Under the pieces are notes generated by a model, which searched no databases, was not told the origin of the DNA, and worked only from the letters and a program-made list of their open reading frames with translations. This document shows positions 1-39,732 of a stretch of 39,732 nt of DNA, in pieces. Source of the stretch: Verrucomicrobiota bacterium (GTDB lineage: Bacteria; Verrucomicrobiota; Verrucomicrobiia; Limisphaerales; VHCN01); the NCBI GenBank assembly GCA_016871675.1, contig VHCN01000026.1, positions 1 to 39,732 of the forward strand. The letters run 5' to 3'. The first letter of the stretch is position 1. The number at the start of each line of letters is the position of its first letter. The translations under genes and the position numbers were made by a program.

Positions 1-323
1 ATGCGGAGGGTGTTGTTGGCAAAACTGGTCGCGAGGTCGTCGAAGGTAATCCACTGCGCCGGGGTCATCACGCCGCCGGGGATGCGCCCGCGCACCATCA
101 TGATGAACTTCTTGCCGGCCTTGCGGGCGTCGCGGTCGTCCTGCTGGTAAATGCCGTGGAACTTGATGAACTGCTGGTCGTCCGCGGAAAACCGGTCGGT
201 GCCCGAAGCCATCGTGGCTGTGATGTTGCCGGCCAGCGTCGGGATGGCTGCCTTGATGACCTCGTTGTGGGTCGGTTTGGCTTCAGGCGGCGCGGACGGC
301 GCCGGTCTTGGAGTTCCAATCAT
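1..323 (-). CDS. cysI: Assimilatory sulfite reductase hemoprotein subunit, N-terminal part (truncated by window edge)
   Basis: Reading the minus strand from the ATG at 323 gives an open frame to base 1 with no stop, about 107 residues. Seen: a Pro/Ala-rich N-terminus, then FSADDQQFIKFHGIYQQDDR (around residues 51-70) and a KKFIMMVRGRIPGGVMTPAQW segment. These match the nitrite/sulfite reductase ferredoxin-like half-domain of the CysI/Sir family. Family role: siroheme and [4Fe-4S]-dependent six-electron reduction of sulfite to sulfide in the cytoplasm for cysteine synthesis. The siroheme/cluster cysteines lie beyond the window, so they cannot be checked, nor can the NADPH-CysI versus ferredoxin-Sir type. 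No Shine-Dalgarno is visible before the ATG; a weak promoter-like element lies upstream. Confidence 0.88.
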   Translation of the reverse strand, partial: MIGTPRPAPSAPPEAKPTHNEVIKAAIPTLAGNITATMASGTDRFSADDQQFIKFHGIYQQDDRDARKAGKKFIMMVRGRIPGGVMTPAQWITFDDLATSFANNTLR

Positions 324-345
324 AAGTGAACCGCAAAAGGCCGTG

Positions 346-375
346 TAGATTCGGCCTTCGAGAATCGCGAGTCAA
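346..375 (-). promoter_or_regulatory. Possible promoter of the sulfite reductase gene
   Basis: On the minus strand, TTGACT (375-370) is followed after 18 bases by AATCTA (351-346), about 22 bases before the ATG at 323. The -35 is good and the -10 is weak. This is only a candidate. Confidence 0.3.
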
Positions 376-495
376 TAGACGGTTTCGTGATGTCGGCTTC
401 CCATCGACGGGCACGCGGCGGTCGGACTCCAAGCTTGCCATCGAGACGCCCGGGCGATAGGAATCCCAATCATCCGCAAAGCCTTCGCGATCCTC

Positions 496-1746
496 TTGCT
501 GGCTGCGGGTGTGTGCGGGGCCGTCATTTTCCACTCGAACGCGCGGCTTGGACGCACACGGGCAGACGTGTCGCGCCAGCAGGCCGAGTGGGCTGCCGAG
601 AAGTTGAAGCTTGAGGAAGCGCTCAAGAAGGCGAAGGCGCGCGCCGCCGTGATCGAAACGCCTGCTGCAGCGCCTGAAGCCCCGGTGCCAGCCCTGGTGG
701 TGAAGCCGGCGGGGCCAGACCCGCGCGCGATTCTCGACCGCTTGCAGACCTTCAAGTTTGCGCCTGCGCCGGGTGATGGCCAATCCGCCGCGCGCGTCCG
801 GCAGTCGCGGCGGCTGATGCACGAGTTCGAGAGCCTCATTGACGCGGGGGCCGCCGCGCTGCCCGTCATCCGCGAGTTTCTCGCGCGCAATCTTGATCTC
901 GACTATCAAGCCGGCGGGCTCAAGGGGCCCCGCGACGGGAGTGTGCAGACGGAATTCCTAGTGCCGCCGTCGCTGCGGCTCGGGTTATTCGACGCCCTGC
1001 GGCAAATGGGCGGCGCTCAAGCCGAGGGTTTGCTCGTGGAAGTCTTGAGGTCCACTGCGCGTGGCGTCGAGGTGGCTTATCTCTCCCGCGTGCTGCAGGA
1101 GATGGCGCCGAACAAGCATCGCGACATCGCGGTGGCCGCGGCGAAGGAGTTGCTGGCCAACCCCGTGGCCGAAGCGGCGGCGCTCGACAAGAACGACCGC
1201 AGTTATCTTTACGGCGTGCTTCATTTTTTCAACGACGCCTCGTATGCCGGCATCGCCCAGGGGCAGTTGCTCGCCGCGGATGGCAAGGTGGACCGCGCCG
1301 CGCTCGGGTATTTGCACATGGCGCTCGGCGAGCAGTCGGTGCCCATCGTGGCCAACGCCTACCAGGATCCGCGGCTGACGGATGCCGCCAGCAAGGAGCC
1401 GCTCGCCCGCGTTGCGCTCGCATTCGTCGGCACCAACCCGCAGGCGGAGCAGATGTTCGGCAAGGCCGTGCGCGACCCGGCGCTCGCGGGCGAGCCGGTC
1501 CGAAACCTCGTCGAGGATTTGAACCAGAACGGCTTTGCAAACCGGCGCGTCCTGACGCCCGAGGATGTGCGGCTCGCGACGTTCCGGCTCGCGTTGACGG
1601 AGCAATATCTTCAGCAGCCGTTCGTGCAATCGGACAAGACGCTTTCGCGCGCGTTCGCCGAGGCGAACAAGGACCTGACCGGGATGTTGCAACGCGCGTC
1701 CGGCGCGGCGCCGCCGTTGAAGGTCAAAGTGCCGGCGAATCCGTAG
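496..1746 (+). CDS. Conserved-looking hypothetical protein with N-terminal membrane anchor
   Basis: Function not recognised. From the TTG at 496 it is 416 residues. The N-terminus is hydrophobic (LAAGVCGAVIFH), followed by an Ala/Lys/Glu-rich probable coiled coil (about residues 25-50), a Pro/Ala linker (55-75) and a helical, charged domain to the end. This suggests a membrane-anchored protein with a large soluble part. The start is uncertain. The frame is open back to 391 and the bases before TTG encode a plausible signal-anchor start (IIRKAFAILLLAAG), but no ATG or GTG occurs there; only ATA/ATC codons are available. Either TTG 496 is used with a shortened anchor, or a rare start is used. 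The 3' end overlaps the convergent cyclase gene by 23 bases. GC-rich codon use is like the neighbours. Confidence 0.75.
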   Translation: MLAAGVCGAVIFHSNARLGRTRADVSRQQAEWAAEKLKLEEALKKAKARAAVIETPAAAPEAPVPALVVKPAGPDPRAILDRLQTFKFAPAPGDGQSAARVRQSRRLMHEFESLIDAGAAALPVIREFLARNLDLDYQAGGLKGPRDGSVQTEFLVPPSLRLGLFDALRQMGGAQAEGLLVEVLRSTARGVEVAYLSRVLQEMAPNKHRDIAVAAAKELLANPVAEAAALDKNDRSYLYGVLHFFNDASYAGIAQGQLLAADGKVDRAALGYLHMALGEQSVPIVANAYQDPRLTDAASKEPLARVALAFVGTNPQAEQMFGKAVRDPALAGEPVRNLVEDLNQNGFANRRVLTPEDVRLATFRLALTEQYLQQPFVQSDKTLSRAFAEANKDLTGMLQRASGAAPPLKVKVPANP

Positions 1747-4141
1747 CACGCGGTTCAGCCGGCGCGGAAGCGATCATTGCTTCGGCGCGGCGGGGTTCGG
1801 CAGGGGCGGATTGCGCCGCCTTCTCAGCGGCTTTCTCGGCAGCCTCCTCCGCCTCGATGGCGAGCATCTCAGGTGTCTTCCACGGGACTTCGTAGATCGG
1901 CACTTCCTTCTCGATGCCTTTCACGTGCACCGGATCGAGCGCCACGCAGGTCTTCGCGAGTTCCGTGTCCGAGCGCTGGATGTCCGCGAGCGTGGTCTCG
2001 CCGATGATGATGCGGCCGCGGCCGGAGACGCCCTCGAGCCGGCTGGCGAGGTTCACTTCGCGGCCGAAGACGGTGTAGCTGAAGATGTGCTTCACGGAGC
2101 CCATGAGGCCGACGATGCAGACGCCGCTGTTGATGCCGGTGCCGAGCGCGAGGCGGTCGAGCAACGGCCTGGGCGGCTGGCCCGCCGCGGTGCGCTGCAG
2201 GTTCTCGGCCTTGCGCAGCTTGTTCTCCTGCCGGCGTTGCTCGTTGAGCCCCCACATGGCGCGCTGCGCGGCGACGGCGCAGCGCACGCAGGCGACCGCG
2301 TGGCGTTCGGTGGCGACGGGCGCGCCCCAAAACGCCATCACGCAGTCGCCGATGTATTTGTCGAGCGTGCCATCGTGCTCCTTGATGCGGTCGGCGATGG
2401 TGGCGAGATAAATGTTCACGGTCTCGAGCGTCTCGCGGGCGACTTCGTCGAAGTAAGCCTCGGCGGCGGCGCCCGACAGGTTGTGCTCCTTCACGTAAGC
2501 GTCGGCGTTGGCCTGGTTCTTGTCCGTGAGCGTGGTGAATCCGCGCACGTCGGCGAAGAGCACGGTGATGTTGCGCCGCGCGCCGCCGAGGTTGAGCGTC
2601 TCGGTGCTGAGCAGTTCGTTCACGACGTTGGGCGAGACGAGCTTGGAGAACACGCCGCGGATGCGGCGCTTTTCCTTCTGCTCGAAGATGACCTGATACG
2701 AGACGAGCACGGCGTGGTTGAGCAACGAGCCCGCGACCGGCAGGACGATGGGCATCCAGTATCGGTGCCGCACGTAAGCCACCAGCGCGACGAGGATGAA
2801 CCCGCCCGCGAGCGCGAGTATCCCCGCCGTGCCCCACGGCGCGCGCGCCCTCAGCGTGAGCAGCGTGGTGACGACGCCGATGGCGGCAAGGAGCAGGAGT
2901 TCCTCGGCGTGGCTCATGCGACGAATGAACCGGTCCGTGAGGAACATATTGGCGACGTTCCAGTGCTTGCTGACCAGTTCAGTCTCCTTGGCGAACGGCG
3001 TTGCGCCGCGGTCGGTCAGGTCGTTGCCCGTCGCCGTCGAGCCGATGAACACCAGCTTGTTGCGCCAGATTTCGTGGACGCGAACGTCGGGCGACTCGCG
3101 CCGCGTCGAGTCGTTTTCGAGCATGCTGTGAAAGGTCTCCTTGGTCAGGCGGCGGCTCTGGATCGGAAGCGCCCAGTCGATGGGGAAACAGCCGTCCTTG
3201 TCGAGCTGGACTTCGCGGACCACGTTGGGGCCGCGCAGGATCATCACGTTGCGGGCCCGGTCGAACTCGGGCTTGGAGAGGTCGAGTTGCAACTGGCGCG
3301 CCGCGGCGACGATTCCCAGGTTCCAGATCCGGCGATCCTCGGCAGCAGTCCTCAACACGGGCGGCTTGCCGGGCGGCCGTCTTGCGCCGACGAGGTCGTA
3401 TCGATCATACCGGCCTTGCGGGTCCAGTCGGAGGATGAACACTTGCCCGTTGGACAGCGGGAGCTTGACGCGCCGAGGTTCCACGACCGCGTTGGTCAGC
3501 TTCACGCCGTTGATTCTCGCGAAGTCTCGGATGTCCTCGTTCCAATCGCGGAAGTCCACGTAGGGCTTGGCGCGGCGCAGCACGCCGTCCTTGTCCTTGA
3601 CCGCCTCGATGTGACCGAGGCGCCACGCGTTCGTGCGGAAGATCGCGGGGGGGACGATGCCGTTGGCCGCGGCGATGATGGCCCGCTGGTTCGTGCGGCA
3701 CTGGGCCGCGAAGAACTCGTCTGATTCGACGAACTGGTCCTTCACGACTTCGAAGGGCGCGTGGTCTGGCCTCAACTCGCCAAACAACACGTCGAACGCG
3801 ACGACGCGGGCGCCCTGCGCCGTGAGCTCCCTCAGGATCCTGCCGTAAATGGAGCGCGGCCAATAAAGTCCGAGGGGCGGGCCGTGTGCCCCGCGCGCAA
3901 CCTCGGCGATGGAGTCGTCGCTGATGTCCACATATCCGAGGTTGGGTGCAACCTCGGCTGGGCGGTCGGCTGCGTGGCGGACGCGCCAGTCAAAGGTGAG
4001 CAGTTCGAGTTGCTTGAGACCGCCACCGCCCGGGAGATTCTCCGGTCCCATCGAGTAGAGGCACACCATCAGGGTCACCAGCATCGCGAGCAGGTAAGGC
4101 GTGCGCCTGGTGATGTGGAGCTTGAAGGTCACCGGGCGCAT
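1724..4141 (-). CDS. CHASE2-domain class III adenylate cyclase
   Basis: 805 residues. Layout: N-terminal membrane helix (about 13-31), extracytoplasmic CHASE2 sensor domain (about 40-400), three closely spaced membrane helices (about 413-484), cytoplasmic class III nucleotide cyclase domain (about 523-755), and an Ala/Glu-rich tail. Catalytic residues seen: metal-binding D531 in LFADVRGFT and D599 in LDKYIGD; purine-recognition K595 and T690 (class IIIb Lys/Thr pair, pointing to ATP); transition-state N697 and R701 in VNLASRLEG. All are intact, so activity making cAMP is expected. A roughly 30-residue insertion (541-570) follows the first metal site. The gene follows the FecR gene on the same strand, and CHASE2 cyclases often sit beside FecR-domain proteins. 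Its ATG lies directly after the terminator U-tract and has no Shine-Dalgarno. The ligand sensed is unknown. Confidence 0.93.
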   Translation of the reverse strand: MRPVTFKLHITRRTPYLLAMLVTLMVCLYSMGPENLPGGGGLKQLELLTFDWRVRHAADRPAEVAPNLGYVDISDDSIAEVARGAHGPPLGLYWPRSIYGRILRELTAQGARVVAFDVLFGELRPDHAPFEVVKDQFVESDEFFAAQCRTNQRAIIAAANGIVPPAIFRTNAWRLGHIEAVKDKDGVLRRAKPYVDFRDWNEDIRDFARINGVKLTNAVVEPRRVKLPLSNGQVFILRLDPQGRYDRYDLVGARRPPGKPPVLRTAAEDRRIWNLGIVAAARQLQLDLSKPEFDRARNVMILRGPNVVREVQLDKDGCFPIDWALPIQSRRLTKETFHSMLENDSTRRESPDVRVHEIWRNKLVFIGSTATGNDLTDRGATPFAKETELVSKHWNVANMFLTDRFIRRMSHAEELLLLAAIGVVTTLLTLRARAPWGTAGILALAGGFILVALVAYVRHRYWMPIVLPVAGSLLNHAVLVSYQVIFEQKEKRRIRGVFSKLVSPNVVNELLSTETLNLGGARRNITVLFADVRGFTTLTDKNQANADAYVKEHNLSGAAAEAYFDEVARETLETVNIYLATIADRIKEHDGTLDKYIGDCVMAFWGAPVATERHAVACVRCAVAAQRAMWGLNEQRRQENKLRKAENLQRTAAGQPPRPLLDRLALGTGINSGVCIVGLMGSVKHIFSYTVFGREVNLASRLEGVSGRGRIIIGETTLADIQRSDTELAKTCVALDPVHVKGIEKEVPIYEVPWKTPEMLAIEAEEAAEKAAEKAAQSAPAEPRRAEAMIASAPAEPRATDSPAL

Positions 4142-4143
4142 CT

Positions 4144-4183
4144 AAACAAAAACCCCGGAGCCGCTCAAGCCGCTCCGGGGTTT
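4144..4183 (-). terminator. Strong intrinsic terminator between FecR gene and cyclase gene
   Basis: A perfect 12-bp stem (4150-4161 with 4172-4183, arms AAACCCCGGAGC / GCTCCGGGGTTT) has a 10-base loop. Read on the minus strand it is followed by TTTTTGTTT. It sits 24 bases after the FecR stop codon and ends 2 bases before the cyclase ATG. Confidence 0.9.
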
Positions 4184-4206
4184 CAAAGGTTGCGTGTCTG
4201 GCCGAC

Positions 4207-5385
4207 TCAGTTAATCGGCGAGGACGGATTGCCCGTCAGGTCAGGATTGCTCAAGCCGGGTCGCAGGCTGCCTCCGATTGCCACAGCGTTGCTCCGGAGC
4301 GTGTTGAGCGCATTCTGATTCGTCGCGAGGTTGGGGTTCTGCAGCAGGTTCGTGCGAAGATGAACATTGAGCGAGTTCGCGCCGCTGGCGGCCTGGCCTT
4401 CCGTCTGCCCGTTATTCCGCCCATCGCGGAATGTGCCCAAGACGCCGTTGGAGAGGACGTTCGCGAGATTCGTGCTCAATCCCGCGGTGATGGCATTGGA
4501 GAACGCTTGGGAGGCAAACCGGGTCGCCTGAATCGCGTCGCGCGTTTCCAGGTTTTGGACCCCTGCGTTCTGCGCTCGCTCACGGGCATCGGTGTCGCGA
4601 CGGTCGGCCTCGCGACGATCCTGGTCTTTCTTTCCTTGATCCTCGCTGCGGTCCGGCGCGGGGGGCCGCACGATGGGCGCATCACGGACCACGATGGCCT
4701 GCGTCTGTGTCTCGACAACAATGATCTGACGGGCATCGGTAGTCAGCGGCACCACGCGGGGCGGAGCGGGAGGCGTTCCCGGCGCCGAGGTCGGGGTCGT
4801 GGTCGCCTCGCGTCCACCGGGCACGGTGATGGTGACGGTCCGGCCTGTGGAACCGGGAGGTCTGGTCAAATCCGTCACGCGGATGACGATCGAGCCGTTG
4901 GCGACGCGGAAAATCCCGATGGCGTAGATGTGAAAGCTCGTGCCGCGGATGCCGGCGACGCCGTTCTGCGTCTTCACTTCGTAGCGGGACGCGGCGGAGA
5001 GCTTCTTCACATTGCCGATGATCGAGCCCTTGGTGAGGTCCAATTCCGTCGTCGCCACGGAGTCGACGCCGGTCTTTTGAATCGTGAGCGTGTCGATCTT
5101 GAGCGTGCTGTCGGGCTTCACGCTGAGCGCGTTGCCGTTTTCGCCGAGGTCGAGGATCACCGTCGAACCGGGCCCGGTGCTGATGGTGTCGCCGGCCTTG
5201 AGTTCCAAGCCGGTGCTGGCAGGTCGCGCGGCGCCGCCGATGGTTGCGGTCGCGTTGCCGGTGATGACTCTGACGGTGGCCTTGCCCTGCACTGGGGCGG
5301 GCGCCGCGGCGCCCTGCGCGTTGTGCGTGGCTGCGGCGGCGATGAGTGTCGCCGCGGCGGCGAGCACGAAGGAAAGTCGCTTCAT
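4207..5385 (-). CDS. Exported FecR-domain protein
   Basis: 392 residues from the ATG at 5385. This start was chosen because it has a GGAG 7 bases upstream and gives a classic signal peptide (MKRLSFVLAAAATLIAAAA, cleavage near NAQG-A). An in-frame start 57 bases upstream lacks both. The FecR domain spans about residues 35-165: AGDTISTGPGSTVILDLGEN, SVKPDSTLKID, TKGSIIGNVKKLS, and YEVKTQNGVAGIRGTSF, the family's hallmark end. The rest is Pro/Thr-rich, then a charged, Arg/Asp-rich coiled stretch and an Asn-rich tail, probably disordered. Periplasmic location is expected. The TonB-linked FecR role is not implied, because there is no sigma factor or receptor nearby. It is likely functionally paired with the downstream CHASE2 cyclase. 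Confidence 0.88.
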   Translation of the reverse strand: MKRLSFVLAAAATLIAAAATHNAQGAAAPAPVQGKATVRVITGNATATIGGAARPASTGLELKAGDTISTGPGSTVILDLGENGNALSVKPDSTLKIDTLTIQKTGVDSVATTELDLTKGSIIGNVKKLSAASRYEVKTQNGVAGIRGTSFHIYAIGIFRVANGSIVIRVTDLTRPPGSTGRTVTITVPGGREATTTPTSAPGTPPAPPRVVPLTTDARQIIVVETQTQAIVVRDAPIVRPPAPDRSEDQGKKDQDRREADRRDTDARERAQNAGVQNLETRDAIQATRFASQAFSNAITAGLSTNLANVLSNGVLGTFRDGRNNGQTEGQAASGANSLNVHLRTNLLQNPNLATNQNALNTLRSNAVAIGGSLRPGLSNPDLTGNPSSPIN

Positions 5386-5392
5386 AAGTTGA

Positions 5393-5396
5393 CTCC
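5393..5396 (-). promoter_or_regulatory. Shine-Dalgarno of the FecR gene
   Basis: GGAG on the minus strand, 7 bases before the ATG at 5385. It decides this start over the upstream in-frame one. Such sites are uncommon in this window. Confidence 0.65.
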
Positions 5397-5589
5397 GAGT
5401 AGTGTGAGTATTGACTTGTAAGCTGGCGGGACGGTGGAACAAAGGCTTCGCGATGTCAACGACTTATCGGATCGGGAATTCGCTGTAGCGGACCGACCGT
5501 TCGCGGACGCGGGTGTTTGGGTGCGCAACCGCCACCTTTGCCCTCGAGTGGACGTGTCCTGCCGGGGCGCGCGGATTTCCCAAAAACCG

Positions 5590-5619
5590 TTGACAGTCGC
5601 GAGCGACGACAGCAACAAT
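5590..5619 (+). promoter_or_regulatory. Sigma70-like promoter candidate for the Gfo/Idh/MocA gene
   Basis: A perfect TTGACA (5590-5595), an 18-base spacer, then AACAAT (5614-5619, four of six consensus bases). The predicted start is near 5626, giving a leader of about 65 bases before the ATG at 5692. Confidence 0.45.
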
Positions 5620-5691
5620 TCGCTGCGTTGCCGGCGGTTGAAAACTCCCCGTGGTGGAGTTTCGTCCCATGGAACCGCGGCGCCTGCATCC

Positions 5692-6813
5692 ATGAGTCGC
5701 AAGCTCAACGTCGCCATCGTCGGTCTCGGCTTTGGTGCGGAGTTCATCCCCCTTTGGCAGAAGCACCCGCACGCGGACTGCCACGCCATCTGCCAGCGCA
5801 ACGAGGTCAAGCTCAACGCGGTCGGCGATTACTTCGGCGTCGGGAAGCGCTACACCGACTACAAGGCGCTCCTCAAGGATCCCGCGGTGGACGTCGTCCA
5901 CATCAACTCCCCCATCCCCGACCACGCGTGGATGTCCATCGCCGCGCTCAAGGCCGGCAAGCACGTCGCCTGCACCGTGCCGATGGCCACGAACATCGCC
6001 GACTGCAAGAAGATCGTGGACCTCGCCAAGTCCACCGGCCTCAAATACATGATGATGGAGACCGTCGTCTATGCGCGCGAATACCTCTTCATGAAGTCGC
6101 TGCTCGACGCGGGCAAGCTGGGCAAACTCCAGTTCGTGCAGGCGTCGCACCAGCAGGACATGGACGGCTGGCCCAACTACTGGCCCGGTCTTCCGCCGAT
6201 GTGGTACGCCACGCACTGTGTCGGCCCGGTCGCCGGCCTCGTAGGCAAACCCGCTGAATACGTGAGCTGCTTCGGCTCCGGCACCATTCGCAAGGAACTT
6301 CAGAAATGCTACGGCTCGCCCTTCGCCGTCGAGACCGCCCACATCAAGTTCAAGGGCAGCGACGTTTCCGCCCGCATCATCCGCAGCCTATTCGACACCG
6401 CGCGCCAGTATCGCGAGAGCATTGATGTGTATGGCGACAAGAGGTCCGTGGAGTGGCCGCTCATCGAGCACGAACCGCTGGTGCTGCACACGGCGAAGAA
6501 GCCCGAGCCGAAGATCCCGAGCCACGTGAAGTGCCCCGACTTCGCGAGCCGGCTGCCCAGGAGCATCGCGAAATACACGACTCAGGGCGTCTACGACGCG
6601 AGCAAGAAGACGCACCTGAGCTTCACGCAGGGCAGCGGCCACGGCGGCAGCCACCCGCACCTCGCGCACGAGTTCGCGATGGCGCTGGTCGAAAAACGTG
6701 ATCCGTTTCCGAACGCCGTGCAGTCCGCCAACTGGACCTGCGTGGGACTGTGCTCGCACGAGTCCGCGATGAAAGGCGGCACCATCGTGAAGCTGCCGTC
6801 GTTTACGCTTTAG
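5692..6813 (+). CDS. Gfo/Idh/MocA-family NAD(P)-dependent oxidoreductase
   Basis: 373 residues. The N-terminal Rossmann fold has the dinucleotide motif VAIVGLGFGAEF (residues 8-19), and EHP-type family features follow, including HINSPIPDHAWMSIAALKAGKHV and a C-terminal alpha/beta substrate domain. No signal peptide is seen from ATG 5692, so it is cytoplasmic. Family members oxidise or reduce sugar hydroxyls, inositols and related compounds; the substrate here cannot be told. The ATG at 5692 was chosen because the Rossmann strand begins five residues later. The longer in-frame extension upstream reads as non-coding, low-complexity sequence. The MFS transporter gene follows 51 bases downstream, probably in the same transcript, since there is no terminator between them. 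Confidence 0.92.
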   Translation: MSRKLNVAIVGLGFGAEFIPLWQKHPHADCHAICQRNEVKLNAVGDYFGVGKRYTDYKALLKDPAVDVVHINSPIPDHAWMSIAALKAGKHVACTVPMATNIADCKKIVDLAKSTGLKYMMMETVVYAREYLFMKSLLDAGKLGKLQFVQASHQQDMDGWPNYWPGLPPMWYATHCVGPVAGLVGKPAEYVSCFGSGTIRKELQKCYGSPFAVETAHIKFKGSDVSARIIRSLFDTARQYRESIDVYGDKRSVEWPLIEHEPLVLHTAKKPEPKIPSHVKCPDFASRLPRSIAKYTTQGVYDASKKTHLSFTQGSGHGGSHPHLAHEFAMALVEKRDPFPNAVQSANWTCVGLCSHESAMKGGTIVKLPSFTL

Positions 6814-6833
6814 TTTCCGTCGCATCGCATCGC

Positions 6834-6855
6834 AACCCAACCCAACCCAACCCAA
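6834..6855 (+). repeat. Short tandem repeat (AACCC)x4 before the MFS start codon
   Basis: Four perfect AACCC units (6834-6853) plus AA. They are preceded by two GCATC units (6822-6831). The repeat lies between the Gfo/Idh stop codon and the MFS ATG at 6865, where a ribosome site would be expected and none is seen. Confidence 0.9.
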
Positions 6856-6864
6856 CGACCCACC

Positions 6865-8529
6865 ATGACTGAAGACAAGACCATCTCAAACGCGCCCGCA
6901 GCGGCGAACGCCAACCGCCTCCTCTGGGCCGGCTTCATGGCGATTCTCGCCGCAGGAGTCGGCTTCGCCATCCGCGGCGGCATTTTCGACAACTGGGGCG
7001 CGGAGTTCGGCTTCACGGGCGCGCAACTCGGAGCGATCGGGGGCGCGGGCTTCTCCGGGTTCTGCTTCGGCATCATCATCGGCGGCGTCATCTGCGACCG
7101 CATCGGTTACGGGAAATTGGTCGTCCTCGCGTTTGCCCTGCATGTGCTTTCGGCGGTCGTGACATTCAGCGCCTCCGGCAACGGCGCATACCAGGCGCTC
7201 TACTGGGGCATGTTTATCTTCGCCTTCGCCAACGGCACCTTGGAAGCGGTCGCCAACCCGCTCGTTGCCACGCTCTTCCCCCACAAACGCACACACTATC
7301 TGAACATCCTCCACGCGAGCTGGCCCGCCGGCCTCATCATCGGTGGTGCTCTCGGTTGGTGGCTGGACGACAAGCTGAAATGGGATTGGAAGTGGCAGCT
7401 CGCCCTGTATCTGATCCCTACCATCATTTACGGCGTCATGTTCCTGGGACAGAACTTTCCGAAGTCGGAGGCATCGGAGAAGGGGTTGAGCCTGGGCGAG
7501 ATGTTCAAGGACGTTGGTGTTCTTGGCGGCGCGGTGACGTGCTTCCTGATCACACTGTTTGTCACCAATGCACTTGGCATGGCCAACGCGTCCTACGCCG
7601 TTGGCATCGGTTTGCTCCTCGTGGTCGTGCTTCTGACCCATACCCACGGGAGTCGTGGTGAATCCATCGTGCCGCTTGGTTCGTTCCTGCTGTTTTTCCT
7701 CTTCGTTGCCCACGCGCTGGTCGGCGCGGTCGAACTCGGCACCGACGGCTGGATCCAAAACATCACCGGCAACATCCTCAGTTCTGAACAGGGCAAGATT
7801 CTGTTCGTGTTCACCTCGGCCCTGATGTTTCTGCTGCGGTTCTGCGCGGACTTCATTGAAAAGAAGATGGGGCTTTCGCCCATCGGCATCCTGGTGACAT
7901 GCGCAATTCTCGCGTGCGTCGGGTTGAATCTGGCCAGTAACATCCAGACCTTCGCCGGCGCCTTTCTTGCATTGACGGTTTATGCGGTCGGCAAGACGTT
8001 CTTCTGGCCAACCATGCTTGCGGTCGCGTCTGACCGGTTCCCGCGCACGGGTGCCATCGCCATCTCCATTATGGGCGGCATCGGGATGCTATCCGCCGGC
8101 ATGATCGGTTCGCCCGGCCTTGGATACGCCAAGGATCGGTTTTCCGGCGAAGCTTTGAAAGCCTCCGACCCCAAGCTCTACGACCAATACAAGGCGGAGA
8201 AACCCAGCTCCTTCTTGTTCTTCGCCGATGCCAGTGGGTTCGATGGCAAGAAATTCGGCGAAGTCAGCGGCAAACTCGCCAAGGAACGCGAGACTATCGA
8301 CAAGGCCAAAGGCGATGTCTCCAAGGCGGTCGAGAAGCTCACGCCGGAGGAGCAAAAGGTCCACGCTGCGAGCATCACCGGCGACCGCAAGACACTCGTG
8401 GCCGACTCGGCAATTCCAGCGCTCATGGCGCTCATCTATCTCGGCATCCTCGTTTACTTCAGGTCCATCGGCGGCTACAAGGCCGTGCACCTCGAAGGCA
8501 CCAGCGGCGCGGGCGACAAGAAGTCCTGA
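6865..8529 (+). CDS. MFS transporter with a large soluble insertion before the last helix
   Basis: 554 residues. Membrane helices begin near residue 20 and include [18 protein letters not shown] and a [20 protein letters not shown] segment. The latter carries the MFS loop 2-3 signature (here GxxCDRxGYGK). About twelve helices can be drawn. Between the penultimate and last helices is a roughly 90-residue charged, Lys/Glu-rich segment (about 421-513, including [20 protein letters not shown]) that is not part of the canonical MFS fold. The final helix is [15 protein letters not shown]. Inner-membrane uptake of a sugar or sugar derivative is inferred from the adjacent Gfo/Idh/MocA genes; the sequence alone does not show the substrate. 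It ends before a strong terminator. Confidence 0.88.
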
Positions 8530-8551
8530 CGCGCTCCTGCTTTATCATCCA

Positions 8552-8580
8552 GGCGGCCTCGCAAGGGGCCGCCTTTTTTT
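8552..8580 (+). terminator. Intrinsic terminator after the MFS gene
   Basis: A 7-bp GC stem GGCGGCC / GGCCGCC (8552-8558 with 8567-8573), an 8-base loop, then seven T residues (8574-8580). It lies 22 bases after the MFS stop. Confidence 0.92.
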
Positions 8581-8646
8581 GTGCGCCGGACGCGCATTCT
8601 TTCACTTGTCCTATCAACCCGCCCGTGCATCATCCCGCCAACCGCC

Positions 8647-10026
8647 ATGAAAACCAATTCGATCACATCCCCCATGTCCCCCATCACCCGCCGGACGTTT
8701 CTCCGCACCGGTGCCGTGCTCACCGCGGGCGCGGCTGCGCTCTCGCTTCCCGCGCGCGCGCAGGTCAACAAGAACAGCCGGCTGCGCATCTTCCAGATGG
8801 GCGTCGGCGGCATCGGCGGGATGCAGCGCGGCGGCTTGAAGGGCCACCCCATGGTTGAGTGGGCGGGCTTTTGCGACGTGGACCAGCGCGAACTCGACCG
8901 CATCAAGAAGGAGCACGCGAACGCCTGGACGGTGAAGGATTATCGCGAGGCCTTCGCGACGCGCGCGGGTGACTTCGACGCGGCCATCGTGGACGTGCCG
9001 GACTTCCACCACGCGCCGATGATGCTGACCGCGCTCAAGCACAACAAACATCTCTACGGCCAGAAACCGCTCGTGCACCAGCTCGACGAATTGCGCCTGA
9101 TGCGCGACGGCCTCAAGGCCCGCCCCGGACTTGTCACGCAGATGGGCAACCAGCGCGCGTGCAACGCCGGTCGCATGCAGGCCGTGGAAATCCTCAAGCA
9201 CAACGGCCTCGGCAAACCCGTCGAGGCATGGGTCTGGACGGGCAGCGTCTCGCGCGGCACGTATTTCACCGAACCGTGGGCGCCTTACACCGCGGCCAAG
9301 CCCGTGCCCGATTATCTCGACTGGGACCTTTGGCACGGTCCGCTCACGGCCAAGCTGCCATACAGCGAGGACCTCGTCCCGCGCCGGTGGCGGGCGTTCT
9401 GGGAGACGGGCGGCGGCCAGCTCGCCGACTGGGGTTGCCACCTGCTCGACCTGCTTTACTTCGCCTACGACATGCCCGCGCCCGAGGCGGTGATCACGCA
9501 CACGCCGAAGCCTTCCAGCACCGGCCACACGTCGCACAATCAAAGCACCATCACGTATCCCGGCGGCGGACGGTTCGCGCGGGAGAAGTTCGTCGTGCGC
9601 TACAATGACGACGCGTTGCTGCCATCCTTCGCCGCGCTCGGCCTGCCGCCGACGAACGTCGGGGCGAACCATACCATGGTCGTGTGCACCGAGGGCACGT
9701 TGCTGCTTCAGGCCGACGGCAAGATCACCATCTTCCGCAAGGGCAAGGTCGTGACCGACGAGCCGTTGCCTGCCACCGAGCCGCACAACCATTGGAAGGA
9801 CTGGGCCGACAACTGCCTCGGCGCGAAGAAACACTTGTGGACGCCGCTCACCATCGGCTGGCGCATCACGGAACCGGCGCTGCTCGCGACGAAGGCCACG
9901 CGATTCCCGGGCAAGGAACTCCGCTGGGACGCCGCGAACTTCCGCTTCACCAACCACGACCAGGCGAACAAGGAAGTCTTGTCGCGAACGTACCGCGATG
10001 GATTCGCCCCGCCGGCGGTGGGTTGA
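8647..10026 (+). CDS. Tat-exported Gfo/Idh/MocA-family oxidoreductase
   Basis: 459 residues from the ATG at 8647; an alternative ATG at 8674 also keeps the signal. The Tat signal is TRRTFLRTGAVLTAGAAAL followed by ARA-Q. The Rossmann motif is FQMGVGGIGGMQRG, followed by FCDVDQREL. Family elements include DVPDFHHAPMMLTALKHNKHLYGQKP and DYLDWDLWHGP. The substrate domain contains a GGGQLADWGCHLLDLLYFA motif typical of the planctomycete/verrucomicrobial exported clade. Folded export suggests it carries its NAD(P) cofactor to the periplasm. The substrate is unknown; glycoside or sugar oxidation is inferred. It stands after a terminator, so it should have its own promoter, though none was recognised. 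The convergent AKR-like gene begins 113 bases beyond its stop. Confidence 0.92.
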   Translation: MKTNSITSPMSPITRRTFLRTGAVLTAGAAALSLPARAQVNKNSRLRIFQMGVGGIGGMQRGGLKGHPMVEWAGFCDVDQRELDRIKKEHANAWTVKDYREAFATRAGDFDAAIVDVPDFHHAPMMLTALKHNKHLYGQKPLVHQLDELRLMRDGLKARPGLVTQMGNQRACNAGRMQAVEILKHNGLGKPVEAWVWTGSVSRGTYFTEPWAPYTAAKPVPDYLDWDLWHGPLTAKLPYSEDLVPRRWRAFWETGGGQLADWGCHLLDLLYFAYDMPAPEAVITHTPKPSSTGHTSHNQSTITYPGGGRFAREKFVVRYNDDALLPSFAALGLPPTNVGANHTMVVCTEGTLLLQADGKITIFRKGKVVTDEPLPATEPHNHWKDWADNCLGAKKHLWTPLTIGWRITEPALLATKATRFPGKELRWDAANFRFTNHDQANKEVLSRTYRDGFAPPAVG

Positions 10027-10138
10027 TTCCGGGCGCCGAAGCTGGTTTCACGGAAGACAACGAAGGCAACGGAGCGGCTGGACTCGGATTGGGAATCAGC
10101 CCGACCGGCCATCCGGCTGCTCCCCTCGTCCCCCCGCG

Positions 10139-11275
10139 TCACTTCATCGTGCACGTCAGATCACGGCGCGGATCGATGTCCCACCGGCGCGCGACGCCTT
10201 CGAGGTCGGGATTCAGCGGCCAGCGGTCCGCCTGCGCGATGCCGAGGAATTCCGGGTTGCCCCCCTTGAGTTCCATGCATCCCTTGTTGTTGCCGACTTC
10301 CGCGATGAAGTCGCACTCCTCGCGGCTGAGCGTGATCCCGGGCAGCGCCGCGAGTTCGTCCACCTTCGTCTCGATGGATTTGCCGCCGCCGCCCGGTTCC
10401 TGAATCAGCGTGGGCACCACGCTGCGCACCGCGGGCTGCGAGAGATTCCAAAGGCAGGCCAGTTGGAGCAGCGTGACGTTGTGCTTTCGCGCGATGTCGC
10501 GCAGGCGCTCGATCTTCGCGCAACCGGCCTCGACCCAGCCCGCGGGCCGGAACGCGCGGTGATCCTGCGCGCCGAACTTGTGCCCCGGCCGCACGTCGTC
10601 GTGAAACAGCCCGCCGTAATCCACCACGCGCGTGAGCAACCGGATGTCGTGCTTCTCCGCGGCGCGCAGGCTGAGATTCCCCGGCCACGGCTCGAGCGGA
10701 TTCAGGATGATCATCGCCCAGTCGAGCAGCGCGCCGAACCGCTCGAAGCACAGGATGACGTCCAGCGAGAAGCCGTTCGCCGGCCCCGGCGCGACGCCGA
10801 TGCGATCGGTCAGCCCGGCCTCGCGCAGCTTGTCCATCGCCGTCCACACCGCCTCGTGGCTGTAGCCGGTCGAGTCTGGATTGTGGAGCATGAGCAGGTC
10901 GAACTTCGCCGCGCGGCACCGCGCAAGCGACTTCTCCGTGGCCATGCGCAGGTAGCCGGCGTAGTCGCCCGGCTGCCGAAGCTCCGGGTTCGTGAAGCGC
11001 GGATAGCCCTTCGAGCCGTCGCGCTTTCCCGTGTAAATGTCATGGCCGACAAGCCCCGCGAGGCAGTAGCTCTCGCGCGGGATGCCCGCGAGCGCGCGGC
11101 CGGTCATCTCATCCGCGGCGCCGAGCCCATAAGTGTCCGCCGTGATGAACGTCCTCGTGCCCCGGTCGTAGGCGCGCCGGATGACCTGGAGAAAACGCTC
11201 CTCGTCGAGCGCTTCGCCGAAGTTCATGAATCGTCCCCCGCTCCAGATGCCGTGCGCCGTGCGTGTCAGTTCCAT
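10139..11275 (-). CDS. Aldo/keto-reductase-like protein with incomplete catalytic tetrad
   Basis: 378 residues from ATG 11275 (MELTRTAHGIWSGG). The AKR barrel is recognisable: RRAYDRGTRTFITADTYG, ADEMTGRALAG, FDLLMLHNPDS and LLQLACLWNLSQPAVRSVVP. In the family the catalytic tetrad is Asp-Tyr-Lys-His. Here the Asp position reads Ile44 (FITADTYG against the usual FDTADVYG), Tyr49 and His131 are kept, and no Lys is present in the strand YCLAGLVGHD where the TK is expected. Activity is therefore doubtful or altered. It has no signal peptide and is cytoplasmic. It is transcribed divergently from the PQQ-like gene. A longer in-frame extension upstream does not look coding. Confidence 0.85.
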   Translation of the reverse strand: MELTRTAHGIWSGGRFMNFGEALDEERFLQVIRRAYDRGTRTFITADTYGLGAADEMTGRALAGIPRESYCLAGLVGHDIYTGKRDGSKGYPRFTNPELRQPGDYAGYLRMATEKSLARCRAAKFDLLMLHNPDSTGYSHEAVWTAMDKLREAGLTDRIGVAPGPANGFSLDVILCFERFGALLDWAMIILNPLEPWPGNLSLRAAEKHDIRLLTRVVDYGGLFHDDVRPGHKFGAQDHRAFRPAGWVEAGCAKIERLRDIARKHNVTLLQLACLWNLSQPAVRSVVPTLIQEPGGGGKSIETKVDELAALPGITLSREECDFIAEVGNNKGCMELKGGNPEFLGIAQADRWPLNPDLEGVARRWDIDPRRDLTCTMK

Positions 11276-11423
11276 ATAGCACCGCGAATGAAACGCAACG
11301 CGTCTGGTGATGGCAACACCGCTTTTGCCGGACGCGGACCGTCCCTTGTCGCCCGCGAGTCGGACGACGCTTCCAGCCTGTCGCGCAGTTGACACCCACC
11401 AGCGGCTGCCGGACGCTTCCGCC

Positions 11424-12686
11424 GTGTCCGCTTTCCCCTGCATCGCGCGCGTGATCGCCCTGTGCGGGTTCATCGCGGGATGTTCCGCCCGCGCGGCGGA
11501 CAACTTCGACTGGCCGCAATGGCGCGGTCCGAATCGCGACGGCGTCTCCGCGGAAACGAACCTCAATTTCACCTGGCCCCGCGAGGGCCCGCGCCGCGCG
11601 TGGGTCGCAAAGGTCGGCCTCGGCTGGTCCGGCATGTCCGTCGTCGGCAACCGCCTCTACACGATGGGCAACGCCGCCGACCTCGATGCCGTGCTGTGCC
11701 TCGACGCGAACACGGGCCGGCAGCTTTGGGAGTTCAACTACATCTGCGCCACGGCGGACCCCAACGGCTACCACGGCCCGCGCTGCACGCCGACCGTCGA
11801 CGGCCGGCTCGTCTACACCGTCAGCCGGAACGGCGACCTCGCGTGCGTGAACGCCGAGACCGGCGCGCTCGTGTGGAGCCACCAGCTCGTCAACGAATTC
11901 GGCGCGCGCATTCCCAAGTGGGGCTTCGCCGGTTCGCCGCTCGTCGAGGGCGGGCTGCTCCTCGTCGAGACCGGCGCCCGCGGGCGCTCGATGATGGCGT
12001 TTGACAAGCTCACGGGCCGCCCCGTCTGGGCGAACGGCGTGGACACGGCGGCGTATTCGTCGCCCGTCGGGTTCGGTTCGGAGTCGAACCGCTTCGTCGC
12101 CCTGTTCAGCGCAAGCGGCCTGACCGTTCGCGCCGCGCGCGACGGGCGCATCGCGGGCACGTTTCCATGGAGGACGACGTTCGATGTGAACGCGGCCACG
12201 CCCGTCGTCGTGGGCGACAAGCTGTTTCTCTCGTCGGGATACGGAACGGGCTGCGCGATGGTGCAGGTGTCGACGAACGGCGCGTTGAAGCCGCTGTGGA
12301 CCGGCAAGCAGATGCGCAACCACGTGAACTCGTGCGTGGTGTTCAACGACCACCTCTACGGCTTCGACGACAACCAGAACGCGCAGTTCCGCTGCATCAG
12401 CACGGTGAACGGCAACATCCGCTGGACCACGCCTGCGCTGGGCAAGGGCTCCATCATCCTCGCGGGCGACAAGATGATCCTCTACACCGAGCGAGGCCGG
12501 CTCGTGGTGGTCGAGGCGGCGCCGGACACCTACCGCGAGATCGCGTCCGCGCAACTCGTCGGCGGGCGCGACACCTGGGTGCCGCCCGCCCTGTCGCACG
12601 GCAGGCTTTACGTGCGCAGCGCGGAGAATCTGCTGTGCTTCGACCTCTCCACCCGCGAACCGACCCCGGCGAAGAAGGGGAAGTGA
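11424..12686 (+). CDS. Exported PQQ-like beta-propeller protein
   Basis: 420 residues using GTG 11424, chosen because it starts directly before a signal sequence (ARVIALCGFIAGCSARAAD). IAGC could be a lipobox, making this a lipoprotein; cleavage after ARA is the alternative. The mature start FDWPQWRGPNRDG is the hallmark of PQQ-binding-like repeat proteins in this phylum. Propeller blades repeat as DANTGRQLWEF, NAETGALVWSH, DKLTGRPVWAN and STVNGNIRWTT. The fold resembles BamB and quinoprotein dehydrogenases. No PQQ-ligating residues or heme motif could be assigned, so a scaffold or binding role is as likely as an enzyme. The DUF1592 cytochrome gene follows immediately, suggesting a shared transcript and a periplasmic partnership. 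Confidence 0.88.
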   Translation: MSAFPCIARVIALCGFIAGCSARAADNFDWPQWRGPNRDGVSAETNLNFTWPREGPRRAWVAKVGLGWSGMSVVGNRLYTMGNAADLDAVLCLDANTGRQLWEFNYICATADPNGYHGPRCTPTVDGRLVYTVSRNGDLACVNAETGALVWSHQLVNEFGARIPKWGFAGSPLVEGGLLLVETGARGRSMMAFDKLTGRPVWANGVDTAAYSSPVGFGSESNRFVALFSASGLTVRAARDGRIAGTFPWRTTFDVNAATPVVVGDKLFLSSGYGTGCAMVQVSTNGALKPLWTGKQMRNHVNSCVVFNDHLYGFDDNQNAQFRCISTVNGNIRWTTPALGKGSIILAGDKMILYTERGRLVVVEAAPDTYREIASAQLVGGRDTWVPPALSHGRLYVRSAENLLCFDLSTREPTPAKKGK

Positions 12687-12744
12687 GTTGCACCGACACG
12701 CCTCGCTACCTGAAACCACGTCCCGCCAATCCCGTCGAACAGCC

Positions 12745-15114
<2,370 letters not shown>

Positions 15115-15129
15115 CGGCGGCGCCGCGAA

Positions 15130-16152
15130 TCACGCGCGCACGTCCACGAACGTTTTCACGGCGCGATTCCCGGCGGTCATGGACTTCAGCAGGGCGGGCA
15201 GTTCGCTCAAGCCGCACGCGCCGTCCACGAAATCCTTCGCGCGGATCACGCCCGACTCGATGAATTCGAACGCGCGCCGGACCGTGCGCGGGGTGTGATG
15301 GAAACTCGCCTTGAGCGTGAGGCTCGAATAGTGCAGCAGCCCGGTGTCGAGCGTCACGCTCGTGCCCGCCGGGCAGCCGCCGAAGAAGTTCACAAGCCCG
15401 CCCTTGCGCGCGAGGCGCGTCGCGGTTTCCCACACCTCGGGCTTGCCGACAGCCTCGATGACGACGTCGAAGCCGCCGCCACCGCGGCCGGACAGCTCGC
15501 TTTCGAGGTTGCGGTCGCCGCCAACGTCCACCGCGGTCGCACCGAGTCTCGCGGCGGTTTGAAGGCGCCCTTCGCCACGGCCCGCCGCGGTGACGTCGCA
15601 GCCGAGGTGTTTCGCGAGCGCGACGAACATCAACCCGACCGGCCCCGCGCCGATCACGAGCACGCGCTGCCCGGCGCGGAGTTGCGAATCCTCGATGCCG
15701 AGCACGACGCACGCGAGCGGTTCCGTGAGTGCGGCGTCACGAAAGGCTGTGGTGTCGCGCAGTCGCAGCAGGTTTTTCTCGACGAGCCGCGAAGGCACGG
15801 CGATGGACTCCGCATACGCGCCGTTGAGGAAGAGCAGGTCATCGCACAGCGCCTCCTGTCCGCCCCGGCACCACGGGCACTCGCCGCAGGGGGCGGAGTT
15901 CGCGACGACGACGCGGTCGCCGATTCGCCATCCAACCGCGCTCGATTCGGAGATTTCGCCGGCGAGTTCGTGGCCGAACACGGCCGGCGGCCGGATCATC
16001 TTCGCGTGGTAGCCGCGTTTGAAGACCTTCAGGTCGGTGCCGCAGGTGAGCGCGGCCTGGATGCCGATGCGCACCTCGCCCGGCCCGAGCGGCCGCGGAG
16101 CGACTTCCTCGATGCGGACATCTTCCTTCCCATGAAGCACGGCGGCGCGCAT
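15130..16152 (-). CDS. Zinc-dependent medium-chain alcohol dehydrogenase
   Basis: 340 residues from ATG 16152 (MRAAVLHGKEDVRIEEV); an in-frame ATG 18 bases upstream is possible. Catalytic zinc site: C37 (TCGTDLKVF), H61-E62 (FGHELAGEI). Structural zinc: C89, C92, C95 and C103 (CGECPWCRGGQEALC). The NAD(P) Rossmann motif is VLVIGAGPVGLMFVALA. The pattern resembles the sorbitol/threonine dehydrogenase branch, so a polyol or sugar alcohol is a reasonable substrate class, but the sequence does not fix it. It is cytoplasmic. It converges on the DUF1592 gene with 15 bases between stops, and diverges from dedA with a 70-base gap that must hold both promoters. Confidence 0.92.
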   Translation of the reverse strand: MRAAVLHGKEDVRIEEVAPRPLGPGEVRIGIQAALTCGTDLKVFKRGYHAKMIRPPAVFGHELAGEISESSAVGWRIGDRVVVANSAPCGECPWCRGGQEALCDDLLFLNGAYAESIAVPSRLVEKNLLRLRDTTAFRDAALTEPLACVVLGIEDSQLRAGQRVLVIGAGPVGLMFVALAKHLGCDVTAAGRGEGRLQTAARLGATAVDVGGDRNLESELSGRGGGGFDVVIEAVGKPEVWETATRLARKGGLVNFFGGCPAGTSVTLDTGLLHYSSLTLKASFHHTPRTVRRAFEFIESGVIRAKDFVDGACGLSELPALLKSMTAGNRAVKTFVDVRA

Positions 16153-16222
16153 GGGCGGAGTGTGCAACATCGGCCTTGCGTCGCAACGGGTTTCTCGCGC
16201 ACGGTTCGCGCCACGTGACCGC

Positions 16223-16879
16223 ATGGAACTGCTCAAGAAGCTGCTCGACATCGTCCTGCACCTCAACCGGCACCTCGACGCGCTCGTGGGCGAATACGGG
16301 GCGTGGGTTTACGCGATCCTGTTCCTGATCGTGTTCTGCGAGACGGGGCTCGTGGTGACGCCGTTCCTGCCGGGCGACTCGCTGCTGTTCGCCGTGGGCG
16401 CGATCGCGGCGGGCGGGAAGCTCGACGTGTGGCTGGTCAGCGCGTTGCTCATCGCCGCGGCGATCCTCGGCGACACCGTGAACTACGGGGTCGGGAAATT
16501 CGCCGGCGAACGGCTCCAGCGGAAATTCCCGCGGCTCATCAAACCGGAGCATCTCGCGCGCACGCACGAGTTCTTCGAGCGCTACGGCGGCAAGACGATC
16601 ATCATCGCGCGGTTCGTGCCGATCGTGCGGACGTTCGCGCCGTTCGTCGCGGGCGCGGGCAGGATGACCTACGCGCGATTCATGATGTTCAACGTCACGG
16701 GAGCGCTGCTCTGGATCGGGTTGCTGGTGCCCGCGGGTTACTTCTTTGGCACGATGCCGTGGGTGAAGAGGAATTTCTCGTCGGTGATTCTTGCGATCAT
16801 TTTCATCTCCATCCTGCCGGGCGTGTTTGAATTCTGGCGCGAGCGAAGGCGGATCAAGTCGGAGCAGCAGCGTGGATAG
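16223..16879 (+). CDS. DedA-family membrane protein
   Basis: 218 residues. The DedA (SNARE-associated/VTT) features are clear: an acidic/hydrophobic entry GLVVTPFLPGDSLLFAVGAI, then GDTVNYGVGKFAGERL, then FFERYGGKTIIIARFVPIVR and the RTFAPFVAGAGRMTYARF block with its essential arginines. Four to five membrane helices follow, ending in a basic tail (RERRRIKSEQQRG). Family members act as undecaprenyl-phosphate or phospholipid flippases and affect membrane homeostasis. ATG 16223 was chosen because the family N-terminus starts here. nadA starts 55 bases downstream and appears to have its own promoter. Confidence 0.93.
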   Translation: MELLKKLLDIVLHLNRHLDALVGEYGAWVYAILFLIVFCETGLVVTPFLPGDSLLFAVGAIAAGGKLDVWLVSALLIAAAILGDTVNYGVGKFAGERLQRKFPRLIKPEHLARTHEFFERYGGKTIIIARFVPIVRTFAPFVAGAGRMTYARFMMFNVTGALLWIGLLVPAGYFFGTMPWVKRNFSSVILAIIFISILPGVFEFWRERRRIKSEQQRG

Positions 16880-16897
16880 CGGAGGGGAGCCGGGTGA

Positions 16898-16926
16898 TTG
16901 ACGCTCCCGCGGCCGGACACTAACTT
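16898..16926 (+). promoter_or_regulatory. Promoter of nadA, predicting a leaderless transcript
   Basis: TTGACG (16898-16903), a 17-base spacer, then TAACTT (16921-16926). The start codon ATG lies at 16935, only 8 bases after the -10, so transcription should begin at or within a few bases of the ATG. The -10 resembles that of the ncRNA promoter at 20358 (TAGCTT). Confidence 0.55.
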
Positions 16927-16934
16927 GCGCCACG

Positions 16935-17960
16935 ATGATTGACTTGAACGAAGTCCAGCCGCTGCGAACCGGCGCGCCCTCCGTCCGGAAGGGCATGCCG
17001 CGCGCGCAGTTTGACCCGATGGCGGAGGAGATTCGCGAGCTCAAGCGCCGGCTCAACGCCGTCATCCTCGCGCACAACTATCAGGTCCCCGAGATTCAGG
17101 ATGTGGCGGATTACGTCGGCGATTCGCTCGGCCTCTCGCAGCAGGCCGCTGCCACGAGCGCGGACGTGATCGTGTTCTGCGGCGTCCATTTCATGGCGGA
17201 GACGGCGAAGATTTTGAACCCCGGCAAGATCGTGGTGCTGCCGGACAAGGACGCGGGGTGCTCGCTCGAGGAAAGCTGCCCGGCACCGGAGCTGGCCAGG
17301 TTGCAGGCGACCAACCCGAACTTCTACACCATCGCCTACATCAACTGCTCCGCCGCCGTGAAGGCATTGACCGACTGCATCTGCACCAGCGGCAATGCGG
17401 TGAAGATCGTCAATGCCGCGCCGAAGGATCGCGACCTGCTATTCGTGCCGGATGAAAACCTCGGCGCGTGGGTGATGGAGCAGACGGGCCGGCCGATGAC
17501 GTTGTGGCGCGGCAACTGTTACGCGCACGTCGAGTTCCGCCGCGACCAGGTACTCCGCGCGCGCGCGTCGTGGCCGGACGCGAAAATCGTGGTGCATCCC
17601 GAGAGCCTGCGCGAGGTGCGCGAGCTGGCCGACGCGGTGTGCTCGACCGAGAAAATGATCACATGGTGCAGACAGAGCCCGGCCAAGCGGTTCGTCATCG
17701 TCACCGAGTCGGGCATCCTGCACCGCATGCAGAAGGAATGCCCGGACAAGGAATTCTTCTGCGCGCCGGTGTTCGATGTGATGCGGATGCCGACGGACCA
17801 CTGCCGGTGCAGTGAGTGCAAATTCATGAAGCTGAACACGCTCGCGAAGGTGCGCGACTGCATGAAGAACCTTGCGCCGAGGCTGGAACTGCCCGCGGAA
17901 ATCCTCACGCGCGCCCGGGCGCCGATCGAGCGGATGCTGGAGATTTCGGCTGCGCCGTAG
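16935..17960 (+). CDS. nadA: Quinolinate synthase
   Basis: 341 residues, the usual size. It condenses iminoaspartate with dihydroxyacetone phosphate to quinolinate in de novo NAD synthesis, using an oxygen-sensitive [4Fe-4S] cluster. The three cluster cysteines are present by comparison with E. coli NadA: C109 (DAGCSLEESC), C195 (GNCYAHVEF) and C295 (CRCSECKFM). Other conserved blocks: VILAHNYQVPEIQDVADYVGD (substrate site), VHFMAETAKIL, INCSAAVKA and VHPESLREV. The partner genes nadB and nadC are not in this window. A promoter 8 bases upstream suggests leaderless translation, in keeping with the lack of a Shine-Dalgarno. The 3' end overlaps the opposite-strand cyclase gene by 56 bases. Confidence 0.97.
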   Translation: MIDLNEVQPLRTGAPSVRKGMPRAQFDPMAEEIRELKRRLNAVILAHNYQVPEIQDVADYVGDSLGLSQQAAATSADVIVFCGVHFMAETAKILNPGKIVVLPDKDAGCSLEESCPAPELARLQATNPNFYTIAYINCSAAVKALTDCICTSGNAVKIVNAAPKDRDLLFVPDENLGAWVMEQTGRPMTLWRGNCYAHVEFRRDQVLRARASWPDAKIVVHPESLREVRELADAVCSTEKMITWCRQSPAKRFVIVTESGILHRMQKECPDKEFFCAPVFDVMRMPTDHCRCSECKFMKLNTLAKVRDCMKNLAPRLELPAEILTRARAPIERMLEISAAP

Positions 17961-19809
17961 CCGCGCCCAACGGCGCTCGCGCCGCGCGTTCCAGCGCCCC
18001 CACGGTGAAAATGAGCGGGTAGAGGCGCTCGAAATACCAGAGCTTCGCGAAGTAGAAACCGATGGGCGAAGGCTGCGTCCACGAACCATTTTCGATCCGC
18101 GTGACGAGCCACTCGACGCCGCGCGCGACCTCAGCTTCGTGCGACGGGAACGGGGCGAGCGAGTCGACGGCAAGCGCGGTTTCCTCGACGGACGGCGGGC
18201 CGCCGTGTCCACCGCCCCAACTGCCGTCACGGTTCTGAATCGATCCCAGCCACGCGCCTGCGCGTTCCCGCATCCCGGATACTCCGGGGAATTCCCGGTC
18301 GTCCAGCGGCTCGAGCCCTTGCAGCACGCGGGACGTGCCGTAGGTCGGGTTCTCGTCGTCGCGCGAGTGCTGGTTGCCAAACCAGAGCGGCAGCCACGAG
18401 CCATCGGCGCGTTGCGCTCGTTCGAGGTAGCCGAGTCCACGCGATATCGCACGCGTCATTCGCGCGGCCAGGGAGTCGGGCAGCGCGGCGCGCCAAGCCG
18501 CCCATGCGCGCAGGGCGTGCGCCGTGAGGTCCGGGCTGCTGCGGTCGAAGGGCAGATTCGTCCAGCCGCGGCAAAAGGTCGGGATGCCGCCGTCGGAGTT
18601 CTGAAGACCGAGCAGCCAGCGCGTGCCGAGGTCCGCCGCGGCGAGAGTCGGCGCGTGCGGCGTTTCGCCCGTCTGGATGGCGGAAAGATTTGCGAGCGCG
18701 AGCAGCGCGCCCGCGGTGTCGTCGGCGTCCGGCACGCCGCCGGGCAGGTCGGTCCAAGCCCAGCCCCCCGGCGCGGCGTGCGTGTAAGGATGCTCCACGC
18801 GGTATTGCTGGCTCAGGAGCCACTGCACGACTTGCGCGCGTTCCGACACATCAAGCACGGGCGCGCCGCCCGCAGCGAGGGCGTTCACGGCGAGTGTCGT
18901 CACCCACGTGGCGAGGTTCGTGTCAATCGGCCAGCTTCCATCCCCGCGCGCGGATGCGAGCAGAAATGCGACGGCGTTGCGCGTGACCGGATGGTTTGCG
19001 TTGCCACTCGCCGCAAGGCTCATCGCGACAAAGCTCGTCAGCGGCGTGGCTTCGAGGAAACCGCCGCTCGCGGGCTGGATTTCGGCGAGCGTGCGAAGCG
19101 TCCGGGCGCGGGCCGCGTTTCGAATCCCGCGCGTGAGCGGGTTGCGCGGCGGCAAGTGGTGATGGCGCGCCTGCCCGATGGCGATGAGCGCGGGGAGCGC
19201 GTAGCTCACGACCGGCAGCCGCAACGCCGCGAAAAGCTGACGCGGCGCGGCGGCGAGTTCGAAGGGCAGCGGAAGCACCGAACGCCACGCGCCCGCGCCC
19301 GGGCCGAGCCGGCCGGCCAGGGCGCACATCGTGAGAATGGGCACGGAAAACGTGCGGTCCTTTCCGTAGCGGGCGGTGATGGCTTCGACAAGCCGCTGGA
19401 TGTCGAGCGCCGCGCCGCCGCTGCTGTGCCCGGCGAGCCAGCGTTCGGCGCGTTGCACGCTGGCTCTGAGGCGCACTTCCCCGCCGGGCACGACGGCGAA
19501 CGCCGCCCAGCCGAGCGCGGTGGTGCTGATGTTGCTGAGACTCTGGACGGTGTCGCCCCAACCGCCATCGGGGTTTTGATGCTCGGCCAGCCAGTCTAGT
19601 CCGCGTCCCAGCAAGCGCGGCGAGATTCGCGCGATGGCGTCGCCCGATTCGCGGGTGACGAGCGCGAGCGCCGTGACCGCTGTGGCGGTGGAGAGGGCAC
19701 TCGCGGACAGTTCGCCGGTCCAATGATCGTCCTGCGCTCGGGCGTCAAGCAGGGCGCGACGGGCGGTCGCGAGCGCCGCGCGGAGGCGCGTGCATGCGGA
19801 ACGGCTCAT
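17905..19809 (-). CDS. Divergent squalene-hopene-cyclase-like class II terpene cyclase
   Basis: 634 residues from ATG 19809 (MSRSACTRLRAALATARRAL), close to the 630-odd residues of squalene-hopene cyclases. Seen: QW-like repeats (HQNPDGGWGDT near 77, GDGSWPIDTN near 289, QNSDGGIPTF, RADGSWLPLW, NRDGSWGGG); the protonating motif PDADDTAGALLAL, with DADD at 361-364 matching the family DXDD in position and context (GGW...PDxDDT); and a C-terminal FYFAKLWYFERLYPLIFTVGAL like the family end. Family role: acid-triggered cyclisation of squalene or another polyprenoid at the membrane. No other hopanoid genes lie nearby, and the middle of the protein diverges from textbook SHC, so the substrate is open. 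A longer N-terminus starting at 19893 is possible but Arg-rich and unlikely. Confidence 0.85.
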   Translation of the reverse strand: MSRSACTRLRAALATARRALLDARAQDDHWTGELSASALSTATAVTALALVTRESGDAIARISPRLLGRGLDWLAEHQNPDGGWGDTVQSLSNISTTALGWAAFAVVPGGEVRLRASVQRAERWLAGHSSGGAALDIQRLVEAITARYGKDRTFSVPILTMCALAGRLGPGAGAWRSVLPLPFELAAAPRQLFAALRLPVVSYALPALIAIGQARHHHLPPRNPLTRGIRNAARARTLRTLAEIQPASGGFLEATPLTSFVAMSLAASGNANHPVTRNAVAFLLASARGDGSWPIDTNLATWVTTLAVNALAAGGAPVLDVSERAQVVQWLLSQQYRVEHPYTHAAPGGWAWTDLPGGVPDADDTAGALLALANLSAIQTGETPHAPTLAAADLGTRWLLGLQNSDGGIPTFCRGWTNLPFDRSSPDLTAHALRAWAAWRAALPDSLAARMTRAISRGLGYLERAQRADGSWLPLWFGNQHSRDDENPTYGTSRVLQGLEPLDDREFPGVSGMRERAGAWLGSIQNRDGSWGGGHGGPPSVEETALAVDSLAPFPSHEAEVARGVEWLVTRIENGSWTQPSPIGFYFAKLWYFERLYPLIFTVGALERAARAPLGAATAQPKSPASARSAPGRA

Positions 19810-19937
19810 GCGGCGTGGATTTCTGGATTGCGCCCGACGACTGAGTCTGGTCTTTTCTCGCCCGAAAAGTCCGCGGCCGGGCGGTTCCGCCACGCAGACT
19901 GAAACTTGCAGAAGGTTCGAATCATCGTTTTTGAGTC

Positions 19938-20252
19938 ATGAGTTCATTTTTTGAACGCCCGGACACCAAGGGCAGGTATTCGGGCAAGAACAACACGCGG
20001 TGGATGAGTTTCATCTGCAACGCGCCGGCGGCGCAATCGGTGTCCGTGGTCGGCGACTTCAACGATTGGGATGCCGCGGCAAACCCGATGGAGCGTCAGG
20101 TGGACGGCAACTGGACCGCAATGGCGCAACTGAACCACGGGCATCATCTTTACGTGTTCATGGTGGATGGCAAGCCGGTGCTCGACCCGCGAGCGCAAGG
20201 TGTCGGGCGCAATGGGAAGAACGAGCGCGTCTCGCTGGTGCTGGTCAGCTGA
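19938..20252 (+). CDS. Stand-alone CBM48/AMPK-type glycogen-binding domain protein
   Basis: 104 residues, a single early-set domain. The glucan-binding signature VSVVGDFNDWDAAANPM (residues 35-51) and NGHHLYVFMVDGKPVLDPRA-like ending (here HGHHLYVFMVDGKPVLDP) match the CBM48/isoamylase N-terminal family. There is no catalytic domain and no signal peptide, so it is a cytoplasmic protein that probably binds glycogen or another alpha-glucan, or recruits a partner to it. No glycogen enzyme is in the window. The gene starts 128 bases from the divergent cyclase gene. The start is fixed by MSSFFERPDTKGRYSGKNN, with no alternative upstream. No ribosome site is seen. Confidence 0.88.
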   Translation: MSSFFERPDTKGRYSGKNNTRWMSFICNAPAAQSVSVVGDFNDWDAAANPMERQVDGNWTAMAQLNHGHHLYVFMVDGKPVLDPRAQGVGRNGKNERVSLVLVS

Positions 20253-20335
20253 TCAAGCACCCGGGCTGGAGTCCGCGTGGCCCAAGGCGGGTGTGGCGGG
20301 TTGTGTTAGGGCATTGTAAATTCCCAAGAATGGCG

Positions 20336-20363
20336 TTGACAAAGCCGACTCGGGTCCTAGCTT
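20336..20363 (+). promoter_or_regulatory. Promoter of the candidate ncRNA
   Basis: A perfect TTGACA (20336-20341), a 16-base spacer, and TAGCTT (20358-20363). No open reading frame with coding character follows on this strand; a structured segment and an intrinsic terminator do. Confidence 0.5.
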
Positions 20364-20368
20364 ACCCT

Positions 20369-20518
20369 TACTTTTTGGCTCAGGTTTTTGATTCGGGTGG
20401 CAGCACGTTTCTTCAGAGGGGTTCCCCACCCCCACCTCCTTGGCGTCTGCTGCCCGAATCGCTCTTGGGCACTTTAGTGCCGGATTGGGCGGGCTCCGCG
20501 GAGTCCGCCCTTTTCTTT
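20369..20518 (+). ncRNA. Candidate structured non-coding RNA, about 150 nt, family not recognised
   Basis: The segment lies between a sigma70-like promoter and an intrinsic terminator in a 310-base gene-free stretch. It folds by eye into a long rod: GCTCAGG (20378-20384) pairs with CTTGGGC (20464-20470, two G-U pairs), GATTCGG (20390-20396) with CCGAATC (20454-20460), and GCAGCA (20400-20405) with TGCTGC (20448-20453). Internal loops separate these stems, and the apex is C/G-rich. A small GGCAC-TTTA-GTGCC hairpin (20468-20481) overlaps the outer stem and could be an alternative fold. It lacks the SRP RNA apical consensus. A 6S-like rod shape is possible but not shown by sequence. It converges on the response-regulator gene. 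Confidence 0.5.
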
Positions 20519-20520
20519 CT
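20487..20520 (+). terminator. Intrinsic terminator of the candidate ncRNA
   Basis: The stem GGGCGGGCTCC / GGAGTCCGCCC (20487-20497 with 20500-20510, one G-T wobble, innermost pairs open) is followed by TTTTCTTTCT. The T-tract is on the plus-strand side only, so it serves plus-strand transcription. Confidence 0.75.
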
Positions 20521-20562
20521 CCCGCTGGATTCTGGGTGCGCCGGAGGTCGGTCCGTCGTCAC

Positions 20563-21252
20563 TCAGGCGAGCTTGGGGGCGGGGGAAGCACCGGGTGTCG
20601 GGGCTGCGGGCTGTGCGCCAGCCTCTGGCATTGCTGCGGGTGCGGATTTGAGGGACTCGCACTCCGGGCAGGTGAAATGGTGCCGATTCACGTCCTCCTC
20701 GCCGAAGCTGATGGAGACTTTGAGCTTGTGCCAGTTGCCGTCGAGGTCGCGGATCTTCTTGCAGGATTCGCACCGTGGGACGAATTGGAGCGCCTGCCCG
20801 AGAAGCCGGAGCGCGGTTTCATACTGCGCAAGTTGCCGGCGCAGTTCCGCCTGCACCTTTGCGGCGCGCGCGCCGGCCAAAATCCGGGCGCGAAGCTCAT
20901 CGGGATGGAACGGCTTGCTGAGAAAATCATCCGCTCCCGCCCCGAGGCCCTCGACAATCTGCGCCTTGCCGGACTTTGCCGTGAGAATGAGGATGTGCAG
21001 CGTGGAACTGTGGAGTTTTGACCGGATTTTCCGGCAAAGCTCGAACCCGTTCATGCCTTGGAGCATGTAGTCCACCACGGCCACACGGATCTCATCGTCG
21101 TGCACGAGGATGTCGAATGCCTTGTCGGCCTCGGACGCGGTCACCGTCCGGAATCCCCACTGGTCCAGCATGGTCTCGAGCTTGCCGAGCATGCCGGGGT
21201 CGTCGTCCAACAGGAGGACCTTCGGCCGGTCAGGAACGGTCACAATTGCCAT
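20563..21252 (-). CDS. Response regulator with C-terminal Cys4 (CxxC...CxxC) domain
   Basis: 229 residues from ATG 21252 (MAIVTVPDRPKVLLLDDD). The receiver domain spans about 10-127: acidic pair D16-D18, phosphoacceptor D61 (VAVVDYMLQGMNG), T91 and K113 (LSKPFHPDEL), all intact. A helical linker (128-158) leads to a small domain with CESCKKIRDLDGNWHKL (C161, C164) and FTCPEC (C195, C198). This resembles the CxxCKKIRD...CPxC module found after PAS/receiver domains in multi-sensor signalling proteins, probably zinc-binding. A Pro/Ala tail ends the protein. There is no DNA-binding or enzymatic output domain and no histidine kinase nearby. The in-frame extension upstream of 21252 is Arg/Pro-rich and judged non-coding. 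Confidence 0.9.
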   Translation of the reverse strand: MAIVTVPDRPKVLLLDDDPGMLGKLETMLDQWGFRTVTASEADKAFDILVHDDEIRVAVVDYMLQGMNGFELCRKIRSKLHSSTLHILILTAKSGKAQIVEGLGAGADDFLSKPFHPDELRARILAGARAAKVQAELRRQLAQYETALRLLGQALQFVPRCESCKKIRDLDGNWHKLKVSISFGEEDVNRHHFTCPECESLKSAPAAMPEAGAQPAAPTPGASPAPKLA

Positions 21253-21533
21253 GGTCAGGATTCGGTTGTGTGCTGACGGACGGCCCGCCCGCCCGGGGAC
21301 GCACAAGCCCGCCTGCGCATCCCGTCGACGCCTGAAGCCGGGGTTGGCGGGCGATTGCCGCGCACGACCATGCGCGGGGGGCGCGGGTGCATCCATCGCC
21401 GCCGCATCAAACCCGCGAAAGGTTCGAGCTTCCCCCCCTCCGCGTCAATCACGGAACGAATCCGCCCGCGCTCGCGTTTTCGCACGCTGATGCTTGCGTC
21501 CGCAGGGGAGCTTCGGCCAACTTTCGGCTCACG

Positions 21534-22139
21534 ATGCACTGGTCATTCTCTGCGCTCGACGACCTGCCCGGACTCGTCTGGCGCGCGCTCGAAGAAGCCG
21601 CCGCCGCCGCCGAGCATCCGCTCCGCACCGCGGCCTTCGGGACTGCCACCCAGTTCGATGCCTCGATGCGCACGGTCGTGCTCCGGTCGGTCGACACGGC
21701 CAGGCGCCAGCTTGCCTGCCACTCGGATGTCCGCACCGCCAAAGTCCAGCACCTGCGGCTCAATCCCAACGTCCAGTGGCTCTTCCACGATGCCGCCGCC
21801 CGCGTTCAACTGCGCATCACGGCCCTTGCCATGACGCATCATGTCGACGCGATCGCCGAGGCGGCGTGGAAGTCCGTGCCGGTCACGAACCGGCCCAACT
21901 ACTGTTCCCGCCATCCGCCCGGCACGGCGATCGCCGCGCCCGAACTTGCCCTGCCCGCCGAGTGGCGCGAGCGGGTCCCAACTCCCGACGAGACCGCGCG
22001 CGGATTCGACAACTTTGCCGTCCTCGTCACGACCGTGGAGCACATGGACTGGCTTCAACTCGGCGCGGATGGAAGACACCGGCGCGCGGGGTTCACATGG
22101 ACTGGCACCCGCTTCTCGGGCGTGTGGCTTGCGCCGTGA
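21534..22139 (+). CDS. Pyridoxamine-5'-phosphate-oxidase-like flavoprotein
   Basis: 201 residues from ATG 21534 (MHWSFSALDDLPGLVWRALEEA). The FMN-binding split-barrel pattern is visible: RTVVLRSVDTARRQLACHSDVRTAKVQHLRLNP in outline (kept residues: TVVLR, then HSDxRTxKVxxLxxNP), VQWLFHDAAARVQLRI, and a C-terminal WxxL..RRAGFTWTG segment. This is the general PNPOx-related family of about 200 residues, distinct from true PdxH. It probably binds FMN or F420-like cofactors in the cytoplasm; the reaction is not known. No Shine-Dalgarno is seen. The 281 bases before it, shared with the divergent response regulator, contain no other feature I can support. Its stop codon abuts, in the same frame, the remnant of an NADH dehydrogenase gene. 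Confidence 0.85.
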   Translation: MHWSFSALDDLPGLVWRALEEAAAAAEHPLRTAAFGTATQFDASMRTVVLRSVDTARRQLACHSDVRTAKVQHLRLNPNVQWLFHDAAARVQLRITALAMTHHVDAIAEAAWKSVPVTNRPNYCSRHPPGTAIAAPELALPAEWRERVPTPDETARGFDNFAVLVTTVEHMDWLQLGADGRHRRAGFTWTGTRFSGVWLAP

Positions 22140-22547
22140 ACCGGGCCCGGCGTCGCGCCCGCGGCGATTCAGATGGCGTCGCCCGTCGCGCGGCTCATCG
22201 AGGACGAACTGGAATCCGGCGCGCACGCGCAACGCCCGTCGTTCAAATATTGGGACAGGGGCGGCATGTCGACCATCGGCCGCTCGGCGGCCGTTGCGCA
22301 GGCGGGCCCGATGGAACTGACAGGCTTCCCCGCGTGGCTCGCGTGGACCGGGATTCACCTGCTGTTCCTCGTCGGGTTCCGCAACAAGGCCGCGGCGCTC
22401 TTGCGGTGGGTTTACAGCCATTTCACCTGCAAGCGCGGCGCGCGCATCATCATGGGATTCCCGGAACGACATCGGGACACGGGAACCCGCGCGGCAGTCA
22501 CTTCTTCTTCGGCGGCGGCTTCGACGAATCGTCCAACCCTGGAATGA
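22140..22547 (+). pseudogene. ndh: Decayed 3' fragment of a type II NADH dehydrogenase gene
   Basis: Directly after the PNPOx stop (22137-22139) and in the same frame, translation reads GPGVAPAAIQ, then VARLIEDELESG, then FKYWDRGGMSTIGRSAAVAQ, then a membrane-type GFPAWLAWTGIHLLFLVGFR and a HFTCKRGARII end. This is the C-terminal quarter of NDH-2 (the quinone-side loop and membrane-attachment part). The FAD- and NADH-binding Rossmann domains (first roughly 300 residues) are absent. Homology ends near 22460; the frame then runs on to a stop at 22547, overlapping the AsmA-like gene by 50 bases. An ATG at 22173 could initiate a 124-residue product, but without the dinucleotide domains it could not be a dehydrogenase. 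Confidence 0.85.
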
Positions 22548-25500
22548 GCTGCTTCAACGTGTGGAATGGCCGCAGAGGGAGCAGCAGGAACTTCGGCACG
22601 TAAGTCGGCTCGCCCTCGGGCCGCGAGAGCGTGCCGGTCACCTTGTATTCGAACACCTTCGTCAACGGCGTGGTGATGAAACTCAGCAGCGGCCCGACGA
22701 GAAACGCGTCACGAAACAACTCCGCCTCCACGCGCGCGTTCACACGCGATTCGAAGTCGATCGTGCCGTCGTAGTGCAGCCGGGCGGGCGGCGACCGGAT
22801 TTCCAGGTCGGTGGTGCGGACGACGCTGTTGGTGATGGTGAAGTTCGCGGTCGCCTCGCGGGCGCGGCTCGCCCCGAGGCCGGGCACGATCGCGTTGAGC
22901 ACCGGCGAAAAAATGCCGACCAGCGGCACGTCCCACAACAGGCCGTTGGTCAGCCGCGCGCTGCCGAACCCCTGCCAGCTCTTGAAATCTTCCGTGCGCC
23001 CGGAGGTCACGCTCAACACGCCGCTGAGCGTCCCCTCGAGCCGGTTCGTCGGCGTCGAGACATCCGCGACCAGCGCCCGCAAGTCCGCGCCCGCGGTGAC
23101 CATCGAGAAGCGAAAGTCCGCGCCGTCGTCGCGGGTGAAGTCAAACGCCGCGTCGCCCCGCAACTCGCCGCCGTAGAATCTCCCGGTCACGTTGGTGAGC
23201 ACGAGCGTGTTCGTGACCCAGTGTATCCCGCCGCGGATGTCCGGCAGGTTGAAGCGCTGCCACGCGAAGGGCCCGCCGCTGATCTCGAAGTGCAGGTCGG
23301 TCGTCTCGCCGTCCCGGAGGGGCAGCGAGCCGTTCACCCGCGCCACGGGCGGCTTCCCGAACCGATACGGCGCGAGGTGCTGCGCCGTCTTCGGGCCGAT
23401 GGCCCGCGCCACGGGCATCGGGTCGAGCGTGCTGTGGACGTTGGTGAGGAAGAGCCGCTGCGCCCGCAGGTCCACGACGCCGAGCGGCACCGTGGCGAGC
23501 CCCGCGCCGCGTGTGATGCGCGCGTCGGTGACACGAAAGACCTCGTTCGTGAATTGCACCGCGGCGGTGAAGCTTCCGCACTCCTCGCCGCGGAGGATGA
23601 AGTTCGTCACCGCCACGCGCACGTCGAGTCCCACGCGGTCGCGCGCAAGCCAGCACCCGCGCACTTCGCCCTCGATGCGCGGCGGCACCGTGAATCGCAG
23701 GTCGTCCAGCACGCGGCGCTGCCCGTCATCCTCGAGCAACGGCCGCACCGCGCGCGGATCGATCGCCGCGTGGCCGCGGAACCGGTAGTCCCGCGTCCGC
23801 AGCACCTCGGTGTAGGAGAACTCGGCGCGCCCCTCGGGCCGCTGCACGGCGAGGTTCGGCAGGTGCAGCACTTCGTTCGAGAGCGTCACGTCGGTGCGGA
23901 CCGCGGTGAACGGCACGGTGCGATACGAGCCGCGGCCGCCCGCGACGTTGCCGGCGAGCGTCAGCGTGGGCAGCACGTCGGCCTTCCAGTCCGGTGCCTT
24001 GTTCGTCCACGCCGGCAGCGTGACGGCGGCCTCGACGCTCACGCGCGGTGGCGTGTCGAACTGGTATTGCGCGAGGAACCGCCTCGTGCCCGGATCGACC
24101 AGCGGGGCGAGTTTCCAGAAGTCGAAACTCGCGTGACGCGCCTTCGCGGTCAGCCGGCGCGTCTCGGTGTCCAGTGATGCGCTGCCATCGAGCCTGCCGT
24201 CGTAAAGTTTGGTGGAGAGGCTCTTGATTTCCAACTGCGGCTGGCGCCACGAGCCGTCGGCATGGAGGTTTGCCAGGGCGAGGTTCGTGGCGGTGACATT
24301 GGTGGCTTGGACGGTCCACTGCACATTCCACGCCGCAGGATCAGCCCACTTGAACATGACAGGGTTCGTGGCGGAGCCGGTGTAATGGCGGTAAACGCCA
24401 ATCTCCGCGTGATCCGCGGAGGCCCACCTCGATTTCGGAGAACGAAGGGTCAGGTCGGTCATCGCGCCGGCAAACGACTTGAAGTCGGGCGACACCGTGA
24501 GCAGCACGGCGGCGTTTCCAGAGGCCGCCTCGCCCCAAGTTGTTTTCAGTTCCTCGGCGTTCAGCGAAATCTCGGAGCTTGCCCCATGGGCCTTCAAGAG
24601 CGACGAGACGACCAGATGCAAGGCTCGGGCCGAAGCGTCCGCCGACCGGACATTCTCGGACTTCAAATTCAGGACGACGGAGCTGGCGTGATTCGTTCCG
24701 AATTGATGGTGATCCGTAAGATAGCCGTGAAGCTCGAGTTCGCCTTGTCCCATCCGGACTGGGCCCGCGGCGAACTCGGCAAACCGCGTGGTCGCCTCCG
24801 CGCGGACCGGCGAATTGGTGCCGTAGCTTCGGCGGGCCCAGCCTTCGACGTGCAGCCCGCGCGCCGAGCCCCACGGCGATTTCACGCCGGAGGTGGCGAG
24901 CTTCACGCGCGCGTCGAAGCCGCCGCCGTCCCGCGCGTCCGCGCGCACGTCGAGCGCGAGCTCGGGCTGTGACTCGAACTGAATGCGGTCCATCTCGTCG
25001 AGTCCGCGACGCAGGAGCGAGGCACCGCGGCCCGTGGAGACGCCGGGGTCCGCGGACGCCGCGCGCGCGCGCAACCGGCTCGCGTGCGTCACGGCGCCGC
25101 CGAGCGTGACGGGGAAGTCGTTCAACCGTCCGGTGAACTTCTCGAGTTCCCAGGTTTCGTTGGGCAGGAAGCGAAGTTCCGTGGTGATGCCCGCGGCGAC
25201 GAGTTCGCGCGGGGGTTCGTTCGACACCGCCACGGGCCACACGAGGCGTCCCTCGCGCACGGCGATCGAGGGCACCTTGATCTGCCGCCGCCGCAACGCG
25301 TCGGGGTCGAGCCGGATTTCCATCTCCGCGATGAAGAGGCTCGCGCCTTTCATCCGGGCCGGTGCGGCGACGGTGAGTTTTTCGGCGACGATGCCGCGAT
25401 ACCAGCGGAGGCGGACGCGCTCGAACTCGATGTCCAGCCCGCGCGCGTGCAACTCGGCTTGCAGCCGGCGCTTGGCGAAGCCGGGCAGGCCAATCTGGTT

Positions 25501-25629
25501 CAGGTAGATGAACCCCGCCACGCCGCCGAGCACGAGCAGCAGGCACGCGATGCGAAGCCGGCGGAAGAGCCGGCGCGCGATGAGCCAGCCGCGTTTCGCC
25601 TCACGCCCGGTTGCGCGTTCCTCGGTCAT
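22498..25629 (-). CDS. AsmA/TamB-like large envelope protein
   Basis: 1043 residues. A basic cytoplasmic N-terminus and one membrane helix (about 26-47, CLLLVLGGVAGFIYL) precede a very long extracytoplasmic region rich in beta-strand-type repeats (TNEVFRVTDARI, GGELRGDAAFDF, GTLSGVLSV). A C-terminal AsmA-like part follows: VPLVGIFSPVLNAIVPGLG, TTDLEIRSPPARLHYDGTIDF, then FEYKVTGTLSRPEGEPTYVP and a basic PPPKKK tail. AsmA/TamB-family proteins form hydrophobic grooves bridging inner and outer membranes and carry phospholipid or other hydrophobic cargo. It is the last gene of the HtrA-ABC-GldG-DUF4340 operon; its ATG lies 13 bases after the DUF4340 stop. Family assignment rests mainly on the C-terminal pattern. 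Confidence 0.82.
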   Translation of the reverse strand: MTEERATGREAKRGWLIARRLFRRLRIACLLLVLGGVAGFIYLNQIGLPGFAKRRLQAELHARGLDIEFERVRLRWYRGIVAEKLTVAAPARMKGASLFIAEMEIRLDPDALRRRQIKVPSIAVREGRLVWPVAVSNEPPRELVAAGITTELRFLPNETWELEKFTGRLNDFPVTLGGAVTHASRLRARAASADPGVSTGRGASLLRRGLDEMDRIQFESQPELALDVRADARDGGGFDARVKLATSGVKSPWGSARGLHVEGWARRSYGTNSPVRAEATTRFAEFAAGPVRMGQGELELHGYLTDHHQFGTNHASSVVLNLKSENVRSADASARALHLVVSSLLKAHGASSEISLNAEELKTTWGEAASGNAAVLLTVSPDFKSFAGAMTDLTLRSPKSRWASADHAEIGVYRHYTGSATNPVMFKWADPAAWNVQWTVQATNVTATNLALANLHADGSWRQPQLEIKSLSTKLYDGRLDGSASLDTETRRLTAKARHASFDFWKLAPLVDPGTRRFLAQYQFDTPPRVSVEAAVTLPAWTNKAPDWKADVLPTLTLAGNVAGGRGSYRTVPFTAVRTDVTLSNEVLHLPNLAVQRPEGRAEFSYTEVLRTRDYRFRGHAAIDPRAVRPLLEDDGQRRVLDDLRFTVPPRIEGEVRGCWLARDRVGLDVRVAVTNFILRGEECGSFTAAVQFTNEVFRVTDARITRGAGLATVPLGVVDLRAQRLFLTNVHSTLDPMPVARAIGPKTAQHLAPYRFGKPPVARVNGSLPLRDGETTDLHFEISGGPFAWQRFNLPDIRGGIHWVTNTLVLTNVTGRFYGGELRGDAAFDFTRDDGADFRFSMVTAGADLRALVADVSTPTNRLEGTLSGVLSVTSGRTEDFKSWQGFGSARLTNGLLWDVPLVGIFSPVLNAIVPGLGASRAREATANFTITNSVVRTTDLEIRSPPARLHYDGTIDFESRVNARVEAELFRDAFLVGPLLSFITTPLTKVFEYKVTGTLSRPEGEPTYVPKFLLLPLRPFHTLKQLIPGLDDSSKPPPKKK

Positions 25630-25642
25630 CGCAGGGGGCGCC

Positions 25643-27460
25643 TCACTCGGGGACGACGAGGTATCGCTGGATGAACCCGGCGTAGAGCGTGGTGGGGAAG
25701 ATGAACAGCACGGGCTGGCCGTCGAGCGTCACGGCGGCGAGCGGGCCCTTCGGCGTCATCGGGCCAAAGGCGAGCGACTGCAGGCGTTCCTGCCCGTTGA
25801 CGAGCAGGATCACATTGACCTTGTAGGCCTTGGCCGCGAATCCGCGCGCGATGAGCTGCTGCGTGCCGCGCGCAAACCACGAGTCGACGCGCAGGGTGCC
25901 GAGCCGGTGCGCGGTCTCCTCGATCGCCGCGCTGATGTTTGGATCGAGGGCTTCACCGTCGGCCTTCCACTGCTGGGCGGAGACGCGCTGGAGCTTGCGC
26001 TCGCGGCCCTGGAACGTGACTTCGAGCCTGGCGACCTGCGCGGTCGTGAAGTCCCAGACCTGCCGGTCGCGGACCTTCCACAACTCCAGCGGCGTGCGTT
26101 CGAGGTCCTGCATGCGGACGGTGTAGACAAAGTTTTCATCGTGGCGCCGGGCGAACACGCGGTCGGTGCGGGCGGCGCCCTCCATTTCGTTGAGACCGAA
26201 ATCCACCGCGGCAACGAGCGCGTTGGCCGGCGTGCCGGCGGCATTCGTGGTCGAGCGCAGGAGGGCCACGCGGCGCTGCGGCGGGTCGAGGCCGAAGACT
26301 TTGAAATCCGTGACGACTTCCTTCGCGAGCGAGATGGCTTCGAGCGAGGCGAGGCGCGCGAGAAGGGACTCGATGGCCTCGGTGTCGGCGGCGAGATTGG
26401 TCGGCGAGAGGATTCGCCACGAGTGGTTGGTCTGCCGTTGCGCGAGGAAACCGTCCGGACCCGTGACTTCGAGCGTGTCGAAGCTCGTCGGCGCGAGGCT
26501 GTCCACCATGTGGGCGTCGCACCATTCCCAGTAGGGCGCGCGGAGCTTGTCGAGGAGCGGGCGGGGGACGAGGACGATGTTGGTGTGCGCAAGCCGGCGC
26601 GCGAAGAGCAGGTCGGGCGCGTTCGTGGGGCCGAGGCCGAACTGGACCCCGAGCACGTCGTTGGTGCCGCGGGAAAAGGCGAGTTCGGCTTGCGGCGTGG
26701 CGAGACCGAAGGGTTCGAGGTCGGCCTTCGGGTCGTCGGTGACGAAGGCCTGCACGGCCCACTCCTGCAAATCCCTCAGCAACTGCGTGACGAGCGGGGT
26801 GTCGGCGCGCTTGGCGGGCGGCGGGCTGGTGATCCGCCAGAGGCCGTTGGTCGCGTCGCGCTCGAACACCAGGTCGCGCGTGCCGGAGCGGAGCCGCAAG
26901 CGGTCGAACGCGCCCGGGCCGAGGCTCAGCAACCGGCGGTCGCGCCAGTCATCGGGGGAGCGCGGGAGAATTTCGAGCAGCGCGGCGTCGAGCGCCGCGA
27001 CGCCGGTGTCGCCGCCGGCTTGCACGTAGACCTGGTTGCCCACGGGCGAGCGGTTGCCGACGCGCAGCTCGTGCGTCGTGCCCCCGGCCCGGAACTTGAA
27101 CACGGCCTGCGGGGTGGCGAGTCCGAATTCCGCGGCGGACTTCACCTGCGCGGCGGGGATGAGCGCCTGCGGCTTGATGCGCGCGCACACGTCGAGCAGC
27201 CCCTCGATCGGAATGGCGTGCGCCGGGTAGCGGATGGGCGCGGAGAGCGACCACATGCCGTTGGAGCGCGCGGCGCGGAGCGAGAGGTTGGTGCGGGTGA
27301 ACTCGACGGCCGTCACGTCGGCCGGCCGGAGGTTGCGGAAAAGCCGCGGGATCTCGGCGGCGGCGGGGTCCGCGCCGGAGTCGCGGAACTCGAACATGAG
27401 GATGAAGGCCGCGAGGAGCGCGGCGACCAGCAGGAGCGCCTTGGTTTGGGTCGTGTTCAC
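25643..27460 (-). CDS. DUF4340-domain membrane-anchored protein
   Basis: 605 residues using the GTG at 27460, which lies 5 bases after the GldG-like stop. The upstream in-frame extension is antisense-like Arg/His-rich sequence. A membrane helix (TKALLLVAALLAAFILMFEF, residues 6-25) anchors a periplasmic region. That region is built of repeated DUF4340 units: FRNLRPADVTAVEFTR, SLSAPIRYPAHAIPIEGLL, LRVGNRSPVGNQVYVQ, LVFERDATNGLWRITSPPP, and similar later copies (WEWCDAHMVDSL, LEVTFQGRERKLQRVS). The domain is typically found beside GldG-type ABC components; its biochemical role is unknown. The adjacent AsmA-like protein may take over cargo from this complex. Confidence 0.85.
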   Translation of the reverse strand: MNTTQTKALLLVAALLAAFILMFEFRDSGADPAAAEIPRLFRNLRPADVTAVEFTRTNLSLRAARSNGMWSLSAPIRYPAHAIPIEGLLDVCARIKPQALIPAAQVKSAAEFGLATPQAVFKFRAGGTTHELRVGNRSPVGNQVYVQAGGDTGVAALDAALLEILPRSPDDWRDRRLLSLGPGAFDRLRLRSGTRDLVFERDATNGLWRITSPPPAKRADTPLVTQLLRDLQEWAVQAFVTDDPKADLEPFGLATPQAELAFSRGTNDVLGVQFGLGPTNAPDLLFARRLAHTNIVLVPRPLLDKLRAPYWEWCDAHMVDSLAPTSFDTLEVTGPDGFLAQRQTNHSWRILSPTNLAADTEAIESLLARLASLEAISLAKEVVTDFKVFGLDPPQRRVALLRSTTNAAGTPANALVAAVDFGLNEMEGAARTDRVFARRHDENFVYTVRMQDLERTPLELWKVRDRQVWDFTTAQVARLEVTFQGRERKLQRVSAQQWKADGEALDPNISAAIEETAHRLGTLRVDSWFARGTQQLIARGFAAKAYKVNVILLVNGQERLQSLAFGPMTPKGPLAAVTLDGQPVLFIFPTTLYAGFIQRYLVVPE

Positions 27461-27465
27461 GCGGG

Positions 27466-28950
27466 TCAATGTCTCCGGCGGATGAAGACGAGCCAGCCCC
27501 AGAACAGCACGGCGCCGGGCATCGCGCCGAGGACGATCCAGCGCACGCGGGCCAGCGCGTCGTCGGACAGGTTGAACTTGAACTCGCGGATGGACTGCGG
27601 GGCGATGCCGAGCATGTTCGAGCGGTCGAGCAGCCAGTTGACGGCGTTCCACGCGAAGTCGCGGTTGGCCGCGCTCGTGATCATCTGGTTGTCGAGGAAG
27701 AACGAATCGCCCGCGACGACCAGCCGCGTGGACCCGGAGGCGCGGGACTCGCCCTTGACGCCGAGCTTCTCGACGGCGACCGCAAGCGGAATGACGCCGC
27801 GCCGGTCGCGCAGCGGGTCGCGCCGCAGGCCGTTGCGATAGTCGACAATGGCCTCGCCGCCCTCGGTGGTGCTGAAGAGCGTGTGAATCTGCGGCGCGTC
27901 GGAGATGGTGGGGTAATCCTTGAGCCGCTCGACGACGCGCGGCATGGCGAGTTGCAGCGGCAGCGCGGCGAGCGAGAGCGGGCGGACGATGTCATGGCTC
28001 GAATAGTTGCCGATGAGGATCGAGGCGTCCGAACGGAGGGTCATGCGGTCGGTCACGTGGCGGTCGAGCGATTGCACGCCCCAGCGTTCCAGAAGCGCCT
28101 CGAGGCCGGTGTTCGCCGCATAGTGGTGCAGCACGAGGAGTCGTCCGCCCTGACCGAGGTAGCGGTGGAGTTTTTCCAGTTCGACGGGCTCGAACGGGAG
28201 CTTCGGCCCGGCGACAATCACCAGGTTGATGTCCGTGGGAATGTCATTGGTGCCGCCGAGGATCATGCGGACGGCCTCGACGTTGTTCTCGTTGAGCAGC
28301 GTGAGGAGGCGGCCGTAGCCGGTGTCGTTGACGCCGTCGCCGGGGTCGTGTTCGCCGTGGCCGACCGAAAACGCGGCGCGCAGGGGCGTGCGGTCGCCGA
28401 GGGTGATCAGCGCGGAGGTGAAGTGCTGCTCGCCGTTGAAGGACTTGCGCCTGACTTCGCGGCCCTTGCCGCTGACGACGTCGCTCATGTCGTAGTTCGA
28501 CAGGTCGGACGCGCGCACGATCTTGGTCTTGCCGCCGGCGTCGAAGATGACGAGGTCCTTGGAGGAGGGCGGGAGTTTGTAGGTGGCCTTGACGAGTTCG
28601 GCCTTGCCGGGCTCGATCGCGTAGTTCACGGAGTCGAGGACGATGCGCGGGTTGCGCAGGCTGTATTCCTTGAGCAGGCCGCTGACGTGGCTGTAGAGCG
28701 GGTCCTCGGGGTCGAAGTAGATGGTGACCTTCACCTGGTTTGTCAGGCTGCGGAGAACGTGCTGGGTCGAGGTGGCGAGCACGTATTTGCGTTCGCCCGA
28801 GAGCGCATGGCGCCTGAAATGCCGTGCGGAAAGGAAGTTCACCATCACGATGATGGCGACCATGACGACGATGCCGAGCAGGACGTTGAAGCCCGCGCCG
28901 AAGCGGCGGCTCAACGAGAAGCTGGGGCGCGATGGGGAGTCTTCAGTCAT
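27466..28950 (-). CDS. GldG-family ABC transporter auxiliary protein
   Basis: 494 residues from ATG 28950, which is preceded by GGAAG and lies 5 bases after the permease stop. An N-terminal membrane helix (about 24-43, VLLGIVVMVAIIVMVNFLSA) is followed by a large periplasmic part: LTNQVKVTIYFDPEDPLY, VNYAIEPGKAEL, AAFSVGHGEHDPGD and LVIVAGPKLPFEPVEL, typical of the GldG / DUF7088 fold. A C-terminal helix ends with RRRH. In Bacteroidota GldA/GldF/GldG is an ABC transporter tied to gliding; in other phyla the same trio is of unknown cargo, so gliding is not claimed. Confidence 0.88.
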   Translation of the reverse strand: MTEDSPSRPSFSLSRRFGAGFNVLLGIVVMVAIIVMVNFLSARHFRRHALSGERKYVLATSTQHVLRSLTNQVKVTIYFDPEDPLYSHVSGLLKEYSLRNPRIVLDSVNYAIEPGKAELVKATYKLPPSSKDLVIFDAGGKTKIVRASDLSNYDMSDVVSGKGREVRRKSFNGEQHFTSALITLGDRTPLRAAFSVGHGEHDPGDGVNDTGYGRLLTLLNENNVEAVRMILGGTNDIPTDINLVIVAGPKLPFEPVELEKLHRYLGQGGRLLVLHHYAANTGLEALLERWGVQSLDRHVTDRMTLRSDASILIGNYSSHDIVRPLSLAALPLQLAMPRVVERLKDYPTISDAPQIHTLFSTTEGGEAIVDYRNGLRRDPLRDRRGVIPLAVAVEKLGVKGESRASGSTRLVVAGDSFFLDNQMITSAANRDFAWNAVNWLLDRSNMLGIAPQSIREFKFNLSDDALARVRWIVLGAMPGAVLFWGWLVFIRRRH

Positions 28951-28955
28951 TCGCG

Positions 28956-29708
28956 TCACTTCCAACGCCGGCTTTCCACGGCCTTCAACGTGAAGAACAA
29001 GAACAGCGTCGTGAGGCTGAGGTAGTAGGTGACGTGCCGTGTGTCCACGATGCCGCGCGTGAAGTCCCGCATGTGGTCAATCATCGACATGTGGTCGAAC
29101 ACGGCTTTTTGCCAGCCGGGCTTGGGCTGGAGAATCACGCCGAGGTAGCCGATGAGGAACAGCCCGAGGCCGAGCGCGAAGGTGTTCATCGCCGCGATGA
29201 TCTGGCTGCGCGTGAGCGCGGAGGCCATGCAGCCGAGCGCGATGTAGACCGACCCGTAGAGCAGCATCCCGATGAAGGTTCCCGCGAGCGCCCCGACATC
29301 CACCTGCCCGAACCCGGGCGTGTAATGCTTGAGCAGCACGGGATAGAGCAGCACCGGCGTCCATGTCGCGAGATAGAACAGCAGCGCGCCGGAGAACTTC
29401 GCGAGCACGACCTGCAAGTCGCCGACGGGCGCGGTCATGAGCGTTTCGTATGTGCCGGTGAGTTTTTCGAGCGCGAAGGTCCGCATCGTGATGACCGGCG
29501 GCGCGAGCAGCAGCACGAGCCAGCAGAGGCCGTTGTTGTAGAACGCCTCCGTCACCGGCATGTCGAACGACTGGCCGTTGAGCGCCTTCAGCACGATCCA
29601 CAGGCTCATGCCCAGCAGGAATTGCACCCCGGCGATGATCACGTAGCCCGTCGGCGAGGCGAAGCTCGCGCCCAGTTCGCGCCGGACCAGTGTGGCAAAC
29701 ACGCGCAT
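28956..29708 (-). CDS. ABC transporter permease (GldF-like, ABC-2 type)
   Basis: 250 residues. The start ATG (29708-29706) overlaps the ATPase stop as TGATG and has a strong GGAGGG 6 bases upstream. Six membrane helices are visible, beginning at TGYVIIAGVQFLLGMSLWIV and ending LSLTTLFLFFTLKAVESRRWK. Between them is the ABC-2 family EKLTGTYETLMTAPVGDLQVVLAKF block after helix 2. It forms the membrane channel with the ATPase encoded upstream. The cargo is not indicated by the sequence. A much longer in-frame extension upstream lies inside the ATPase gene and is rejected. Confidence 0.93.
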   Translation of the reverse strand: MRVFATLVRRELGASFASPTGYVIIAGVQFLLGMSLWIVLKALNGQSFDMPVTEAFYNNGLCWLVLLLAPPVITMRTFALEKLTGTYETLMTAPVGDLQVVLAKFSGALLFYLATWTPVLLYPVLLKHYTPGFGQVDVGALAGTFIGMLLYGSVYIALGCMASALTRSQIIAAMNTFALGLGLFLIGYLGVILQPKPGWQKAVFDHMSMIDHMRDFTRGIVDTRHVTYYLSLTTLFLFFTLKAVESRRWK

Positions 29709-30676
29709 CAGAATCCCTCCTCTTCCGGCTCGGCGCGCGTGACGTGCACGAAGATATCCTCGAGTGAATGACGGCTGCGCGTCAGCTCGCGCAACGCCCA
29801 CCCGCGCTGGCGCGCGAGGTCGAACACCTGCGGGCGGATGTCCACGCCTTCGCGCGGCGTGAGCGCGCAGCGTTGATACTCGCCGTCCGCGGGCGAGATG
29901 TCGAAGTGCTGGATTTCCGCCGTGGCTTCCCAGGCGAGGCGCAAGTCGGCGGCGGGCGCGGCGATTTCGGCGATGACCTGGTTGCCGCCGCCCATCCTCT
30001 TCTGGAGATTCTCGACCGTGTCCGCGGCGAAGATGCGGCCCTCCTTGATGATGATGACGCGGTTGCAGGTCATCTCGACCTCCGGGAGGATGTGCGTGGA
30101 GATGAGCACGGTGCGCTCCCTGCCGAGGTCCTTCACGAGCTGGCGCACGGTGCGAATCTGGTGCGGGTCCAGGCCGATCGTTGGTTCGTCGAGGATGACC
30201 AGTTCGGGCTCGTGCACGAGGGCATCGGCAATGCCGACGCGCTGGCGGTAGCCTTTCGAGAGATGGCCGATGACCTTGCGGGTGACCTCGCCGAGGCCGC
30301 ATTGGTCGAGCACGGTGTCCACGCGGTCGCGGCTGCGCGCGGCGCCGAGTCCCTTGAGCCGCGCGCGGAACTTGAGGTATTCGCGCACGCGCATGTCGAG
30401 GTAGAGCGGGTTGTTCTCCGGCATGTAGCCGATGCGGCGGCGCACTTCCAGCGCCTGCGTGTAAACATCGAATCCCGCCACGCGCGCCGAGCCGCTCGTG
30501 GCCGGCATGAAGCACGAGAGGATGCGCATGGTCGTGGACTTGCCCGCGCCGTTGCGGCCGAGGAAGCCGACGACCTCGCCGCGGCCGACCGTGAAGGTCA
30601 GGTCCTGCACCGCGGTCACGCCGGCAAACCTCTTGGTGAGGTGCTCGACTTCGATCATCGGTGCGGCGGCGCTCAT
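29708..30676 (-). CDS. ABC transporter ATP-binding protein (GldA-like)
   Basis: 322 residues. Walker A GRNGAGKST (40-48), Q-loop region YMPENNPLY, signature LSKGYRQR (139-146), Walker B LVILDEP (159-165), D-loop GLD and switch STH are all intact. A C-terminal extension (about 225-322) with EIAAPAADLRL and SLEDIFVHVTRAE is typical of ABC-2 exporter ATPases. It energises the permease encoded next. The start ATG 30676 lies 7 bases after the HtrA stop. The C-terminal codons hold the permease ribosome site, giving coupled translation. Confidence 0.95.
   Translation of the reverse strand: MSAAAPMIEVEHLTKRFAGVTAVQDLTFTVGRGEVVGFLGRNGAGKSTTMRILSCFMPATSGSARVAGFDVYTQALEVRRRIGYMPENNPLYLDMRVREYLKFRARLKGLGAARSRDRVDTVLDQCGLGEVTRKVIGHLSKGYRQRVGIADALVHEPELVILDEPTIGLDPHQIRTVRQLVKDLGRERTVLISTHILPEVEMTCNRVIIIKEGRIFAADTVENLQKRMGGGNQVIAEIAAPAADLRLAWEATAEIQHFDISPADGEYQRCALTPREGVDIRPQVFDLARQRGWALRELTRSRHSLEDIFVHVTRAEPEEEGF
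29715..29720 (-). promoter_or_regulatory. Shine-Dalgarno of the permease inside the ATPase gene
   Basis: GGAGGG on the minus strand, 6 bases before the permease ATG at 29708, within the last codons of the ATPase gene. It is the best Shine-Dalgarno seen in the window and supports the TGATG overlap as a coupled start. Confidence 0.8.
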
Positions 30677-30683
30677 GCGGGCG

Positions 30684-32087
30684 TCATCGGACGGTAAGCT
30701 CGATCGCGCGCGTCATCGTCTGGACGAAGTTGCCGCGCTGCACCTGGATGAGCAGGTCGAGGCGGACGCGGTCGCCGGCTTTGCGCGGGCTCACGAGCTT
30801 GGCGGCTTCGACAACGTCGGACGTGGCGAGATTGTCCACGCCGCGCAAGATCATGCCGGGCTTGAGTCCCGCGCGGTCGGCGGCCGTGCCGGCCTCGACG
30901 TCCTTGATGATCAGCCCGGCTTTCGGATTGAGCCCGAGCTGGTCGGCGCGCGCGGGCGTGAGTTCCTCGACGCCGAAGCCGAGGCGCTTCTGCACGAGCG
31001 CGGAGTTGAAGTGGGACTCCAGCTTCACGAAACGGATGGTGACGTCGCGCGGCTCGCCGCCGCGCCGGATGCCGAGCGTCACGTCGCCCTTGGAGCCCTC
31101 CTCGGTCAGCGTGAGCAACGCGTCGAAGAAACTCCGCGGCGTGTGGTTCTGGATGCGGAGCAACTGGTCCCCGACGCGCAGGCCGGCCTTGTCGGCGGGG
31201 CTCTCGGGCTGGACGTCCATCACGGACACGGGTTGCGAGCCGGGACGGAATCGCGCGCCGAACCAGAGCCGCTTGTTGGTGACCTCGGGGACGATGAGTT
31301 CGCTGATGGCGGCGACGATTCGCTTGGCGGGGATGGCGAAGCCGATGCCCTGTCCGGCTTTGAGCACGGCGACGTTCATGCCAAGGATTTCACCGCGCAG
31401 GTTGATGAGGGGGCCGCCGCTGTTGCCGGGGTTGATCGAGGCGTCGGTTTGCAGCCAGTCGGCGGGCCGCAAGGGCTGGTCGTCGAGCGGCGCGCGCCGC
31501 GGTCCCGAACTGAGGATGCCGCGGCTCACGCTGCCGCCGAGCCCGAACGGGTTTCCGAGCGCGATCACGGTCTCGCCAAGCAGCAGGTCGTCGTCGCCGG
31601 CAAACTTCACCGCGGGGAACTTCTCGCCGGCGGGCGCGCGGAGCTTGAGCAGCGCGACGTCGCTCTTGCGCGTGCCGGTCTCGAGCTTCGCCTGCAAAAT
31701 GCGCCCGTCATGGAGGCGCACCCAGATTTCGTCCGCGTCCTCGACCACATGCGCGTTGGTGAGAATCCAGCCGTCCTCGTCGATGATCACGCCCGAGCCG
31801 GCGCTCTCGGCGGGCGGGAGTTCCTGCGTGAAGGGAATCCAGTTGTCGCGGAACCAGTCGATCGCGTAGCCGCGGCGCTCGCGCCTGGTCTTGGTGCCGA
31901 TGTTGACGACGCCCGGCATCACTTTCTCCACGGCGGCGACGGTGGCGTCGCGGCGGATGTCCGGTTGCGCGGCCGGAACCGGCTGCGCGGGAGCGAGGGC
32001 GACTGCGACAAGCAGGGCGCGCCCCGTTGCGACGAGGGCACGGGTCGCGGCGCGGCGGGGTTGGCGAATTGTGCGATGTCCCTTCAT
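30684..32087 (-). CDS. HtrA/DegP-type periplasmic serine protease
   Basis: 467 residues from ATG 32087 (MKGHRTIRQPRRAATRALVA), which gives a signal peptide ending near PVPAA-Q. The trypsin-like domain has its triad H113 (LTNAHVVED), D143 (KSDVALLKL) and S223 (GNSGGPL), all intact. Two PDZ domains follow (about 270-365 and 370-467, including GLRVGDQLLRI and GLKPGMILRG). Role: degradation or chaperoning of misfolded envelope proteins. It is the first gene of the minus-strand operon with the ABC, GldG, DUF4340 and AsmA-like genes, so it may process or protect that machine. Longer in-frame upstream starts overlap the divergent DUF2851 5' region and lack a signal peptide. Confidence 0.94.
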   Translation of the reverse strand: MKGHRTIRQPRRAATRALVATGRALLVAVALAPAQPVPAAQPDIRRDATVAAVEKVMPGVVNIGTKTRRERRGYAIDWFRDNWIPFTQELPPAESAGSGVIIDEDGWILTNAHVVEDADEIWVRLHDGRILQAKLETGTRKSDVALLKLRAPAGEKFPAVKFAGDDDLLLGETVIALGNPFGLGGSVSRGILSSGPRRAPLDDQPLRPADWLQTDASINPGNSGGPLINLRGEILGMNVAVLKAGQGIGFAIPAKRIVAAISELIVPEVTNKRLWFGARFRPGSQPVSVMDVQPESPADKAGLRVGDQLLRIQNHTPRSFFDALLTLTEEGSKGDVTLGIRRGGEPRDVTIRFVKLESHFNSALVQKRLGFGVEELTPARADQLGLNPKAGLIIKDVEAGTAADRAGLKPGMILRGVDNLATSDVVEAAKLVSPRKAGDRVRLDLLIQVQRGNFVQTMTRAIELTVR

Positions 32088-32241
32088 GCTGGGAAAGACA
32101 GACGGCTGGCTGCGACGTTCAGTTTCCCGCGGCGCTTGGGAGCGTTTACATTCAGCGGTGCCTGGCGCAGCCTTCCCACGGTCATGACGTGGGCGCCAGT
32201 GTGCAAAACGACCTTTTGAAAAGCAACCGCAAGTCCAGCGC

Positions 32242-33753
32242 ATGAGCGCATTGCCCGCCCAGTTCTATGCCGGCTGGCGGCAGGCGCAACGCGCCGCCGC
32301 GCTTCGCGAGGCCGGCTCCGGCGCGCCGCCCGAGCGACTGCTGCAAGCGGTGTGGGCGCACCAGCGCTTGCTCCGAGCGCGGCTCGTGACGACCGATGGC
32401 CGGGCCGTGCGCGTCCTGCATCCGGGATTTTGGAACCGCGGCGCCGGGCCGGATTTTCAACGCGCCATGATCCAACTCGGCGCGGACTCACCGCGCGCGG
32501 GCGATGTGGAGATTGACCTCGAGCCCTCCGGCTGGAGAAGCCATTCGCACGAATCCAATCCGGCCTACTCAAATGTCCTGTTGCATGTCGTGTGGCGCGG
32601 CACGGGGCGCGGGACGCCGCCGACGCTCGAACTCGAGCGCGTGCTCGACTCGACGCAGGATGAACTCGCGCAATGGCTCGGCGCCGAGGGCAGCCGCGCG
32701 ACTCCCTCGGCCGTCGCAGGACAGTGCAGCGCGCCGTTGCGAGACCTCGACGAACCGGCCCGCCTCGCGTTGTTCCGCCAGGCGGCGCAAGTGCGCCTTC
32801 AATCGAAGGCCGCCGCGCTCCACGCCCGCGCCCGCGAGTCGGGCTGGGAACCCGCGCTGCTCGCGGGGCTGATGTCCACGCTCGGCTACAGGCACAACGT
32901 CTGGCCCATGCTTCACCTCGCCGAAATGGCCCCGCTCCTTCGCGGCGCGGGTTCGCGCGTGGACGTTGAACTTCTGCAGGCCCGCCTCCTCGGCGCGGCC
33001 GGACTTCTCCCCCCGGAACTGCCGCGCAAGCTCCCCGTCGCGAGCGAATACCTGCGCCGGCTTTGGGACGCCTGGTGGCGCGAGCGCGACGCGCTGGCGG
33101 GCGTGACGCTGCCGCGCGCGGCGTGGCGCTTCGCCGGGCTTCGCCCCGCGAACAGACCCGAGCGGCGCCTCGCGCTCGCCGCGCACTGGCTCGTGGAACG
33201 GGATTTCGCCGGCCGGGTTCGCGCGTGGTCATCGGCTCCGCACGCCGACCGGGCGCTGGTTCCGACGTTGCTCGCCATCCTTGAAGGCGGACGCGATGAC
33301 TTCTGGTCGCGCCATGCGACGCTGAATTCCGGTCCGGCGCGCAAGCGCCCGCGACCTGCGGATGCGCCCGGGCCTGCGCTTCACGCCGGACCGCTTGCCG
33401 CGCCCCAACCATTGCTCGGCGCCCCGCGGCTTACAGACCTTGCCGTGAACGTGGTGCTGCCGTGGCTCTGGGCCCGGGCGGTCGCCGAGCGCGACGAACC
33501 CGCGCGCGCCGAGGCCGAACGACGATTCCACGCATGGCCCGCCGCGGAGGACAACTCGGTGTTGAAGCTCGCGCGCCAGCGGTTGCTCGGCGGCGCTTCC
33601 GCCTCGGGCTTTCGCACCGCTTCGACGCAGCAGGGCTTGATGCAAATCGTCCGGGACTTCTGCGACCAGACCGACGCGCTCTGCACCGGCTGCCGTTTTC
33701 CGGAACTGGTCCGCGCCCTCCGGCCGGCCGTCGCCGGAAGGGATTTGTTTTGA
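32242..33753 (+). CDS. DUF2851 family protein
   Basis: 503 residues. Recognised from the family's conserved N-terminal blocks: VLHPGFWNRGAGPDFQRAMI (about 59-78), AGDVEIDLEPSGWRSHSHES, YSNVLLHVVW, and ALLAGLMSTLGYRHNVWPM in the middle. A C-terminal Cys-containing segment follows: LMQIVRDFCDQTDALCTGCRFP. The function of DUF2851 is unknown; the GDVE-type acidic pattern with HHN-like residues suggests a metal-dependent fold but this is not established. There is no signal peptide. It is divergent from htrA across a 154-base gap in which no convincing promoter was found. A receiver-domain gene follows 46 bases downstream. Confidence 0.85.
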   Translation: MSALPAQFYAGWRQAQRAAALREAGSGAPPERLLQAVWAHQRLLRARLVTTDGRAVRVLHPGFWNRGAGPDFQRAMIQLGADSPRAGDVEIDLEPSGWRSHSHESNPAYSNVLLHVVWRGTGRGTPPTLELERVLDSTQDELAQWLGAEGSRATPSAVAGQCSAPLRDLDEPARLALFRQAAQVRLQSKAAALHARARESGWEPALLAGLMSTLGYRHNVWPMLHLAEMAPLLRGAGSRVDVELLQARLLGAAGLLPPELPRKLPVASEYLRRLWDAWWRERDALAGVTLPRAAWRFAGLRPANRPERRLALAAHWLVERDFAGRVRAWSSAPHADRALVPTLLAILEGGRDDFWSRHATLNSGPARKRPRPADAPGPALHAGPLAAPQPLLGAPRLTDLAVNVVLPWLWARAVAERDEPARAEAERRFHAWPAAEDNSVLKLARQRLLGGASASGFRTASTQQGLMQIVRDFCDQTDALCTGCRFPELVRALRPAVAGRDLF

Positions 33754-33799
33754 ATCTTCCCCGGTGAATCTGGTTTCGTCTGTCCCACGACCACCACGA

Positions 33800-34240
33800 A
33801 TGAGTGACGCAACCCCCACCTGCGGAGACGCATCGAACCGGCGGATTCGCACGATCCTCATGGTGGACGACGATCTGGAGCTGGCGATGATCTACAAGGA
33901 GTTGCTCGGCTCGCAGGGTTACACCGTCACCGTCGCGCCGAACGGCGCCGAGGCGCTGAAGATCATCATGAAACAGGATCTCGACGCGATCGTCTGTGAC
34001 ATGCTCATGCCGCACATGGCAGGCGACATGTTCTACCTCGCGGTCGAGCGCGTGAAGCCCAACCTCTGCAAGCGCTTCATCTTCGTCACCGCCTACGATT
34101 CCAACCCAAGGATTTCCGAGTTCTTCAAGAAAGTGAAGGCTGTCCCCCTCTACAAGCCGGTCACGCACAGCAAAATGCTCGTCACGCTCAACATCCTCAA
34201 CCAGCGCCTGCTGGACGAGGAGAAGAATGCGCGGGCCTGA
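33800..34240 (+). CDS. Single-domain response regulator
   Basis: 146 residues from ATG 33800 (MSDATPTCGDASNRRIR); an in-frame ATG 36 bases upstream is less likely. It is a receiver domain only: acidic pocket D23-D25 (MVDDDLEL), phosphoacceptor D67 (VCDMLMPHMAG), T97 (FVTAYD) and K119 (PLYKP) are all present. No output domain, so it is a CheY-like or phosphorelay protein. No kinase lies nearby. The end of the protein is a helix (LNQRLLDEEKNARA). Confidence 0.92.
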   Translation: MSDATPTCGDASNRRIRTILMVDDDLELAMIYKELLGSQGYTVTVAPNGAEALKIIMKQDLDAIVCDMLMPHMAGDMFYLAVERVKPNLCKRFIFVTAYDSNPRISEFFKKVKAVPLYKPVTHSKMLVTLNILNQRLLDEEKNARA

Positions 34241-34350
34241 ACCGGCTGGGAGCCCTGTCCGGCTCCGCGCGCAGTGCTTGTGCTGAAGCGAGCCACCTCG
34301 ATTCTTCTGAATCCGCCGGCGATTCGGTCAGTCAGTTTTGCTGCGGATCC

Positions 34351-37140
34351 ATGCAGCGCGCGGCACAGACTTTGACGCTTCCGATACGGCGAGTTCTCCT
34401 CGCCGTGCTGGTTCTGGATGCAGCGGGCGCGGCCGCGGCGCCGTCGTCGAAATCCGCGCCGGCTTACGAGACCGACATCCGGCCCATCCTCAAGGCAAAC
34501 TGTTTCCACTGCCACGGCGAGGGCGACAAGCTCAAGGGTGGCCTTGACTTGCGGTTGCGCCATTTCATCGCCAAGGGCGGCGGGTCCGGTCCGGCCATCG
34601 TGCCTGGCAAGCCGGACAAGAGCCTGCTCTTCAAGCAAGTCGCCAGCGGCGAAATGCCGAAGGCCGAGAAGAAGCTCGCTCCGGAACAAATCGCGCTCAT
34701 CAGCCAGTGGATCGCTGCCGGCGCGAAGACTGAGAAACCCGAACCTGCCTCGCTCGGCGACGGCTACCACTTCACCGAGACGGAGCGGAATTACTGGGCC
34801 TTCCAGCGCGTGAAGCGCCCCGTGCCGCCGACGATCCGCAATCCGCCATCGGCCATCCGCAATCCAATCGATGCGTTCCTGCTTGCCAGGCTCGCCGAGA
34901 AGAAGCTCGCGTTCTCGCCCGAGGCCGACCGCGCCACGCTCGTGCGCCGCGTTGCGTTCGATCTCACCGGACTCCCGCCGACGCCAGAGGAGATCCAGCG
35001 CTTCGCCGTCGGCTCCTTGAAGTCCGCCTCGTCCGACACGTCCGCCTCGTCCTACGAATCCATGCTCGACCACTACCTCGCCTCGCCCCACTACGGCGAG
35101 CGCTGGGGCCGCCACTGGCTCGACGTCGCGGGCTATGCCGACTCCGAGGGTTACAACGAGGCCGACCTCGTCCGGCAATGGGCGTGGAAGTATCGCGACT
35201 ACGTCATCCAGTCGCTCAACAGCGACAAGCCGTTCGATCGGTTCATCCGCGAACAACTCGCGGGCGACGAGATGGTCAAGCCGCCTTACAAAAACCTCGA
35301 CGCCGACGCCGTCGAAAAGCTCACGGCCACGGGCTTCCTGCGCATGGTCCCCGACGGCACGGCGTCCGCGGGCGTCGAGCAGAAGGCTGCGCGCAACGCC
35401 GTCGTCGCCGACGTCATCAAGGTCGTCTCCACGTCGCTGATGGGCCTGACCGTCGGCTGCGCACAGTGCCACGATCATCGTTACGACCCGATACCCCAGG
35501 CGGATTACTACCGGTTGCGCGCCGTGTTCGAGCCCGCCCTCGACCCGAAGAACTGGCGCACGCCGCCGGCGCGGCTCGTCTCGCTCCAGCACGACGCCGA
35601 CCGCGCGAAGGCCGCCGGGATCGAGACGGAAGCCAATGTCATCGAAACCGCGCGCCTCGCGAAACAGGAGGAATTCATCGCCGAGGTGCTCGAGAAGGAA
35701 CTGCTCAAGCGCCCGGAGGAACTGCGCGCGCCATTGCGGGAAGCCTACAAAACCGCCGCCGCCAAGCGCACCGCCGCGCAGACGAAACTGCTCCGCGACC
35801 ACCCGACCGTCGGCCAGCTCAGTCCCGGCTCGCTGTATCTTTACGAGCAGAAGAAGGCGGACGAACTCACGAAGATGACCGACGAGGCCAACAAGATTCG
35901 CGCGAGGAAACCCGTCGAGGAAATGGTGCCCACGCTCACGGAGCCAGCCGCCGCGAGCAACGTCGTCACCGTCGTCTTCCATCGAGGCGACCCCGACCAG
36001 CCGAAGCAAGTCGTGAAGCCCGGCGACCTCACCGTGCTCGCCTCGTGGCGCCCGGTGGACTTGCTTGAGAAAGACCCGGCGCTGCCCTCGACTGGACGCC
36101 GGCTCGCCTTCGCCAAGGAGCTCACCGACGGCTCGCATCCCCTCACGGCACGCGTGCTCGTGAACCGCGTGTGGATGCACCACTTCGGCCGCGGCATCGT
36201 GGCGAGCGCGGGCGACTTCGGATTGCTCGGCGAGCGCCCGACGCATCCGGAGCTGCTCGACTGGCTCACGAGCGAGTTCGTCGCGCAAGGCTGGAGCCTC
36301 AAGCAGCTCCACAAGCTCATCATGACCAGCGCGGCATACCGGCAGCGGGCGGGAAACGCGGAACTCGGACGGCGCAACACCGGGGCCCGGCACGTTTCCA
36401 CCGCTCCCCATTTGATCGATCCCGACAACCGCCTGCTCTGGCACTTCCCGCTGCGGCGCGTCGAGGCGGAGACGTTGCGCGACGCGATGCTCGCCGTCAG
36501 CGGCAAGCTCAACCCCAGGCAGGGCGGAGCGCCCGTGCCCATCATGACCGACGAGACCGGGCAGGTCGTCGTGGGCGTCAACACCGACGACACCGCGGGC
36601 CGGCCGAGCGGCCGATTCGTGCCGCTCAACGGCGAGGAATTCCGCCGCAGCCTCTACATTCAGGTGCGCCGCACCAAGCCCGTCGGATTGATGGAGACCT
36701 TCGACGCGCCGCGCATGGAGCCGAACTGCGAGTCGCGCAGCGCCTCGACCGTCGCGCCGCAATCGCTTGCGCTGATGAACGGCGAGTTCGCGGTCACACA
36801 GTCGAAGTTCTTCGCCGAGCGCGTCGCGAAGGAGGCCGGCGACGCGCCCGAGGCGCAGGTGAAGCGCGCGTGGCTGCTGGCCTTCGCGCGGACGCCGAGC
36901 GACGCCGAACTGAAGGACTCGCTCGACTTCCTCGACACGCAGTTGAGCCTCTTCACCAAACAATCCACGGAGAAACCCGCCGAACCCGTTGCGGCCGCGC
37001 CCGCCGCGAAAGCGCCCGCGCCAAAAGCTGCCGGGGCGGCGAAAGGCAAGGAACCTCCGCCGGGAGCGCCTGCCGCGCAGGCACTGGCTACGTTCTGCCA
37101 GGCATTGCTCACGTCGAACCGCTTTTTGTATGTGGATTGA
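34351..37140 (+). CDS. Exported PSCyt1/DUF1549/DUF1553 cytochrome-c-like protein
   Basis: 929 residues. N-terminal signal (PIRRVLLAVLVLDAAGAAAA). PSCyt1 with CFHCH (C51, C54, H55). DUF1549 (about 165-400): RNPIDAFLLARLAEKKL, RRVAFDLTGLPPTPEEIQRF, YGERWGRHWLDVAGYADSEG and a second CxxCH, CAQCH at C370/C373/H374 followed by DHRYDPIPQADYY. A helical, Lys/Glu-rich spacer (about 410-540). DUF1553 (about 570-870): LTARVLVNRVWMHHFGRGIV and the FDAPRMEPNCESRSASTVAPQ block. A Pro/Ala linker and the family ending ALLTSNRFLYVD. This is a typical verrucomicrobial/planctomycete protein, likely periplasmic, whose reaction is unknown. A DJ-1 and a DUF1501 gene follow in the same direction. Confidence 0.94.
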   Translation: MQRAAQTLTLPIRRVLLAVLVLDAAGAAAAPSSKSAPAYETDIRPILKANCFHCHGEGDKLKGGLDLRLRHFIAKGGGSGPAIVPGKPDKSLLFKQVASGEMPKAEKKLAPEQIALISQWIAAGAKTEKPEPASLGDGYHFTETERNYWAFQRVKRPVPPTIRNPPSAIRNPIDAFLLARLAEKKLAFSPEADRATLVRRVAFDLTGLPPTPEEIQRFAVGSLKSASSDTSASSYESMLDHYLASPHYGERWGRHWLDVAGYADSEGYNEADLVRQWAWKYRDYVIQSLNSDKPFDRFIREQLAGDEMVKPPYKNLDADAVEKLTATGFLRMVPDGTASAGVEQKAARNAVVADVIKVVSTSLMGLTVGCAQCHDHRYDPIPQADYYRLRAVFEPALDPKNWRTPPARLVSLQHDADRAKAAGIETEANVIETARLAKQEEFIAEVLEKELLKRPEELRAPLREAYKTAAAKRTAAQTKLLRDHPTVGQLSPGSLYLYEQKKADELTKMTDEANKIRARKPVEEMVPTLTEPAAASNVVTVVFHRGDPDQPKQVVKPGDLTVLASWRPVDLLEKDPALPSTGRRLAFAKELTDGSHPLTARVLVNRVWMHHFGRGIVASAGDFGLLGERPTHPELLDWLTSEFVAQGWSLKQLHKLIMTSAAYRQRAGNAELGRRNTGARHVSTAPHLIDPDNRLLWHFPLRRVEAETLRDAMLAVSGKLNPRQGGAPVPIMTDETGQVVVGVNTDDTAGRPSGRFVPLNGEEFRRSLYIQVRRTKPVGLMETFDAPRMEPNCESRSASTVAPQSLALMNGEFAVTQSKFFAERVAKEAGDAPEAQVKRAWLLAFARTPSDAELKDSLDFLDTQLSLFTKQSTEKPAEPVAAAPAAKAPAPKAAGAAKGKEPPPGAPAAQALATFCQALLTSNRFLYVD
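34834..34865 (+). repeat. Direct repeat with 21-base period inside the DUF1549 gene
   Basis: ATCCGCAATCC occurs at 34834-34844 and again at 34855-34865. The 21-base spacing is a multiple of three, so the repeat adds an in-frame IRNPPSA-IRNP stretch just before the conserved NPIDAF start of DUF1549. Confidence 0.8.
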
Positions 37141-37170
37141 GTTGAATGCGGTGCGCACGAACCTGAACGA

Positions 37171-37989
37171 ATGAAAGCAACAGCTCCCAGACTCACCCGG
37201 CGCAACTTTGTCTCCGCAGCCTCCGTCGCAGGCGCGGCGGCCGCGCTCGGGAGCGCGCGCGGCTTGGGGCAGGAAGCAAAGGCACGCGGCACGGACCTCG
37301 CCGACCCCGCGCGTCCCGCGAAGCATGTCCTGCTCATCGTCGGCGAGAACTTCGAGGAGCTCGAATTCGCGGCGTTCACCGGCGTGCTGGCGTGGACGCG
37401 CGTTTACAGCTTCAAGGGCACGCCCATCAACGTGACCGTCGCGGGCTTCGACAAGGTGATCGGCGGCATGGGGAGCATGCGCATCGTGCCGGACGTGCTC
37501 GTCGGCGAGTTGACCGACAAGGAAATCGAGTCACTCGACGCCGTGGCCATTCCGTGTTCCGTCGGCCCGGGCCGCGGCCGGCGCACGGGCAGGGGCCAGG
37601 CGCACCTCGAAAGCAAGCCGGTGCTCGACATCGTGAAGCGCGTCCACGCCAAAGGCGGCGTGATCGCCACGATGTGCTGCTCCCGCGAGACCCTCGCGAA
37701 AGCCGGCCTGCTCAAGCCCGAGGACACGCAGTGCCGCTACTGGACGGAGGCGAAAAAGAACGACGCGTCACGCTCGTCCGCCGCCGACGCGCCCATCGTC
37801 GTCTCCAACCGCATCATCAGCACGATGGGCCCGGCCGTGTCCTGGCAGTCCGTGATGGTGCTCATCGAGTTGCTGCTCGGCAGGGAACAGGCGGCGGACT
37901 TCGTGAAGACCTGCCCGTGGGTGTTCGGCCAGAGGGACGAACTCACGCTCAAGGTTCCTGTTCATCACGTGACAACCACGAAGCGTTGA
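37171..37989 (+). CDS. Tat-exported DJ-1/PfpI-family protein
   Basis: 272 residues. Twin-arginine signal LTRRNFVSAASVAGAAAALG with a probable cut near GLGQEA. The DJ-1/PfpI fold follows: LLIVGENFEELEFAAF, where E65 matches the family catalytic glutamate; VTVAGFDKV; AVAIPCSVGPGRG; and the nucleophile elbow GGVIATMCCSRETLAKAGLL with C169 at the nucleophile position. The residue after it is Cys170 instead of the usual His, and Ser replaces Gly. Family members are cytoplasmic glyoxalases, deglycases, chaperones or peptidases. Export by Tat and a CC nucleophile are unusual. It sits 30 bases after the DUF1549/1553 gene and 18 before DUF1501, probably one transcript. Confidence 0.9.
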   Translation: MKATAPRLTRRNFVSAASVAGAAAALGSARGLGQEAKARGTDLADPARPAKHVLLIVGENFEELEFAAFTGVLAWTRVYSFKGTPINVTVAGFDKVIGGMGSMRIVPDVLVGELTDKEIESLDAVAIPCSVGPGRGRRTGRGQAHLESKPVLDIVKRVHAKGGVIATMCCSRETLAKAGLLKPEDTQCRYWTEAKKNDASRSSAADAPIVVSNRIISTMGPAVSWQSVMVLIELLLGREQAADFVKTCPWVFGQRDELTLKVPVHHVTTTKR

Positions 37990-37998
37990 GCAATCCTT

Positions 37999-38002
37999 GA
38001 GG
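37999..38002 (+). promoter_or_regulatory. Shine-Dalgarno of the DUF1501 gene
   Basis: GAGG 5 bases before the ATG at 38008. It is one of the few clear ribosome sites in the window and supports this start. Confidence 0.6.
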
Positions 38003-38007
38003 CGAAC

Positions 38008-39474
38008 ATGAAGTCAACCACCTGCAACTCGCGCCGCCACTTCCTCGCGCAATCGGGCTTCGGCCTCGGCTCGGTCGCGCTCGCGTGGCTGCTCAAGCAG
38101 GACGGCCTGCTCGCGCAGGACGCCTCCAAGCCCGAGCTGTCGCGCCCCGAGCTCGAACAGAAGCAATTCGACCTGCTGCCCAAGCGCCCGCACTTCGAAC
38201 CGCGCGCGCGCGCGATGATCTCGATGTTCATGCAGGGCGGGCCGAGCCACATCGACCTGTTCGACCCGAAGCCCGAGCTCGCGAAATACGACGGCCAGAA
38301 ATTCCCCGGCGAGGTGAAATACGACAACGCCGCGCAGGCCAGCCCACGCGCGCTCGGGTCGCCGTGGAGTTTTTCGAGGCACGGACAGAGCGGCATCGAA
38401 CTCTCCGAACTCGTGCCCGGACTTGCGGGCATCATTGACGACGTGTGCCTGCTCCGCGGCATGCACACGGGCGTGAACAATCACGGCCAGTCCATCTACG
38501 CGCTGCAAAACGGCCGCATCCTCGGCGGCCGGCCGACGCTCGGGAGCTGGCTCGGCTACGCGCTCGGCAGCGAGGCGCGCGACCTGCCGGCGTTCGTGGC
38601 GCTGACCGACCCGCGCGGCCTGCCGGTGCTCGGCGTGGACAACTGGACCCACGGCTGGCTGCCCTCGATTTACCAGGGCACCGCGGTGCGCGCGAAGGAG
38701 CCGCGCATCCTCAACCTCGACCCGCCGCCGCACCTGCGCGGCGAGGCGCAGCAGAATTACCTGGGCTTCCTCGACAAGTTGAACCGCGAGCATCTCAAGC
38801 AGCATCCGGGCGAAAGTGACCTGGAGGCGCGCATCGCCAGCTACGAACTCGCCGCGAAAATGCAGACGGCCGCGAAGGAGGCGCTCGACATCGCCCACGA
38901 AAGCGCCGCGACGAAGAAACTCTACGGTGTGGACGACCCGGCCACGCGAGACTTCGGCACACGCTGCCTGCTCGCGCGGCGGCTCATCGAGCGCGGCGTG
39001 CGCTTCGTGCAGATTTACACCGGCAACCAGTCGTGGGACCACCACGGCAGCATCCGCTCCGCGCTGCCCGCGGCGTGCACCTATGTGGACAAACCCGCCG
39101 CCGCGCTTGTGACGGACCTCAAGTCGCGCGGGTTGCTCGACTCGACCGTCGTCCATTGGGGCGGCGAGATGGGCCGGCTGCCGACGATCCAAAACGACGT
39201 GGGCAAGGAGAAGGTCGGCCGCGACCACAACACCTACGGCTTTTCGATGTGGGTCGCCGGCGGCGGCTTCAAGGGAGGGATCACTTACGGTGAGACCGAC
39301 GAGTTCGGCCACAAGGCGGTGAAGGATGTGGTGAACCACTTCGACTATCACGCGACGCTGCTGCACCTCTTCGGCCTCGACCACGCGAAGCTCACCTTCA
39401 AGCGGAACAACACCGAGATGTCGCTCACCGACGGCCAGCCCGGCCGCGTGGTGAACGAAATTCTGCGCGCATGA
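38008..39474 (+). CDS. Tat-exported DUF1501 protein (alkaline-phosphatase/sulfatase-like fold)
   Basis: 488 residues. Tat-type signal SRRHFLAQSGFGLGSVALAW. Family blocks: FMQGGPSHIDLFDPKPEL (about 73-90), LRGMHTGVNNHGQSIYALQNG, FVALTDPRGLPVLGVDNW, GTRCLLARRLIERGVRFVQIY, WDHHGSIRSALPA, VVHWGGEMGRLPTIQND and a C-terminal HFDYHATLLHLFGLDHAKLTF. The DUF1501 domain belongs to the alkaline-phosphatase-like clan, with metal-binding His/Asp residues visible in the WDHHG and DHNTYGFS regions. Activity is unproven. It is usually encoded beside DUF1549/DUF1553 cytochrome proteins, as here on both sides. Its stop overlaps the next start as ATGA. Confidence 0.94.
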   Translation: MKSTTCNSRRHFLAQSGFGLGSVALAWLLKQDGLLAQDASKPELSRPELEQKQFDLLPKRPHFEPRARAMISMFMQGGPSHIDLFDPKPELAKYDGQKFPGEVKYDNAAQASPRALGSPWSFSRHGQSGIELSELVPGLAGIIDDVCLLRGMHTGVNNHGQSIYALQNGRILGGRPTLGSWLGYALGSEARDLPAFVALTDPRGLPVLGVDNWTHGWLPSIYQGTAVRAKEPRILNLDPPPHLRGEAQQNYLGFLDKLNREHLKQHPGESDLEARIASYELAAKMQTAAKEALDIAHESAATKKLYGVDDPATRDFGTRCLLARRLIERGVRFVQIYTGNQSWDHHGSIRSALPAACTYVDKPAAALVTDLKSRGLLDSTVVHWGGEMGRLPTIQNDVGKEKVGRDHNTYGFSMWVAGGGFKGGITYGETDEFGHKAVKDVVNHFDYHATLLHLFGLDHAKLTFKRNNTEMSLTDGQPGRVVNEILRA

Positions 39475-39732
39475 ATCGGCTCGCGTTGTTCTGCGGACTC
39501 GGATTCGCCGCGTCGTTCGCTTCAGCCGCCTCCGCGACGGCAACGAAGCCGCCGGCGTCGCCGGATAAGCCGGTCAGCTTCGTCAACGACGTGCTGCCCG
39601 TGTTGGGCAAGGCCGGATGCAACGCCGGCACCTGCCACGCGAAGGCCGACGGCAAGGGCGGCTTCAAGCTTTCCGTCTTCGCCTACGACCCGCGCGCGGA
39701 TTTCTACAACATCACGCGCGCCGCGCGCGGCC
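39471..39732 (+). CDS. Exported cytochrome-c-like DUF1549-type protein, N-terminal part (truncated by window edge)
   Basis: The ATG at 39471 overlaps the DUF1501 stop (ATGA), indicating coupled translation. 87 residues are visible. Signal peptide (MNRLALFCGLGFAASFASAA), then VSFVNDVLPVLGKAGCNAGTCH and a KGGFKLSVFAYDPRADFYNI segment. The heme-binding motif is CNAGTCH, the C-x4-C-H variant typical of the longer planctomycete/verrucomicrobial DUF1549/DUF1553 proteins that usually also carry bacterial Ig-like domains. Later domains are outside the window. It is likely a periplasmic electron carrier partnered with DUF1501. Confidence 0.88.
   Translation, partial: MNRLALFCGLGFAASFASAASATATKPPASPDKPVSFVNDVLPVLGKAGCNAGTCHAKADGKGGFKLSVFAYDPRADFYNITRAARG

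Follow-up and report, generated by a model that had tools for sequence, protein, structure and literature searches.

The window, by which we mean the whole 39,732-nucleotide stretch of Verrucomicrobiota DNA analyzed here, carries a putative small RNA gene on the plus strand at 20336-20520. Its upstream neighbor is a CBM48 gene (19938-20252, plus strand), which ends 84 bases before the -35 box, and its downstream neighbor is a response regulator gene (20563-21396, minus strand) convergent to it. A preliminary description of this DNA had proposed an orphan structured noncoding RNA with its own promoter and terminator, and the solitary position that it noted was found; since the next gene is convergent, a leader of a downstream gene is ruled out. 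The proposed promoter, TTGACA-N16-TAGCTT, is present in the sequence, with the -35 box at 20336-20341 and the -10 box at 20358-20363. Of 147 copies from relatives, 126 have the same TTGAC at a comparable distance, mostly 33-54 nt upstream of the stem, and the 16-nt spacer is the commonest spacing in the family (33/48). Because its -10 box matches only three of the six consensus letters, the window promoter is missing from the list of a generic promoter scan. On the minus strand, a promoter-like TTGTCA-N18-TACAAT (20313-20342) overlaps the -35 box of the RNA and faces the 3' end of the CBM48 gene. With a presumed start 7 nt past the -10 box, the transcript would begin with a short leader (20370-20389), of which 20378-20384 pairs with 20464-20470 in the fold. 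It would end at an intrinsic terminator (20487-20519) that agrees with the stem and T-tract described before: a hairpin at 20487-20510, with eight G-C pairs in a 10-pair stem, followed by TTTTCTTTCT.

The region 20366-20520 folds at -74.9 kcal/mol on the plus strand, compared with -51.7 +/- 3.9 kcal/mol for 200 shuffled sequences (z = -6.0, 0/200 as good); the reverse strand folds more weakly (z = -3.1). The non-coding, rod-like fold of the preliminary description thus holds. Its three co-linear stems exist as well, but their base pairs had been under-counted, as 7, 7 and 6 bp. The rod comprises a lower stem of 7 bp (20378-20384/20464-20470), a main stem of 14 bp (20390-20403/20447-20460) that extends into 20405-20407/20444-20446, and an inner hairpin of 5 bp (20418-20422/20428-20432). 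The inner hairpin reads GGGGU-UCCCC-ACCCC (20418-20432), and one of its positions, pair 39:48 of the alignment A1 described below, was seen as G-C, A-U and C-G. Directly after it, at 20433-20441, stands CACCUCCUU, an unpaired copy of the 3' tail of 16S rRNA, the anti-Shine-Dalgarno (anti-SD) sequence. This exposed copy is the key feature of the RNA, and it had been overlooked. The covariance model and the covariation delimit a conserved core of 71 nt (20390-20460), made of a long outer stem, an internal loop and the inner hairpin; the window core scored 99.5 bits against covariance model R1 (E = 1.5e-18 in the genome). No T-run follows the main stem in the window copy, which has the extra lower stem and the separate terminator instead. 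The conserved RNA is therefore 20390-20460 only, and the lower stem and separate terminator are particular to this copy.

Known RNA classes were then considered. The Rfam covariance search that had been proposed gave no match at the window locus, at the gathering threshold or at a relaxed threshold (to E 10), and ARAGORN found neither a tRNA nor a tmRNA there; SRP RNA and tmRNA, which had already failed to match by consensus, are thereby ruled out. Five diverged relatives (L164, L250, L252, L254 and L269) had no Rfam match above the gathering score. Near-hits to the L20 leader, suhB and a sobemovirus element were rejected; all lay far under their gathering scores and fall on the GC-rich terminator. 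A 6S-like role had been suggested from shape, and the RNA does resemble 6S RNA (RF00013) in being a rod-like orphan. It differs in being under half the model length and in matching no Rfam family, and the window genome has a separate 6S RNA on another contig (G000:C1:65061-65241) that scored 58.2 bits, over the cut-off of 46.4 bits. Above-cut-off 6S RNAs were likewise present in 47 of 58 relatives in addition to copies of the window-type RNA. The 6S identity is therefore ruled out.

The RNA core was found by covariance model search in 168 of 196 Limisphaerales genomes, and in 104 of the 111 good ones, at one to eleven copies per genome. Model hits with E above about 0.01 per genome were discarded, as they lie in unrelated, coding-like DNA. 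When one genome from each family of the order was searched with blastn, 57 of the 58 matched, mostly over about 75 bases at 85-97% identity, a few of them giving weak matches only. The covariance model also recovered diverged forms, from further orders within the class and from other classes of Verrucomicrobiota. Among named GTDB records, those containing the 20-mer CCCCACCTCCTTGGCGTCTG belong to Verrucomicrobia subdivision 3, Pedosphaera or Limisphaerales, apart from a few metagenome-assembled genomes (MAGs). Five MAGs titled Klebsiella pneumoniae, Akkermansia muciniphila or Desulfomonile tiedjei (L065, L046, L057, L094 and L096) bear the Limisphaerales-type RNA, and their titles look misassigned. 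A tRNA-Asp(GTC) lies shortly downstream on the same strand in about 29 of 60 loci (L003, L009, L014 and L044 among them) and is absent at the window copy. A tRNA-Asp leader or T-box was rejected: the tRNA seems to be served by a TTGAC promoter of its own, and the window copy has no such tRNA.

Next, we aligned 76 distinct copies from relatives with MAFFT (alignment A1). In the outer stem and inner hairpin, 98.5% of the cells were paired, and structures slid along the alignment paired only 39-46%. Double changes occurred at 12 pairs and in 120 cells, while shuffled alignments averaged 23 and none of 500 reached the real value. The compensatory changes that had been suggested as a check are thus present in relatives and decisive, and covariation was seen again on a phylum-wide alignment fitted to the model. 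A -35 box was recognized in 48 of 71 Limisphaerales-type sequences, and in these the predicted start fell at the base of the stem (median -0.5 nt). The stem leads into a T-run in 112 of 140 sequences; a typical gene thus consists of one hairpin, which doubles as the terminator. The features that define the new family, namely a covarying outer stem, a covarying inner hairpin and an invariant (A)CCUCCUUG, were all found. Order-wide conservation, covariation, promoter position and the T-run bear out the orphan structured RNA with its own signals, and we consider it almost certain that the locus belongs to an RNA family that is conserved and uncatalogued. The copy number, which reaches 11 in some genomes (e.g., G019), and a stem followed by a T-run, as in a terminator, might suggest a repeated DNA element, terminator-like or mobile, that makes no functional RNA; tandem copies were also seen (L004:1502-1694 and L182:1501-1710). 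Such an element is very improbable. The RNA is a single copy in the window genome and in many others, a promoter stands at a fixed distance, presence is near-universal, the unpaired loop is invariant, and no match was found among phages, plasmids and viral contigs.

The most conserved feature of the family is the unpaired ACCUCCUUG rather than the stem. It shares ACCUCCUU with the 3' tail of 16S rRNA, a match that is CACCUCCUU in Limisphaerales, and the 16S tail of the window genome itself is intact (...GGATCACCTCCTTTC). Across 136 sequences, the predicted mean unpaired probability was 0.92 for the motif and 0.37 for the whole RNA. Outside Limisphaerales, the outer stem is wholly different in sequence and length and the inner hairpin varies with compensation, while ACCUCCUUG is kept; it was 100% invariant in 49/49 aligned sequences, to be read with the ascertainment that the GTDB records with the 20-mer were found by a pattern containing the motif and that model hits favor it. 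The loci found by blastn, independently of the motif pattern (L003-L031), all carry it. A few diverged members have a shortened or altered motif (CUCCUUG, UCCUUG or a substitution). In L255, L265 and L269, from other orders of the class, the inner hairpin is missing and only UCUCCUUGG or UUCCUUGG is kept. The invariance of the motif could instead reflect protein binding: the RNA would be a sponge or scaffold, a putative RNA-binding protein would hold its C-rich loop, and the resemblance to the 16S tail would be incidental. Within Limisphaerales, the opposite side of the internal loop, UUUCUUCAG, is near-invariant too, which simple antisense pairing would not require. Outside the order, however, the UUUCUUCAG side changes along with the stems and ACCUCCUUG stays exact, and the motif is that of the 16S rRNA tail itself. 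We regard the sponge or scaffold as unlikely.

If the motif acts by pairing, its natural partners would be SD sites, and the hosts hardly use them. On the Limisphaerales loci L042-L160 and the window, SD 4-mers were not enriched upstream of starts (14.6% of 527 genes vs. 14.0% in shuffled sequences) despite the intact 16S tail; the same script gave 59% vs. 9% for E. coli, in a comparison in which starts were called crudely and the control was a single 49-kb stretch. A published survey also lists SD-scarce Verrucomicrobia (PMC10783764). Ordinary targets are therefore few, which counts against an antisense reading. The full complement AAGGAGGTG was found before ATG 202 times in 56 genomes, compared with 132 for the reversed pattern; with so modest an excess, the target search by this pattern was set aside. 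The gene rpsU, which encodes protein bS21, was present in 55 of 56 relatives. Its leaders (29 relatives) paired with the 16S tail at a median of -14.0 kcal/mol, against a gene median of -4.9, and with the loop of the RNA at a median of -9.8 kcal/mol, against -5.5. As the latter value is close to that of the best-pairing 10% of ordinary genes (-10.1) and the 16S tail pairs better, rpsU does not stand out and is a candidate only. An extended SD sequence, AGGANGTGA, occurs in 21 of the 29 leaders. In both their strong extended SD and their frequent TTG or GTG starts, these leaders (L282-L311; L342 in the window genome) resemble those of Bacteroidota. Given the scarcity of SD sites and the strong rpsU site, the RNA would have a small regulon or act on the pocket that binds the tail.

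The second of these options is that the RNA mimics the 16S tail on the ribosome, competing for the bS21/bS18/bS6 pocket, or for some other factor that binds the tail, and thereby changing the freedom of the tail to read SD sites. The hosts combine an intact tail, near-absent SD use and a strong rpsU site, a pattern that in Bacteroidota has been linked to sequestration of the tail and to autoregulation by bS21 (PMC9976891), and rpsU is nearly universal in the relatives. Also, bS21 has been reported in another noncoding RNA complex, OLE (PMC12054373). The protein contact is hypothetical here, and other classes, with upstream regions that look SD-rich (median -6.2 kcal/mol vs. -5.9 in E. coli), carry the RNA as well. 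We hold ribosome mimicry to be a minority possibility. The broader proposal of a phylum-wide decoy of the 16S tail that governs access to the anti-SD, through bS21/bS18/bS6 or a few SD-bearing messages such as rpsU, seems to us similarly doubtful; if true, bacteria that largely gave up SD initiation would have an additional, new level of translational control.

Conservation, structure, promoter position, the exposure and invariance of the motif and the lack of a recognizable Hfq are what was observed here. The Hfq family was absent in 30/30 relatives, with five control genomes positive. The exposed motif, the parallel with the ar14/cuckoo RNAs set out below and the missing Hfq favor an Hfq-independent, trans-acting antisense anti-SD RNA. 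We take this as the best reading, at about an even chance of being right, and consider that the RNA probably controls protein synthesis through pairing with messages. The gene would yield a product of about 72-145 nt that folds into one long hairpin, with a stem that usually doubles as terminator. The hairpin would display CACCUCCUU, identical to the 16S tail, unpaired, and the motif would pair with G/A-rich, SD-like sites at the start of a few messages, blocking ribosome binding and repressing them without Hfq. With its strong SD site in SD-poor hosts, rpsU would be the first candidate target. The puzzle is that the hosts hardly use SD sites, yet retain an RNA in which the anti-SD sequence is the sole invariant feature. 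One review counts eight annotated small RNA families for the entire Planctomycetes-Verrucomicrobia-Chlamydiae group (PMC9029176), and our literature search found no description of the motif; to that list would be added an RNA that is present almost throughout a large environmental order, has relatives elsewhere in the phylum and offers an obvious, testable active site.

Two known systems offer comparisons. In Bacteroidota, bS21 autoregulates via an extended SD on rpsU, through ribosomes that lack bS21 and free their tail (PMC9976891). The SD-poor genomes, the intact 16S tail and the strong rpsU site are alike; no small RNA has been described in that system, which works through the bS21-less ribosomes. 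The nearer parallel is with the ar14/cuckoo small RNAs of Alphaproteobacteria (NfeR1, SmelA075). The rhizobial ar14 RNAs have an ultraconserved anti-SD motif in unpaired loops, with highly different stems (PMC10746234), and ribosome binding sites are the site of action of the group (PMC10746234, PMC3927594). Likewise, the motif of the window RNA is predicted to be unpaired, the stems diverge freely and the promoter is its own, of sigma70 type. NfeR1 is reported to act independently of Hfq (PMC3927594), and no Hfq was found in the hosts of the window RNA. The ar14/cuckoo RNAs, however, carry CCUCCUCCC in each of three or four hairpins, whereas the window RNA has one hairpin with CACCUCCUU; it belongs to another phylum, no sequence relation was found, and its hosts have few SD sites. 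Working like ar14 is thus not membership in ar14: the window RNA has one hairpin rather than three and a different motif.
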